44,155 nt of DNA from assembly GCF_016743215.1 (NCBI RefSeq), contig NZ_VRZC01000009.1:1-44155 (forward strand), read 5' to 3'. The translations under genes and the position numbers were made by a program. Positions 1-44,155 of this stretch are shown in pieces. This DNA is from Geminocystis sp. GBBB08. Its GTDB lineage: Bacteria > Cyanobacteriota > Cyanobacteriia > Cyanobacteriales > Cyanobacteriaceae. Position 1 is the first letter of the stretch; each line of letters begins with the position of its first letter. Below the pieces are notes generated by a model, which was not told the DNA's origin, did not search any database, and worked only from the letters and a program-made list of their open reading frames with translations.

Positions 1-1
1 A

Positions 2-2374
2 GTTATAGGAGAAAGTGTAGTATTACAACAGTTAATATCTCAAGAATTTAATATCGATTTTTATTTAGGTACACCTATTTTTATTAACAATAATATTTAT
101 GGAGTATTACATCTATTTAATTTAAGTAATAGCAATAGTCACTATAATTTTACTTATCAAGATACTCTCATGGAATCTATTTGTCAAGCGATCGCCAGAA
201 TTATTGTAGCAGAAGAAACAGAATTAGAAAAACAACAAATAAATATTGCTTTAGAAGAAAGTCAAGAAAGACTTAAAAATATGCTTTTTTCATTAGAAGA
301 TGTAATTTGGTCAATTCATCCTCAAACCTTACAATTAACTTATATAAATCGTGCCGCCGAAATTATATTTAAAACTCCTTTATCTAATTTTTTTCAAAAA
401 AGAACCTATTGGTTAGAATTAGTACATCCTCAACAAAAACAACAAATCAAAGAAATTTATTCTAATTTATTTAACATATCATTATTAGGGGATAATCTTC
501 AGTCTCATGATATAGAATATCGTATTTTAGTTGGTGATGGAGAGGAAAAATATATTAGAGATCGAGCTCATATTGTTTATGATGAAAATAATAATATGAT
601 TAGTATTGATGGCATTATTACTGATATTACTAATAGAACTAAAATTCAAAAAGCATTAGAAAAAAGTGAAGAAGAATTAAGATTAATTTTTGAATTAGCA
701 CCTATTGGGATGATAATTACTAATTTAGAAGGGAAAATACTTCAAGTTAATAACTCTCTTTATGAATTATTACAATATCCTTTTTCTGATTTAATTAATC
801 AAGAAGAGACTTATATATGCCATCCTGATGATCGAGAAAAATGTGTTTTATTTAAACAAAAAATTATTACAGAATATTTAGATCAAGATAGTCAAGAAAG
901 ACGTTTTCTAGCCCATAATGGTTCAGTAGTTTATACTATTGTTAACATTACAGCTTTAAGAAATAATCAGGGAGAAATTATCCAATTTATTGAACAAATT
1001 ATCGATATTTCTGAGTTAAAAGTAATGGAAGAGCAAATATTTTATGATGCTTTTCATGATAAATTAACAGGATTACCTAATCGTTTTCTCTTAATGGATA
1101 GGCTAACACAATTCTTAAATAGAGTTAATAATAATCGTCAAAATTTTTGTGGTATTTTATTAATTGATATTGATGAATTTAAAAAAATTAACGATAGTTT
1201 AGGTCATAAAATAGGAGATGAATTATTAACTTTAATTGCCGATAAAATAGTAAATTGTGTAAAAGAAAATGATACTGTTGCCCGGATTAGTGGTGATGAA
1301 TTTGTGGTATTTTTACCAGATATAAAATCAGAACAAGAAAGTTATGATATTGCTACAAAAATCATTAATAGTTGTAAAATAAATATTGTTTTACATGGAC
1401 AAAATGTTTTTTCATCGGTAAGTATTGGTATAACATTAAGTTCATTTGGTTATCGTAAAGGGGAAGAAATGATTAGAGATGCGGATTTAGCTATGTATCA
1501 AGCTAAAGAAAACGGGCGTAATTGTTATCGAGTTTTTAACCCGACTATGCACACAGATTTAGTCAAAAGATTAAGTTTAGAATCTGCATTAAGAAAAGCC
1601 TTAGAGAATGAAGAATTAGAACTTTATTATCAACCAATTATCAATTTAAAAACAGGAATAATTGCTGGATTTGAAGCCTTAATTCGTTGGATAAGCCCTA
1701 TTCATGGATTTATTTCTCCAGTAGAATTTATTCCTATGGCTGAGGATCCAGGGTTAATTCTTTCTATGGGAAAATGGATTTTACACACAGCAGCAAAACA
1801 AATAAAACAATGGGAAGATTTCTATGGTGAGTTAAAATTATTTACAGCAGTTAACGTCTCTAGTAAACAATTATTAAACCCTAATTTTTTGACAGAATTA
1901 GATGAAATTATAACTATAACTAAAGTTAATCCTCATTTTTTAAAAATTGAAATTACAGAAACAATTTTAATGAATAATTATGATCATGCTAAAGAAATTT
2001 TAGACAAAATTCAAGCTCGTAATTTAAAAATTTCCCTTGATGATTTTGGCACTGGATATTCTTCTCTTAGTTATCTTCACCGTCTGCCTTTTAATACTCT
2101 CAAAATTGATAGAGCTTTTATTCAACCTTTAATTCATCTTAATCAAAAACATCCCATTGTAGAAGCGATTATTACTTTAGCACATAATCTCTCTTTAGAC
2201 GTAGTAGCTGAAGGTATTGAAACTGATATTCAAGAGCAAATATTAAAAAAAATTAACTGTAATTATGGACAAGGATATTTATATTCTAAACCTATCAAAG
2301 CGGAAGATGCGACTAAATTTATTGACAATGAATTAAAAAAGCTAAAGGTATATCAATCAAGTATAGTAGAATAG
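2..2374 (+). CDS. GAF-PAS-PAS-GGDEF-EAL c-di-GMP signalling protein (5' truncated by window)
   Basis: The frame is open from the first base, so the gene starts upstream; the ATG at 170 is internal. The first ~55 codons read as the end of a GAF domain (YLGTPIFINN, then YGVLHLFN). Two PAS domains follow, at about 270-660 and 680-1020. The GGDEF domain (about 1050-1540) has SGDEF at 1289 in place of GGDEF, and KEND where the RxxD inhibitory site would be. The EAL domain (about 1600-2340) keeps EALIRW at 1673, an ExT motif (EITET), DDFGTGYSS and VAEGIE. The phosphodiesterase half therefore looks catalytic, while the cyclase half may be weak or regulatory. Cytosolic sensor; no membrane segment is visible in this part. 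Domain calls are firm; the ligand sensed is unknown. Confidence 0.93.
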   Translation, partial: VIGESVVLQQLISQEFNIDFYLGTPIFINNNIYGVLHLFNLSNSNSHYNFTYQDTLMESICQAIARIIVAEETELEKQQINIALEESQERLKNMLFSLEDVIWSIHPQTLQLTYINRAAEIIFKTPLSNFFQKRTYWLELVHPQQKQQIKEIYSNLFNISLLGDNLQSHDIEYRILVGDGEEKYIRDRAHIVYDENNNMISIDGIITDITNRTKIQKALEKSEEELRLIFELAPIGMIITNLEGKILQVNNSLYELLQYPFSDLINQEETYICHPDDREKCVLFKQKIITEYLDQDSQERRFLAHNGSVVYTIVNITALRNNQGEIIQFIEQIIDISELKVMEEQIFYDAFHDKLTGLPNRFLLMDRLTQFLNRVNNNRQNFCGILLIDIDEFKKINDSLGHKIGDELLTLIADKIVNCVKENDTVARISGDEFVVFLPDIKSEQESYDIATKIINSCKINIVLHGQNVFSSVSIGITLSSFGYRKGEEMIRDADLAMYQAKENGRNCYRVFNPTMHTDLVKRLSLESALRKALENEELELYYQPIINLKTGIIAGFEALIRWISPIHGFISPVEFIPMAEDPGLILSMGKWILHTAAKQIKQWEDFYGELKLFTAVNVSSKQLLNPNFLTELDEIITITKVNPHFLKIEITETILMNNYDHAKEILDKIQARNLKISLDDFGTGYSSLSYLHRLPFNTLKIDRAFIQPLIHLNQKHPIVEAIITLAHNLSLDVVAEGIETDIQEQILKKINCNYGQGYLYSKPIKAEDATKFIDNELKKLKVYQSSIVE

Positions 2375-2427
2375 TTTAAGATAAATTTATGGATTGAAAA
2401 TTACCTGATATTTTTCGATAAAAAGTA

Positions 2428-3696
2428 ATGATAAACCAAAATAATTATTGGCTCAAAAATGCTCATATTCCTACTTGTTTAATCACAGATAATCGATTTA
2501 TTCCAGATACAAAAGAAAATTTATGTTTAGCTGATTTACAAATTCAAGAAGGAAAAATTAGTCAAATTATTTCAGCTTCTCATGATACCATTGGCATTGA
2601 TTTACAAAAAAGAATTATTTTGCCTTGTTTTGTTGATATACATACTCATCTTGATAAAGGACATATTTTTGAGCGATCGCCAAACTTACAAGGTGATTTC
2701 AAAACTGCCTTAGAAACTGTGAAGAAAGATGCTATTTTCTGGGATGAAGAAGACTTATATAAGCGTATGGAATTTGCTTTGAAATGTAGTTACGCCTATG
2801 GTACGATCGCTATTAGAACACATTTAGATTGTCATGAAAATCAAGCCGATATTAGTCTAAAAGTTTGGCAAAAATTACAAAAAGCATGGCAAAATAAAAT
2901 TACTTTACAAGCCGTTTCTTTAGTTAGTTTAGATTATTTTTTAACAGAAAATGGTGTGAAATTAGCAGATAAAATTGCAGAAATTGGCGGAATTTTAGGA
3001 GGTGTTGCTTATACTAATCCAGACTTAGAAAATCAGTTAGAAAAAGTTTTTCAACTAGCCAAAGAAAGAAACTTAGATTTAGACTTTCATTGTGACGAAA
3101 ACGGAGAAATTGACTCAATTTGTTTGCAAAAAATTGCTGAAACAGCATTGAAAATGAATTTTACTAATAATATATTGTGCGGACATTGTTGTAGTTTATC
3201 TATACAACCCAAAGAAATAGTAGTAAAAATAATTAACTTAGTCAAAGAAGCAAATATTAGTATTGTTAGTTTGCCGATGTGTAATTTATATTTGCAGGAT
3301 AGACAAGAAAATATTACTCCTTTTTGGCGGGGTGTAACGAGGGTAAAAGAATTTAAAAAAGCAGGAATAAAAGTTACTTTTGCTAGTGATAATTGTCGTG
3401 ATCCTTTTTTCGGTTTCGGAGATCATGATATGTTAGAAGTGTTTAACCAGTCAGTAAAGATTGTGCATTTAGACACTCCTTATAGTGACTGGATTACCTC
3501 TGTTACTAAAATTCCTGCTGATTTGATGAAATTACCAGATTTAGGGCAAATAAGGGTAAATTCTCCCGCTAATTTAGTAGTGTTTAAAGCTCGTTATTTT
3601 AGTGAATTGTTTTCTCGAAATCAAAGCGATCGTCTTATCATTAGAGATGGTAAGATAATAAAAAATCAGTTACCTAACTATCAAGAATTAGATTAA
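2428..3696 (+). CDS. Cytosine-deaminase-like metal-dependent amidohydrolase
   Basis: 422 aa, CodA-like amidohydrolase. Every metal or catalytic position of E. coli CodA has a counterpart: H72 and H74 (VDIHTHLDK), H221 and E224 (HCDE), H253 (GHC) and D321 (ASDN). The C-terminus (NSPANLVVF, then IIRDGKII) is the usual beta-sandwich closure. The family hydrolyses an amino group from cytosine or related ring compounds, releasing ammonia. The gene stands about 50 bp after the upstream c-di-GMP gene, and a decayed copy of its 3' end lies at 6783. Its position beside a guanidine operon suggests a nitrogen-salvage role, but the true substrate (cytosine, isoguanine, creatinine or another) cannot be read from sequence. 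Confidence 0.85.
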   Translation: MINQNNYWLKNAHIPTCLITDNRFIPDTKENLCLADLQIQEGKISQIISASHDTIGIDLQKRIILPCFVDIHTHLDKGHIFERSPNLQGDFKTALETVKKDAIFWDEEDLYKRMEFALKCSYAYGTIAIRTHLDCHENQADISLKVWQKLQKAWQNKITLQAVSLVSLDYFLTENGVKLADKIAEIGGILGGVAYTNPDLENQLEKVFQLAKERNLDLDFHCDENGEIDSICLQKIAETALKMNFTNNILCGHCCSLSIQPKEIVVKIINLVKEANISIVSLPMCNLYLQDRQENITPFWRGVTRVKEFKKAGIKVTFASDNCRDPFFGFGDHDMLEVFNQSVKIVHLDTPYSDWITSVTKIPADLMKLPDLGQIRVNSPANLVVFKARYFSELFSRNQSDRLIIRDGKIIKNQLPNYQELD

Positions 3697-3885
3697 AAAG
3701 AGGCTCATCTTACTGCAACCCCTAATTATTGACTCAGATCTTGCTTGCACTAGTACAATAATACCAATGAAACAAAACGGGAAAAATCAATTTTAGGAGT
3801 TTTAAAATCAATTCTGATTACTTTTCCCTCTTCCCTCTTCCCTTTTCCCTATCCTTATCGAGAATTGATGATAGAGATGCAAGAT

Positions 3886-4863
3886 CTAAGATTGAGGTAA
3901 ATTACCTAAAAAACTAAGGATAATTCCTATTAGCAATAAACTTCCTCCTAAATATTGAGCTATAGTAGGAATTTCTCCTAAAATCACATAAGCCATAAAA
4001 ATAGCAACTATCGGATTAAATAAACTAGCTAAGTTAATTTGCGTTGAGGTGGCATTCTTTAAAGCTGCTAACCAACAATATTGACCAAATACGACAATAA
4101 TTCCTGCATATATTAACATCCATTGCCAAAGAAAAGGAGATAATACATGATTAAAATGATCTAATCCATAAAGAAAATTAGCTAAGAGAAAAAAAATTAC
4201 AGTGCCTAGTATATTACGATAAATCATGAAAATTCCTAAAGGAATAGATCTCAATTGTAATTTACCCATAATGGAGGAAATCGAAGAGATAAGAGAGGCG
4301 ATCGCCACAAAAAATTCACCGATTCCGATTTGAAATCCGCCCATAGTAATCATCTGTCCAGAACTTGCCAATAAAGCAGTGGTAACCACACCCAAAAAGG
4401 ATACAATAGAGCCTGTCATTGTCCAAAAATTAACTGGTGAACTTAACAACCAAACACCCAAAATTAGGTTTAAGATAGGTTCTATACGTCCAATTAAAAC
4501 AATATTAGTTACGTTAGTGTTCTCAAGAGCTGTAAAAATTAGCCAAGGAGCGATCGCCCCTGATAAAATACCCGTAACGGTTAAACTAATCCAATCTTGA
4601 CGAGTTAAAACTTTAAGAGTAGTAAATTTCCAATCGTGATGAAAAATTAGGAACATTAATCCTAAAGCACAAAGATTACCCACAAATAAAACATTACAGG
4701 GTGAAATTGGATTTTGACCATCAATTAAGTGAGATTTACCAATGTCAATAAGTTTAGTGGTAACGGAGTTAGAAGCCCCAAAAATTAAAACTGCAATAAT
4801 AAGATATATTTTAGTAGGAACTCGACTTAAATTTTTTTGTACATTATCAATACTTTTCATCAT
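3886..4863 (-). CDS. EamA/DMT-family membrane transporter
   Basis: 325 aa with about ten hydrophobic segments arranged as two EamA repeats, typical of drug/metabolite transporters in the inner membrane. An early segment has IFGASNSVTTKLI. The second repeat has the family-like ending LASLFNPIVAIFMAYVILGE followed by a GGSLLLIGI segment. The start codon lies inside the end of the cupin gene (17-nt overlap), so the two are translated from one message. The substrate is unknown; the family exports amino acids, nucleobases and other small metabolites. It converges with the deaminase gene across 189 bp holding only a pyrimidine-rich tract (TTCCCTCTTCCC, near 3830-3850). Confidence 0.85.
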   Translation of the reverse strand: MMKSIDNVQKNLSRVPTKIYLIIAVLIFGASNSVTTKLIDIGKSHLIDGQNPISPCNVLFVGNLCALGLMFLIFHHDWKFTTLKVLTRQDWISLTVTGILSGAIAPWLIFTALENTNVTNIVLIGRIEPILNLILGVWLLSSPVNFWTMTGSIVSFLGVVTTALLASSGQMITMGGFQIGIGEFFVAIASLISSISSIMGKLQLRSIPLGIFMIYRNILGTVIFFLLANFLYGLDHFNHVLSPFLWQWMLIYAGIIVVFGQYCWLAALKNATSTQINLASLFNPIVAIFMAYVILGEIPTIAQYLGGSLLLIGIILSFLGNLPQS

Positions 4864-5224
4864 CTGTTAATAATGCTTTTTCATAGCCGATGTTTGGTGC
4901 AGAATAAATAGAGACAAACACAGCATCTTCGTTACTTTTATTCATCGCCCCATGAATCTGATTTTTTTGAGCTAAAGCAACTTCACCCGCATTTAAACTT
5001 TGACTTTGACCATCACCTAAATAATAGGTTAAAGTACCTTTAATCATAACCCAAGTATCTTGTCCGTCTGGGTGATAATGAGATTGAACAATTTGTCCGG
5101 GTTTAACTAACCATACGGCAATACTAGAGTTTTCAGTCTGAGTAATTTCCGTCACCGTAGCATTTTGATCATCAGAACAAGTATAAGCTTCTAAGGCAAA
5201 AATTCTTCTATTCATCATTATCAT
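4847..5224 (-). CDS. Small single-domain cupin protein
   Basis: 125 aa, one conserved cupin barrel. Motif 1 is visible as HYHPDGQDTWVMIKGTL, with two histidines and D/Q where the classical Glu would be. Motif 2 is NQIHGAMN with its histidine. A metal centre is therefore possible. No DNA-binding region is present, so it is an enzyme or sensor-type cupin rather than an AraC regulator. The start is ambiguous (ATG-ATA-ATG-ATG; three closely spaced ATGs and no clear Shine-Dalgarno). It forms a translationally coupled pair with the EamA transporter. The function is not recognised. Confidence 0.8.
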   Translation of the reverse strand: MIMMNRRIFALEAYTCSDDQNATVTEITQTENSSIAVWLVKPGQIVQSHYHPDGQDTWVMIKGTLTYYLGDGQSQSLNAGEVALAQKNQIHGAMNKSNEDAVFVSIYSAPNIGYEKALLTDDEKY

Positions 5225-5246
5225 TAGAGTTTGATTAAATAAGTAC

Positions 5247-5387
5247 TTAAGTTTGATCCTTTAATCTTACCATTGCCGAACCGATGGGGATTTCGTCTCC
5301 TATTTCTTGTAATTTAGCACTTACACGATAAAGGACACGACCGCCCATTCTCGACATATCAACTCCTGAAAGCCTAATGGTAACCAT
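5247..5387 (-). CDS. Possible 46-aa small protein
   Basis: An open frame of 46 codons begins 7 nt after the stop of the upstream secreted-protein gene, and the next gene on this strand (cupin) starts 22 nt further on. The product begins MVTIRLSGVDMSRMGGRV and ends MVRLKDQT. It has a mixed hydrophobic/charged composition that looks protein-like rather than random, and there is no signal peptide. It could be a real small gene in the operon or a surviving piece of a longer gene. I do not recognise the family. There is no good ribosome-binding site (upstream is AAGTAATTAATTG). Confidence 0.35.
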   Translation of the reverse strand: MVTIRLSGVDMSRMGGRVLYRVSAKLQEIGDEIPIGSAMVRLKDQT

Positions 5388-5394
5388 CAATTAA

Positions 5395-5772
5395 TTACTT
5401 GACTTCATTGGGGGGAAACATGGTTACTTTACCTTTTTTTACGGCTACAACCACATCATAGGTAGCACAGTAAGAAAAGGTGACATCATTGGCTTTGTTG
5501 TAAAGATTCACCACCATACCAGCACCTCCGGGCTGTACCCCTAAAGGTAATAAATCACCAAAGAAAAAGCGACGTAATTGATCACCTCCACCAATTTGTC
5601 CTTTATTTTTGGTCACTAGCTCAATTTTTTGCTTTGCTGTTAGTTCTGGAGCTGAGATCGCCTTATTCTCAAATTGGGGAATAAAACTATCAAGAGCGAC
5701 ATTTCCCACCGTGATAACCGTAGCAACGGCTAAAGGAGTCAGAAAAGGGCTAAAAAATTTTGACTTTAACAT
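5395..5772 (-). CDS. Small secreted or periplasmic protein of unknown function
   Basis: 125 aa. The N-terminus has positive residues (MLKSK) followed by a hydrophobic run to about residue 28, consistent with a Sec signal peptide or membrane anchor. The mature part has a Lys-rich helix (about 42-58), a GGGDQLRRFFFGDLLPLG stretch and a short C-terminal strand pair ending MFPPNEVK. It has one cysteine and no enzyme motif that I recognise. It is transcribed divergently from the LysR gene with 115 bp between starts, the usual arrangement for a LysR target, so it and the genes after it may be regulated by that LysR (inference). Confidence 0.6.
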   Translation of the reverse strand: MLKSKFFSPFLTPLAVATVITVGNVALDSFIPQFENKAISAPELTAKQKIELVTKNKGQIGGGDQLRRFFFGDLLPLGVQPGGAGMVVNLYNKANDVTFSYCATYDVVVAVKKGKVTMFPPNEVK

Positions 5773-5848
5773 TTTTTTTGGGAAATCAATGAAATTAATA
5801 ACGGTATGGTAATTTATTTAATTTTTTTTGAGAAGTGGGCAAATTAGA

Positions 5849-5859
5849 ATATCAGATAT
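5849..5859. promoter_or_regulatory. Perfect 11-bp palindrome in the LysR divergent promoter
   Basis: ATATCAGATAT lies 29 bp before the LysR start, between the divergent genes. It has the dyad symmetry expected of an operator but is shorter than the usual T-N11-A LysR box, so it is only a candidate. Confidence 0.2.
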
Positions 5860-5887
5860 GCCATTTTGGAAGAGGTAAAACTTTTGT

Positions 5888-6781
5888 ATGGATCGACTTG
5901 CTTGTATGCAGAGTTTTGTTAGAGCGGTTGAATTAAATAGTTTTTCTGCTGTAGCACGAGAACAACAGACGACGCAACCAACTATTAGTAAACAAATTGT
6001 TGCCCTAGAAAAATATTTAGGAGTACAATTACTGATTCGTTCTACTACGAATTTATGTTTAACGGAAGAGGGCAAAATATATTATCAATACTGTCAGCAA
6101 ATTTTGGAAACTGTTACCGAAGCTGAAGCGAATTTAAGAGGAAAAGAGGAAGCCAAAGGTACTTTACGAATAGGTTGTTCTGTTCTTTTTGGACAAATGC
6201 AGATTGTACCCAGATTAAATACTTTTATCAAATATTATCCTGATCTCAAAATCAATTTGGTGATGGCAGATCATTTTGTGAATATGGTGGAACAAGGTTT
6301 AGATGTTTTAATCCGTATTGGCGATCGCCAAGATAATTCTCTGATTAGTCATCATATTGGCACTACTCATCGTATAACGATAGCAACAAAAGACTATTTT
6401 GATCAAGCAGGTGAACCACAAACTCCTGAAGATTTAGTTAATCATCACTGTATTGTTTATAGTAATCTAGCAACAGGAAATGAGTGGCATTTTCAAGGAA
6501 AAGACGGATTAATTAAAGTACAAGTTGCAGGATATTTTCAAACTGATAGTTCTATCGCTATTCGATCAGCAATTTTATCAGGTTTAGGTATTGCCGTTGC
6601 ACCGGTATGGATGTTTGGTGATAAAATTTATGAAAATGATCTTCAAATTGTGTTACAAGATTATCCTCCTACATCATTTCCTATTAATGCCGTTTATCGT
6701 CGTAGTCGTTTTTATCCTGCTAAAATCAATTGTTTTATTAATTTTTTAAAGTCAGAATTTAAACTTGATCCTTGGGTTTAA
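5888..6781 (+). CDS. LysR-family transcriptional regulator
   Basis: 297 aa, normal length for the family. The N-terminal winged helix-turn-helix is clear: FVRAVELNSFSAVAREQ, then TQPTISKQIVALEKYLGVQL. The co-inducer-binding domain follows from about residue 90 (GTLRIGCSVLFGQMQIVPRL). The arrangement resembles the CrgA/AaeR-like subgroup. The ATG at 5888 is the only good start, with GAGG about 14 nt upstream. It probably controls the divergent 5772-3886 operon and possibly the deaminase. The ligand is unknown. The stop is followed after one base by the deaminase remnant. Confidence 0.9.
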   Translation: MDRLACMQSFVRAVELNSFSAVAREQQTTQPTISKQIVALEKYLGVQLLIRSTTNLCLTEEGKIYYQYCQQILETVTEAEANLRGKEEAKGTLRIGCSVLFGQMQIVPRLNTFIKYYPDLKINLVMADHFVNMVEQGLDVLIRIGDRQDNSLISHHIGTTHRITIATKDYFDQAGEPQTPEDLVNHHCIVYSNLATGNEWHFQGKDGLIKVQVAGYFQTDSSIAIRSAILSGLGIAVAPVWMFGDKIYENDLQIVLQDYPPTSFPINAVYRRSRFYPAKINCFINFLKSEFKLDPWV

Positions 6782-6782
6782 G

Positions 6783-6983
6783 AAAGTTTTTCAACTAGCC
6801 AAAGAAAGAAACTTAGATTTAGACTTTGATTGTGACGAAAATAGTAGTAAAAATAATTAACTTAATATTGTTTTTAAAGCTCGTTATTTTAATGAATTGT
6901 TTTCTTGAAATCAAAGCGATCGTCTTGTAATTAGAGAAGGTAAAATAATAAAAAATGAGTTACCCAACTATCAAGAATTAGAT
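6783..6983 (+). pseudogene. Decayed, internally deleted copy of the deaminase 3' end
   Basis: Three blocks match the gene at 2428-3696 in order, with the intervening sequence deleted: 6783-6840 matches about 3051-3101, 6841-6864 matches about 3217-3240, and 6872-6981 matches about 3587-3692. Identity within blocks is very high. The active-site CAT of HCDE has become GAT (His to Asp), and a CGA (Arg) codon in the last block has become a TGA stop. No open frame remains. It is a relic of a second deaminase gene, probably from a tandem duplication. Confidence 0.85.
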
Positions 6984-7029
6984 AAATATTATTGAGTTTA
7001 TAATTTAGAAAGATGTAGAATTATATCTA

Positions 7030-7416
7030 TTACCATAAAATTCTGATATTATAAAAATTAAAAGTGCTATCATTAGTTAAGATTGTCATAGTTTCCTGTT
7101 GAGTTTGAGCGATTAACATTCGATCAAAAGGATCTTTATGATGTAAAGGTAAAGCAGAAGCTAACAGTGCATGACTAGGAGTAATGGATAAAGCTAAGAT
7201 TCCATCTATTTGCATTTGTTGAGGAATCAGAATTTCTGGAGGTTGGGGTAAATTTAATTTACTGCCCTTGAATTTAATTCCGATTTCCCAAATACTTGCT
7301 ACAGATAACCATAGTTCATTTTTATCATTAGTAATGGCTTCTATTGCCGTCTCGCTCAATTTTTCAGGCTCAACTAACCACCATAACCAACAGTGAGTAT
7401 CTAGCAATAATTTCAA
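7030..7416 (-). CDS. PIN-domain ribonuclease toxin (VapC-like)
   Basis: 128 aa PIN domain. The acidic active-site residues are all visible: D6 (LLLDTH), E44 (SIWEIGIK), D98 (HKDPFDRML) and D116 (LTNDSTF). The family cleaves RNA, often tRNA, when released from its antitoxin. Its start overlaps the antitoxin stop by 4 bp (ATGA type), the classic toxin-antitoxin arrangement. It appears intact. It sits just downstream of the guanidine ABC transporter genes on the same strand but after a 90-bp gap, so it probably has its own promoter. Confidence 0.9.
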   Translation of the reverse strand: MKLLLDTHCWLWWLVEPEKLSETAIEAITNDKNELWLSVASIWEIGIKFKGSKLNLPQPPEILIPQQMQIDGILALSITPSHALLASALPLHHKDPFDRMLIAQTQQETMTILTNDSTFNFYNIRILW

Positions 7417-7655
7417 CTTTCTTCCTCTTCAAACAAATTAATTAATTCTTCATCAGTATGAAAAAAATCCTCTGATACGGTAAATTTTCCTCGTAAACGT
7501 CCAGCAATACGTTTGGGAAGGAGAGATTCGGTATAGGGAGTTAAATAGGCTACGGGTTTTCCCCGATTGGCAATGATAATTTTTTCTCCTTTTTCTACCC
7601 TTGATAGTAATTGAGAAAGTTGTGTTTTTGCTTGGTGGATATTGACAATATTCAT
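7413..7655 (-). CDS. Phd/YefM-family antitoxin
   Basis: 80 aa. The N-terminal DNA-binding fold is typical of Phd antitoxins: NIHQAKTQLSQLLSRVEKGE, then IIANRGKPVAYL. The acidic C-terminal tail (TDEELINLFEEEES) is the usual toxin-neutralising segment. It precedes and overlaps the PIN toxin by 4 bp. The family usually autoregulates its own operon by binding the promoter; no operator was identified here. ATG at 7653-7655. Confidence 0.88.
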   Translation of the reverse strand: MNIVNIHQAKTQLSQLLSRVEKGEKIIIANRGKPVAYLTPYTESLLPKRIAGRLRGKFTVSEDFFHTDEELINLFEEEES

Positions 7656-7745
7656 CTTTAAACTAAGTTCAATAAACTAAACTAATTATAACTTAGATTT
7701 ATTGATTGATACTCAGATAACCGAGAAATAGTTATTGTAATCAAA

Positions 7746-8522
7746 TCAAGCCACCATAGTTAAGGCTTCTTTACCATGTAAACGCATTAATTCCATTAAC
7801 TCATCACGATAGTCATGGAATTGGCTATGACGCTTGACATGAGCAGTTCTTTCAGGTAAATTAATTGTCATTTCTTTTCTTACAGTACCCGGACGAGCAC
7901 CTAAAGCATAGATACGATTAGATAAAAATACCGCTTCTTCCACATCGTGGGTAATCATGAAGATAGTTAAATTGGTGCGTTGCCACAAATCTAACATAAA
8001 TTCGTGCATAGATTCTTTAGTATGAATATCCAATGCCCCAAAAGGTTCATCCATTAGTAATACTTTAGGTTCTGATGTTAATGCACGAGCGATCGCCACT
8101 CGTTGTTTCATACCTCCTGATAATTCTTTAGGTAAGGATTTAGCAAAATTAGTTAAACCGACTACACTTAAATAATAACTAGCTTTTTCTTTACGTTCTT
8201 TTTTTGATATTCCTTGTAATTTCAAACCAAATTCTGTGTTTTCTTGTACATTTAACCAAGGATAAAGAGTATAATGTTGAAACACCATACCTCGATCAGG
8301 TCCTGGTGCTGTAATGGTTTTTCCATCAATTCTTACCTCTCCAAAACAAGGTTTATCTAATCCAGCTATTTGACGTAATAAGGTAGATTTACCTGAACCT
8401 GAAGCTCCTACTGCACAAATAAATTCTTCTTGTACGATAGTCATATTAATATCTTTTAAAACAGCTAATTTGCCATTTTTTGTCTCAAAATTTTTATGTA
8501 AATTACTAACTTGTAAAAACAT
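7746..8522 (-). CDS. ABC transporter ATP-binding subunit of the guanidine operon
   Basis: 258 aa ATPase of the nitrate/sulfonate/taurine (NrtD/SsuB/TauB) class. It has Walker A (GASGSGKST), a Q-loop (MVFQHYTLYPW), the signature LSGGMKQR, Walker B (VLLMDEPFGALD) and the switch His (ITHDVEEA). I chose the ATG at 8522 because GGAG lies about 9 nt upstream; an in-frame TTG at 8537 overlaps that ribosome-binding site. It is the last gene of the riboswitch-led operon and energises the permease encoded just upstream. Synechocystis has the same order of an ABC transporter beside its guanidine hydrolase; guanidine as the substrate is inferred from this context. Confidence 0.93.
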   Translation of the reverse strand: MFLQVSNLHKNFETKNGKLAVLKDINMTIVQEEFICAVGASGSGKSTLLRQIAGLDKPCFGEVRIDGKTITAPGPDRGMVFQHYTLYPWLNVQENTEFGLKLQGISKKERKEKASYYLSVVGLTNFAKSLPKELSGGMKQRVAIARALTSEPKVLLMDEPFGALDIHTKESMHEFMLDLWQRTNLTIFMITHDVEEAVFLSNRIYALGARPGTVRKEMTINLPERTAHVKRHSQFHDYRDELMELMRLHGKEALTMVA

Positions 8523-8560
8523 GATTTTTTTCTCCAAGATTAAACTAAATTAAATGAAAA

Positions 8561-9394
8561 TTAACGTTTTTGACTAGCCCAATTACAGGATACTCTTAAT
8601 AGATATTGAAAGAATAAATCTAAAGATAAACCGATAATGCCAATGACAATTAAACCCACAAAAATTTCATCAGTGCGTAAAAATCTTCCAGCGACACTGA
8701 TACGCCTTCCTAAACCTTCGGTGGATGCTATCAACTCAGACACAATCACTAACTGCCATGCAGCGGCTAAATTAATACGACAAGCATCAAGAATACCGGG
8801 TAAAGAATGAGGAAATATCACTTGAGTTAAAATTTGCCAAGGATTACCACCTAAAATATACGTTGATTCGATCAGGTCTTTTGATACAAATTTTACAGTA
8901 TCCATAACCATTAACGCATTAAAGAAAAATACACCTATAAATATAAGAGTGATTTTCGGTTCTTCTCCAATGCCAAGGTATAGTATGAGAAGGGGAATAA
9001 AGGCGGGTGCTGGCATATAACGCATTAAACCAAATAGAGGTTCAAATAATGCTCTGATACTGGCAAAACTCCCCATTAAAATACCGATAGGAATAGCGAA
9101 TAAGGCGGCGAAGAAAAAGCCAAATCCCACTCTCCATAAACTAGCTATGGTATCTTTAACTAAGTCGCCACTTTTCCATAACCTTACAAAAGCCTGGAAT
9201 ACGTTAGCAGGAGATGGTAAAAATTTCGGATCAATATTGCCTATCGTCGTCACTAACCACCATAATATTAACGGGAGTGCGATCGAGGAAATGGTTAGGC
9301 TAATATATAGAGGTTTGGGTATGTCTTCCGATAAGCGCCAAAAACCATTAAGTATATTTGCTTTGCTTTTTTCCATGTTTTTGGTTATCATCAT
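8561..9394 (-). CDS. ABC transporter permease of the guanidine operon
   Basis: About 277 aa, BPD_transp_1 fold of the SsuC/TauC/NrtB class with about six membrane helices. The EAA loop is visible as ESTYILGGNPWQILTQVIFP, followed by LPGILDACRINLAAAW. The start is uncertain. The longest frame begins with TTG at 9427, but ATGs at 9394, 9391 and 9376 are more plausible; I use 9394. There are 38 bp between this gene and the ATPase. It forms the membrane channel for the substrate delivered by the lipoprotein encoded upstream. Confidence 0.9.
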   Translation of the reverse strand: MMITKNMEKSKANILNGFWRLSEDIPKPLYISLTISSIALPLILWWLVTTIGNIDPKFLPSPANVFQAFVRLWKSGDLVKDTIASLWRVGFGFFFAALFAIPIGILMGSFASIRALFEPLFGLMRYMPAPAFIPLLILYLGIGEEPKITLIFIGVFFFNALMVMDTVKFVSKDLIESTYILGGNPWQILTQVIFPHSLPGILDACRINLAAAWQLVIVSELIASTEGLGRRISVAGRFLRTDEIFVGLIVIGIIGLSLDLFFQYLLRVSCNWASQKR

Positions 9395-9463
9395 AATTAG
9401 TATTCTTTTTTCGCATGATGTTCTCAAGTTCGTATAATTAGAAGTTGCTTCATTAGAGAATTA

Positions 9464-9545
9464 GATTATTTCTCGCAAAGACGCTCATGACGCAAAGGGT
9501 ATTAGAAAGAGTGTTAAGTGATTAAATGAACTTGATTTTGGTTAG
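9464..9545. repeat. Degenerate copy of the TTTGCGTC-type small element
   Basis: CGCAAAGACG followed by GACGCAAAG and an end reading ATGAACTTGAT matches, in reverse orientation, the core and one end of the small element inserted at 16905-17006. It fills most of the 143-bp gap between the permease and the binding-protein genes. Confidence 0.5.
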
Positions 9546-9570
9546 TGTTAATCGAATTTACAAGAAAATA

Positions 9571-10626
9571 TTAACTTTTAGTTTTGTTCTTTTCTGCGTA
9601 GGCTTTGATAAATCGATCGTCAAAAATTTTGCTAATATCTGCTGGTTGAGTTGCTAAACCTACATCTACCAAAAATTTGCTCATTTCTTGGGCAGAAAAA
9701 TAAAGAGATTTTCTATCATTACCCTCCTTAAATGCTTCTAAGTTTTCCTCGATTGTAAATAACTTTGTACCTCCTGCATATTCTTTATATTCATCAACGG
9801 AAACTCCTGCCCGTTTTGCCATAATTTCATTAGCTTTATCTGGATTTTGTTTGATATAGTCTAAAGTGGCGAACCAACTATCTACCATTGCCTGTACCTT
9901 TTCGGGGTTTTCTTCTACAAATTTACGAGTGAAAACAAGATGATCAGATATTGAACCAGGAAAGTCTTTTGAGCTAAATAACTCTTTACTATTAGGGCGA
10001 GTTAAGGCTTGAGTGGTAAAGGGTGCAAACACAGCTACAGCATCAACTTGACCTGCTACAAAAGCGGCGGCGGCTGAACCGGTTTCCAGTGGTACAAATT
10101 CAATGTCTTCTGGTTTTAAACCTGCTTCTTTCATCCCTAAAAGTAAAAGAAAATGATCTACTGTGCCTTCTTCGGCGGCTACTTTTTTGCCTTTCAAATC
10201 TTGAACTGTATTAATACCTTCACTGACGATGATTTTATCGTTACCTGTGGAGTTATCATTAACTAACACGATAACTTGATCTGCACCTCCGGCGATCGAG
10301 TTTACTGTATCCCCAAGGGTTTGACTGTTGGCGTCAATTTGTTGAGCATTTAAAGTACTAATGGATTCGAGATAGCCATCAAACCACTTAAGATCCACCT
10401 TGACATTATTTTGATCAAAAATACCTTGATCATTTGCTACTTGCCAAGGAAACCAACCAGGCCAAGCACTAAAACCCAGTCTGACTGCCGTTTCAGTGGA
10501 AGTGTTTGGAGTTGTTGGGGTTTCTGTGTTAGTCTGAATATTTGATGCGGGGTTAGAACAAGCTACACTTAAGCTAACAGTTGCCAAGAATATGACAATA
10601 TATGATAAAAGTGATCGTCGTTTCAT
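9571..10626 (-). CDS. Substrate-binding lipoprotein of the guanidine-operon ABC transporter
   Basis: 351 aa. The N-terminus is a lipoprotein signal (MKRR, a hydrophobic run, then lipobox LSVAC with the Cys near residue 23), followed by a Thr/Asn-rich linker. The mature domain is an SsuA/NMT1-like periplasmic-binding fold: VRLGFSAWPGWFPWQVA, DLKGKKVAAEEGT, then VAGQVDAVAVFAP. The same family serves nitrate, sulfonate, taurine and cyanate uptake, so the family alone does not define the ligand. Its place behind a guanidine riboswitch and gdmH makes guanidine the likely cargo (inference). It is separated from ghaB by 84 bp containing a GGGCTTAAGCCC palindrome (10658-10669). Confidence 0.9.
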   Translation of the reverse strand: MKRRSLLSYIVIFLATVSLSVACSNPASNIQTNTETPTTPNTSTETAVRLGFSAWPGWFPWQVANDQGIFDQNNVKVDLKWFDGYLESISTLNAQQIDANSQTLGDTVNSIAGGADQVIVLVNDNSTGNDKIIVSEGINTVQDLKGKKVAAEEGTVDHFLLLLGMKEAGLKPEDIEFVPLETGSAAAAFVAGQVDAVAVFAPFTTQALTRPNSKELFSSKDFPGSISDHLVFTRKFVEENPEKVQAMVDSWFATLDYIKQNPDKANEIMAKRAGVSVDEYKEYAGGTKLFTIEENLEAFKEGNDRKSLYFSAQEMSKFLVDVGLATQPADISKIFDDRFIKAYAEKNKTKS

Positions 10627-10710
10627 TATTTATATAAAATGATAATTTACGGTAAAAGGGCTTAAGCCCCGTACGGGCATAATATATTATGCTTCTACAA
10701 ACTGATTTGT

Positions 10711-11418
10711 TTAAATAGCGATAAGTTCTGATTTTTGAAGATTTTTGCGATCATTAACCTGATTTTTGACCCAAGTAAACCATTCATCTAACCCCATTTC
10801 TGTCTTACTAGATACAGGAATAATAATTACATCAGGATTCATCTGTCTGACGTTATTAATTAGTTTTTTGAGGTCAAAATCTAAGTAGGGGGCTAAATCC
10901 ATCTTAGTGATGAGCAAACAATCAGCTTCTTGAAACATAATGGGATATTTAAGAGGTTTGTCTTCTCCTTCGGTGATGCTCAAGAGTGCTACTTTTGCGT
11001 GTTCGCCTACTTCAAATTCTGCTGGACAAACTAAGTTACCAACGTTTTCTACCCACACCAGATCGAACTGTGAGGGATCATATTTAGCGACTAATTGATG
11101 AATACCCCCTGATACCATCTTGGAGTCTAAATGACATGATCGACCCGTATTAATGGCGATAACAGGTACATTATGAAGGCGTAATCGATCGGCATCTAAT
11201 TCGGTAGTCATATCTCCTTCAATGACTGCCATTTTTAACTCTTGATTAAGATGAGCGAGGGTTTTTTCTAACAGGGCGGTTTTACCTGCCCCTGGGCTAC
11301 TCATGAGGTTAAAACAAGTAATACCCCATTCGTCAAAGTGCGATCGATTGTGATCAGCACCGGCTTGATTGGCGTGGAGTAGGTTAATTTCTAAAGCGGC
11401 ATCGAATGTTTGGTGCAT
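10711..11418 (-). CDS. ghaB: HypB-like GTPase, nickel-insertion factor for guanidine hydrolase
   Basis: 235 aa HypB-family metallochaperone GTPase. It has a P-loop (SSPGAGKT, about 40-47), GDMTTELD, a Cys-His metal site (GRSCHLD), the [12 protein letters not shown] motif and a TKMD guanine-specificity motif. It lacks a long N-terminal poly-His tail. I chose ATG 11418 ([14 protein letters not shown]); the frame extends upstream to 11472, but that part (MWALPTLQK) is not HypB-like. It is the counterpart of Synechocystis Sll1079 (GhaB), which loads nickel into GdmH. Adjacent ghaA is broken, so the state of its partnership is uncertain. Confidence 0.92.
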
Positions 11419-11527
11419 AATAATTAGGAATTTGTAATCAGTATTTTTTTGTAGGGTGGGCAATGCCCACATTCATAGATAAGGCTTAAAATCTCAATTC
11501 CCTTATTAAATAGGTGGACAAGGGGGA

Positions 11528-11884
11528 TCAAGAAATAGTAGAATACTCAAGTCGATCGATCTTTAACTCTCTACCTGAGCGAATATCATCCATAGGAGAA
11601 TGACACTGAGGGCAGGAATACTGTAAACCGATTTGGGGCTTGTATTCTTCTTGGCAATGATGACAATAGGCAACTAAGGGAACTTCTTTAATAGCTAAGG
11701 TTGCTCCCTCAAGGAAAGTGTTGCGGGTTTGCACCTCAAAGGCAAATTCTAAAGAAGCAGGTTCAACACAGGTAAACTCCCCTACAATTAATTGAACTTT
11801 TTACATTTTGTAGGGTTGGGGTTGAGAGTCATACCAGTCTTTTACTGTTATAATGAGAGCCTTTGTCATATCCGTTTCGTGCAT
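11528..11884 (-). pseudogene. ghaA: HypA-like nickel metallochaperone gene with an in-frame stop at codon 28
   Basis: The frame from ATG 11884 gives a 118-aa HypA-type protein starting MHETDMTKALIITVKDWYD, with the Ni-binding MHE motif, and continuing after the stop with KVQLIVGEFTCVEPASLEF. A zinc ribbon follows (CHHC and CPQC). Codon 28 is TAA (11801-11803), with no frameshift on either side, so one base change (for example from CAA) explains it. The only downstream in-frame start is GTG 11734, which would leave 68 aa without the nickel site. The ATG at 11884 lies 9 nt after the preceding coiled-coil gene. It is the counterpart of Synechocystis Sll1078 (GhaA). Either a recent nonsense mutation or a sequencing error. 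Confidence 0.85.
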
Positions 11885-11893
11885 GATAGGAGT

Positions 11894-12133
11894 TTAACTT
11901 TTTTCTAAATTTTCAATTCGACGAGTGAGTTGTAACAACCTTTCTTCATAGTCAATCTGCTTGATTTCATGGGTAATGTGAAGATTGAGTAATTGTTCTA
12001 AGGCTTTATTTAGTTTCAACTGTTCGTCATGGAGTTTGATTTGAGACTCCTGTAATTTTAATTGAGACTCCTGTAAGCCTCTTTGTACAGCTAACATCCC
12101 TTCGATGGTATTTTGAATGTCCTCTATATTCAT
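11894..12133 (-). CDS. Small coiled-coil protein, copy 2 (79 aa), in the guanidine operon
   Basis: 79 aa, almost entirely alpha-helical heptads rich in Leu, Gln, Glu and Lys. It starts MNIEDIQNTIEGMLAVQRGL and ends RIENLEKS. It is nearly identical to the 72-aa gene just upstream, but carries one extra heptad (about LKLQESQ), so the repeat zone QESQLKL has expanded by exactly 21 bp. There is no signal peptide, membrane segment or metal motif. It sits between gdmH and ghaA on the riboswitch-controlled transcript, so it should be made when guanidine is present. The family and function are not recognised. Confidence 0.7.
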   Translation of the reverse strand: MNIEDIQNTIEGMLAVQRGLQESQLKLQESQIKLHDEQLKLNKALEQLLNLHITHEIKQIDYEERLLQLTRRIENLEKS

Positions 12134-12174
12134 AGTCTTAATCTAATATTTGATCATTCTTAAGATATAAGAGT

Positions 12175-12393
12175 TTAACTTTTTTCTAAATTTTCAATTC
12201 GGCGAGTAAGTTGTAACAACCTTTCTTCATAGTCAATGTGCTTTATCTCATGGGTAATATGGAGATTGAGTAATTGCTCTAAGGCTTGATTTAGTTTCAA
12301 CTGTTCTTCATGGAGTTTTAATTGAGATTCTTGTAAGCCTCTTTGCACAGCTAACATCCCCTCGATGGTATTTTGAATGTCCTCTATATTCAT
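12175..12393 (-). CDS. Small coiled-coil protein, copy 1 (72 aa), in the guanidine operon
   Basis: 72 aa paralogue of the next gene, with the same start (MNIEDIQNTIEGML) and end. The two differ by one heptad and a few substitutions (H/Q, R/R, E/D), pointing to a recent tandem duplication; 41 bp separates them. The predicted structure is a single parallel or antiparallel coiled coil with a breaking LNLHITHEI segment near residues 41-50. It lies 168 bp after gdmH; that gap contains a GGGGGGATAAAGGGGGG-type tract (about 12531-12546). Possibly a scaffold or oligomerisation partner of the guanidine enzymes (speculation). Confidence 0.7.
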   Translation of the reverse strand: MNIEDIQNTIEGMLAVQRGLQESQLKLHEEQLKLNQALEQLLNLHITHEIKHIDYEERLLQLTRRIENLEKS

Positions 12394-12561
12394 ATTTTCT
12401 CAACCTTAATTTGTGATTAATTATTAGGATAATCTATGACTCAAGTTGTTAGTAAGAAAGCAGAATATAAAAGATTGTCAAAAAATACAGGAAAAATTAA
12501 CCTTTGCGCCTTTGCTGTCTTCCCTATTAGGGGGGATAAAGGGGGGTTGCGAGAGAAAAAA

Positions 12562-13719
12562 CTAACTCCAAGGCTCATCAACTACTTGGGCTTCTTCATG
12601 GATATAGTCAGGTTTCTCTTTGCGAGGTAATTGCCCAGAAACCACTAAATGAGCCATAGTATCGCAAATAACACGGGTTGCCATTAAAGAAGTCATATCA
12701 CTGACATCATAGGGAGGAGAAACTTCCACTATCTCAATACCGCAAACTGTCGTATTTTGGACAATTTTCTTAAGCAGGTATAAAGCCTCACGAGGTAATA
12801 AGCCTCCTGGTTCGGGCCATCCCGTGCCGGGTACAAATCCTGCATCTATACAGTCAATATCAAAGCTAATCCAGACGCAATCAGTACCATCTGTTGCTTT
12901 TTCGATGGCAAAATCGGCAGCCGCATCTAAGCCCATTTCCATAATGTCGGTAACGGTAAGGATATTAGTAGCCCTTTCACGGCATACCTTAACCCCCTGA
13001 CGTGGCACTTGCCAACCGCCTATGCCTAGTTGTACAAGATTTTTTGCTGGTGCGTTTGCCATATTAGTAGCATGAAACCAAGGACAAGTGTGCATTCTTT
13101 CGTCTAAGTCTGTCTCTTGAGTGTCCACATGGCGATCGAAATGAATGATTCCCACCTTTTTATCCCCTAAATGACGACAAATCCCCCTGACAGTGGGAAA
13201 ACCAATAGAATGATCACCCCCCAATATAATAGGAAATGCTCCTGACTTGAAGATATGAGCAATACCTTTAGAGATTTGATCAAAAGATTTTTCATTGTTA
13301 GCAGGAATAGTAAATATATCGCCCACGTCACAGAGTTTAATTTGTTCCCTTAAATCCACTCCCAACTCGAAATTATAGGGAGTATATAAGGCACTGATAC
13401 GGCGGATACCTTGAGGGCCAAATCTTGTACCGGGGCGGTAAGTAGTACCAGAGTCATGAGGTACACCGACGATCGCCACATCATAATTTCCAACCTTATT
13501 GACATCTTCTATATAAGGGGCTTTTAAAAATGTGTTAATACCTGCATAGTGGGGCAATTCTCCTCGGGAGAAAGTGGAAATAGTGCGATCTTTGATACTA
13601 TCGGCCGCTTCGAGTCCATATTTTAAACCGTCTTGAACTTCCTGTTGCCACCCCGTCAATGATAGTTGAGTCTCCTTTTCGAGGGCTTTTTGCGCTTCGC
13701 TTTCTGGTTGATTACTCAT
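12562..13719 (-). CDS. gdmH: Nickel-dependent guanidine hydrolase
   Basis: 385 aa arginase/agmatinase-fold enzyme that hydrolyses guanidine to urea and ammonia. Dinuclear metal ligands are visible: H170 (GGDHS), D195/H197/D199 (HFDRHVDT) and D287/D289 (SFDIDCID). The long N-terminal extension (about 70 aa before the core) and the FDRHVDT wording match Synechocystis Sll1077 (GdmH) rather than agmatinases. The start ATG 13719 is set by AGGAG at 13728-13732, 8 nt upstream; a longer frame to 13770 overlaps the riboswitch hairpin. The guanidine-I riboswitch, HypA/HypB-like nickel chaperones and ABC transporter in the same operon support the call. It may be annotated in databases as agmatinase or SpeB. 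Confidence 0.95.
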   Translation of the reverse strand: MSNQPESEAQKALEKETQLSLTGWQQEVQDGLKYGLEAADSIKDRTISTFSRGELPHYAGINTFLKAPYIEDVNKVGNYDVAIVGVPHDSGTTYRPGTRFGPQGIRRISALYTPYNFELGVDLREQIKLCDVGDIFTIPANNEKSFDQISKGIAHIFKSGAFPIILGGDHSIGFPTVRGICRHLGDKKVGIIHFDRHVDTQETDLDERMHTCPWFHATNMANAPAKNLVQLGIGGWQVPRQGVKVCRERATNILTVTDIMEMGLDAAADFAIEKATDGTDCVWISFDIDCIDAGFVPGTGWPEPGGLLPREALYLLKKIVQNTTVCGIEIVEVSPPYDVSDMTSLMATRVICDTMAHLVVSGQLPRKEKPDYIHEEAQVVDEPWS

Positions 13720-13727
13720 CAGATGTT

Positions 13728-13732
13728 CTCCT
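13728..13732 (-). promoter_or_regulatory. gdmH Shine-Dalgarno AGGAG
   Basis: AGGAG ends 8 nt before ATG 13719, just downstream of the riboswitch hairpin and not inside it. This fixes the gdmH start and argues for transcriptional rather than translational riboswitch control. Confidence 0.75.
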
Positions 13733-13742
13733 ATATATATGA

Positions 13743-13890
13743 ATGACAAAGCCCAGAAGGGTGACAGCATTTACCATCACTTCCTCCCGGGCTTTTCTCC
13801 CTCCGTGTAGCTACTATTTTTCTTCAAATTCTTAGTAGCTCGTCTCTCTCGGACCTGTCATGTTTTCACATCGGAACCCTAGAAACCTTC
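13743..13890 (-). promoter_or_regulatory. Guanidine-I (ykkC) riboswitch
   Basis: Read on the minus strand, the leader holds the conserved blocks of the ykkC/guanidine-I aptamer in order: CTAGGGTTCCG (13872-13882), GGTCCGAGAGAGAC (about 13838-13851), ACGGAGGGAGAAAAGCCCGGG (about 13786-13806). A variable stem (GAGCTACT, then AGTAGCTA) lies between the last two. The class switches genes on when guanidine binds. It lies directly before gdmH and after an NtcA promoter. The identification rests on motif wording and gene context; a covariance search would confirm it. Confidence 0.93.
13751..13792 (-). terminator. Riboswitch expression-platform hairpin
   Basis: GCCCGGGAGG pairs with CCTTCTGGGC (10 bp with two G-U pairs), and an inner GTGA/TCAC adds 4 bp. 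The stem is followed by TTTGTCATT, a weak U-tract. Its 5' arm is the conserved 3' strand of the aptamer, so guanidine binding would block the hairpin and allow read-through into gdmH. Confidence 0.7.
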
Positions 13891-13915
13891 TTTAATTGCT
13901 TTTAATTTTGGATTT

Positions 13916-13958
13916 ACAATACCAAACCCCGGCAGGGGATAACTGTATAGAAAGATAC
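13916..13958 (-). promoter_or_regulatory. NtcA-activated promoter of the guanidine operon
   Basis: On the minus strand GTATCTTTCTATAC (13945-13958) is a perfect GTA-N8-TAC NtcA site. It is followed after 23 nt by TATTGT (13916-13921), a TAN3T -10 box, which is the canonical class II NtcA spacing. Transcription would start near 13909, about 27 nt before the riboswitch's first conserved block. The spacer contains a GC palindrome, CCCCTGCCGGGG (13927-13938). Confidence 0.8.
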
Positions 13959-14244
13959 GAAAATCGTTTAATCTTTAACTATAGAGATCGAGTGTTTTCA
14001 AATACGGTTTAATTCAATATAGATAGTGGTTAATTTCTTCTCTAAATTCACTCTCTATTTACATTGATTGTCAAGTTTATTTACAATTCCATTATCTTAA
14101 TTTTTTCTACTGCTAAAATTATTTTACATATGGCAGATAACGAGTTGATTAGGACGTTTTGATATTCCTCTGGTTATCTCGAAATGACAACTATAGATTT
14201 TGAGAATGTCTTAATTAATCCATTTATTGCTATATTTAACCTGG

Positions 14245-14580
14245 AGAGTTGATCAAGCCTTAATTAATTTAATTGCAGAAACCATAAAAAAAGGCTTAAT
14301 TAGTAACAAATATCGAGAGAAAATTGACGAGATTAAACAATCTTTATTAGATGAATATTTGACGGCGAAGGCTTTCCTTATTACTGATTATAATATCTTT
14401 ATGGCGATCGCTGGAGATATAGGCTATAATGCTACGGGGAAAGCTACCAATAATAACGAGTTAAATATTATTGCCGTAGAATTAAGTTGTTTTATTCAAA
14501 GATTAATTATTACTATTTGCTTCATAAGCAGCGACAATTTTTTGCACAAGGGGATGTCTAACAACGTCGGCTTGAGTTAG
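14245..14580 (+). pseudogene. C-terminal remnant of a restriction-modification N6-adenine methylase
   Basis: One frame reads protein-like from about 14245: YREKIDEIKQSLLDEYL, then IFMAIAGDIGYNATGK and NNNELNIIAVELSCF. I recognise the IFMAIAxxIGYDATG wording from the C-terminal part of type I-like N-6 DNA methylases. Upstream the frame is broken by several stops and no catalytic NPPY/F motif is present. It overlaps the 3' end of phoH on the other strand. The remaining part of the 13.9-14.24 kb gap holds the gdmH promoter and nothing else I can identify. Confidence 0.5.
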
Positions 14581-15462
14581 ATAACAAAAACCAATACCTT
14601 CGACATTTCTGAGAATTTTTGTGGCTACCACTAATCCTGATTGTTGATTTGAGGGTAAATCTGTTTGGGTAATATCTCCTGTTACGATCATTTTTGAGCC
14701 AAAACCAAGACGAGTTAACACCATTTTTAGTTGGGCGGGGGTGGTATTTTGAGCTTCATCAACGATGATATAAGCATTAGTTAAAGTTCTTCCTCTCATG
14801 TATGCTAAAGGTGCAACTTCAATTTTCCCTTTTTCCATCAATTCAGGAATTTTTACAGGATCAATGAACTCATATAAGGCATCATAAAGAGGGCGTAAAA
14901 ATGGGTTTACTTGTTGTTGTAAGTCTCCGGGTAAAAATCCTAATCTTTCTCCTGCTTCCACCGCCGGGCGTGTTAAGATAAGTCGATCGCATTCATCTTT
15001 AAGTAAGGCTTGTACGGCTAAAACCGCAGCTAAAAAAGTTTTTCCTGTACCTGCAGGACCGATTCCAAAAGTAATATCATGTTGTTGAATAGCCTTAATA
15101 TATTGTCTTTGACGAAAAGTTTTGGCACGAATTAACTCACCGTTACGGGTTTTTGCTAATACTTCTTGTTGAATATTTTGATATTCTTCTTGTTTTCCAG
15201 TATCTAAAGCCTGAAAAGCCGTCATAATATCTGGTTGAGTTAAAGGTTTTGCATCACTCCAATAAGGTTTAAGACAATAAATAACATCAACAGTTCTTTG
15301 TACTGGTTTTTGCTTACCATAAATTACTAAATCTTGACCTCGTAAGATTAAAGTTGCACCAGTATGACGAGAAATATATTTTAAATTTTCTTCTTGGCTA
15401 CCGGCTAAAGCAATGGCACTGGCAATATTGGGTAAAAAAATAGTTTGAGAATCTTCTGTCAT
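14503..15462 (-). CDS. phoH: PhoH-family ATPase
   Basis: 319 aa. The N-terminal ~90 residues form the small KH-like/PhoH leader domain. The P-loop ATPase domain follows with Walker A GIGPAGTGKT, the RPAVEAGERLGFLPGD motif, Walker B IIVDEAQN and GSKMIVTGDITQTDLP. The length is typical of cyanobacterial PhoH proteins. The family is a cytosolic ATPase linked to RNA metabolism and phosphate stress; the exact role is unsettled. It is encoded 61 bp after the folC-side heptad repeat region ends, on the same strand as folC. Confidence 0.92.
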   Translation of the reverse strand: MTEDSQTIFLPNIASAIALAGSQEENLKYISRHTGATLILRGQDLVIYGKQKPVQRTVDVIYCLKPYWSDAKPLTQPDIMTAFQALDTGKQEEYQNIQQEVLAKTRNGELIRAKTFRQRQYIKAIQQHDITFGIGPAGTGKTFLAAVLAVQALLKDECDRLILTRPAVEAGERLGFLPGDLQQQVNPFLRPLYDALYEFIDPVKIPELMEKGKIEVAPLAYMRGRTLTNAYIIVDEAQNTTPAQLKMVLTRLGFGSKMIVTGDITQTDLPSNQQSGLVVATKILRNVEGIGFCYLTQADVVRHPLVQKIVAAYEANSNN

Positions 15463-15523
15463 ATTTAATTAGATGTTAGGTTTTAGCTATATTAATTGAT
15501 CATGGTTAATTATTAATTCCTCG

Positions 15524-15558
15524 TTACTCATTACTCATTACTCATTACTCATTACTTA
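15524..15558. repeat. Heptanucleotide tandem repeat, 5 x TTACTCA
   Basis: Four perfect TTACTCA units and a fifth TTACTTA. The last unit contains the folC stop codon (TTA on the plus strand). This is the short tandem heptad type known from cyanobacterial genomes. Confidence 0.9.
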
Positions 15559-16832
15559 ATTATGTACGATTGGTTAGGTTTATTAATGGTACTTAAAAAA
15601 TATCCTAATAAATATAATGAGCCACAAATAACGATAGTTTGATGATGATTAACAGTTTTTTTTACGGTTTCTAAAGCTAAAAATAAATCGTCATAAGTAT
15701 TAATTGTAATTAAATCAGGATTGACTTTTATTGCTATTTGTGCTATATTTTCCGTTAATGCTGTACTATGATCAGGGACAGGTACTAAATGTAATTCATC
15801 TTGCGATCGCAACAAAGCCTGAAAAATACCCTGATGATCTTTTGTGGATAGTATTCCCATGACCCAAATAATGTTAGTATTCAAGGTATCAACATATTCT
15901 CTTAAAACTTGTGCCGAAGCGACATTGTGAGCACCATCGATGAGAATTTTTTGTTCTTCCCATGTAATCCATTCAATTCTACCTCGCCAACGGGCTTTTT
16001 TCATCCCTTCTTGTATAGATTCGAGGCTTAAATTCCATCCCTTTTGTTGTAATATTTGGCAAGTGGCGATCGCTAAAGCGGAATTGTGTAATTGTATATC
16101 ACCATTGAGGGGTAAAGGATATTCAATATCTTGATATTTTGCCCAATTTTGAGGATGTTGAGGGATTCTTTTCGCAGATTTTACCCAAATATGAGGCCAA
16201 TTAAGAGTTTTGATCTTATTTTCAACAACTTCTTTCGCTTCTTGAGGTAAATCACCGATAATAACAGGGCATTCTTTTTTAAGAATACCAGCTTTTTCTG
16301 AGGCAATCTTAGCTAAAGTATCCCCTAATCTCTGCCAATGTTCACGACTAATAGAAGTAATTATACTGGCTAACGGACGATCGCTAACATTAGTAGCATC
16401 TAATCTGCCGCCTAATCCTACTTCCATAATGGCAATGTCAAATTCTGATGTGTCAAAATAAACCCATGCGGCGGCGGTGATAACTTCAAATTGAGTAGGA
16501 GATTCAGAATTAAGATCAATTACTTTTTGAATTTTTTTAAGAATATTAAATAATTTTTCTTCTGTAATTGGTTTTTCATTAAGACAAATTCTTTCATTCC
16601 AATTAACTAAATGAGGGGAAGTAAATCGCCCTGTTTGATAACCAGCTTGAGTAAAAATTGAAGATAAATAAGCACAAACTGAACCTTTACCATTAGTACC
16701 TGCAACGTGAATTATGGGAACTTTTTGCTGGGGATTATCTAAAGATTGTAATAACTTTTTAATTCTTTCTAAACCTAAATTAATGCCAAATTTTTGATAA
16801 GATTGCAATAAAGATTCAAGATTTTTTGTCAT
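15552..16832 (-). CDS. folC: Bifunctional folylpolyglutamate/dihydrofolate synthase
   Basis: 426 aa Mur-ligase-like enzyme that adds glutamate to dihydropteroate and folates. The ATP loop is HVAGTNGKGSVCAYL (about 42-56), followed by the folate-site motif GRFTSPHLVNWNERI, EVGLGGRLDATN, and ILIDGAHN in the C-terminal domain. The length is normal. The stop lies in the heptad repeat that separates it from phoH. Cytosolic housekeeping enzyme. Confidence 0.95.
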   Translation of the reverse strand: MTKNLESLLQSYQKFGINLGLERIKKLLQSLDNPQQKVPIIHVAGTNGKGSVCAYLSSIFTQAGYQTGRFTSPHLVNWNERICLNEKPITEEKLFNILKKIQKVIDLNSESPTQFEVITAAAWVYFDTSEFDIAIMEVGLGGRLDATNVSDRPLASIITSISREHWQRLGDTLAKIASEKAGILKKECPVIIGDLPQEAKEVVENKIKTLNWPHIWVKSAKRIPQHPQNWAKYQDIEYPLPLNGDIQLHNSALAIATCQILQQKGWNLSLESIQEGMKKARWRGRIEWITWEEQKILIDGAHNVASAQVLREYVDTLNTNIIWVMGILSTKDHQGIFQALLRSQDELHLVPVPDHSTALTENIAQIAIKVNPDLITINTYDDLFLALETVKKTVNHHQTIVICGSLYLLGYFLSTINKPNQSYIIK

Positions 16833-16853
16833 ATTTTTAATTAGCAGAAAATA

Positions 16854-17099
16854 TATAACAATCCTAAATGATTCGTGGCAAAATAAGGAAGAACTACAAA
16901 TTTATATCAAGTTCGGATGATTACTTATAATAAAAATTTGCGAACTTCTTTGCGTCTTGGCGCCTTTGCGTGAAATATTACTATAACTATTTAATCGAAC
17001 CTGATATTAAAGGCAAGAGGTTTAAACCCCTTGTTGAATAATAGGTAAAACATTATTTCCTATCTTTAAATATTTCACAACTGATTTAGTATTGCTATA
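16854..17099. mobile_element. MITE-like element, copy interrupted by a second element
   Basis: The ends read TATAACAATCCTAAATGATT and, in reverse complement, TATAGCAATACTAAATCAGT. Without the insertion at 16905-17006 it is about 141 bp and matches the copy at 30927-31063 in inverted orientation, including the AAGAGGTTTAAACCCCTTG core and the TAATAGGTAAAACATTA segment. It has no coding capacity. It fills most of the 397-bp gap between folC and the DUF3155 gene. Confidence 0.85.
16905..17006. mobile_element. Small ~102-bp element nested inside the MITE
   Basis: The ends are inverted: TATCAAGTTCGG on the left, and TATCAGGTTCG as the reverse complement of the right. It is flanked by TTA on both sides (16902-16904 and 17007-17009), where the uninterrupted copy has a single TTA, indicating a 3-bp target duplication. 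The interior carries TTTGCGTCTTGGCGCCTTTG. Degenerate relatives lie near 9464 and 29338. Confidence 0.8.
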
Positions 17100-17124
17100 T
17101 AACAATTCTAAATCATTTATGGCC
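17099..17124. repeat. Partial MITE end
   Basis: ATAACAATTCTAAATCATTT directly abuts the complete copy and matches the left end of the element at 30927. It is a solo or truncated third copy. Confidence 0.6.
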
Positions 17125-17132
17125 ATAGATAA

Positions 17133-17158
17133 GCAAAAAAATAAAGGGTAAAACCCTT
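17133..17158 (-). terminator. Intrinsic terminator of the DUF3155 gene
   Basis: On the minus strand AAGGGT-TTT-ACCCTT is followed by a T-rich run (TTATTTTTTTG), 72 bp after the DUF3155 stop. The stem is short but the U-tract is good. Confidence 0.65.
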
Positions 17159-17229
17159 AGTCAATATACAATATAAAAAATAAAAATTTATTTGATAAAA
17201 CAGATGAAATCTCAAAGCTAGAGAGAATA

Positions 17230-17550
17230 CTAATGAACTGTTGACAAAGCGGGAGCAGTTACTTTGACTTGAGGTTTAATAACTCTTAAACTAGGGAAAA
17301 GAAAATGATTTTCTTCAACGTATTGAGCACCAAATAATCCTTTTTCAGCCCAAAAATATCTATCAGTAGTATGTTCATTTCTTTTAACTACTAATAAAGC
17401 GGGAGGAGTAATACCATTTGCTCTAATGTGTTTACGAGCAGCTGTAACTGGTTTATCTTCTCCACTTTCGATATAGAAATGAGGCACGAGTTCAAGAATT
17501 TTTCGACCTTCAAGGCGGCGGCGACTTTTACGTTTTCTTTTTCTAGCCAA
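17230..17550 (-). CDS. DUF3155 family protein (cyanobacterial)
   Basis: 106 aa from a TTG start. The frame is open to ATG 17568, but AAGGAGG lies inside that extension, 8 nt before TTG 17550, and family members begin MARxRKRKSRRR as here, so TTG is the better start. The N-terminus is very basic (RKRKRKSRRR), suggesting nucleic-acid or ribosome contact. Conserved parts seen: IESGEDKPVTAARK, VVKRNEHTTDRYFWAEKG and YVEENHFLFPSLR. The function is unknown. A terminator follows downstream. Monocistronic. Confidence 0.88.
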   Translation of the reverse strand: MARKRKRKSRRRLEGRKILELVPHFYIESGEDKPVTAARKHIRANGITPPALLVVKRNEHTTDRYFWAEKGLFGAQYVEENHFLFPSLRVIKPQVKVTAPALSTVH

Positions 17551-17666
17551 CCTTACTTCCTCCTTCATAAGTTAAATGTTATATTTACTACATTTTTCGA
17601 GAATTATATAACGTTTTTTCTTAAAAGTCAAGCCCCTTTTTGACATAAAATCATCTTCGTTTCATT

Positions 17667-17687
17667 ACTTAGGGGTGCGTCAAAAAG
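17667..17687. repeat. Dispersed TTAGGGGTGCGTCAAAAAG element, copy 1
   Basis: The exact 19-mer recurs at 30892-30912 and, with one change, at 39311-39329. All three are just outside gene ends (here 15 bp after the priA 3' end). Confidence 0.75.
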
Positions 17688-17702
17688 CATGAGTGTTAAT
17701 TT

Positions 17703-20243
17703 TTATTCTATTCTTAAAGGATCAGCGTCAATTACTAAGGTTACTCCATTATGGCAATACTGTTTTAACGTTAATAATTTTTGCTTGATTTCTACTGGGA
17801 AAATATCCGCAGATTTTAGGAGGATTTGCCAACGATAACGCCTAGCTACTCTCATCACATTAGCAGGAGCAGGTCCTAAAATTTCGATATTATCTGATAA
17901 TAAATTAGTACAAATATCTGCAACAGTATCGGCAGATTGTCTAACTTTATCACCGTCAATGCCACCAAACTTAAGTAAAATTAAATTACCGTAAGGGGGA
18001 TAATCTAAACTCTTTCTTTCTGGTAATTCTCGTTGACAAAAAGCTAAATAATCATGATTTTGGACAGCTTGAATCACAGGATGTTCAGGAGAGTAAGTTT
18101 GAATAATCACTTTTCCAGCGTCATCACCTCTACCTGCGCGCCCTGCCACTTGGGTTAAAGTTTGAAAAGCTCTCTCACTAGCTCTATAATCAGAATGAAA
18201 AAGTAAACCATCAGCAGAAACTACTCCCACGAGGGTTACTTGGGCTAAATCGATGCCTTTGGTTAACATTTGAGTGCCTATTAATACATCGGCTTTACCC
18301 TCAGCAAATTGCTCTAAAATACGGCGGTGAGCATTTTTTGTGCTAGTAGTATCGCTATCAAAACGTAAGATTTTTAAATCAGGAAACTCTTTTTCTAACT
18401 CTAATAATACTTTTTGTGTGCCTGTGCCGAAAAACTTTAGGTAAGGGGAAAAACATTGAGGACATTTTTTGGGATGCAATTCGGTATGATTACAATAATG
18501 ACATCGTAATAATTCCGTTGCCCCTTCGTGAGTATAATGATAAGATAACGATACGTCACAATGGGGGCATTCCATCACATAACCACAGCTACGACAAGAG
18601 ACAAAAGTACTATGTCCTCGCCGAGAAATAAATAAAATTGCTTGTTTTCCTTGAGTTTTGAGGTTATTTAAGGCATCTCGAAGGCTATAGCTAAAAATAC
18701 TGCGGTTGCCTTTACGCAATTCTTGACGCATGTCTATAATTTCCACTGGAGGCAAGGGGCGATTTTGGATACGATTAGGCAAGGATAAGTAATAATTTTG
18801 GTGTTTTTGCCTCCCTACTCCCAAGTCTCGGGAAGTAGAAAGTTCGCTATTTTGGAGTATTAAAGGCTTATTTTCCGTGGCAAGTCGCCAAGATTCGAGG
18901 GAAGGAGTAGCAGAGCCTAATATTAGCGGACAATTGACTAATTCTGCTCGATATTGAGCTATTTTGACTGCATGATAGGTGGGTATCGGTTGATGTTGTT
19001 TGAAACTGGTATCATGTTCTTCATCTAAGATTATCAGACCAATATTGGGCAATGGTGCAAAAACTGCACTACGAGTGCCGATAATAATTTGAGCTTCTCC
19101 TGTTAACATTTGTCGCCATGTGTCATATCTTTCACCGTCACTTAAAGCGCTGTGATATACGCATACTTTTTCCCCGAATCTTGCCCTAAATCTATCGGTT
19201 AATTGCGGTGTTAATCCGATTTCAGGCACTAAGACTAAGGCGGATTTTTTCTTTTTTAGAATAGGTGCGATCGCCTGTAAGTAAACTTCTGTTTTTCCTG
19301 AGCCTGTCACTCCATGTAATAATACCGTAGAATAACAATCCAAACTGTTAATAATATCTAATGCACGAGCCTGATCTTTTGTCAATATTTTAGGTTGGTC
19401 TTTTTTTGGTGAAGAATCCCGTAATAAACGTAAAGTTTCTCTTTCTTGAATCACCACACAACCTTTTTTTGCCAACGTATTTACTACAGAATTACTATTT
19501 AACTCACAGATTCTCAGTAATTCTGGCAAAGCTAACTCTCCTTCATTATTTTTCAAAATTGTCAATACATCTCGTTGTTTTTGACTCAGTTGACTGTCTT
19601 CGTTTTCCCCTAAAAATGTCACAACTTTGGTTAACTTTGGGGTTGCCTTTGAGGGAGGTTGCAAATAAATTTCTAGCCATTGACGCTTAACTAATGCGGT
19701 AATTGCTTTTCTGGCGTTGGTTACTTTTTGATTGATAAAACTATAACTATAATCTTTTGTTTTACTTTGTTTCAGTAATTTGATGATTTGCATTTGATTA
19801 ATATTACAATCATCTTCGTAATTATCGGGAATATTTTGGCTTAATAATCTTAATCTTCGTTGAGATTTACCCAATAACTTTGGCGGTAAAGCCACCCTAA
19901 CTACATTGATTAAATCGGTGAGATAGTATTCGGCTGTAAGTTCAAGTAATTTCCAATAATGTGAAGGAAAAAACCCTGTAGTAATAACCTCATCAATTTC
20001 TTTGATATTCTCGATCGCCAAATTTTCAGGAGGTTGAGATAATAATCTGATCACAATACCACCGACGATGGCATTACCAAAAGGAATACTAACAATATCA
20101 CCGGCTTTAATGATGGTATCAGGCTTAATTTTGTAAGTGTATAATCCTTCAGCATAGACACAATCGACTAAAACTTCTACCCATTGAGGGAATGAGATAC
20201 TTTTCACTTGGTAATAATAAATTGGCTCGGCAAGTTTGATCAT
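17703..20243 (-). CDS. priA: Primosomal replication-restart helicase
   Basis: 846 aa, the usual PriA length. The N-terminal DNA-binding domain (VLVDCVYAEGLYTYKI) precedes the helicase domain with Walker A HGVTGSGKTEVY, DEEHD and TRSAVFAPL. Eight zinc-binding cysteines are present (CRSCGY, CPHC, CHYC, CPQC), then the C-terminal GRAGRGDDAG helicase motif. I chose ATG 20243, 2 nt after the mnmG stop; GTG 20249 is an alternative that overlaps the stop. Either way it is translationally coupled to mnmG. Confidence 0.95.
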   Translation of the reverse strand: MIKLAEPIYYYQVKSISFPQWVEVLVDCVYAEGLYTYKIKPDTIIKAGDIVSIPFGNAIVGGIVIRLLSQPPENLAIENIKEIDEVITTGFFPSHYWKLLELTAEYYLTDLINVVRVALPPKLLGKSQRRLRLLSQNIPDNYEDDCNINQMQIIKLLKQSKTKDYSYSFINQKVTNARKAITALVKRQWLEIYLQPPSKATPKLTKVVTFLGENEDSQLSQKQRDVLTILKNNEGELALPELLRICELNSNSVVNTLAKKGCVVIQERETLRLLRDSSPKKDQPKILTKDQARALDIINSLDCYSTVLLHGVTGSGKTEVYLQAIAPILKKKKSALVLVPEIGLTPQLTDRFRARFGEKVCVYHSALSDGERYDTWRQMLTGEAQIIIGTRSAVFAPLPNIGLIILDEEHDTSFKQHQPIPTYHAVKIAQYRAELVNCPLILGSATPSLESWRLATENKPLILQNSELSTSRDLGVGRQKHQNYYLSLPNRIQNRPLPPVEIIDMRQELRKGNRSIFSYSLRDALNNLKTQGKQAILFISRRGHSTFVSCRSCGYVMECPHCDVSLSYHYTHEGATELLRCHYCNHTELHPKKCPQCFSPYLKFFGTGTQKVLLELEKEFPDLKILRFDSDTTSTKNAHRRILEQFAEGKADVLIGTQMLTKGIDLAQVTLVGVVSADGLLFHSDYRASERAFQTLTQVAGRAGRGDDAGKVIIQTYSPEHPVIQAVQNHDYLAFCQRELPERKSLDYPPYGNLILLKFGGIDGDKVRQSADTVADICTNLLSDNIEILGPAPANVMRVARRYRWQILLKSADIFPVEIKQKLLTLKQYCHNGVTLVIDADPLRIE

Positions 20244-20245
20244 TT

Positions 20246-22165
20246 TCACAATTGATTATTATTAGCTTTACATAAATTATTTTGCACTTCTAAATAAATT
20301 AATAAAGCATTGACATCCGCAGGATTTACGCCTCCAATTCTAGTAGCTTGTCCTATAGTTAAAGGTCTGACTTTTGTTAGTTTTTCCCTTGCTTCCATTG
20401 ATAAAGTTTCTATGTTCATATAATCTAAATTTTCATCTAATTTACGATTACTATGACGGGCAATTTGCTCAATTTGATTTTGTTGTCTTTTAATGTAACC
20501 AGAATATTTAATTTCAATTTCTGCTCCTTCTTTTTCAGCTTTATTTAACTCAGAATTATGCAAGTTATATTTAACTAAATCTTCATAATGGAAACCCGGA
20601 CGACGCAACAAATCTGCTAGGGTAATTGAGCCTTTTATTTTCTGTTGTGTATCGGCAATAATTTTTATCGAAACTTCCTCTTTTTCCTTTATTCTTGTCT
20701 CATATAACCTTTCTTGTTCGGCAATAATATTCTCTTGTTTTCTTTGATATAACTCCCAACGGCGATCGTCAATTAGCCCTATTTCTCTTCCTAAAGGAGT
20801 CAAACGTTGATCTGCGTTATCTGAGCGTAAAATAAGCCTATATTCCGAGCGTGAGGTTAACATTCGGTAAGGTTCACGGAGATCTTTATTACATAAGTCA
20901 TCAATAAGAGTACCAAGATAACTTTGCTCACGAGAAAACACCACCATCTCTTTATTTTGTGCAAATTTAGCGGCATTTATTCCCGCAACAATTCCCTGGG
21001 CGGCCGCTTCTTCATAACCAGTTGTACCATTAATTTGACCGGCGGAAAATAAACCCTCAATTTTTTTTGTCATCAGGGTAGGATAACACTGAGTTGCCGG
21101 TAAAAAGTCGTATTCTACTGCATAGGCTGGACGTAACATGACACAGTTTTCTAAACCGGGTAAAGTGTGTAACATGGCCAGTTGGATATTTTCAGGTAAA
21201 CCGGTGGAAAAGCCTTGTATATATAACTCAGGGATGTCTCTACCTTCAGGCTCGATGAAAATTTGATGACTTTCTTTATCGGCAAAACGAACGATTTTAT
21301 CTTCAATACTAGGGCAATATCTCGGCCCTTTAGAATCAATGAAACCACCATAAATAGGAGATAAATGGAGGTTATCTTTAATTAAAGTATGAGTTGCTTG
21401 GGTGGTGCGAGTGAGATAACAGTTCATTTGCTCTCGTTCGATCCATACTTCAGGATCAAAACTAAACCAGCGTATTTCATCATCAGGGGGTTGTACTTCC
21501 ATTTTGGAGTAATCAACAGTTCTTTTGTCAACCCGTGCTGGTGTACCAGTTTTTAGTCTTCCCGTTTCAAAGCCTAAATCGTTAAGGGTTTCGGTTAAGC
21601 CTATTGCCGCAAATTCTCCTGCCCTTCCTGCTGACATAGATTTCCCCCCAATCCAGATTTTCCCGTCTAAGAACGTGCCTGTAGTCAATACCACTGCTTT
21701 GGTTTTAAAACAAGTACCGAAATAAGTTTGAATTCCAATAATTTCATCGTTTTTCCCTAATACCAAATCTGTCACCATGCCTTCACGAATGGATAAGTTA
21801 GGCTCATTTTCAATAATATTTTTCATTACGGAGGCATATTCTCGTTTATCAGTTTGTGCTCGTAATGCCCATACCGCAGGTCCTCTTGAATTATTTAACA
21901 CTCTTTTTTGTAAGTAAGTTCGATCAGCCATTTTGCCAATTTCACCCCCTAACGCATCGACTTCGTGGGTAAGTTGGGATTTAGCAGGACCTCCTACCGC
22001 AGGATTACAAGGTTGCCACGCAATTTTATCTAAGTTGAGGGTTAACATCAAAGTGCGACACCCCAATCTAGCACTAGCTAAGGCGGATTCACAGCCAGAA
22101 TGCCCTCCACCGATGATAATTACGTCAAACTCGTCTTGAAATTCTACGGGAGTTTTAATAGTCAT
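20246..22165 (-). CDS. mnmG: tRNA uridine-5-carboxymethylaminomethyl modification enzyme MnmG (GidA)
   Basis: 639 aa. FAD-binding [17 protein letters not shown] at the N-terminus, [33 protein letters not shown] and the [16 protein letters not shown] signature are all present. The C-terminal helical domain binds MnmE. With MnmE it makes the cmnm5 modification at U34 of several tRNAs. The length is typical. It is followed directly by priA. Confidence 0.96.
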
Positions 22166-22310
22166 TTTTATTGATTCTCTTTACACAAAACTGGTGTTAG
22201 GGATTTTGAAAAGTAATTAAAATACTTTTTTCATATTTTAACATTTGAGATCTTGTATTTGTAAAATTCATTTCAAAACGGTTGATGACTATATCTGTTG
22301 ATATTTTTGC

Positions 22311-22994
22311 TTAATTTCTCTTGATTTGAGCATAAGCGTTATCAATAAAGCCTTTACCTCGTAAATACCCAGTATTTGCTCCCGGACATATATAGTTTAA
22401 GTTATTTTCGGAAAAACGATGGCATAATAATTTCACGTTGCGTAATTGTCGGGGATAATGAAAGGTTTTTTTCATTTTTAAAGCGGTTACTTGATTATTG
22501 CCGATAGGTAATAAATGTCTTCCTGAAAATAAAACGCCGTTATTACCACTAAAATATAAACAAGAGGATGCCGGAGAATAACCAGATGTCCAAATTAGTT
22601 GACAATCATCATAAATTTGATCTTCTTTTAAAAAAGTAATCGGGTTTTGATTAGGTAATAAATAAGCCTCTTGTTCTTGAATAATTAAATCACAATGAAG
22701 ATCTTTTTTTATTTGTGTAATATCTTTACTAATACCATCACGATTAGTTAAAAATAAATATTTTACCCCTCCATTTTCAAAACAAAATTCTCGGTTAAAT
22801 TCGTGCCATGATGGGCAATCAATTAAAATATTTCCTTCGGGGTGAATTAGTAAATAAGAAGTGCCCCCTAGGGTATCTCTATTAGGAGAAAAGGCAAAAA
22901 TATTTTCTAAAATTAATTTAGGTTGTTTATAACGAGGGTTGAGGTGATTTGTCTGATGGTTATTTTTTTCTGTAGAATTAGAATTAGGGTTCAT
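22311..22994 (-). CDS. Metallo-beta-lactamase-fold protein lacking the metal ligands
   Basis: 227 aa. The order of motifs follows the MBL fold: a GTSYLL-HPEGNILIDCP strand pair, KYLFLTNRDGIS where HxHxDH should be, WTSGYSPASS where the His of HTPGHTPGS should be, and LFSGRHLLP in place of the GD motif. All metal-binding histidines of the canonical sites appear lost, so it is probably a pseudoenzyme or binds its ligand differently. It is otherwise intact, with no stops. It is transcribed divergently from the protease gene with 82 bp between them. The function is unknown. Confidence 0.7.
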   Translation of the reverse strand: MNPNSNSTEKNNHQTNHLNPRYKQPKLILENIFAFSPNRDTLGGTSYLLIHPEGNILIDCPSWHEFNREFCFENGGVKYLFLTNRDGISKDITQIKKDLHCDLIIQEQEAYLLPNQNPITFLKEDQIYDDCQLIWTSGYSPASSCLYFSGNNGVLFSGRHLLPIGNNQVTALKMKKTFHYPRQLRNVKLLCHRFSENNLNYICPGANTGYLRGKGFIDNAYAQIKRN

Positions 22995-23076
22995 TTTTCA
23001 ATTATTGGTTATTTACTATCTTCTTTTTAAGATAATCCTCAAAAAATAGCGGACAGCCTTACCATTATAAATAAAC

Positions 23077-24576
23077 ATGGAATTAATTATTCTTTTTCTC
23101 TTCCTTAGTACCATTAGTTATATGGTAATTAAACAAAATATAAGCAAAATTACTACAACCCCCATTTGGTTACTCTGGTTATCTTTAATGATTCCTCCTT
23201 TAATTTGGGCAGGATGGTATATCCTCAATCCTAGTCAAAATTCCATGCCATCATTTTTAGTCTTGATTCCGTTATTGATTTCGCCAATATTATATATTTG
23301 GTTAATTCAAAGGGGTAAAATACCGCCAACAGAATCAAAGGATAAATCTTCTTTAGAAAAACTAGAAAAAACTCTTAAGGAATCTGAATCTACTCAGGAA
23401 GAAAAAACTAAACCTCCTAACCCTATCAATGCACAAGAGGAAAAAGCCTTACGAGATTGTTTTCCTTGGGGAGTTTATTATTTACAAAAAATTGACTATT
23501 TACCCCAAGGGATTTTATGTATGGGTAAGTTAATGACTGCCCCTGAAAAAGCCTATCCTATCGTTAAGGGTAATTTAGAAAAAGTTTTTCAAGATCGCTT
23601 TTTGATTATTTTTCAAGAAACTTTACAAGGACAACCTTTTTTTGCATTAGTACCTAATCCTTATTCTGATACACTTCCCCAAAAATTACCACAGGAAAAA
23701 TTAATTCGCCCAGGTATGGCTTTATTTTTGTTACTATTAACCCTACTTACCACTACCATTATCGGTGCAGAGATTAGCGGTGTGCAAGTATCAGAGTTAG
23801 AAACTAATCCTTTTTTAATTTTACAGGGTTTACCCTATAGTTTATGTTTAATTGCTATTTTAGGGGTTCATGAATTAAGTCATTATCTTTTCGCTATTTA
23901 TTATCAAATTCGCACAACTTTACCCTATTTTATTCCTCTTCCTTTCTTTTTAGGTACTTTTGGTGCTTTTATCTCTATTAAATCACCTATGCCCCATCGT
24001 CAAGCAGTTTTTGATGTGGCGATCGCCGGACCGGTGGGGGGATTTTTAGTCACTATACCAGTATTAGTATGGGGTTTAGCTTATTCGGAAATAGTGCCAA
24101 TGCCTGAAAAGATGAATATATTAAATTTTACCGCCTTAGATCCTCGTTTTTCACTTTTATTCTCTATTATCAGTAAAATTGTCTTAGGTAGTAAATTAGT
24201 AGCCGATCAAGCGATCTCCTTACATCCAGCGGCTGTAGCTGGTTATATCGGATTAATTATCACTGCTTTAAATTTAATGCCGGTAGGACAATTAGACGGA
24301 GGACACATGGTTCATGCTATGTTTGGACAGGGAAAAGCTCTTATTATCGGACAAATAACCCGTCTTTTAGTCATAATATTAGCCTTAGTACGAACAGAAT
24401 TTTTATTATGGGCGATAATTTTAATCTTTATGCCTGTCACAGATCAACCAGCTTTAAACGATGTAACAGAATTAGATAATACCAGAGATATTTTAGGATT
24501 ATTAGCTTTAGTTTTATTAATTGCAATTTTACTACCTTTACCGCCAACAGTAGCACAATGGTTAAGTCTTTATTAA
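23077..24576 (+). CDS. Site-2 protease family intramembrane metalloprotease (EGY1-like)
   Basis: 499 aa. Two N-terminal membrane segments are followed by a soluble charged region (about 95-220) and a polytopic M50 core. The active site is HELSH at 265-269, with the third ligand in NLMPVGQLDGGH (LDGGH at about 406-410). GxxxS/N sites and several further helices follow. The layout matches the cyanobacterial/plastid EGY group, membrane proteases acting on membrane-anchored substrates. The substrate is unknown. No neighbouring anti-sigma factor. Confidence 0.92.
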   Translation: MELIILFLFLSTISYMVIKQNISKITTTPIWLLWLSLMIPPLIWAGWYILNPSQNSMPSFLVLIPLLISPILYIWLIQRGKIPPTESKDKSSLEKLEKTLKESESTQEEKTKPPNPINAQEEKALRDCFPWGVYYLQKIDYLPQGILCMGKLMTAPEKAYPIVKGNLEKVFQDRFLIIFQETLQGQPFFALVPNPYSDTLPQKLPQEKLIRPGMALFLLLLTLLTTTIIGAEISGVQVSELETNPFLILQGLPYSLCLIAILGVHELSHYLFAIYYQIRTTLPYFIPLPFFLGTFGAFISIKSPMPHRQAVFDVAIAGPVGGFLVTIPVLVWGLAYSEIVPMPEKMNILNFTALDPRFSLLFSIISKIVLGSKLVADQAISLHPAAVAGYIGLIITALNLMPVGQLDGGHMVHAMFGQGKALIIGQITRLLVIILALVRTEFLLWAIILIFMPVTDQPALNDVTELDNTRDILGLLALVLLIAILLPLPPTVAQWLSLY

Positions 24577-24683
24577 ATAGATCGATAATAGTCAATGACA
24601 TATAGAAGCAAAAAACTAAGCCCATAAATTCTGTTTTGAGAAGATTTATAATCAAAAATAAAGCTAAAAAAATAAACCCTAAT

Positions 24684-25358
24684 ATGACTGAAACGGAAAT
24701 CAAAAATATAATTCAACAACAACTCCCCGAATTGATTAGCAAAGATCCACAAATTCGAGATTTTATCCTTCGCACAGTTTCTGAATATTATTCTCCAAAG
24801 CAAGAAACCGATAGTAAATTTGACCGTATTTTGACAGAGTTACAGCGAGATAGAGAAGAACAAGCTCGTAAATGGGATGAACAAAATCATAAATGGGATG
24901 AACAAAATCATAAATGGGATGAAACTCTTGAGGAAATTAAAAAACTTCATAAAAAATATGATAGTGCCATCGGAGCTTTAGGGGCAAGATGGGGATTATA
25001 TTCTGAAGCCAGTTTTCGGAATGGACTCAAGGGAATTTTAGAAGATTCTTTTGGGGTAGAAGTAATCAATGTTAATGAATTTGATGATGAAGGGGAAGTT
25101 TTTGGCAGACCCGATCAAGTGGAAATTGATGTGATTGTTAAAAATGGTTTATTAATACTTTGTGAACTCAAATCTTCCATTGATAAGGCAGGAATGTACA
25201 TTTTTGATCGCAAAGCTGCCTTTTATGAAAAACGCCATCAGAGAAAAGTCGATCGCAAACTGGTAATTTGTCCAATGGTAGATGATCGTGCTAAACCTGT
25301 GGCTCAAAAATTAGGCATTGAGTTATATAGTTATTCTGATAGTGTTGAATTAAATTAA
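24684..25358 (+). CDS. DUF3782 / PD-(D/E)XK nuclease-like protein with coiled-coil repeats
   Basis: 224 aa from ATG 24684 (the frame extends back to a TTG at 24636, which is not convincing). The N-terminal part is helical, then a coiled coil with a tandem WDEQNHK heptad (about 24870-24922, 21-bp units). The C-terminal domain carries EIDVIVKNGLLILCELKSS, the D...ExK core of the PD-(D/E)XK fold, and ends LVICPMVDDRAK. The family is very common in cyanobacteria and may represent nucleases of mobile or defensive origin; activity is not established. Confidence 0.8.
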   Translation: MTETEIKNIIQQQLPELISKDPQIRDFILRTVSEYYSPKQETDSKFDRILTELQRDREEQARKWDEQNHKWDEQNHKWDETLEEIKKLHKKYDSAIGALGARWGLYSEASFRNGLKGILEDSFGVEVINVNEFDDEGEVFGRPDQVEIDVIVKNGLLILCELKSSIDKAGMYIFDRKAAFYEKRHQRKVDRKLVICPMVDDRAKPVAQKLGIELYSYSDSVELN

Positions 25359-25449
25359 TTCGTTGCAATTAACTTCATAGCTAAATAATGGTTTTAAGAA
25401 ATTTGAACGATCGCCTTACAATGAATTAACAATACTAATAACAAATGAG

Positions 25450-25605
25450 ATGTCTTCAGCAATAGTTGAAGTGTTCACTCTTCTTGAACTCATAAAATGT
25501 AATTTTACCTCAACGAATGAAAACACCCCCTTAACTAAGGAAGAATTGTCAGTTAAGAGGGAAAGTGAAAAAAACAAGAATCCTTTATTACAATCTTTGA
25601 TTTAA
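25450..25605 (+). CDS. Possible 51-aa small protein
   Basis: The open frame starts MSSAIVEVFTLLELIKCN and ends NKNPLLQSLI; it has a hydrophobic first half and a charged second half. It lies in the 257-bp gap between the DUF3782 gene and msrA. The preceding AATGAG is a poor ribosome-binding site. A 10-bp inverted repeat (CCCCTTAAC, then GTTAAGAGGG) lies inside it, so it may instead be a chance frame through regulatory DNA. I do not recognise the family. Confidence 0.3.
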   Translation: MSSAIVEVFTLLELIKCNFTSTNENTPLTKEELSVKRESEKNKNPLLQSLI

Positions 25606-25615
25606 GGAGGAAGTG

Positions 25616-26278
25616 TCAATAAGTTAATAAACTGACAGGGCAAGAAACATTTGTGCCACCTAAACCACAATAACCGTTAGGATTTTTTGCTAAATATTGT
25701 TGATGATAACCTTCAGCAAAATAAAATTCAGGGGCGGGAATAATTTCAGTGGTAATTTCTCCATAACCTGCTTTTTTTAATTCTTTTTGAAATAGAATTT
25801 TCGATTTTTCTGCCAAATTTTTTTGTTCATCAGAATAAGTATAAATACCTGAACGATATTGAGTACCTTTATCATTTCCTTGACGCATACCTTGAGTTGG
25901 ATCGTGATTTTCCCAAAAAACTTTTAAAAGAGTTTCATAGGTTATGGTATCAGGATCATAAACTACTCTCACGACTTCATTATGCCCTGTTCTACCGCTA
26001 CAAACTTCCTCATAGCTAGGATTTGGGGTAAAACCAGCAGCATAGCCTACCGCAGTGAGATAATTGACTTTTTCTAACTGCAAAAATTTTCTCTCAGCAC
26101 CCCAAAAACAACCCATGCCAAACATCGCTATTTTCATCGTTTCAGGATAAGGAGGAGTCATGGGATTTCCGTTAACATAATGTTGCTTCGGAATAGGCAT
26201 ACTATTACTTCTACCGGGTAATGCTTCCTCTGGGGTAGGTAAAGTTAATTTTTTGTCTCCGAGTCCAAATAAAAACAT
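25616..26278 (-). CDS. msrA: Peptide-methionine (S)-S-oxide reductase
   Basis: 220 aa. Catalytic Cys57 lies in [15 protein letters not shown], followed by [52 protein letters not shown] and [20 protein letters not shown]. Two C-terminal cysteines (in NGYCGLGG and NVSCPVS) are the likely recycling pair for thioredoxin. It repairs oxidised methionine in the cytosol. The 45-aa N-terminal extension before the core is typical of the longer MsrA form. Confidence 0.95.
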
Positions 26279-26355
26279 GATTTTTAATTAATAATTGAGA
26301 TAATAGGCGGTAAATGATCTTTATAATTGATTGTGCCTTAATTCAGTATAAACAT

Positions 26356-26778
26356 ATGCTTAAAGTTTTTGTTTATGGCACGTTAAAACCTAATGGGAAA
26401 TATTACCAAATGTATTGTCAAGGGAAAACTTTACAAGAAACAAAATGTTGGGCAAAGGGACGATTATTTGCTTTACCGATGGGTTATCCCGCTATAATTG
26501 AAGGAGATAATCAAGTTTTTGGCTATTTACTCTCTTTTGCTTCCGTTAAAGACTTAGAAAATTTAGACGAGTTAGAAGGTTATGTCGGTAAAAATTCTCC
26601 TTTCAATGAATATCATCGACAAAAAATAATGGTCTATAATGACGCTAATTACCCTTTAGATGAGGCTTGGACATATTTTATGACAGAAGAAAAAGTAAAG
26701 GTTTTAAAGGGTATTTTCTTGCCTTCTGGATGGTGGGATGAGGAATCACAGGCAAGATGCTTGTTTCACCAGAAATGA
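26356..26778 (+). CDS. Gamma-glutamylcyclotransferase (AIG2-like) family protein
   Basis: 140 aa from ATG 26356 (MLKVFVYGTLKPNGK); an upstream ATG at 26314 would add 14 unlikely residues. The signature YGTLKPN substrate loop is at the start, and the catalytic-type Glu is in LDELEGY. The C-terminus (SQARCLFHQK) is encoded by a direct repeat that recurs 37 bp later, so the end of the protein has been shaped by a repeat. The substrate is unknown. Confidence 0.8.
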   Translation: MLKVFVYGTLKPNGKYYQMYCQGKTLQETKCWAKGRLFALPMGYPAIIEGDNQVFGYLLSFASVKDLENLDELEGYVGKNSPFNEYHRQKIMVYNDANYPLDEAWTYFMTEEKVKVLKGIFLPSGWWDEESQARCLFHQK

Positions 26779-26806
26779 AAAATTACAGGCAAGATGCTTG
26801 TTTCAC
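26748..26806. repeat. Pair of direct repeats, GGCAAGATGCTTGTTTCAC
   Basis: Two identical 22-bp copies (26748-26769 and 26785-26806), 37 bp apart. The first lies within the 3' end of the GGCT-like gene. The unit contains a small dyad, CAAG/CTTG. Confidence 0.85.
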
Positions 26807-26892
26807 GGGGGATGAGATTAGGAGATGGCAAGAATGTTTAAATACTGCTATATATTAGATGTTTATTCTTGATTTTTTATTATTAGTGTACT

Positions 26893-27840
26893 ATGACTCA
26901 AGTTTCTTTAATTAAAGCTCAATCTTACAATTTAAAAGAATTACGCACTTCTTTAGAAAATTTACTTGCTCCTTTAGGTGGTATATCTGCTTTCGTAAAA
27001 AAAGACGATCGAGTATTGCTAAAACCTAATTTATTAACTGCTTCTCGCCCCACGAAAGAATGTACTACTCGCAAAGAAATAGTTTATTGTATTGCTCAGA
27101 TGGTGCTAGAAGTTGGCGGAAAACCATTTCTCGGGGATAGCCCAGCTTTTGGTAGTGCCAAGGGTGTAGCCAAAGCTAACGGTTATTTACCCCTATGTGA
27201 AGAGTTAAATTTGCCAATTATCGAGTTTAATGGCCAAAAATACCCTATTGATAACCATAATTTTCAGAATCTGCGGTTATCGAAAGAGGCTATGGAAGCG
27301 GATGTAATTATCAATTTACCAAAAATTAAGTCTCATATGCAGTTAACTATGACAATGGGAGTAAAAAATTTATTTGGTTGTGTGCCAGGTAAAATGAAGG
27401 CATGGTGGCACATGGAAGCTGGAAAAGATGCTAGTCGTTTTGGAGAAATGTTGGTAGAAACCGCTAAGGCTATCAATCCTGATTTGACTATTATTGATGG
27501 TATCATCGCCCATGAAGGAAATGGACCTAGTGCTGGAGAGCCTAGGGAATTAGGTATTTTAGGTGCTTCTAATAATGTTTTTGCGCTTGATGTCGCCATC
27601 GCTGATATACTAAATGTATCGTCAGAAATAGTGCCTACTTTAGTCGCACAAAAAAAATTAGGCTTATTAAGTGATCTAAAAGACATTGAATTTCCTTTAC
27701 TTAAGCCAGAAGATTTGTTAGTAGAAAATTGGCAATTACCATCTGCATTAATGCCCATAGATTTTGGCCTACCTAGAGTATTAAAATCTACTTTTAAACA
27801 TCTTTATATTAAGTTTATTAAAGAAACAGTGGGGCAATAG
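26893..27840 (+). CDS. DUF362 domain protein
   Basis: 315 aa. It opens MTQVSLIKAQSYN and has VLLKPNLLTASRPTKECTT (the KPN strand typical of DUF362), GDSPAFGSAKGVAK, the NLPKIKSHMQLTMTMGVKN motif and GCVPGKMKAWWH. The family is linked to Fe-S cluster or flavin-dependent chemistry, but no CxxCxxC ferredoxin motif is visible here. It is followed after 23 bp by a small membrane protein gene; they may form an operon. The function is unknown. Confidence 0.8.
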   Translation: MTQVSLIKAQSYNLKELRTSLENLLAPLGGISAFVKKDDRVLLKPNLLTASRPTKECTTRKEIVYCIAQMVLEVGGKPFLGDSPAFGSAKGVAKANGYLPLCEELNLPIIEFNGQKYPIDNHNFQNLRLSKEAMEADVIINLPKIKSHMQLTMTMGVKNLFGCVPGKMKAWWHMEAGKDASRFGEMLVETAKAINPDLTIIDGIIAHEGNGPSAGEPRELGILGASNNVFALDVAIADILNVSSEIVPTLVAQKKLGLLSDLKDIEFPLLKPEDLLVENWQLPSALMPIDFGLPRVLKSTFKHLYIKFIKETVGQ

Positions 27841-27863
27841 AACAAAGTGAAAGTAACTAAAAA

Positions 27864-28301
27864 ATGAATTTATTATTATATATAATAGAGAACTTTCTCA
27901 GAATTTTTGGTTTATTTTGGATTGCCGGAGGTATTTTGGCTTTAAAAACGGCAAAAGAATCTTGTTTTCTGGATACCTGTCTTGAACAAATACAACAAAA
28001 AAAAGTTGATCATTTAGTTACTAACTTTATGTTTATTGGTGGTTTCTTAACCTTATTAAGTGGTATTGGTTTATTAATCAATAATGATGGAGTAGTTATA
28101 ATTTTAGTCACTTTAATTATTAGTCAATTAATTTACTTTAATATCAAAAAACGAAAATTTATGAGGGCAGAATCGGAAGAAGAAAGAGAAGAATATTCTA
28201 TAAACTCTTCTACTTATAATGCCTTTTTAACTTCAATTTATTTAAGCATAATTGTCACCATCAAAATTATTTTGAAAAGAAGTATCGATTTATTTAATTA
28301 A
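27864..28301 (+). CDS. Small integral membrane protein of unknown function
   Basis: 145 aa with about four hydrophobic segments (roughly 5-27, 50-70, 74-95 and 122-138) separated by short charged loops, including a charged KKRKFMRAESEEEREE stretch before the last. There is no family motif that I recognise. It starts 23 bp after the DUF362 stop, so it is probably co-transcribed. Confidence 0.65.
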   Translation: MNLLLYIIENFLRIFGLFWIAGGILALKTAKESCFLDTCLEQIQQKKVDHLVTNFMFIGGFLTLLSGIGLLINNDGVVIILVTLIISQLIYFNIKKRKFMRAESEEEREEYSINSSTYNAFLTSIYLSIIVTIKIILKRSIDLFN

Positions 28302-28353
28302 GGGTTGCCTCATAGTATTTTCGGGATAGGCACCCTTGCAATGAGATGGCTGC

Positions 28354-28507
28354 CCCTTGTTAGAATGAGAGTATGTAATTGTATAATACTTACCTATTTT
28401 TTGAGGTGTTAGCTATCAGCTTTCAGTGGTCAGCTTTAAGGTATAGTAAGATTTATAGATTTATTTTTTAATCTTTAATTCTTCACGAATGATTTAGGAT
28501 TGCTATA
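28354..28507. repeat. Two intergenic repeat fragments
   Basis: 28354-28404 (CCCTTGTTAGAATGAGAG and on) matches 31086-31137 with few changes. 28442-28507 is a 66-bp degenerate MITE whose right end, ATGATTTAGGATTGCTATA, matches the element at 30927-31063. An AGCTATCAGCTTTCAG tract lies between them. Together they occupy most of the 219-bp gap. Confidence 0.65.
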
Positions 28508-28520
28508 TCATGCTCATTAA

Positions 28521-29321
28521 ATGAATCATTTATTAATTTTCGATCAATCTTTTTCTCTTACTACCTTAATTAAGACACAATTAAACTCTCTTTATGACTT
28601 ATCCAATATTCAGTTTTCTATAGATTTAAGTAAAAATAAGGATAACATTACCTATAAAACTTGTCTTTGTTTATCTTTAACACAAATTCAGACACAACCT
28701 CCTTTATATTTAGCTCAAAATATAGCTAATATTTTTAATCAAAGTTATTCCAAACAAGATATATTTGTTAAAGTTTCTGATGATATTTGGCTAGAATTTA
28801 TTATTGGCGATCGCCTTATCAATCAGTGGTTAAATGAAGTAAATAAAATCGAATTTTTAGAATTAAAAACCAGCATAAAAAATAAAAAAAATCAAGTAAA
28901 TTTTATTAATTATTATATCCATGCCCGTTGTTGTTCAATTTTAAAATCTGCCCATGAAGATAATATAATTAAGATCAATAACTTAAAATTTACTATCAAT
29001 CAATGGTGTATAGAAAAACCGAGTATGATTAACTATCAAGTTTTATCTTTGTCAGCAGCAAGTTATGAACAAAAATTGATTAGAGAATTAATACTGATAA
29101 CTGAAAAAATGGCTAATAATAAACTTAACTATCAAACATCTTTAATTAATTTAGGTAAAGCAATATTAGATGTCGAATGTTATTGTCGAATTTGGGGAGA
29201 AATAAAAATAAAAAACTTAAAAATCTCTCAAGCTAGATTAGGATTAATTGCCATTGGTTTATACTATTACCAAAATCTTTTTTATATTCAATTTCAACAA
29301 GATTTACCGTTAGAGATTTAA
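28521..29321 (+). CDS. Stand-alone DALR (arginyl-tRNA-synthetase anticodon-binding-like) domain protein
   Basis: 266 aa. The C-terminal half has the DALR pattern: YYIHARCCSILKSAHE, then helices ending ARLGLIAIGLYYYQNLF, like the anticodon-binding domain of ArgS. There are no HIGH/KMSKS catalytic motifs. The N-terminal half (DLSKNKDNITYKTCL, then LAQNIANIFNQ) resembles the ArgS N-terminal additional domain. It may bind tRNA or regulate arginine-linked metabolism; the function is unknown. A MITE remnant ends 14 bp before the start. Confidence 0.7.
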   Translation: MNHLLIFDQSFSLTTLIKTQLNSLYDLSNIQFSIDLSKNKDNITYKTCLCLSLTQIQTQPPLYLAQNIANIFNQSYSKQDIFVKVSDDIWLEFIIGDRLINQWLNEVNKIEFLELKTSIKNKKNQVNFINYYIHARCCSILKSAHEDNIIKINNLKFTINQWCIEKPSMINYQVLSLSAASYEQKLIRELILITEKMANNKLNYQTSLINLGKAILDVECYCRIWGEIKIKNLKISQARLGLIAIGLYYYQNLFYIQFQQDLPLEI

Positions 29322-29453
29322 GCATTTTTCCATTTTTCTCTCGCAAAGGCACAAAGAAAAGCACAAAAGTAAGATAGAAATCTAATCTTAATGGCAAAGA
29401 AATGTTAAGTTAATTTTAATATCTATACTTTAACTTAACTTTTTAAATCCATC

Positions 29454-30857
29454 ATGACAAATCCTTTTCTCACCCTTGAATATGAAACAGCTATGGAAAA
29501 TTTAGGCGATGATTATTATGATGAAGTTGCCGCCGCAGAATTTCCTCAACATATTCTCAGATTTGCTAACTATGATTTATTATCTTTCATGGGTTTAGAG
29601 AAAAATTCTGTTACCGAAAATGATTGGATAGAAGCCTTCGGCAAATTTCAGGGAATACGCTCATTTTTAGCTTTAAAATATCATGGTTATCAATTTGGTG
29701 CTTATAATCCCCAATTAGGTGATGGTAGAGGCTTTTTATATGGACAAATTAGAGGAATTGATGGTAGTCTATACGATTTTGGCACAAAAGGATCAGGAAG
29801 AACACCCTATTCTCGCACCGCAGACGGCAGACTTACTCTTAAAGGCGGTGTCAGAGAAGTTATTGCTGGTGAAGCTTTACATCGTTTAGGTGTTAATACT
29901 TCCCGTTGTTTTTCCTTAATTGAAACGGGAGAATCTTTATGGCGTGGAGATGAGCCGTCACCGACTCGTAGTTCTGTTATGGTTAGGTTTAGTCAATCTC
30001 ATATTCGCTTTGGTAGTTTTGAAAGGCTATATTATTTTAAACGCCCTGATTTGATCAAAAATTTATTAGATCATGTAATTTATTATTATTATCCTCATTT
30101 AACCACTTCCGAAAATCCTTACATCGAGTTTTATAGAGAATTAGTCCAAAGAATAGCATTATTAGCCGCACAATGGATGGCCGCAGGTTTTTGTCACGGA
30201 GTATTAAATACTGATAATATGTCTATTACAGGAGAAAGTTTCGATTACGGTCCTTATGGTTTTATTAATACTTATGATCCCTTTTTTGTGGCTGCTTACT
30301 TTGATTACGGTGGAAGATATAGTTATGGAAATCAACCCTTAATTTGTAAGTTGAATTTAGAGTTATTACAAAAACCCCTTGCTTTACTTATTCCTTATCA
30401 AGATTTACAGGCACAATTAACTAATTATGATCAATATTATCAGCAATTTTATCAAAGTTTGATGCTCAGAAAATTAGGGTTTAAAAATCTACCTGATAAT
30501 TTAGGCAAAAAGTTAGTCGAAGAAACCGTTAATTTATTAAAGGAAAGTCAAGTTAGTTATCCTAAATTTTTTGCTGATTTAGCCACTCAATTTAATTATG
30601 GTTGGCATGAAAATCATAATTTAATTTTAGAAAATAGCGACATTAATTCAGCTAACTTAGAACTATGGAAAAAACTATATCATCAAGCCTTAGAAAATTT
30701 TGTTAGAGAAGAATTAGATAATATTCAAGATACTCTTAATCAATATAATCCTCAAATTGTACCTGTTAGAAATATTATTGAAGATATTTGGCAACCGATA
30801 ACTACTGAAGATAATTGGCAACCTTTTTATGATTTATTAGATAAGATTAAACATTAA
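29454..30857 (+). CDS. selO: Protein adenylyltransferase SelO (YdiU)
   Basis: 467 aa pseudokinase-fold AMPylase that transfers AMP to protein hydroxyls. Key stretches present: [33 protein letters not shown], the Mg-binding [10 protein letters not shown] and FDYGPYGF. The length fits the bacterial family (about 460-490). The gap before it contains a degenerate CTCGCAAAGGCACAAAG fragment near 29338. Monocistronic. A role in oxidative stress is known for the family. Confidence 0.93.
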
Positions 30858-30891
30858 GATTTGTGAAAAATATTTTCGATTATTTATAACT

Positions 30892-30912
30892 ACTTAGGGG
30901 TGCGTCAAAAAG
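30892..30912. repeat. Dispersed TTAGGGGTGCGTCAAAAAG element, copy 2
   Basis: Identical over 19 bp with 17669-17687. Here it lies 15 bp upstream of the complete MITE and 35 bp after selO. Confidence 0.75.
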
Positions 30913-30926
30913 TATTTTGATGAGAA

Positions 30927-31063
30927 TATAGCAATCCTAAATCAGTTATGAAATATTTAAAGATAGGAAATAATGTTTTACCTATTATTCAACAAGGGGT
31001 TTAAACCCCTTGCCTTTAAATTTGTAGTCCTTATTTTGCTACGAATCATTTAGGATTGCTATA
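30927..31063. mobile_element. Complete 137-bp MITE-like element
   Basis: Terminal inverted repeats TATAGCAATCCTAAAT at both ends. The core contains the perfect 20-bp palindrome CAAGGGGTTTAAACCCCTTG (30993-31012). It matches 16854-17099 in inverted orientation. It has no ORF. Confidence 0.85.
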
Positions 31064-31074
31064 GGCAATGGGTA

Positions 31075-31162
31075 ATGGGTTTAAGCCCATTGTTAGAATT
31101 AGAGTATCTAATTATATACTACTTACCTATTTTTTGACTAAACAAGAGGTTTAAACCCCTTG
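31075..31162. repeat. GGGTTTAAACCC-type palindromes downstream of the MITE
   Basis: AATGGGTTTAAGCCCATT (31075-31092) and CAAGAGGTTTAAACCCCTTG (31143-31162) are two more members of the palindrome family. Between them is the copy of the 28354 repeat. The rest of the 442-bp gap (31163-31299) has no feature I can support. Confidence 0.7.
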
Positions 31163-31299
31163 CTAAAACTACGTATTTTTTTGTTGATGTAGTGTGTTAA
31201 AATTATTGATTCTTATAGTCTTCAGATTCTCAACAGCAGACTCTACTTAGGTGGTGCGGTTGGGAATCAGATTAATTTTTTTCAAGAAATTTATTCAAT

Positions 31300-34200
31300 T
31301 TATTGCCTGTCAAGATTACGCCAGTCTCCTAGGGGAATAAATGCCCCCCAATGCACTGGATGGCTAAATTTTTCACTTTTTAACATCTCTAATTGTACTT
31401 GACGTAGTGCTTCTGATCTACCTTCTCCTTTCATTAATCTTTTATAATAATTCGTCATTAATTCTTGAGTAGTAATATCAAATACATCCCATAAACTCAT
31501 TAGTTGGCTTTCAGCCCCAGCTAATACAAATGCTCTTCTTAAACCATATACTCCTTCACCATTTCTGACATCCCCAATTCCCGTTTGACAAGCGGATAAA
31601 ACTACTAATTTTGTACCCCATAAATATAAACTAGAAGCATCTAAAGCCGTTAACGCACCATCCATTTTATTATCAGCAGGATTAAATCCAGCAAAAGCTA
31701 ACCCTGATCTTAATAAAGGATTTTCACTTTGAATTATGGTAAGCTGATTTTGAGAGTTAATCTGATTAGAGGTAGTTGTTTTTTCCTCTTTGTTAGGTAA
31801 GAAGAAACCATGGGTAGCAAGATGAAGAATTTGAGGTGCTTTTACTTTGATAATATTTTCCGCTAAGGCTTGATTTTCTGTGTAAACTTGAGGATGAGAT
31901 AGTAAAGGAATAATTGCATTAGCTTCTCCTTTTGTACCTTCTAAAGCACTGCAACACCATGCTAATTGATCTAAATCTCCTGAGCGTTTACTATTTTTTC
32001 CTCTACTAACACTGGCTATCAAAGTTTCATCCTTCTCTAAATTATATGTTGGATTGGCAACGATAACTGCACCAGATTGTGGTTTAAATTGAGTTTCTAA
32101 TCTTAATAAATCTCTACCACTGGTAAGATAACTGATAGAGTAATTTTCGACTAAATATTTACCTTGATCATCTTTTAATGCTACAAAAGGAATCAGATTC
32201 AGTTGACTATCAGGAGAAATCAAAAGAGTTTTTTTATCCTGAAGAAGTGGTAACAGTGGTTTAAATATTAATTGATAGAGTGTTTGGGCATTATTGTTTA
32301 AATCTTCTGGTTTACCGATGTCGGCTAAATCAATGCGGAATTTTTCAATAATGTTATCAACTATTTGTGTTTCTCCTAAATCAATGGCTTGAGGTTCACC
32401 TTCATTGAGTAATACATAAGCTACATAATGAGGATTATCCATTGTTTTTGTTTTCAGGTTATAGGGGTTATAAACCAGATATTCAATTAAAGCTGTATTT
32501 TTAGGAATCGCTTTTTGTACACTTTCGATAGTTATGGGTTGATTTATAGTGCGAAATTCATTACTTTTAGAAGATAAATCTGCTTCTAATTGACGAATAT
32601 TTTGCTCTAAATTGTTGATTAATTCTTGATAAACTGAAGGATTAAGTTTACCAATACCTTCAAAAGAAAGAGATGCTAATTGACTTCTTTTTTGGGCAAG
32701 ATTATCAAAAAGAGTTTGTATTTCTGGTGTCTGTTTTTGTCGTAAGGTAACAATTATATTGCTTAGTGCATCTAAGACTCTTCCTTTTCTTCTAAGTATT
32801 GTGGTTAAAGCTAAACGGGCGGCTTGAGGATTATTAGGGGCGGCGGTTAAATGTATAGTGCTGGCAACGTTAGTTGAATCTACCAGAGTATTAATGTATG
32901 CTTGTTTACGAGATTCATCGCCAATAGTATTCAGAAAATCTGTCAGTCTATCTTCTTCAATATCAGTGCCTTGGGTTAAGTAATCAATGGCTAGATTTAT
33001 TTTATTTTCTTCCCAGTAAAATCCTGCTAAGTTATTGAGTAAAGTGGCAATATTCGGATGTTTTTCTCCTAAGGTTTGTTTATAAATCTCTAAACTTTCT
33101 TGAAAAAGAGTTTCTGCTTTTGTATAATTTGACTGTAGTTGATATAGTAAAGCTAAATTATTGAGAGATTGTGCAATATCAGAATGTTTTTCTCCTAATA
33201 ATTTTTTTCTAATAGCTAAAGACTTTTCATATAAAAGTTGTGCTTCTTTATATCTTTTCTGTAAACGATATAACTCTGCCAAATTATTTAGAGAAGTAGC
33301 CGTATCAGGATTATTTTCCCCTAGTATTTTCTCATATATAGCTAATGATTCTTTATAAAGAGGCTCAGCTTTTTCAAGCATTCCTTGTTCATGATACATC
33401 AAAGCTAAATTATTGAGAGATTGAGCTATATCTATATGATTTTCCCCTAATATTTTTTTCCGAGTAGTTAACACTTGTAAATAAAGAGGCTCTGCTGACT
33501 TATAATTTCCTTGTGAACGATATAATTCACTTAAATTATTCAATGCGGTTAAAGTATCTGGATGATTTTCTCCTAATACTTTTTGATAAATAGCTAAAGC
33601 TTGTTGATAAAACGATTCTGCTTCCTGATAATTTCCTTGGGCAAAATAGATTAAAGCTAAATTATTCAAAGATTGTGCCGTATCAGGATGATTTTCCCCT
33701 AAAACTTCTTTACGAATCCCTAAGGCTTGTTGATAAAGAGATTCCGCTTCTTGATAATTGCCGAGAGAAAAATATAGTAACCCAAAATTATTTAATGATT
33801 GAGCAATAGTAGGATGTTTTTCTCCTAATATTTTTTTACTAATATTTAATGATTCTTGATAATAGGATTTTGCTTTTTCATAGTCACCTTTAAAACGATA
33901 TAATTCTGCTAAATTATTAACCAAAACTGCTACATCAGGATGATTTTCACCGAATATTGCTTTTTTTATCCTTAATGCTTGTTGGTAAAGTGGTTCAGCT
34001 TTTTCATAATTGCCTTGGGTATAGTATAATAAAGCTAAATTATTCAGAAATATGGCACTATCAGGATTATCTTCTCCAGATACTTCTTTAGCGATACTTA
34101 ATGCTTGTAGATAAAAAGATTCTGCTGGTGGATAATTTCCTTGTAAACGCTGTAAATCACCTAAATTATTTAATAAAGTCGCAACAGTTAAGTTTTTTTC

Positions 34201-34731
34201 TCCTGATACTTTTTTTGTGATAGTTAAGGCTTGTTGATAAAAAGATTCAGCTTCCCTATAATTTCCTTGGATATGTTGTACTTTTCCTAAATTATTCAGA
34301 AAAATAGCTGTATTTAAAGTATCTTCCTTAGAAATATTTTTGATAATCATTAATGCTTGTTGATAAAAAGATTCTGCTTTTTTATAATCTCCTACAGCAA
34401 AATATAATTCTCCTAAATTATTTATCAACACGGCTGTATAAACATTATTTTCCCCCAACCCTTCTTTAACGATAGCTAATATTTTTTCCATCACAGAAAT
34501 AGCTTCTCGGTAATTCCCTTTTTGCAACAATTCTTCCATTTGAGTGTTTAATTTTTCTACCTCAGCAACTTTTGCTTCATCCTCAGAATTTGTTTGAGCG
34601 ATGATATTTTGTTGGGTATTATTTTGATTTTGAGCGATAGTTTTAATAGGTAAAATTACAAACGAAATTAATGCTAAAGTTATCCCCAAGATTAAAGATT
34701 TTGAAGGATACAGATTAATTGATTTACTCAT
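31300..34731 (-). CDS. Secreted/periplasmic TPR-CHAT protease-like protein
   Basis: 1143 aa. The N-terminus is a signal peptide or anchor (hydrophobic run about 10-33, then AQNQN). Thirteen consecutive 42-residue kinesin-light-chain-type TPRs follow (about residues 53-595; nucleotides ~32946-34575), each built on LNNLAxLY-QGNYxxAExxYQQAL. A linker leads to a C-terminal CHAT caspase-like domain with the catalytic dyad visible: His974 (LHLATHGFF) and Cys1048 (LSACQTGIGDVRNGEG). Many cyanobacteria carry such proteins; the substrates are unknown. No CRISPR or other defence partner is nearby. Confidence 0.92.
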   Translation of the reverse strand: MSKSINLYPSKSLILGITLALISFVILPIKTIAQNQNNTQQNIIAQTNSEDEAKVAEVEKLNTQMEELLQKGNYREAISVMEKILAIVKEGLGENNVYTAVLINNLGELYFAVGDYKKAESFYQQALMIIKNISKEDTLNTAIFLNNLGKVQHIQGNYREAESFYQQALTITKKVSGEKNLTVATLLNNLGDLQRLQGNYPPAESFYLQALSIAKEVSGEDNPDSAIFLNNLALLYYTQGNYEKAEPLYQQALRIKKAIFGENHPDVAVLVNNLAELYRFKGDYEKAKSYYQESLNISKKILGEKHPTIAQSLNNFGLLYFSLGNYQEAESLYQQALGIRKEVLGENHPDTAQSLNNLALIYFAQGNYQEAESFYQQALAIYQKVLGENHPDTLTALNNLSELYRSQGNYKSAEPLYLQVLTTRKKILGENHIDIAQSLNNLALMYHEQGMLEKAEPLYKESLAIYEKILGENNPDTATSLNNLAELYRLQKRYKEAQLLYEKSLAIRKKLLGEKHSDIAQSLNNLALLYQLQSNYTKAETLFQESLEIYKQTLGEKHPNIATLLNNLAGFYWEENKINLAIDYLTQGTDIEEDRLTDFLNTIGDESRKQAYINTLVDSTNVASTIHLTAAPNNPQAARLALTTILRRKGRVLDALSNIIVTLRQKQTPEIQTLFDNLAQKRSQLASLSFEGIGKLNPSVYQELINNLEQNIRQLEADLSSKSNEFRTINQPITIESVQKAIPKNTALIEYLVYNPYNLKTKTMDNPHYVAYVLLNEGEPQAIDLGETQIVDNIIEKFRIDLADIGKPEDLNNNAQTLYQLIFKPLLPLLQDKKTLLISPDSQLNLIPFVALKDDQGKYLVENYSISYLTSGRDLLRLETQFKPQSGAVIVANPTYNLEKDETLIASVSRGKNSKRSGDLDQLAWCCSALEGTKGEANAIIPLLSHPQVYTENQALAENIIKVKAPQILHLATHGFFLPNKEEKTTTSNQINSQNQLTIIQSENPLLRSGLAFAGFNPADNKMDGALTALDASSLYLWGTKLVVLSACQTGIGDVRNGEGVYGLRRAFVLAGAESQLMSLWDVFDITTQELMTNYYKRLMKGEGRSEALRQVQLEMLKSEKFSHPVHWGAFIPLGDWRNLDRQ

Positions 34732-34979
34732 TTAAAGAATAACTCATTGACTAGGGTTAAAATTTTATAACTAATAGTCTTTGATTTTAATAGTAATAAT
34801 CAGATTTTTCAAGCATTACCTCATTAATAAAATTAAATCTCTTACACAATAAAAGTATCATTAAACTAAAGTAATTTAAGATAAATTCTCCTCACTATTG
34901 CCTATTACTGAAACTTTTACAAGAAGTCTATTCTGTCGTTATGATTAGATTAGTAAAATTTATTTTTGATAAAAGTCTG

Positions 34980-36194
34980 ATGTTTAAAAAAATATTCTCT
35001 TGGTTAACTATCATTATCTTTAGCTGTATTTTAGCCGCCTGTAATGATACCATCGACAGTGTACAAGCATTTAATACTGATTCAAAACCACCAATTCCTA
35101 ACGTTGAAAATATCGCCGAAGTTGCACCTCCTGCCTTAATTCAACAACTTAATCAAAATTTTGTGCAATCTCAACCACAGGTGAAAATTCTTACTCCCAA
35201 TAATGGGGAAGTCTTAAATACCAAAGATGTATCGGTAACTTTAGATGTGAAGGGATTAGATATATTTAAAGATGAAGAATTACAAATGGGTCCTCATTTA
35301 CACTTTTTTGTTGATGATCAACCCTATCAAGCTATTTATAGCATAGAAAAACCCATTATTTTATCGGATTTAACCCCCGGTACTCATACTATCAGAGTAT
35401 TTGCATCTCGGCCTTGGCATGAAAGTTTTAAAAATGAAGGTGCTTACGCTGAAACTACTTTTCATGTTTTTACCCCCACAGAAGATAATAACCCTTCCGA
35501 TACTCTACCTTTACTTACCTATAGTCGCCCTCAAGGAGTTTATGGTGCACAACCGATTATGTTAGATTTTTATTTAACTAATGCACCTCTTCATGTTGTG
35601 GCGAAAGAAAATCCTGATGACGAGATTTCTGATTGGCGTATTCGAGTTACTGTCAATGGTGAATCTTTTTTATTGGATACTTGGCAACCAATTTATTTAA
35701 CTGGTTTTAATAAAGGGCAAAACTGGGTTAAATTAGAATTTATAGATGAAAATGGCAATGTGATTAAGAATGCTTTTAATAGTACCGTAAGAGCCATCGA
35801 ATATGATCCTAACATTAAAGATACTTTAGCTAAATTAGTTACAGGTAAAATTAGTTTAAACAAAGCTAAAGCTATCACTATTCGTAACTATGTAACTGCC
35901 GAAGAAGAAGTTATTACTCAAGAAGAAATTACCCCAGAGGAAGAAGTTAACGAAAATGTAGAAGAATCTTTACCAACTTTAAATAAGGAGGAAGAAAATC
36001 CGATAATTGAGGAAGAAGAAAAAGCTAAAAATATTGAAGAAAAAACTGCTAACGTTGAAACTAAAAAAGTAGAAATTAAACAAGAATTAAATATCGATAA
36101 AACTGATGAAGAAATTACCGCAGTTGAATCCTTAGAAAAAGATAATAGTTCTGAATCGACAGAAAAAAAATCTAATATAGAAGTTATTCAATAA
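34980..36194 (+). CDS. Lipoprotein with Ig-like domains and a charged C-terminal tail
   Basis: 404 aa from ATG 34980 (MFKKIF, hydrophobic run, lipobox ILAAC); ATG 34941 would add 13 residues. The middle has repeated beta-rich segments: VKILTPNNGEVLNTKDVSVT, QMGPHLHFFVDDQPYQAIYS and LTPGTHTIRVFASRPWHES. The last ~110 residues are low-complexity Glu/Lys with many EEE runs. It is probably an outer- or inner-membrane-anchored periplasmic protein conserved in cyanobacteria. The function is unknown. Confidence 0.75.
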   Translation: MFKKIFSWLTIIIFSCILAACNDTIDSVQAFNTDSKPPIPNVENIAEVAPPALIQQLNQNFVQSQPQVKILTPNNGEVLNTKDVSVTLDVKGLDIFKDEELQMGPHLHFFVDDQPYQAIYSIEKPIILSDLTPGTHTIRVFASRPWHESFKNEGAYAETTFHVFTPTEDNNPSDTLPLLTYSRPQGVYGAQPIMLDFYLTNAPLHVVAKENPDDEISDWRIRVTVNGESFLLDTWQPIYLTGFNKGQNWVKLEFIDENGNVIKNAFNSTVRAIEYDPNIKDTLAKLVTGKISLNKAKAITIRNYVTAEEEVITQEEITPEEEVNENVEESLPTLNKEEENPIIEEEEKAKNIEEKTANVETKKVEIKQELNIDKTDEEITAVESLEKDNSSESTEKKSNIEVIQ

Positions 36195-36395
36195 ACTAGA
36201 AATTTTTATCCTAAATCTAAGGTGGGCAATACCAATAATTTTTACTCTTTGATGATTAGTAATAGGTTTAAAAATTAAGCTATAGGAGTTATGAGAATAT
36301 AAACAGCCTATTCGCCAACTGAATAAAGAATCTTTGGAATGAATCAATCATTATCTCATCTGATTATCTGAACAGCTAAACATACAAGCATTTTA

Positions 36396-36432
36396 ACAGT
36401 TTCGTTATAATTAAATACTGTGAGTATAGAGG
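36396..36432 (+). promoter_or_regulatory. Putative znuA promoter and ribosome-binding site
   Basis: A consensus -10 box, TATAAT (36406-36411), lies inside an inverted repeat ACAGT (36396-36400) and ACTGT (36417-36421). GAGG (36429-36432) precedes the ATG at 36439. The dyad over the -10 box is a candidate operator; it does not match a Zur box well. Confidence 0.45.
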
Positions 36433-36438
36433 CTTTTT

Positions 36439-37401
36439 ATGAAAATTTTTAACCTTAAATTAATTAACTTATTACTAATTTTTATTTTATTTAACTTAGC
36501 AGGATGTAACCAAGAAAATCAAAAAACAAAATCATACTTAGATAATACAAAAATTGAAGAAACTGTATCTAATTTTAGGGAAAATAAACTAAATTTGACG
36601 GTAAGCATTTTACCTCAAAAATATTTTGTTGAAAAAATTGGCGGAGAATTAGTAGCTGTAAATGTAATGGTTGAACCGGGTATGTCAGCCGAAACTTACG
36701 AACCATTACCGCAACAATTAGCTAATTTAAGTAAATCATCAGCTTATATTAGTATTGGTGTGCCTTTTGAAGAAGTATGGTTAGAAAAAATTAAATCTGC
36801 TAATGCACAAATTCCTATTATTAATTCTGGGAAAGATATTGACAAAATAACCATGATCGGACATAATCATCAGGATCATGAAGATGAAAAAACAGAAAGA
36901 AAAGAAGGAATAGAAAGCCTTGATCCTCATATTTGGTTATCCCCTAAATTGGCTAAAATTCAAGCTGAAAATATTTATCAAGAATTAGTAAAACTTGATC
37001 CTAAAAATAAAGCTATATATAAACAAAATTTAACTAATTTTCTTGCTGAAATTGATGTATTGGATCAACAAATAACCGAAAAGTTTGCTAATGTCAATAA
37101 ACGAAAATTCTTAATTTATCATGCAGCTTGGGGTTATTTTGCTAAAGATTATAACTTACAACAAATACCAATAGAATTTGAAGGGCAAGAGGCAACTTCT
37201 GCGGAATTAGCAAATCTGATTAAACAAGCTAAAAGTGATAATATTACCGTTATTTTTGCTCAACCTCAATTCAGTAAAAAAACCGTTGATACTCTGGCAA
37301 AAGAAATTAATGCTCAAGTTGTTTTATTAGATGATTTAGCAGAAAATTGGGCAGAAAATCTCTTACAAGTTGCTGATAAATTAGCTCAATCGATGAAGTA
37401 A
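36439..37401 (+). CDS. znuA: Zinc-type ABC transporter substrate-binding lipoprotein
   Basis: 320 aa cluster A-I binding protein. The lipobox is LAGC at about residue 23. A short His/acid-rich loop (GHNHQDHEDEKTERK) favours zinc over manganese. Metal ligands: the first position is Glu in AETYEPLPQQ where many homologues have His; then DPHIWLSP and IYHAAWGYF (His), and LLDDLAENW (Asp). It feeds the ATPase encoded next. The permease gene is absent (see findings). Confidence 0.9.
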   Translation: MKIFNLKLINLLLIFILFNLAGCNQENQKTKSYLDNTKIEETVSNFRENKLNLTVSILPQKYFVEKIGGELVAVNVMVEPGMSAETYEPLPQQLANLSKSSAYISIGVPFEEVWLEKIKSANAQIPIINSGKDIDKITMIGHNHQDHEDEKTERKEGIESLDPHIWLSPKLAKIQAENIYQELVKLDPKNKAIYKQNLTNFLAEIDVLDQQITEKFANVNKRKFLIYHAAWGYFAKDYNLQQIPIEFEGQEATSAELANLIKQAKSDNITVIFAQPQFSKKTVDTLAKEINAQVVLLDDLAENWAENLLQVADKLAQSMK

Positions 37402-37417
37402 AAAGACAGAATAATTT

Positions 37418-38191
37418 ATGAATGATATTTTAGGAAAAAATCAGATAATGAATGCAGTAATTAAGTTATCTAATATTTATGTTAATTATGGTAAAAAGAA
37501 TGTTTTAGAGAATATAAATTTTCAAGTAAATGAATTAGATTTTATCGGGATAATTGGACCAAATGGTGCTGGAAAAAGTACTTTATTAAAAACTTTATTA
37601 GGCTTAATTTCTCCTCTATCTGGACAAATTTCTATCATGAATTATCCTGTTTCTCAAGGTAGAAAATATATCGGTTATGTGCCTCAAGTTTTAGAATTTG
37701 ATCAAGCGTTTCCTATTCTAGTAGAAGATGTTGTCAGAATGGGCAGACTCTCAAAAAAACATTTATTTAAACGTTATAACTCCAAAGATGAAGAAATTGT
37801 AACCCATTGTTTAGAACAAGTCGGTATGATAGAATTAAGGGGGAGATCTATTGGTGAATTATCAGGCGGAGAAAGACAGAGAGTATATATTGCCCGTGCA
37901 TTAGCCAGTCAACCGAGTATCTTACTATTAGATGAACCTACTGCCAATGTTGACTCAAAAATTCAAAAGAATATTTATGAATTACTAAAAGAGCTTAACG
38001 AGTATATAACAATTTTGTTAATTTCTCATGATTTAGGTGTTATTTCTACCTATGTCAAAACTATTGCTTGTTTAAATCGAACACTACACTATCACCAAGA
38101 CAAAATAATTACATCAACAATGATACAAGAAACTTATCAATGCCCCATTAATTTAATTGCCCATGGTATCCCCCATCGCATTTTACAATAA
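37418..38191 (+). CDS. znuC: Zinc/manganese ABC transporter ATP-binding subunit
   Basis: 257 aa. Walker A GPNGAGKST, Q-loop VPQVLEFDQAFP, signature LSGGERQR, Walker B ILLLDEPTAN and switch ISHDLG. It starts 16 bp after znuA; an internal ATG at 37448 (MNAVIKLSNIYV) is an equally good start. The DVVRMGR stretch is typical of the metal-uptake class. The cognate permease znuB, normally next, is missing here. Confidence 0.92.
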   Translation: MNDILGKNQIMNAVIKLSNIYVNYGKKNVLENINFQVNELDFIGIIGPNGAGKSTLLKTLLGLISPLSGQISIMNYPVSQGRKYIGYVPQVLEFDQAFPILVEDVVRMGRLSKKHLFKRYNSKDEEIVTHCLEQVGMIELRGRSIGELSGGERQRVYIARALASQPSILLLDEPTANVDSKIQKNIYELLKELNEYITILLISHDLGVISTYVKTIACLNRTLHYHQDKIITSTMIQETYQCPINLIAHGIPHRILQ

Positions 38192-38198
38192 CTTCGCA

Positions 38199-38243
38199 AA
38201 AAGCATCGCCTCTTTCAAGGGTGGAATGTATTACGATGCTTTT
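38199..38243. repeat. 10-bp perfect inverted repeat after znuC
   Basis: AAAAGCATCG (38199-38208) pairs with CGATGCTTTT (38234-38243) across a 25-nt loop. It could act as the znuC terminator or be a relic of the insertion element whose transposase fragment follows. An AGGGCTTCAGCCCT dyad also lies near 38307-38321. Confidence 0.55.
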
Positions 38244-38391
38244 GAGGGTGCAGTGAATATTATTCATTAGACTTCTGGTAAAAAGATTTTTAATTGATTC
38301 GTAGTAAGGGCTTCAGCCCTCGTTTCGCCAATTATGAGAGATGTCTATTAGTAGGAATAGTTGTTTTTTCAGTTATCTCATGCTAAGATAA

Positions 38392-38514
38392 TTGCCTCAG
38401 CTATGTCCTCATTGTGGGTTTGTGTGTGATCAAAATATTAATGCCGTTATCAATATTTTGAAAAAGGCTTTAAGTATTGTGGGGTACATAGGAATTTTTG
38501 TCTTTAGACGTTAA
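38392..38514 (+). pseudogene. C-terminal remnant of a TnpB/OrfB (IS200/IS605-type) protein
   Basis: This frame reads LCPHCGFVCDQNINAVINIL, then KKALSIVGYIG. That is the zinc-finger CxxC, D-x-N-INA-IN-IL and L-x-VG ending of TnpB proteins. Upstream there is a stop and no RuvC core, so only the tail survives. The 420-bp gap between znuC and the next start holds this, the inverted repeat, and nothing else recognised. Confidence 0.75.
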
Positions 38515-38611
38515 AGTGTCAACCCTTCCCTACCTATTATCTATTTATTGTATTGCCCATATCTCATACCTCATTATCCCCATTTTAAATCTTAACTTTT
38601 CTACTCGAACT

Positions 38612-39310
38612 ATGATGATAAAAAATAAATACTTGAGATGTTTAAATAATCGTCGATTATATTTATTTCTCTTAGGATTAACTTTGAGTGTTGGTGATCT
38701 AAAATTGATTTTAGCTACTTCTATTTTTGCTGGTACCTTGTTAGCTACTTATCAAGTAAAATATCTATCTTGGAAAAGTTATAATCAATATCTAATTCGG
38801 TTTTTTACTCCTCAAAATAAACCCTTAATTTTCTCTGTTACTAGTGCTGGAACTTTGGCGATCGCTAGTTATATCATTTTAAATATTTGGACAGAAATAG
38901 ATAATAAATGGTTAGCTTTAGGAATTATTTGGCAAACAGTATTTTTTACAGTCGGTGTCGGATTTATGAGTTATAAATTATGGAAAAAAAACACCATTAA
39001 AAATAAACAATATTCTCCTTCTTTTGCCGAGTTAATACATCAATTAAATGCTGATACTTCTTTACAACGTTTACATAGCATTAATCAAATCATGGAATTA
39101 TGGAGCAATAATCAACTAACTTTTTCTCAAATTAATGAAGTTACAGAATATTTTATCTTATTAAAAGATCTCGAAATTGAGCCAATTATAATTAATAAAC
39201 TAGATAAAAATTTGCAAAAAATATCTTCTAATTCTGTGCAACCCCTAAATCTTTCTCTAAAAGTTAATCAAAATATCATCAGAAAAAACTCTATCATCAT
39301 TAATAGTTAA
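38612..39310 (+). CDS. Conserved cyanobacterial membrane protein, unknown function
   Basis: 232 aa from ATG 38612 (MMIKNKYLRCLNNRRLY). The frame extends back to TTG 38498 through the TnpB remnant and is not used. Three or four hydrophobic segments (about 17-50, 72-90, 99-118) are followed by a soluble helical C-terminal half (LIHQLNADTSLQRLHSINQI, and on) that may be armadillo-like. There is no recognised enzyme motif. It does not resemble ZnuB. Confidence 0.65.
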   Translation: MMIKNKYLRCLNNRRLYLFLLGLTLSVGDLKLILATSIFAGTLLATYQVKYLSWKSYNQYLIRFFTPQNKPLIFSVTSAGTLAIASYIILNIWTEIDNKWLALGIIWQTVFFTVGVGFMSYKLWKKNTIKNKQYSPSFAELIHQLNADTSLQRLHSINQIMELWSNNQLTFSQINEVTEYFILLKDLEIEPIIINKLDKNLQKISSNSVQPLNLSLKVNQNIIRKNSIIINS

Positions 39311-39329
39311 TTAGGGGTGCGTCAAGAAG
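39311..39329. repeat. Dispersed TTAGGGGTGCGTCAAGAAG element, copy 3
   Basis: One mismatch from the copies at 17669 and 30894. It begins on the base after the stop of the membrane-protein gene. Confidence 0.7.
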
Positions 39330-39418
39330 TTGGTGAGGATATAGATATTCCCTTTTATCCTTCCTTAAAAGGTGGGAAGGGAATGAATGGCAACGATGCA
39401 CAGGGCAATGGCTAAATT

Positions 39419-39439
39419 TTCCTCATTCCTCATTCCTCA
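39419..39439. repeat. Heptad repeat, 3 x TTCCTCA
   Basis: Three TTCCTCA units span the 3' end of the zinc-ribbon gene and encode its last residues (RMRNEE) and stop. A related AATGAAT pair is at 41933-41946. Confidence 0.8.
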
Positions 39440-39836
39440 TTCTAAATTCCTCTCCTTGATCTAAAATTTGACTAGAAATATCTATCGCCGTGACTTCAAT
39501 AGTGCCTTCAGGGATTTCTCTGATAAACTTACCATGTTCTACTTTTAAAACTTCCCCACAATTCGGGCAACGGCAATCAGTATGATTAAACCCAGTAAAA
39601 GTATAATTACAAACTGGACAATTATCTTCTACTAAAATTCTTTTTAACCACCAACGAAACCCCCAAATTGCGATAATGGGAGTAATTAATAGTAAGGCAA
39701 TAAAGATTAAAAACCCATTTACAACCCATTGTAAACCGATTGTACCTAACAATAAACTAACAATTATAAATGTTAATAAACAACCTAAGCCTGAATTATT
39801 AAGATTAATTATTTTGGTTTGAAAATTAGATTTCAC
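39423..39836 (-). CDS. Membrane protein with a zinc ribbon
   Basis: 137 aa. Two adjacent hydrophobic helices (about 16-35 and 38-60) precede a zinc ribbon with CPVC and CPNC (VEDNCPVCNYTFTG, then CRCPNCGEVLKV). The C-terminal tail is short and acidic. Its last residues come from a heptad repeat, so the ancestral end was probably different. A cyanobacterial conserved type; the function is unknown. Confidence 0.75.
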   Translation of the reverse strand: MKSNFQTKIINLNNSGLGCLLTFIIVSLLLGTIGLQWVVNGFLIFIALLLITPIIAIWGFRWWLKRILVEDNCPVCNYTFTGFNHTDCRCPNCGEVLKVEHGKFIREIPEGTIEVTAIDISSQILDQGEEFRMRNEE

Positions 39837-39977
39837 CTAGTTATATTTCCTCATAAATTTTATCTTTACTTTAACATTTTGATTTCTTTTTATTAAGTTT
39901 TTATTTTAATCGTTTAAATTAGTTTGATGGAAAATAAAAGATTGATTTACTAAACAATTAGCTTACAAAATTTTACT

Positions 39978-40934
39978 TTAATTTAATCTTACCCTAGGAT
40001 CAAGCCATGAATAGGTTAAATCTGCTATAAGATTAAAGATAACTATTAAAATGCCATAAATCATTGCGATCGCCATAACTACTGGAGTATCACTACGATA
40101 AATAGATTCTATTAATAAAGCACCAATACCAGGAATGCGAAAAATTTGTTCTGTTACCAACGCCCCAGTAAATATACTAGGAATATCAAGAGCAACAAGA
40201 GTGATAACAGGAATTAAAGCATTGCGTAAAACATGATTTATTACTACTTGATAACTATTTAAACCTTTACTGTAAGCCGTGCGCACATAATCATTACTTA
40301 ATTCTTCCATCACTGATGATCTCATAAATCTCATTAATACTGCAGTTTGATATAGACTTAATACTATGATGGGCATTAGTGACTGTTTAATTTGTTGTAA
40401 GAAAGTTTGCCAATTAGTAACAATTAAATTACTATCAAAAATAAAAGGAAGCCATTTCAGTTGTACACTAAAAATAATTATCAATAATAATCCAGTAAAA
40501 AAAGGCGGAATTGAATAACCAAAAAAAGCGATCGCCGTAATGATATTATCAAGTAAAGAATAACGTTTAACAGCAGAAATTAAACCCATAGGAATCGCCA
40601 AAAAAATACTAATTATATAGGCAATACCTACAATCATTAAAGTCTGAGGAAGACGTTGTAAAATTAAATCTAAAACAGGGCTTCTGCTAGTAAAAGAATA
40701 ACCTAAATCTCCTCGAAAAAAAGCAAAAAGCCACTTAAAATAACGAAGATAAATAGGTTGATTTAACCCCAAGGATTTTCTGATATTTTCTCTTACTTCT
40801 GCCGTTATATTAGGATTAGACGCAAACTCACTTAAAGGATCACCGGGTGCTAATGCTAAGATTAAAAAAATTACCACACTAATAGCCAGTAAAGTCGGTA
40901 AAGAAATTAAGATTCTTTTAACTAAATAATTCAT
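39978..40934 (-). CDS. ABC transporter permease, dipeptide/oligopeptide (DppB) type
   Basis: 318 aa with about six membrane segments. N-terminal MNYLVKRILISLPTLLAISV and LALAPGDPL are characteristic, as is the DppB/OppB motif LRNALIPVITLVALDIPS, with TEQIFRIPGIGALLIES near the end. In cyanobacteria such genes often stand alone; no binding protein or ATPase is nearby. The substrate could be peptides or nickel. Confidence 0.9.
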   Translation of the reverse strand: MNYLVKRILISLPTLLAISVVIFLILALAPGDPLSEFASNPNITAEVRENIRKSLGLNQPIYLRYFKWLFAFFRGDLGYSFTSRSPVLDLILQRLPQTLMIVGIAYIISIFLAIPMGLISAVKRYSLLDNIITAIAFFGYSIPPFFTGLLLIIIFSVQLKWLPFIFDSNLIVTNWQTFLQQIKQSLMPIIVLSLYQTAVLMRFMRSSVMEELSNDYVRTAYSKGLNSYQVVINHVLRNALIPVITLVALDIPSIFTGALVTEQIFRIPGIGALLIESIYRSDTPVVMAIAMIYGILIVIFNLIADLTYSWLDPRVRLN

Positions 40935-41058
40935 TCTTTCATGCTCAGTTTGATCTAAAATTATTGATTAATAAAAATAATGATTAATTGCAGACAAAAT
41001 GCCTATTCCACAGCTATTAATTATTTCACTATTTACCCATCACTATTCTGTAATAATT

Positions 41059-41199
41059 TTATTTATGTTTTCTACATTTTTCCGAACAGTATTTAACTTC
41101 ATCCCAACATTTAGACCATTTTTTACGCCATGTAAAAGATAAATTACAAACAGAACAAATTTTGGTAGGAAAGTCAGCTTTTTTTCTTTGTTTTGGCAT
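41059..41199 (-). CDS. DUF2256 small zinc-finger protein
   Basis: 46 aa: begins MPKQRKKADFPTK, then CSVC, then FTWRKKWSKCWDEV and CSEKC. This is the conserved DUF2256 wording, and the four cysteine positions suggest a zinc site. The frame was found by reading the strand directly because the product is short; a longer overlapping frame (41043-41258) is a shadow. The function is unknown. It precedes dppB by 124 bp on the same strand. Confidence 0.88.
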   Translation of the reverse strand: MPKQRKKADFPTKICSVCNLSFTWRKKWSKCWDEVKYCSEKCRKHK

Positions 41200-41281
41200 A
41201 TAAAATTAATTAAAACTTGAGAAAATATAGTAATTTTTAAATGTAAAAGTGAGATCAACGTTTAATCGTAGTTTTAATTAT

Positions 41282-41932
41282 TTAATCAAAATTAAACCAG
41301 TTGTTTACCTCTTTCCACCCTAATCCTTGGCGCACTATAGAAGGTTTATTAGTAGAAAAATCGATAATAGTAGAAACATCAAAACCCGGATTAGTATAAT
41401 CGTCAATAATAATATCAACTTGTTTATCAAACTGATCAAATAAGCGGAATTTTTCCCAATTTTCAGAAGGAAATTCTCCAAATTCATCAATAATATGAGC
41501 AGAAGTCGAAATAATAGGATTTTCTAAAGATTGTAACAAAGCCTGACATACATTTTGATCAGGCACTCGAATCCCAGTAGTTTTACGTTTAGGAGACATT
41601 ACCAATTTAGGCACTAATTTAGTTGTCGGTAGCAAGAAAGTATAAGGACCAGGAATTAAGCGTTTCATGATACGATAAGCGATATCGTTAACAACGGCAT
41701 ATTCGGAAATATGAGATAAAGAAGAACAAAGAAAAGTCAATGGTTTATCATTAGATAAGCGTTTTAAAGCTCGAACTCTTTCTACGGCAGATTTTACATT
41801 CATATCACAACCAATAGCGTAAACTGTATCAGTGGGATAAAGCATAATAGCACCTTGTTTTAGAGCTTTGATAATTTTTTCAATATTACGAGGTTGTGGA
41901 TTATCGGCATTTAATTCGTATAATGTAGCCAT
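41282..41932 (-). CDS. YrdC/Sua5-family L-threonylcarbamoyladenylate synthase
   Basis: 216 aa. The conserved YPTDTVYAIGCD, KRLSNDKPLTFLCSSLS, PGPYTFLLP, TTGIRVPD and PIISTSAH stretches are all present. The family makes threonylcarbamoyl-AMP for t6A37 of tRNA. The sequence lacks the C-terminal Sua5 domain; YciO/YrdC paralogues are similar, so tRNA-modification activity is likely but not certain. Confidence 0.88.
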   Translation of the reverse strand: MATLYELNADNPQPRNIEKIIKALKQGAIMLYPTDTVYAIGCDMNVKSAVERVRALKRLSNDKPLTFLCSSLSHISEYAVVNDIAYRIMKRLIPGPYTFLLPTTKLVPKLVMSPKRKTTGIRVPDQNVCQALLQSLENPIISTSAHIIDEFGEFPSENWEKFRLFDQFDKQVDIIIDDYTNPGFDVSTIIDFSTNKPSIVRQGLGWKEVNNWFNFD

Positions 41933-42040
41933 AATGAATAATGAATAGTTAATAATTGTCGAATAGTTAATAATGAATAGGTTATAAGTATTAGGTAATA
42001 AGTATGGTTAATTTCTCATTACTAATTGATTTTATCGTAA

Positions 42041-43243
42041 ATGGAAAGAATAGCTTACTTACAGTGCACGACAGGTATTGCTGGTGACATGTTTTTAGGT
42101 GCATTAGTATCTGTTGGTGTGCCTTTAGAATATATCGAAAATGGTTTAAAAGGATTAAATTTAACCTCCGAATATCGATTAACACAAGAAAATGTTTTAA
42201 GACAAGGGCAAAGTGCCATTAAAATTGAGGTAAACTTAACCCACCACCATCCTCACCATCATCGCCATTTAGCTGAGATTGAAAACCTGATCAATAATGC
42301 TAATTTACCTGCCATAGTTAGAGAGAATAGTTTAGGGATTTTTCGATGTCTGGCGCAAGCAGAAGGAAAAGTACATGGTATTTCACCTCAAAAAGTTCAT
42401 TTTCATGAAGTTGGTGCCACAGATGCAATTGTCGATATTGTTGGCACTTGTTTAGGGTTAGATTATATAAAAATTCAAAAGTTATACTGTTCTCCTTTAC
42501 CCACAGGAGGAGGTATGGTTAAAGCTGCTCACGGTAAATTACCAGTACCAGTACCCGCCGTGTTAGAATTGTTGCAAACTAAGCAAATTCCTGTCTATAA
42601 TAATGGTATTGATCAAGAATTAGTAACTCCCACAGGAGCAGCGATCGCAACTACTTTAGTAACAAAATTTGGGCAACCTCCCTCAATGACATTAGAAAAA
42701 ATAGGGTTAGGTGCAGGTAATAAAGATTTAGTGATACCCAATATTTTGCGTTTGTGGTTAGGAAAGACAGAAACATCATCATCGGTGGAAGAAATAGCAT
42801 TATTAGAAACCCAGATAGACGACACAAATCCGCAAATTTTTGGTTATCTTTTCGAGAAATTATTAAAAATTGGTGCAAGGGATGTTTTTACCCAACCTGT
42901 GATGATGAAAAAAAATCGATTGGGAGTTTTATTAACAGTAATTTGTGACTTAGATAAAATAGATACTTGTGAAAGCATTATTTTTCGAGAAACTACTACC
43001 ATAGGTATTCGCCGTCAAATTCAACAACGCTCAGTTTTAGAGAGAGAAATTAACACAATTAACACAAAATATGGCGATGTTTTGGTAAAAATAGCCAAAA
43101 AAGACGGAAAAATTCTCAATATTCAACCAGAATATGAAGATTGTGCCAACCTTGCCCGTAAATATAATATTCCCTTAAGTTTAATTTCTTTAGAAGCCCA
43201 ACAATGTTATAAAAATCAAGAAATAGGAATTGATTATCAATAA
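42041..43243 (+). CDS. larC: Nickel-pincer cofactor biosynthesis protein LarC
   Basis: 400 aa. It starts MERIAYLQCTTGIAGDMFLG, the LarC opening, and has a His cluster (HHHPHHHRHL, about 66-76) that binds nickel, then FHEVGATDAIVDIVGT, AHGKLPVPVPAVLELL and GLGAGNKDL. The C-terminal half continues as a single ORF, without the frameshift split into LarC1/LarC2 seen in some bacteria. It inserts Ni into the pyridinium dithiocarboxylate cofactor. It is the second nickel-handling locus in the window. No larA/B/E nearby. Confidence 0.93.
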   Translation: MERIAYLQCTTGIAGDMFLGALVSVGVPLEYIENGLKGLNLTSEYRLTQENVLRQGQSAIKIEVNLTHHHPHHHRHLAEIENLINNANLPAIVRENSLGIFRCLAQAEGKVHGISPQKVHFHEVGATDAIVDIVGTCLGLDYIKIQKLYCSPLPTGGGMVKAAHGKLPVPVPAVLELLQTKQIPVYNNGIDQELVTPTGAAIATTLVTKFGQPPSMTLEKIGLGAGNKDLVIPNILRLWLGKTETSSSVEEIALLETQIDDTNPQIFGYLFEKLLKIGARDVFTQPVMMKKNRLGVLLTVICDLDKIDTCESIIFRETTTIGIRRQIQQRSVLEREINTINTKYGDVLVKIAKKDGKILNIQPEYEDCANLARKYNIPLSLISLEAQQCYKNQEIGIDYQ

Positions 43244-43459
43244 AATGAATAAAAAGCTAACACATAAAGTTAATTAAAATAAACTAGAAACTTTATTTGA
43301 TATGACTTTCAGTTTAATTTATTGAACATTCATTGATTTTTAGGTAGAAAATAAATGTCAAGGCGTTGAATATTCGTCATTCCTCATTCTCTACAAGATG
43401 AGGAGACTAGGAGATGAGAATAAATAAAGTATAATGAGATTAGGTTAAGTAGAGGAGTT

Positions 43460-43516
43460 GTGATTACGTTTAAAGTTATACGCTTATTATTGGTCTTAGG
43501 GGTCAAATTGATTTAA
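43460..43516 (+). CDS. Possible 18-aa leader peptide
   Basis: GTG-started frame reading MITFKVIRLLLVLGVKLI, with GAGGAG just upstream (spacing only 2-3 nt). The stop TAA ends 1 nt before the ATG of the next gene. It may only reflect chance. The rest of the 274-bp gap after larC holds nothing else. Confidence 0.2.
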   Translation: MITFKVIRLLLVLGVKLI

Positions 43517-43517
43517 T

Positions 43518-44155
43518 ATGAATACGTTACAGTTGATTCGCAAAACTTTTCAAGACTGGCAAAATAAAGATACTCCACACTCTATTTCCGTCTCTTGCCA
43601 TCGAGAGTCTAACTCTTATCATTACGATGAAGATAAACCTATCATATTTCGATGGATATGTAAAATTCACTCTCCAGTGATGGTGTTATTATCCGTCTCT
43701 ACTTTTACTGGATTAATTAGCTATCGTTTTTATAATCAACCAGAATTAGCCGTTGGCACTATTTCTCCTACAAAAATTATTGCCCCCCGGAACGGTGATT
43801 TTGTTGACGATATTACTACAGAAGAGTTAAAGAAAAAAACTCGTAGTGGTTTATTACCAGTTTTTAAACAAGATATAAATTTAACACAGAAAATTCAAAT
43901 CAAAATAGAAGAGAAACTGCAACAAATAGACAATATTCGTAGTTTAAAAAATAATACTTATGCCATAAGCCACAACATATTATCATTATCAGAGCAAGAA
44001 GATTTATCTTTTTTATCTGAATCTCAATGGCAACAAATTCTTTTACACGTTAATAATTCTTCTTCATTCGCCCTCAAAGAATCTTTATCTTCATCTGAGA
44101 ATAAAATTGCTAAAAAATTATTAACCTATAAACAATCTGTTAACTCTTCTCAATT
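43518..44155 (+). CDS. PgpH-like HD-domain phosphodiesterase (3' end beyond window)
   Basis: The frame is open to the window's end (over 212 codons). It starts MNTLQLIRKTFQDW, has one membrane segment at about 55-72 (VMVLLSVSTFTGLISY), then the 7TMR-HD extracellular domain beginning PELAVGTISPTKIIAP and FVDDITTEELKKKTR. These open cyanobacterial 'HDIG-domain' PgpH proteins, c-di-AMP phosphodiesterases in other bacteria. The seven-helix core and HD domain lie outside the window, so the call rests on the N-terminal domain. Confidence 0.8.
   Translation, partial: MNTLQLIRKTFQDWQNKDTPHSISVSCHRESNSYHYDEDKPIIFRWICKIHSPVMVLLSVSTFTGLISYRFYNQPELAVGTISPTKIIAPRNGDFVDDITTEELKKKTRSGLLPVFKQDINLTQKIQIKIEEKLQQIDNIRSLKNNTYAISHNILSLSEQEDLSFLSESQWQQILLHVNNSSSFALKESLSSSENKIAKKLLTYKQSVNSSQ

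Follow-up and report, generated by a model that had tools for sequence, protein, structure and literature searches.

The window analysed here, 44,155 nucleotides from Geminocystis sp. GBBB08, carries on its minus strand a guanidine operon in the order Guanidine-I riboswitch, gdmH, two tandem small ORFs, ghaA, ghaB and the genes of an ABC transporter (Table 1). All genes of the operon are open except ghaA. The encoded GdmH matches the solved structures 7ESR and 7OI1 over its full length (E 9e-243, residues 4-384). It thus combines close full-length similarity to Synechocystis GdmH with control by a guanidine riboswitch, the two properties by which we recognise this enzyme.

Table 1. Coordinates of the guanidine operon and of the sequence features in and around ghaA (window positions).
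Feature	Position	Strand	Remarks
Guanidine-I riboswitch (RF00442)	13782..13893	-	upstream of gdmH; 81.8 bits
gdmH, Ni-dependent guanidine hydrolase	12562..13719	-	open; frame also readable from ATG 13770
Small coiled-coil-like ORF, duplicated in tandem (MNIEDIQNTIEGML...)	ORFs 11894..12393; duplication 11886-12394	-	between gdmH and ghaA
ghaA, HypA-type nickel chaperone gene	11528..11884	-	interrupted; frame start ATG 11884, natural stop TGA 11530..11528
In-frame TAA, ghaA codon 28	11801..11803	-	translation from ATG 11884
8-bp inverted repeat CCCTACAA/TTGTAGGG	11780..11815		stop and changed codons lie in its 20-base loop
Remaining frame downstream of the stop, beginning at GTG 11734, the first common start codon	11528..11734	-	68 codons covering residues 51-118; zinc-finger part alone
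ghaB, HypB-type GTPase	10711..11418	-	open
ABC substrate-binding protein	9571..10626	-	SsuA family
ABC permease	8561..9391	-	ortholog in G002, G003, G068, G045
ABC ATPase	7746..8522	-	ortholog in G002, G003, G068, G045

The overall architecture is reminiscent of the guanidine operon of Synechocystis sp. PCC 6803 (gdmH sll1077, HypA/HypB homologues, transporter sll1080-1082), with which the window shares the enzyme, the chaperone pair, the ABC transporter and the riboswitch class (PMC8390497). The window differs in its interrupted ghaA and in the tandem small ORFs that separate this gene from gdmH. Our sample of the genus comprises five genomes, the source genome included. Two of them (G002 and G003) carry a gdmH operon with the same gene order and protein identities of 85-98%; no gdmH was found in the remaining two. 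Unlike in the window, ghaA is intact in G002 and G003, at the equivalent place, and between gdmH and ghaA both have a single small-ORF copy together with a glutathione-S-transferase-like gene, the latter absent from the window. The duplicated unit in the window measures about 270 bp, its copies are 86-91% identical, and the small ORF gave no family match. The transporter end of the operon adjoins a PIN-domain toxin and Phd/YefM antitoxin pair (VapBC-like; 7030-7655), and a LysR-type regulator is encoded close by on the plus strand (5888-6781).

Read from its ATG, ghaA spells MHETDMTKALIITVKDWYDSQPQPYKM, a stop, and then KVQLIVGEFTCVEPASLEFAFEVQTRN..., with the TAA as the sole internal stop. 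The original prediction had placed this stop at codon 28 of a HypA-like frame, and translation together with the Pfam and NCBIfam matches bears out its position, its codon number and the identity of the gene. When the stop is read through, the product matches Pfam HypA with 106.3 bits (positions 1-111 of 112) and TIGR00100 hypA with 126.9 bits (cut-off 88.1; 1-114 of 116), and retains H2, E3 and the zinc cysteines C74, C77, C91 and C94 in two CxxC motifs. The combination of profile match, Met1-His2-Glu3 and two CxxC motifs that marks the HypA family is found only across the stop, and the TAA denies the gene a single open frame from Met1 to its end. His2 and Glu3 of HypA bind nickel and are required (PMC3287977); as had been predicted, the stop cuts this nickel site off, and it thereby parts it from the zinc-finger part. 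A chance frame can be excluded, since G002 and G003 hold an intact ghaA at the same place. The wording around the stop, described beforehand as perfectly family-like, falls slightly short of that: M27 and Q31 occur in 0 of 87 orthologues and are the only residues of the window's ghaA unseen there. No conserved gene of the window other than ghaA was found to be interrupted; apart from the small ORFs beside ghaA, further long stretches lacking a 100-codon frame are confined to the riboswitch leader and a single intergenic stretch that contains a repeat.

Translation from the ATG would give a 27-residue peptide that has Met1-His2-Glu3 and lacks the rest of the fold and the zinc finger, so that no working GhaA is expected from the interrupted gene. 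Read-through of the stop, which had been suggested, or a downstream restart could in principle still yield one, and the frame beyond the stop is indeed conserved. However, TAA ends most of the window genes checked, a stop at codon 28 is absent from all orthologs, and RNA folding around the stop was no better than that of shuffled sequences, leaving read-through unsupported; we found neither a stop kept in relatives nor TAA used as a sense codon. A restart at GTG 11734, ahead of which no clear ribosome site was found, would produce a protein without residues 1-50. Homologues that naturally begin at this GTG had been proposed as a refutation, but in all 75 ghaA genes adjacent to a named gdmH locus the alignment begins at residue 1. 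The start was judged from these loci and from order-wide matches, and not from the set of 89 ghaA sequences, which had been chosen by the motif MHETDM and whose Met1-His2-Glu3 conservation is therefore uninformative. Taken together, a working GhaA arising by either route is highly improbable.

The comparison with close genomes that the original prediction had called for shows where the window departs from its relatives. In the seven nearest, codon 28 is GAT or GAC (Asp) in the context I-D-K-V-H, whereas the window reads M-stop-K-V-Q. Codon 28 differs by two bases and codons 27 and 31 by one each, which places three base changes within four positions and the fourth nine bases further on. CAA, put forward as an example of a sense codon at this position, is found in 3 of 90 sequences of a wider set and is an unlikely ancestor here: because the intact relatives carry Asp, two bases away from TAA, a one-base error in CAA does not explain the stop. 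The clustering of the changes in codons 27-31 is suggestive, although not significant alone (p 0.06-0.11).

These changes bear directly on the suspicion of a sequencing or assembly error. In its simplest form, a single wrong base, this is unlikely; a local artefact of sequencing, consensus or assembly, with ghaA intact in the organism, retains some weight. The source assembly is a draft of 325 contigs, the changes are grouped inside the loop of the inverted repeat, and the remainder of ghaA shows family-typical changes only. The pattern itself is unlike the usual single-base or homopolymer error, however, and real mutation is favoured because a multi-base change across codons 27, 28 and 31 does not come from one base-call error. 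Generally error-prone sequence is disfavoured as well, since no other conserved gene is broken in the operon or anywhere in the 44 kb. We therefore regard an artefact as unlikely, and the TAA as probably a genuine, recent nonsense mutation that lies within a short run of changes and inactivates ghaA. The inverted repeat is present in G002 and absent in G003. Template switching at this repeat, which was considered as a source of the changes, would account for two of them at most, as judged by eye; it is speculative and was set aside.

How long ago ghaA broke was approached with a branch model written for the purpose, in which omega was estimated on the window branch. The values for gdmH (0.034), ghaB (0.069) and the transporter genes (0.03-0.05) show that these are under purifying selection. 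For ghaA, omega is 1.2-1.4 compared with about 0.055 elsewhere (p 0.001-0.005) and falls to 0.6-0.7 once the last codons are also masked (p 0.03-0.06); it is statistically not different from 1. Likewise, 8 of the 13 changed codons in ghaA are non-synonymous, against 41 of 202 in the neighbouring genes. A branch omega near 1 fits a longer decay better than a recent break, and these figures would suit an older pseudogene that has been drifting through much of the period after the divergence from G002, GhaA having been dispensed with.

The nature of the changes argues otherwise. Within codons 1-116, those outside 27-31 are M12I, I68V, E84Q, K93Q and C116T, and each of the five target residues is present at least 7 times among the 87 orthologues. 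A random change would land on a residue that common in 8% of cases, and on any residue ever seen in 27%; the threshold of 7 was chosen after the data had been seen, and even with the most permissive cut-off five such hits would have a probability of about 0.27 to the fifth, or 0.0015. Since the outside changes reach residues that are common and tolerated in orthologues, ghaA appears to have been selected for most of the window branch, with the disabling changes local and the break recent (or a local artefact) rather than the result of long decay. The gene has one stop and no frameshift, although its omega is near 1, and has kept His2, Glu3 and the zinc cysteines. Neutral decay, as read from omega alone, was dropped after this check of orthologue residues, and we give the older pseudogene only a slim chance.

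A survey of the order covered 389 genomes, 149 of which have a listed GhaA-type match (identity at least 54%). Clear disruptions number 4 among these 149 matches (the source genome, G258, G203 and G067), a count that leaves out two partial matches, in G014 and G213. As in the window, ghaA is broken within the gdmH operon in the other three, but at different sites: by a TAA at codon 81 in G258, a Pleurocapsa MAG, by a frameshift and a lost ATG in G067, and by a TAG at codon 18 in G203. In G258 and G067 gdmH remains open, whereas in G203 gdmH and ghaB are damaged as well. The breaks in G258 and G067 are rare and independent, and count in favour of a real mutation. Against it stands the fact that every disrupted ghaA, the window's included, sits in a fragmented draft assembly, as an artefact would also have it. 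The retrieved DNA of 80 named GdmH loci contains ghaA in 75 cases, one of them with a stop (L087, the G258 contig). Stops flagged in ghaA of G124 and G227 proved to be natural end codons. The whole operon of G203 is decaying (L076 1745-3628), with gdmH lacking its middle part and containing a stop and ghaB split; this genome also holds a second HypA and a hydrogenase. In G014 (C161:15259-15501) the GhaA-type match is limited to residues 35-115 in an open frame of 92 codons, possibly a truncated ghaA.

If GhaA is lost, nickel may be supplied by another HypA, and a second hypA had been proposed as something to look for. A search of the source assembly, with all candidates scored, found only ghaA; a match on C44 belongs to a rubredoxin-like gene that is conserved across the genus and is not HypA. 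The assembly does hold HoxH, on C93, and a hydrogenase-type HypB, on C9, and the syntenic site for hypA falls into an assembly gap: in G002 the hydrogenase hypA adjoins the hydrogenase-type hypB, and in the source genome C9 ends just beyond hypB, in a repeat, while C93 ends within a gene on the far side. The repeat of about 100 bp that ends C9 (L041 4401-4501) occurs in at least 15 further near-full copies across the genome, one of them in the window (window coordinates 30970-31063 and 16854-17056), and probably broke the assembly beside hypB. A size filter does not account for the gap, contigs down to 682 bp being present. For the missing 2.26 kb of the hydrogenase region, the best 40 candidates scored gave two short matches only. 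Because both other genomes of the genus with HoxH carry a hydrogenase-type hypA, such a gene likely lies in the gap between C9 and C93, as judged from synteny. G003 has GdmH and GhaA without a hydrogenase.

The consequences for GdmH depend on how far it needs its own chaperone. The necessity of GhaA for nickel loading, assumed in the original prediction, agrees with its presence in 145 of 149 GdmH genomes, but a strict need is weakened by several observations. The single-contig genome G020 (98% complete) encodes GdmH (C1:1985783-1986928) without HypA, HypB above the cut-off or a NiFe hydrogenase, which makes it a candidate for a chaperone-free GdmH and suggests that GhaA may not be strictly indispensable. 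Neither G067 nor G258 has another HypA beside its broken ghaA, and G067 also lacks HypB above the cut-off. In the literature, activation of GdmH is said to require GhaAB (PMC11271267), and metformin hydrolase required HypAB in one study (PMC11399263); in another, chaperones made no difference in extracts, and a chaperone knock-out could not grow (PMC11271267). Expression of sll1077 without its gha genes gives guanidine degradation in Synechococcus 7942 (PMC8390497), a host that has a HypA according to the S. elongatus control of our HypA search. Comammox bacteria have no such nickel chaperones (PMC11410670). The GdmH-type guanidinase of comammox Nitrospira and that of G020 thus resemble each other in that no HypA-type chaperone was found; there the chaperone genes are wholly absent, whereas in the window ghaB is intact and ghaA only interrupted. 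In hydrogenase work, loss of HypA or HypB is partly overcome by nickel (PMC3287977). The second HypA/HypB pair of Synechocystis does not serve the hydrogenase (PMC4517062); for the reverse direction, hydrogenase HypA/HypB serving GdmH in Synechocystis, we found no test in the literature.

We infer that GdmH would be loaded with nickel less efficiently, by way of a hydrogenase-type HypA that may be encoded in the gap, GhaB alone or free nickel, and that the guanidine pathway is most likely weakened, not abolished. That GdmH is active here without any HypA-type protein, GhaB alone or free nickel sufficing, seems improbable; if true, GdmH could do without the HypA member of its nickel-loading pair.

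The most likely account of the break is an unremarkable nonsense mutation of recent date in an accessory gene for enzyme maturation. If real, it represents a natural ghaA knock-out within an otherwise maintained operon, and the window would form, together with G020, G067 and G258, a small set of genomes for testing how strongly GdmH relies on the nickel chaperone of its own operon. A further lesson is that annotated gdmH and ghaB need not imply a complete maturation system.
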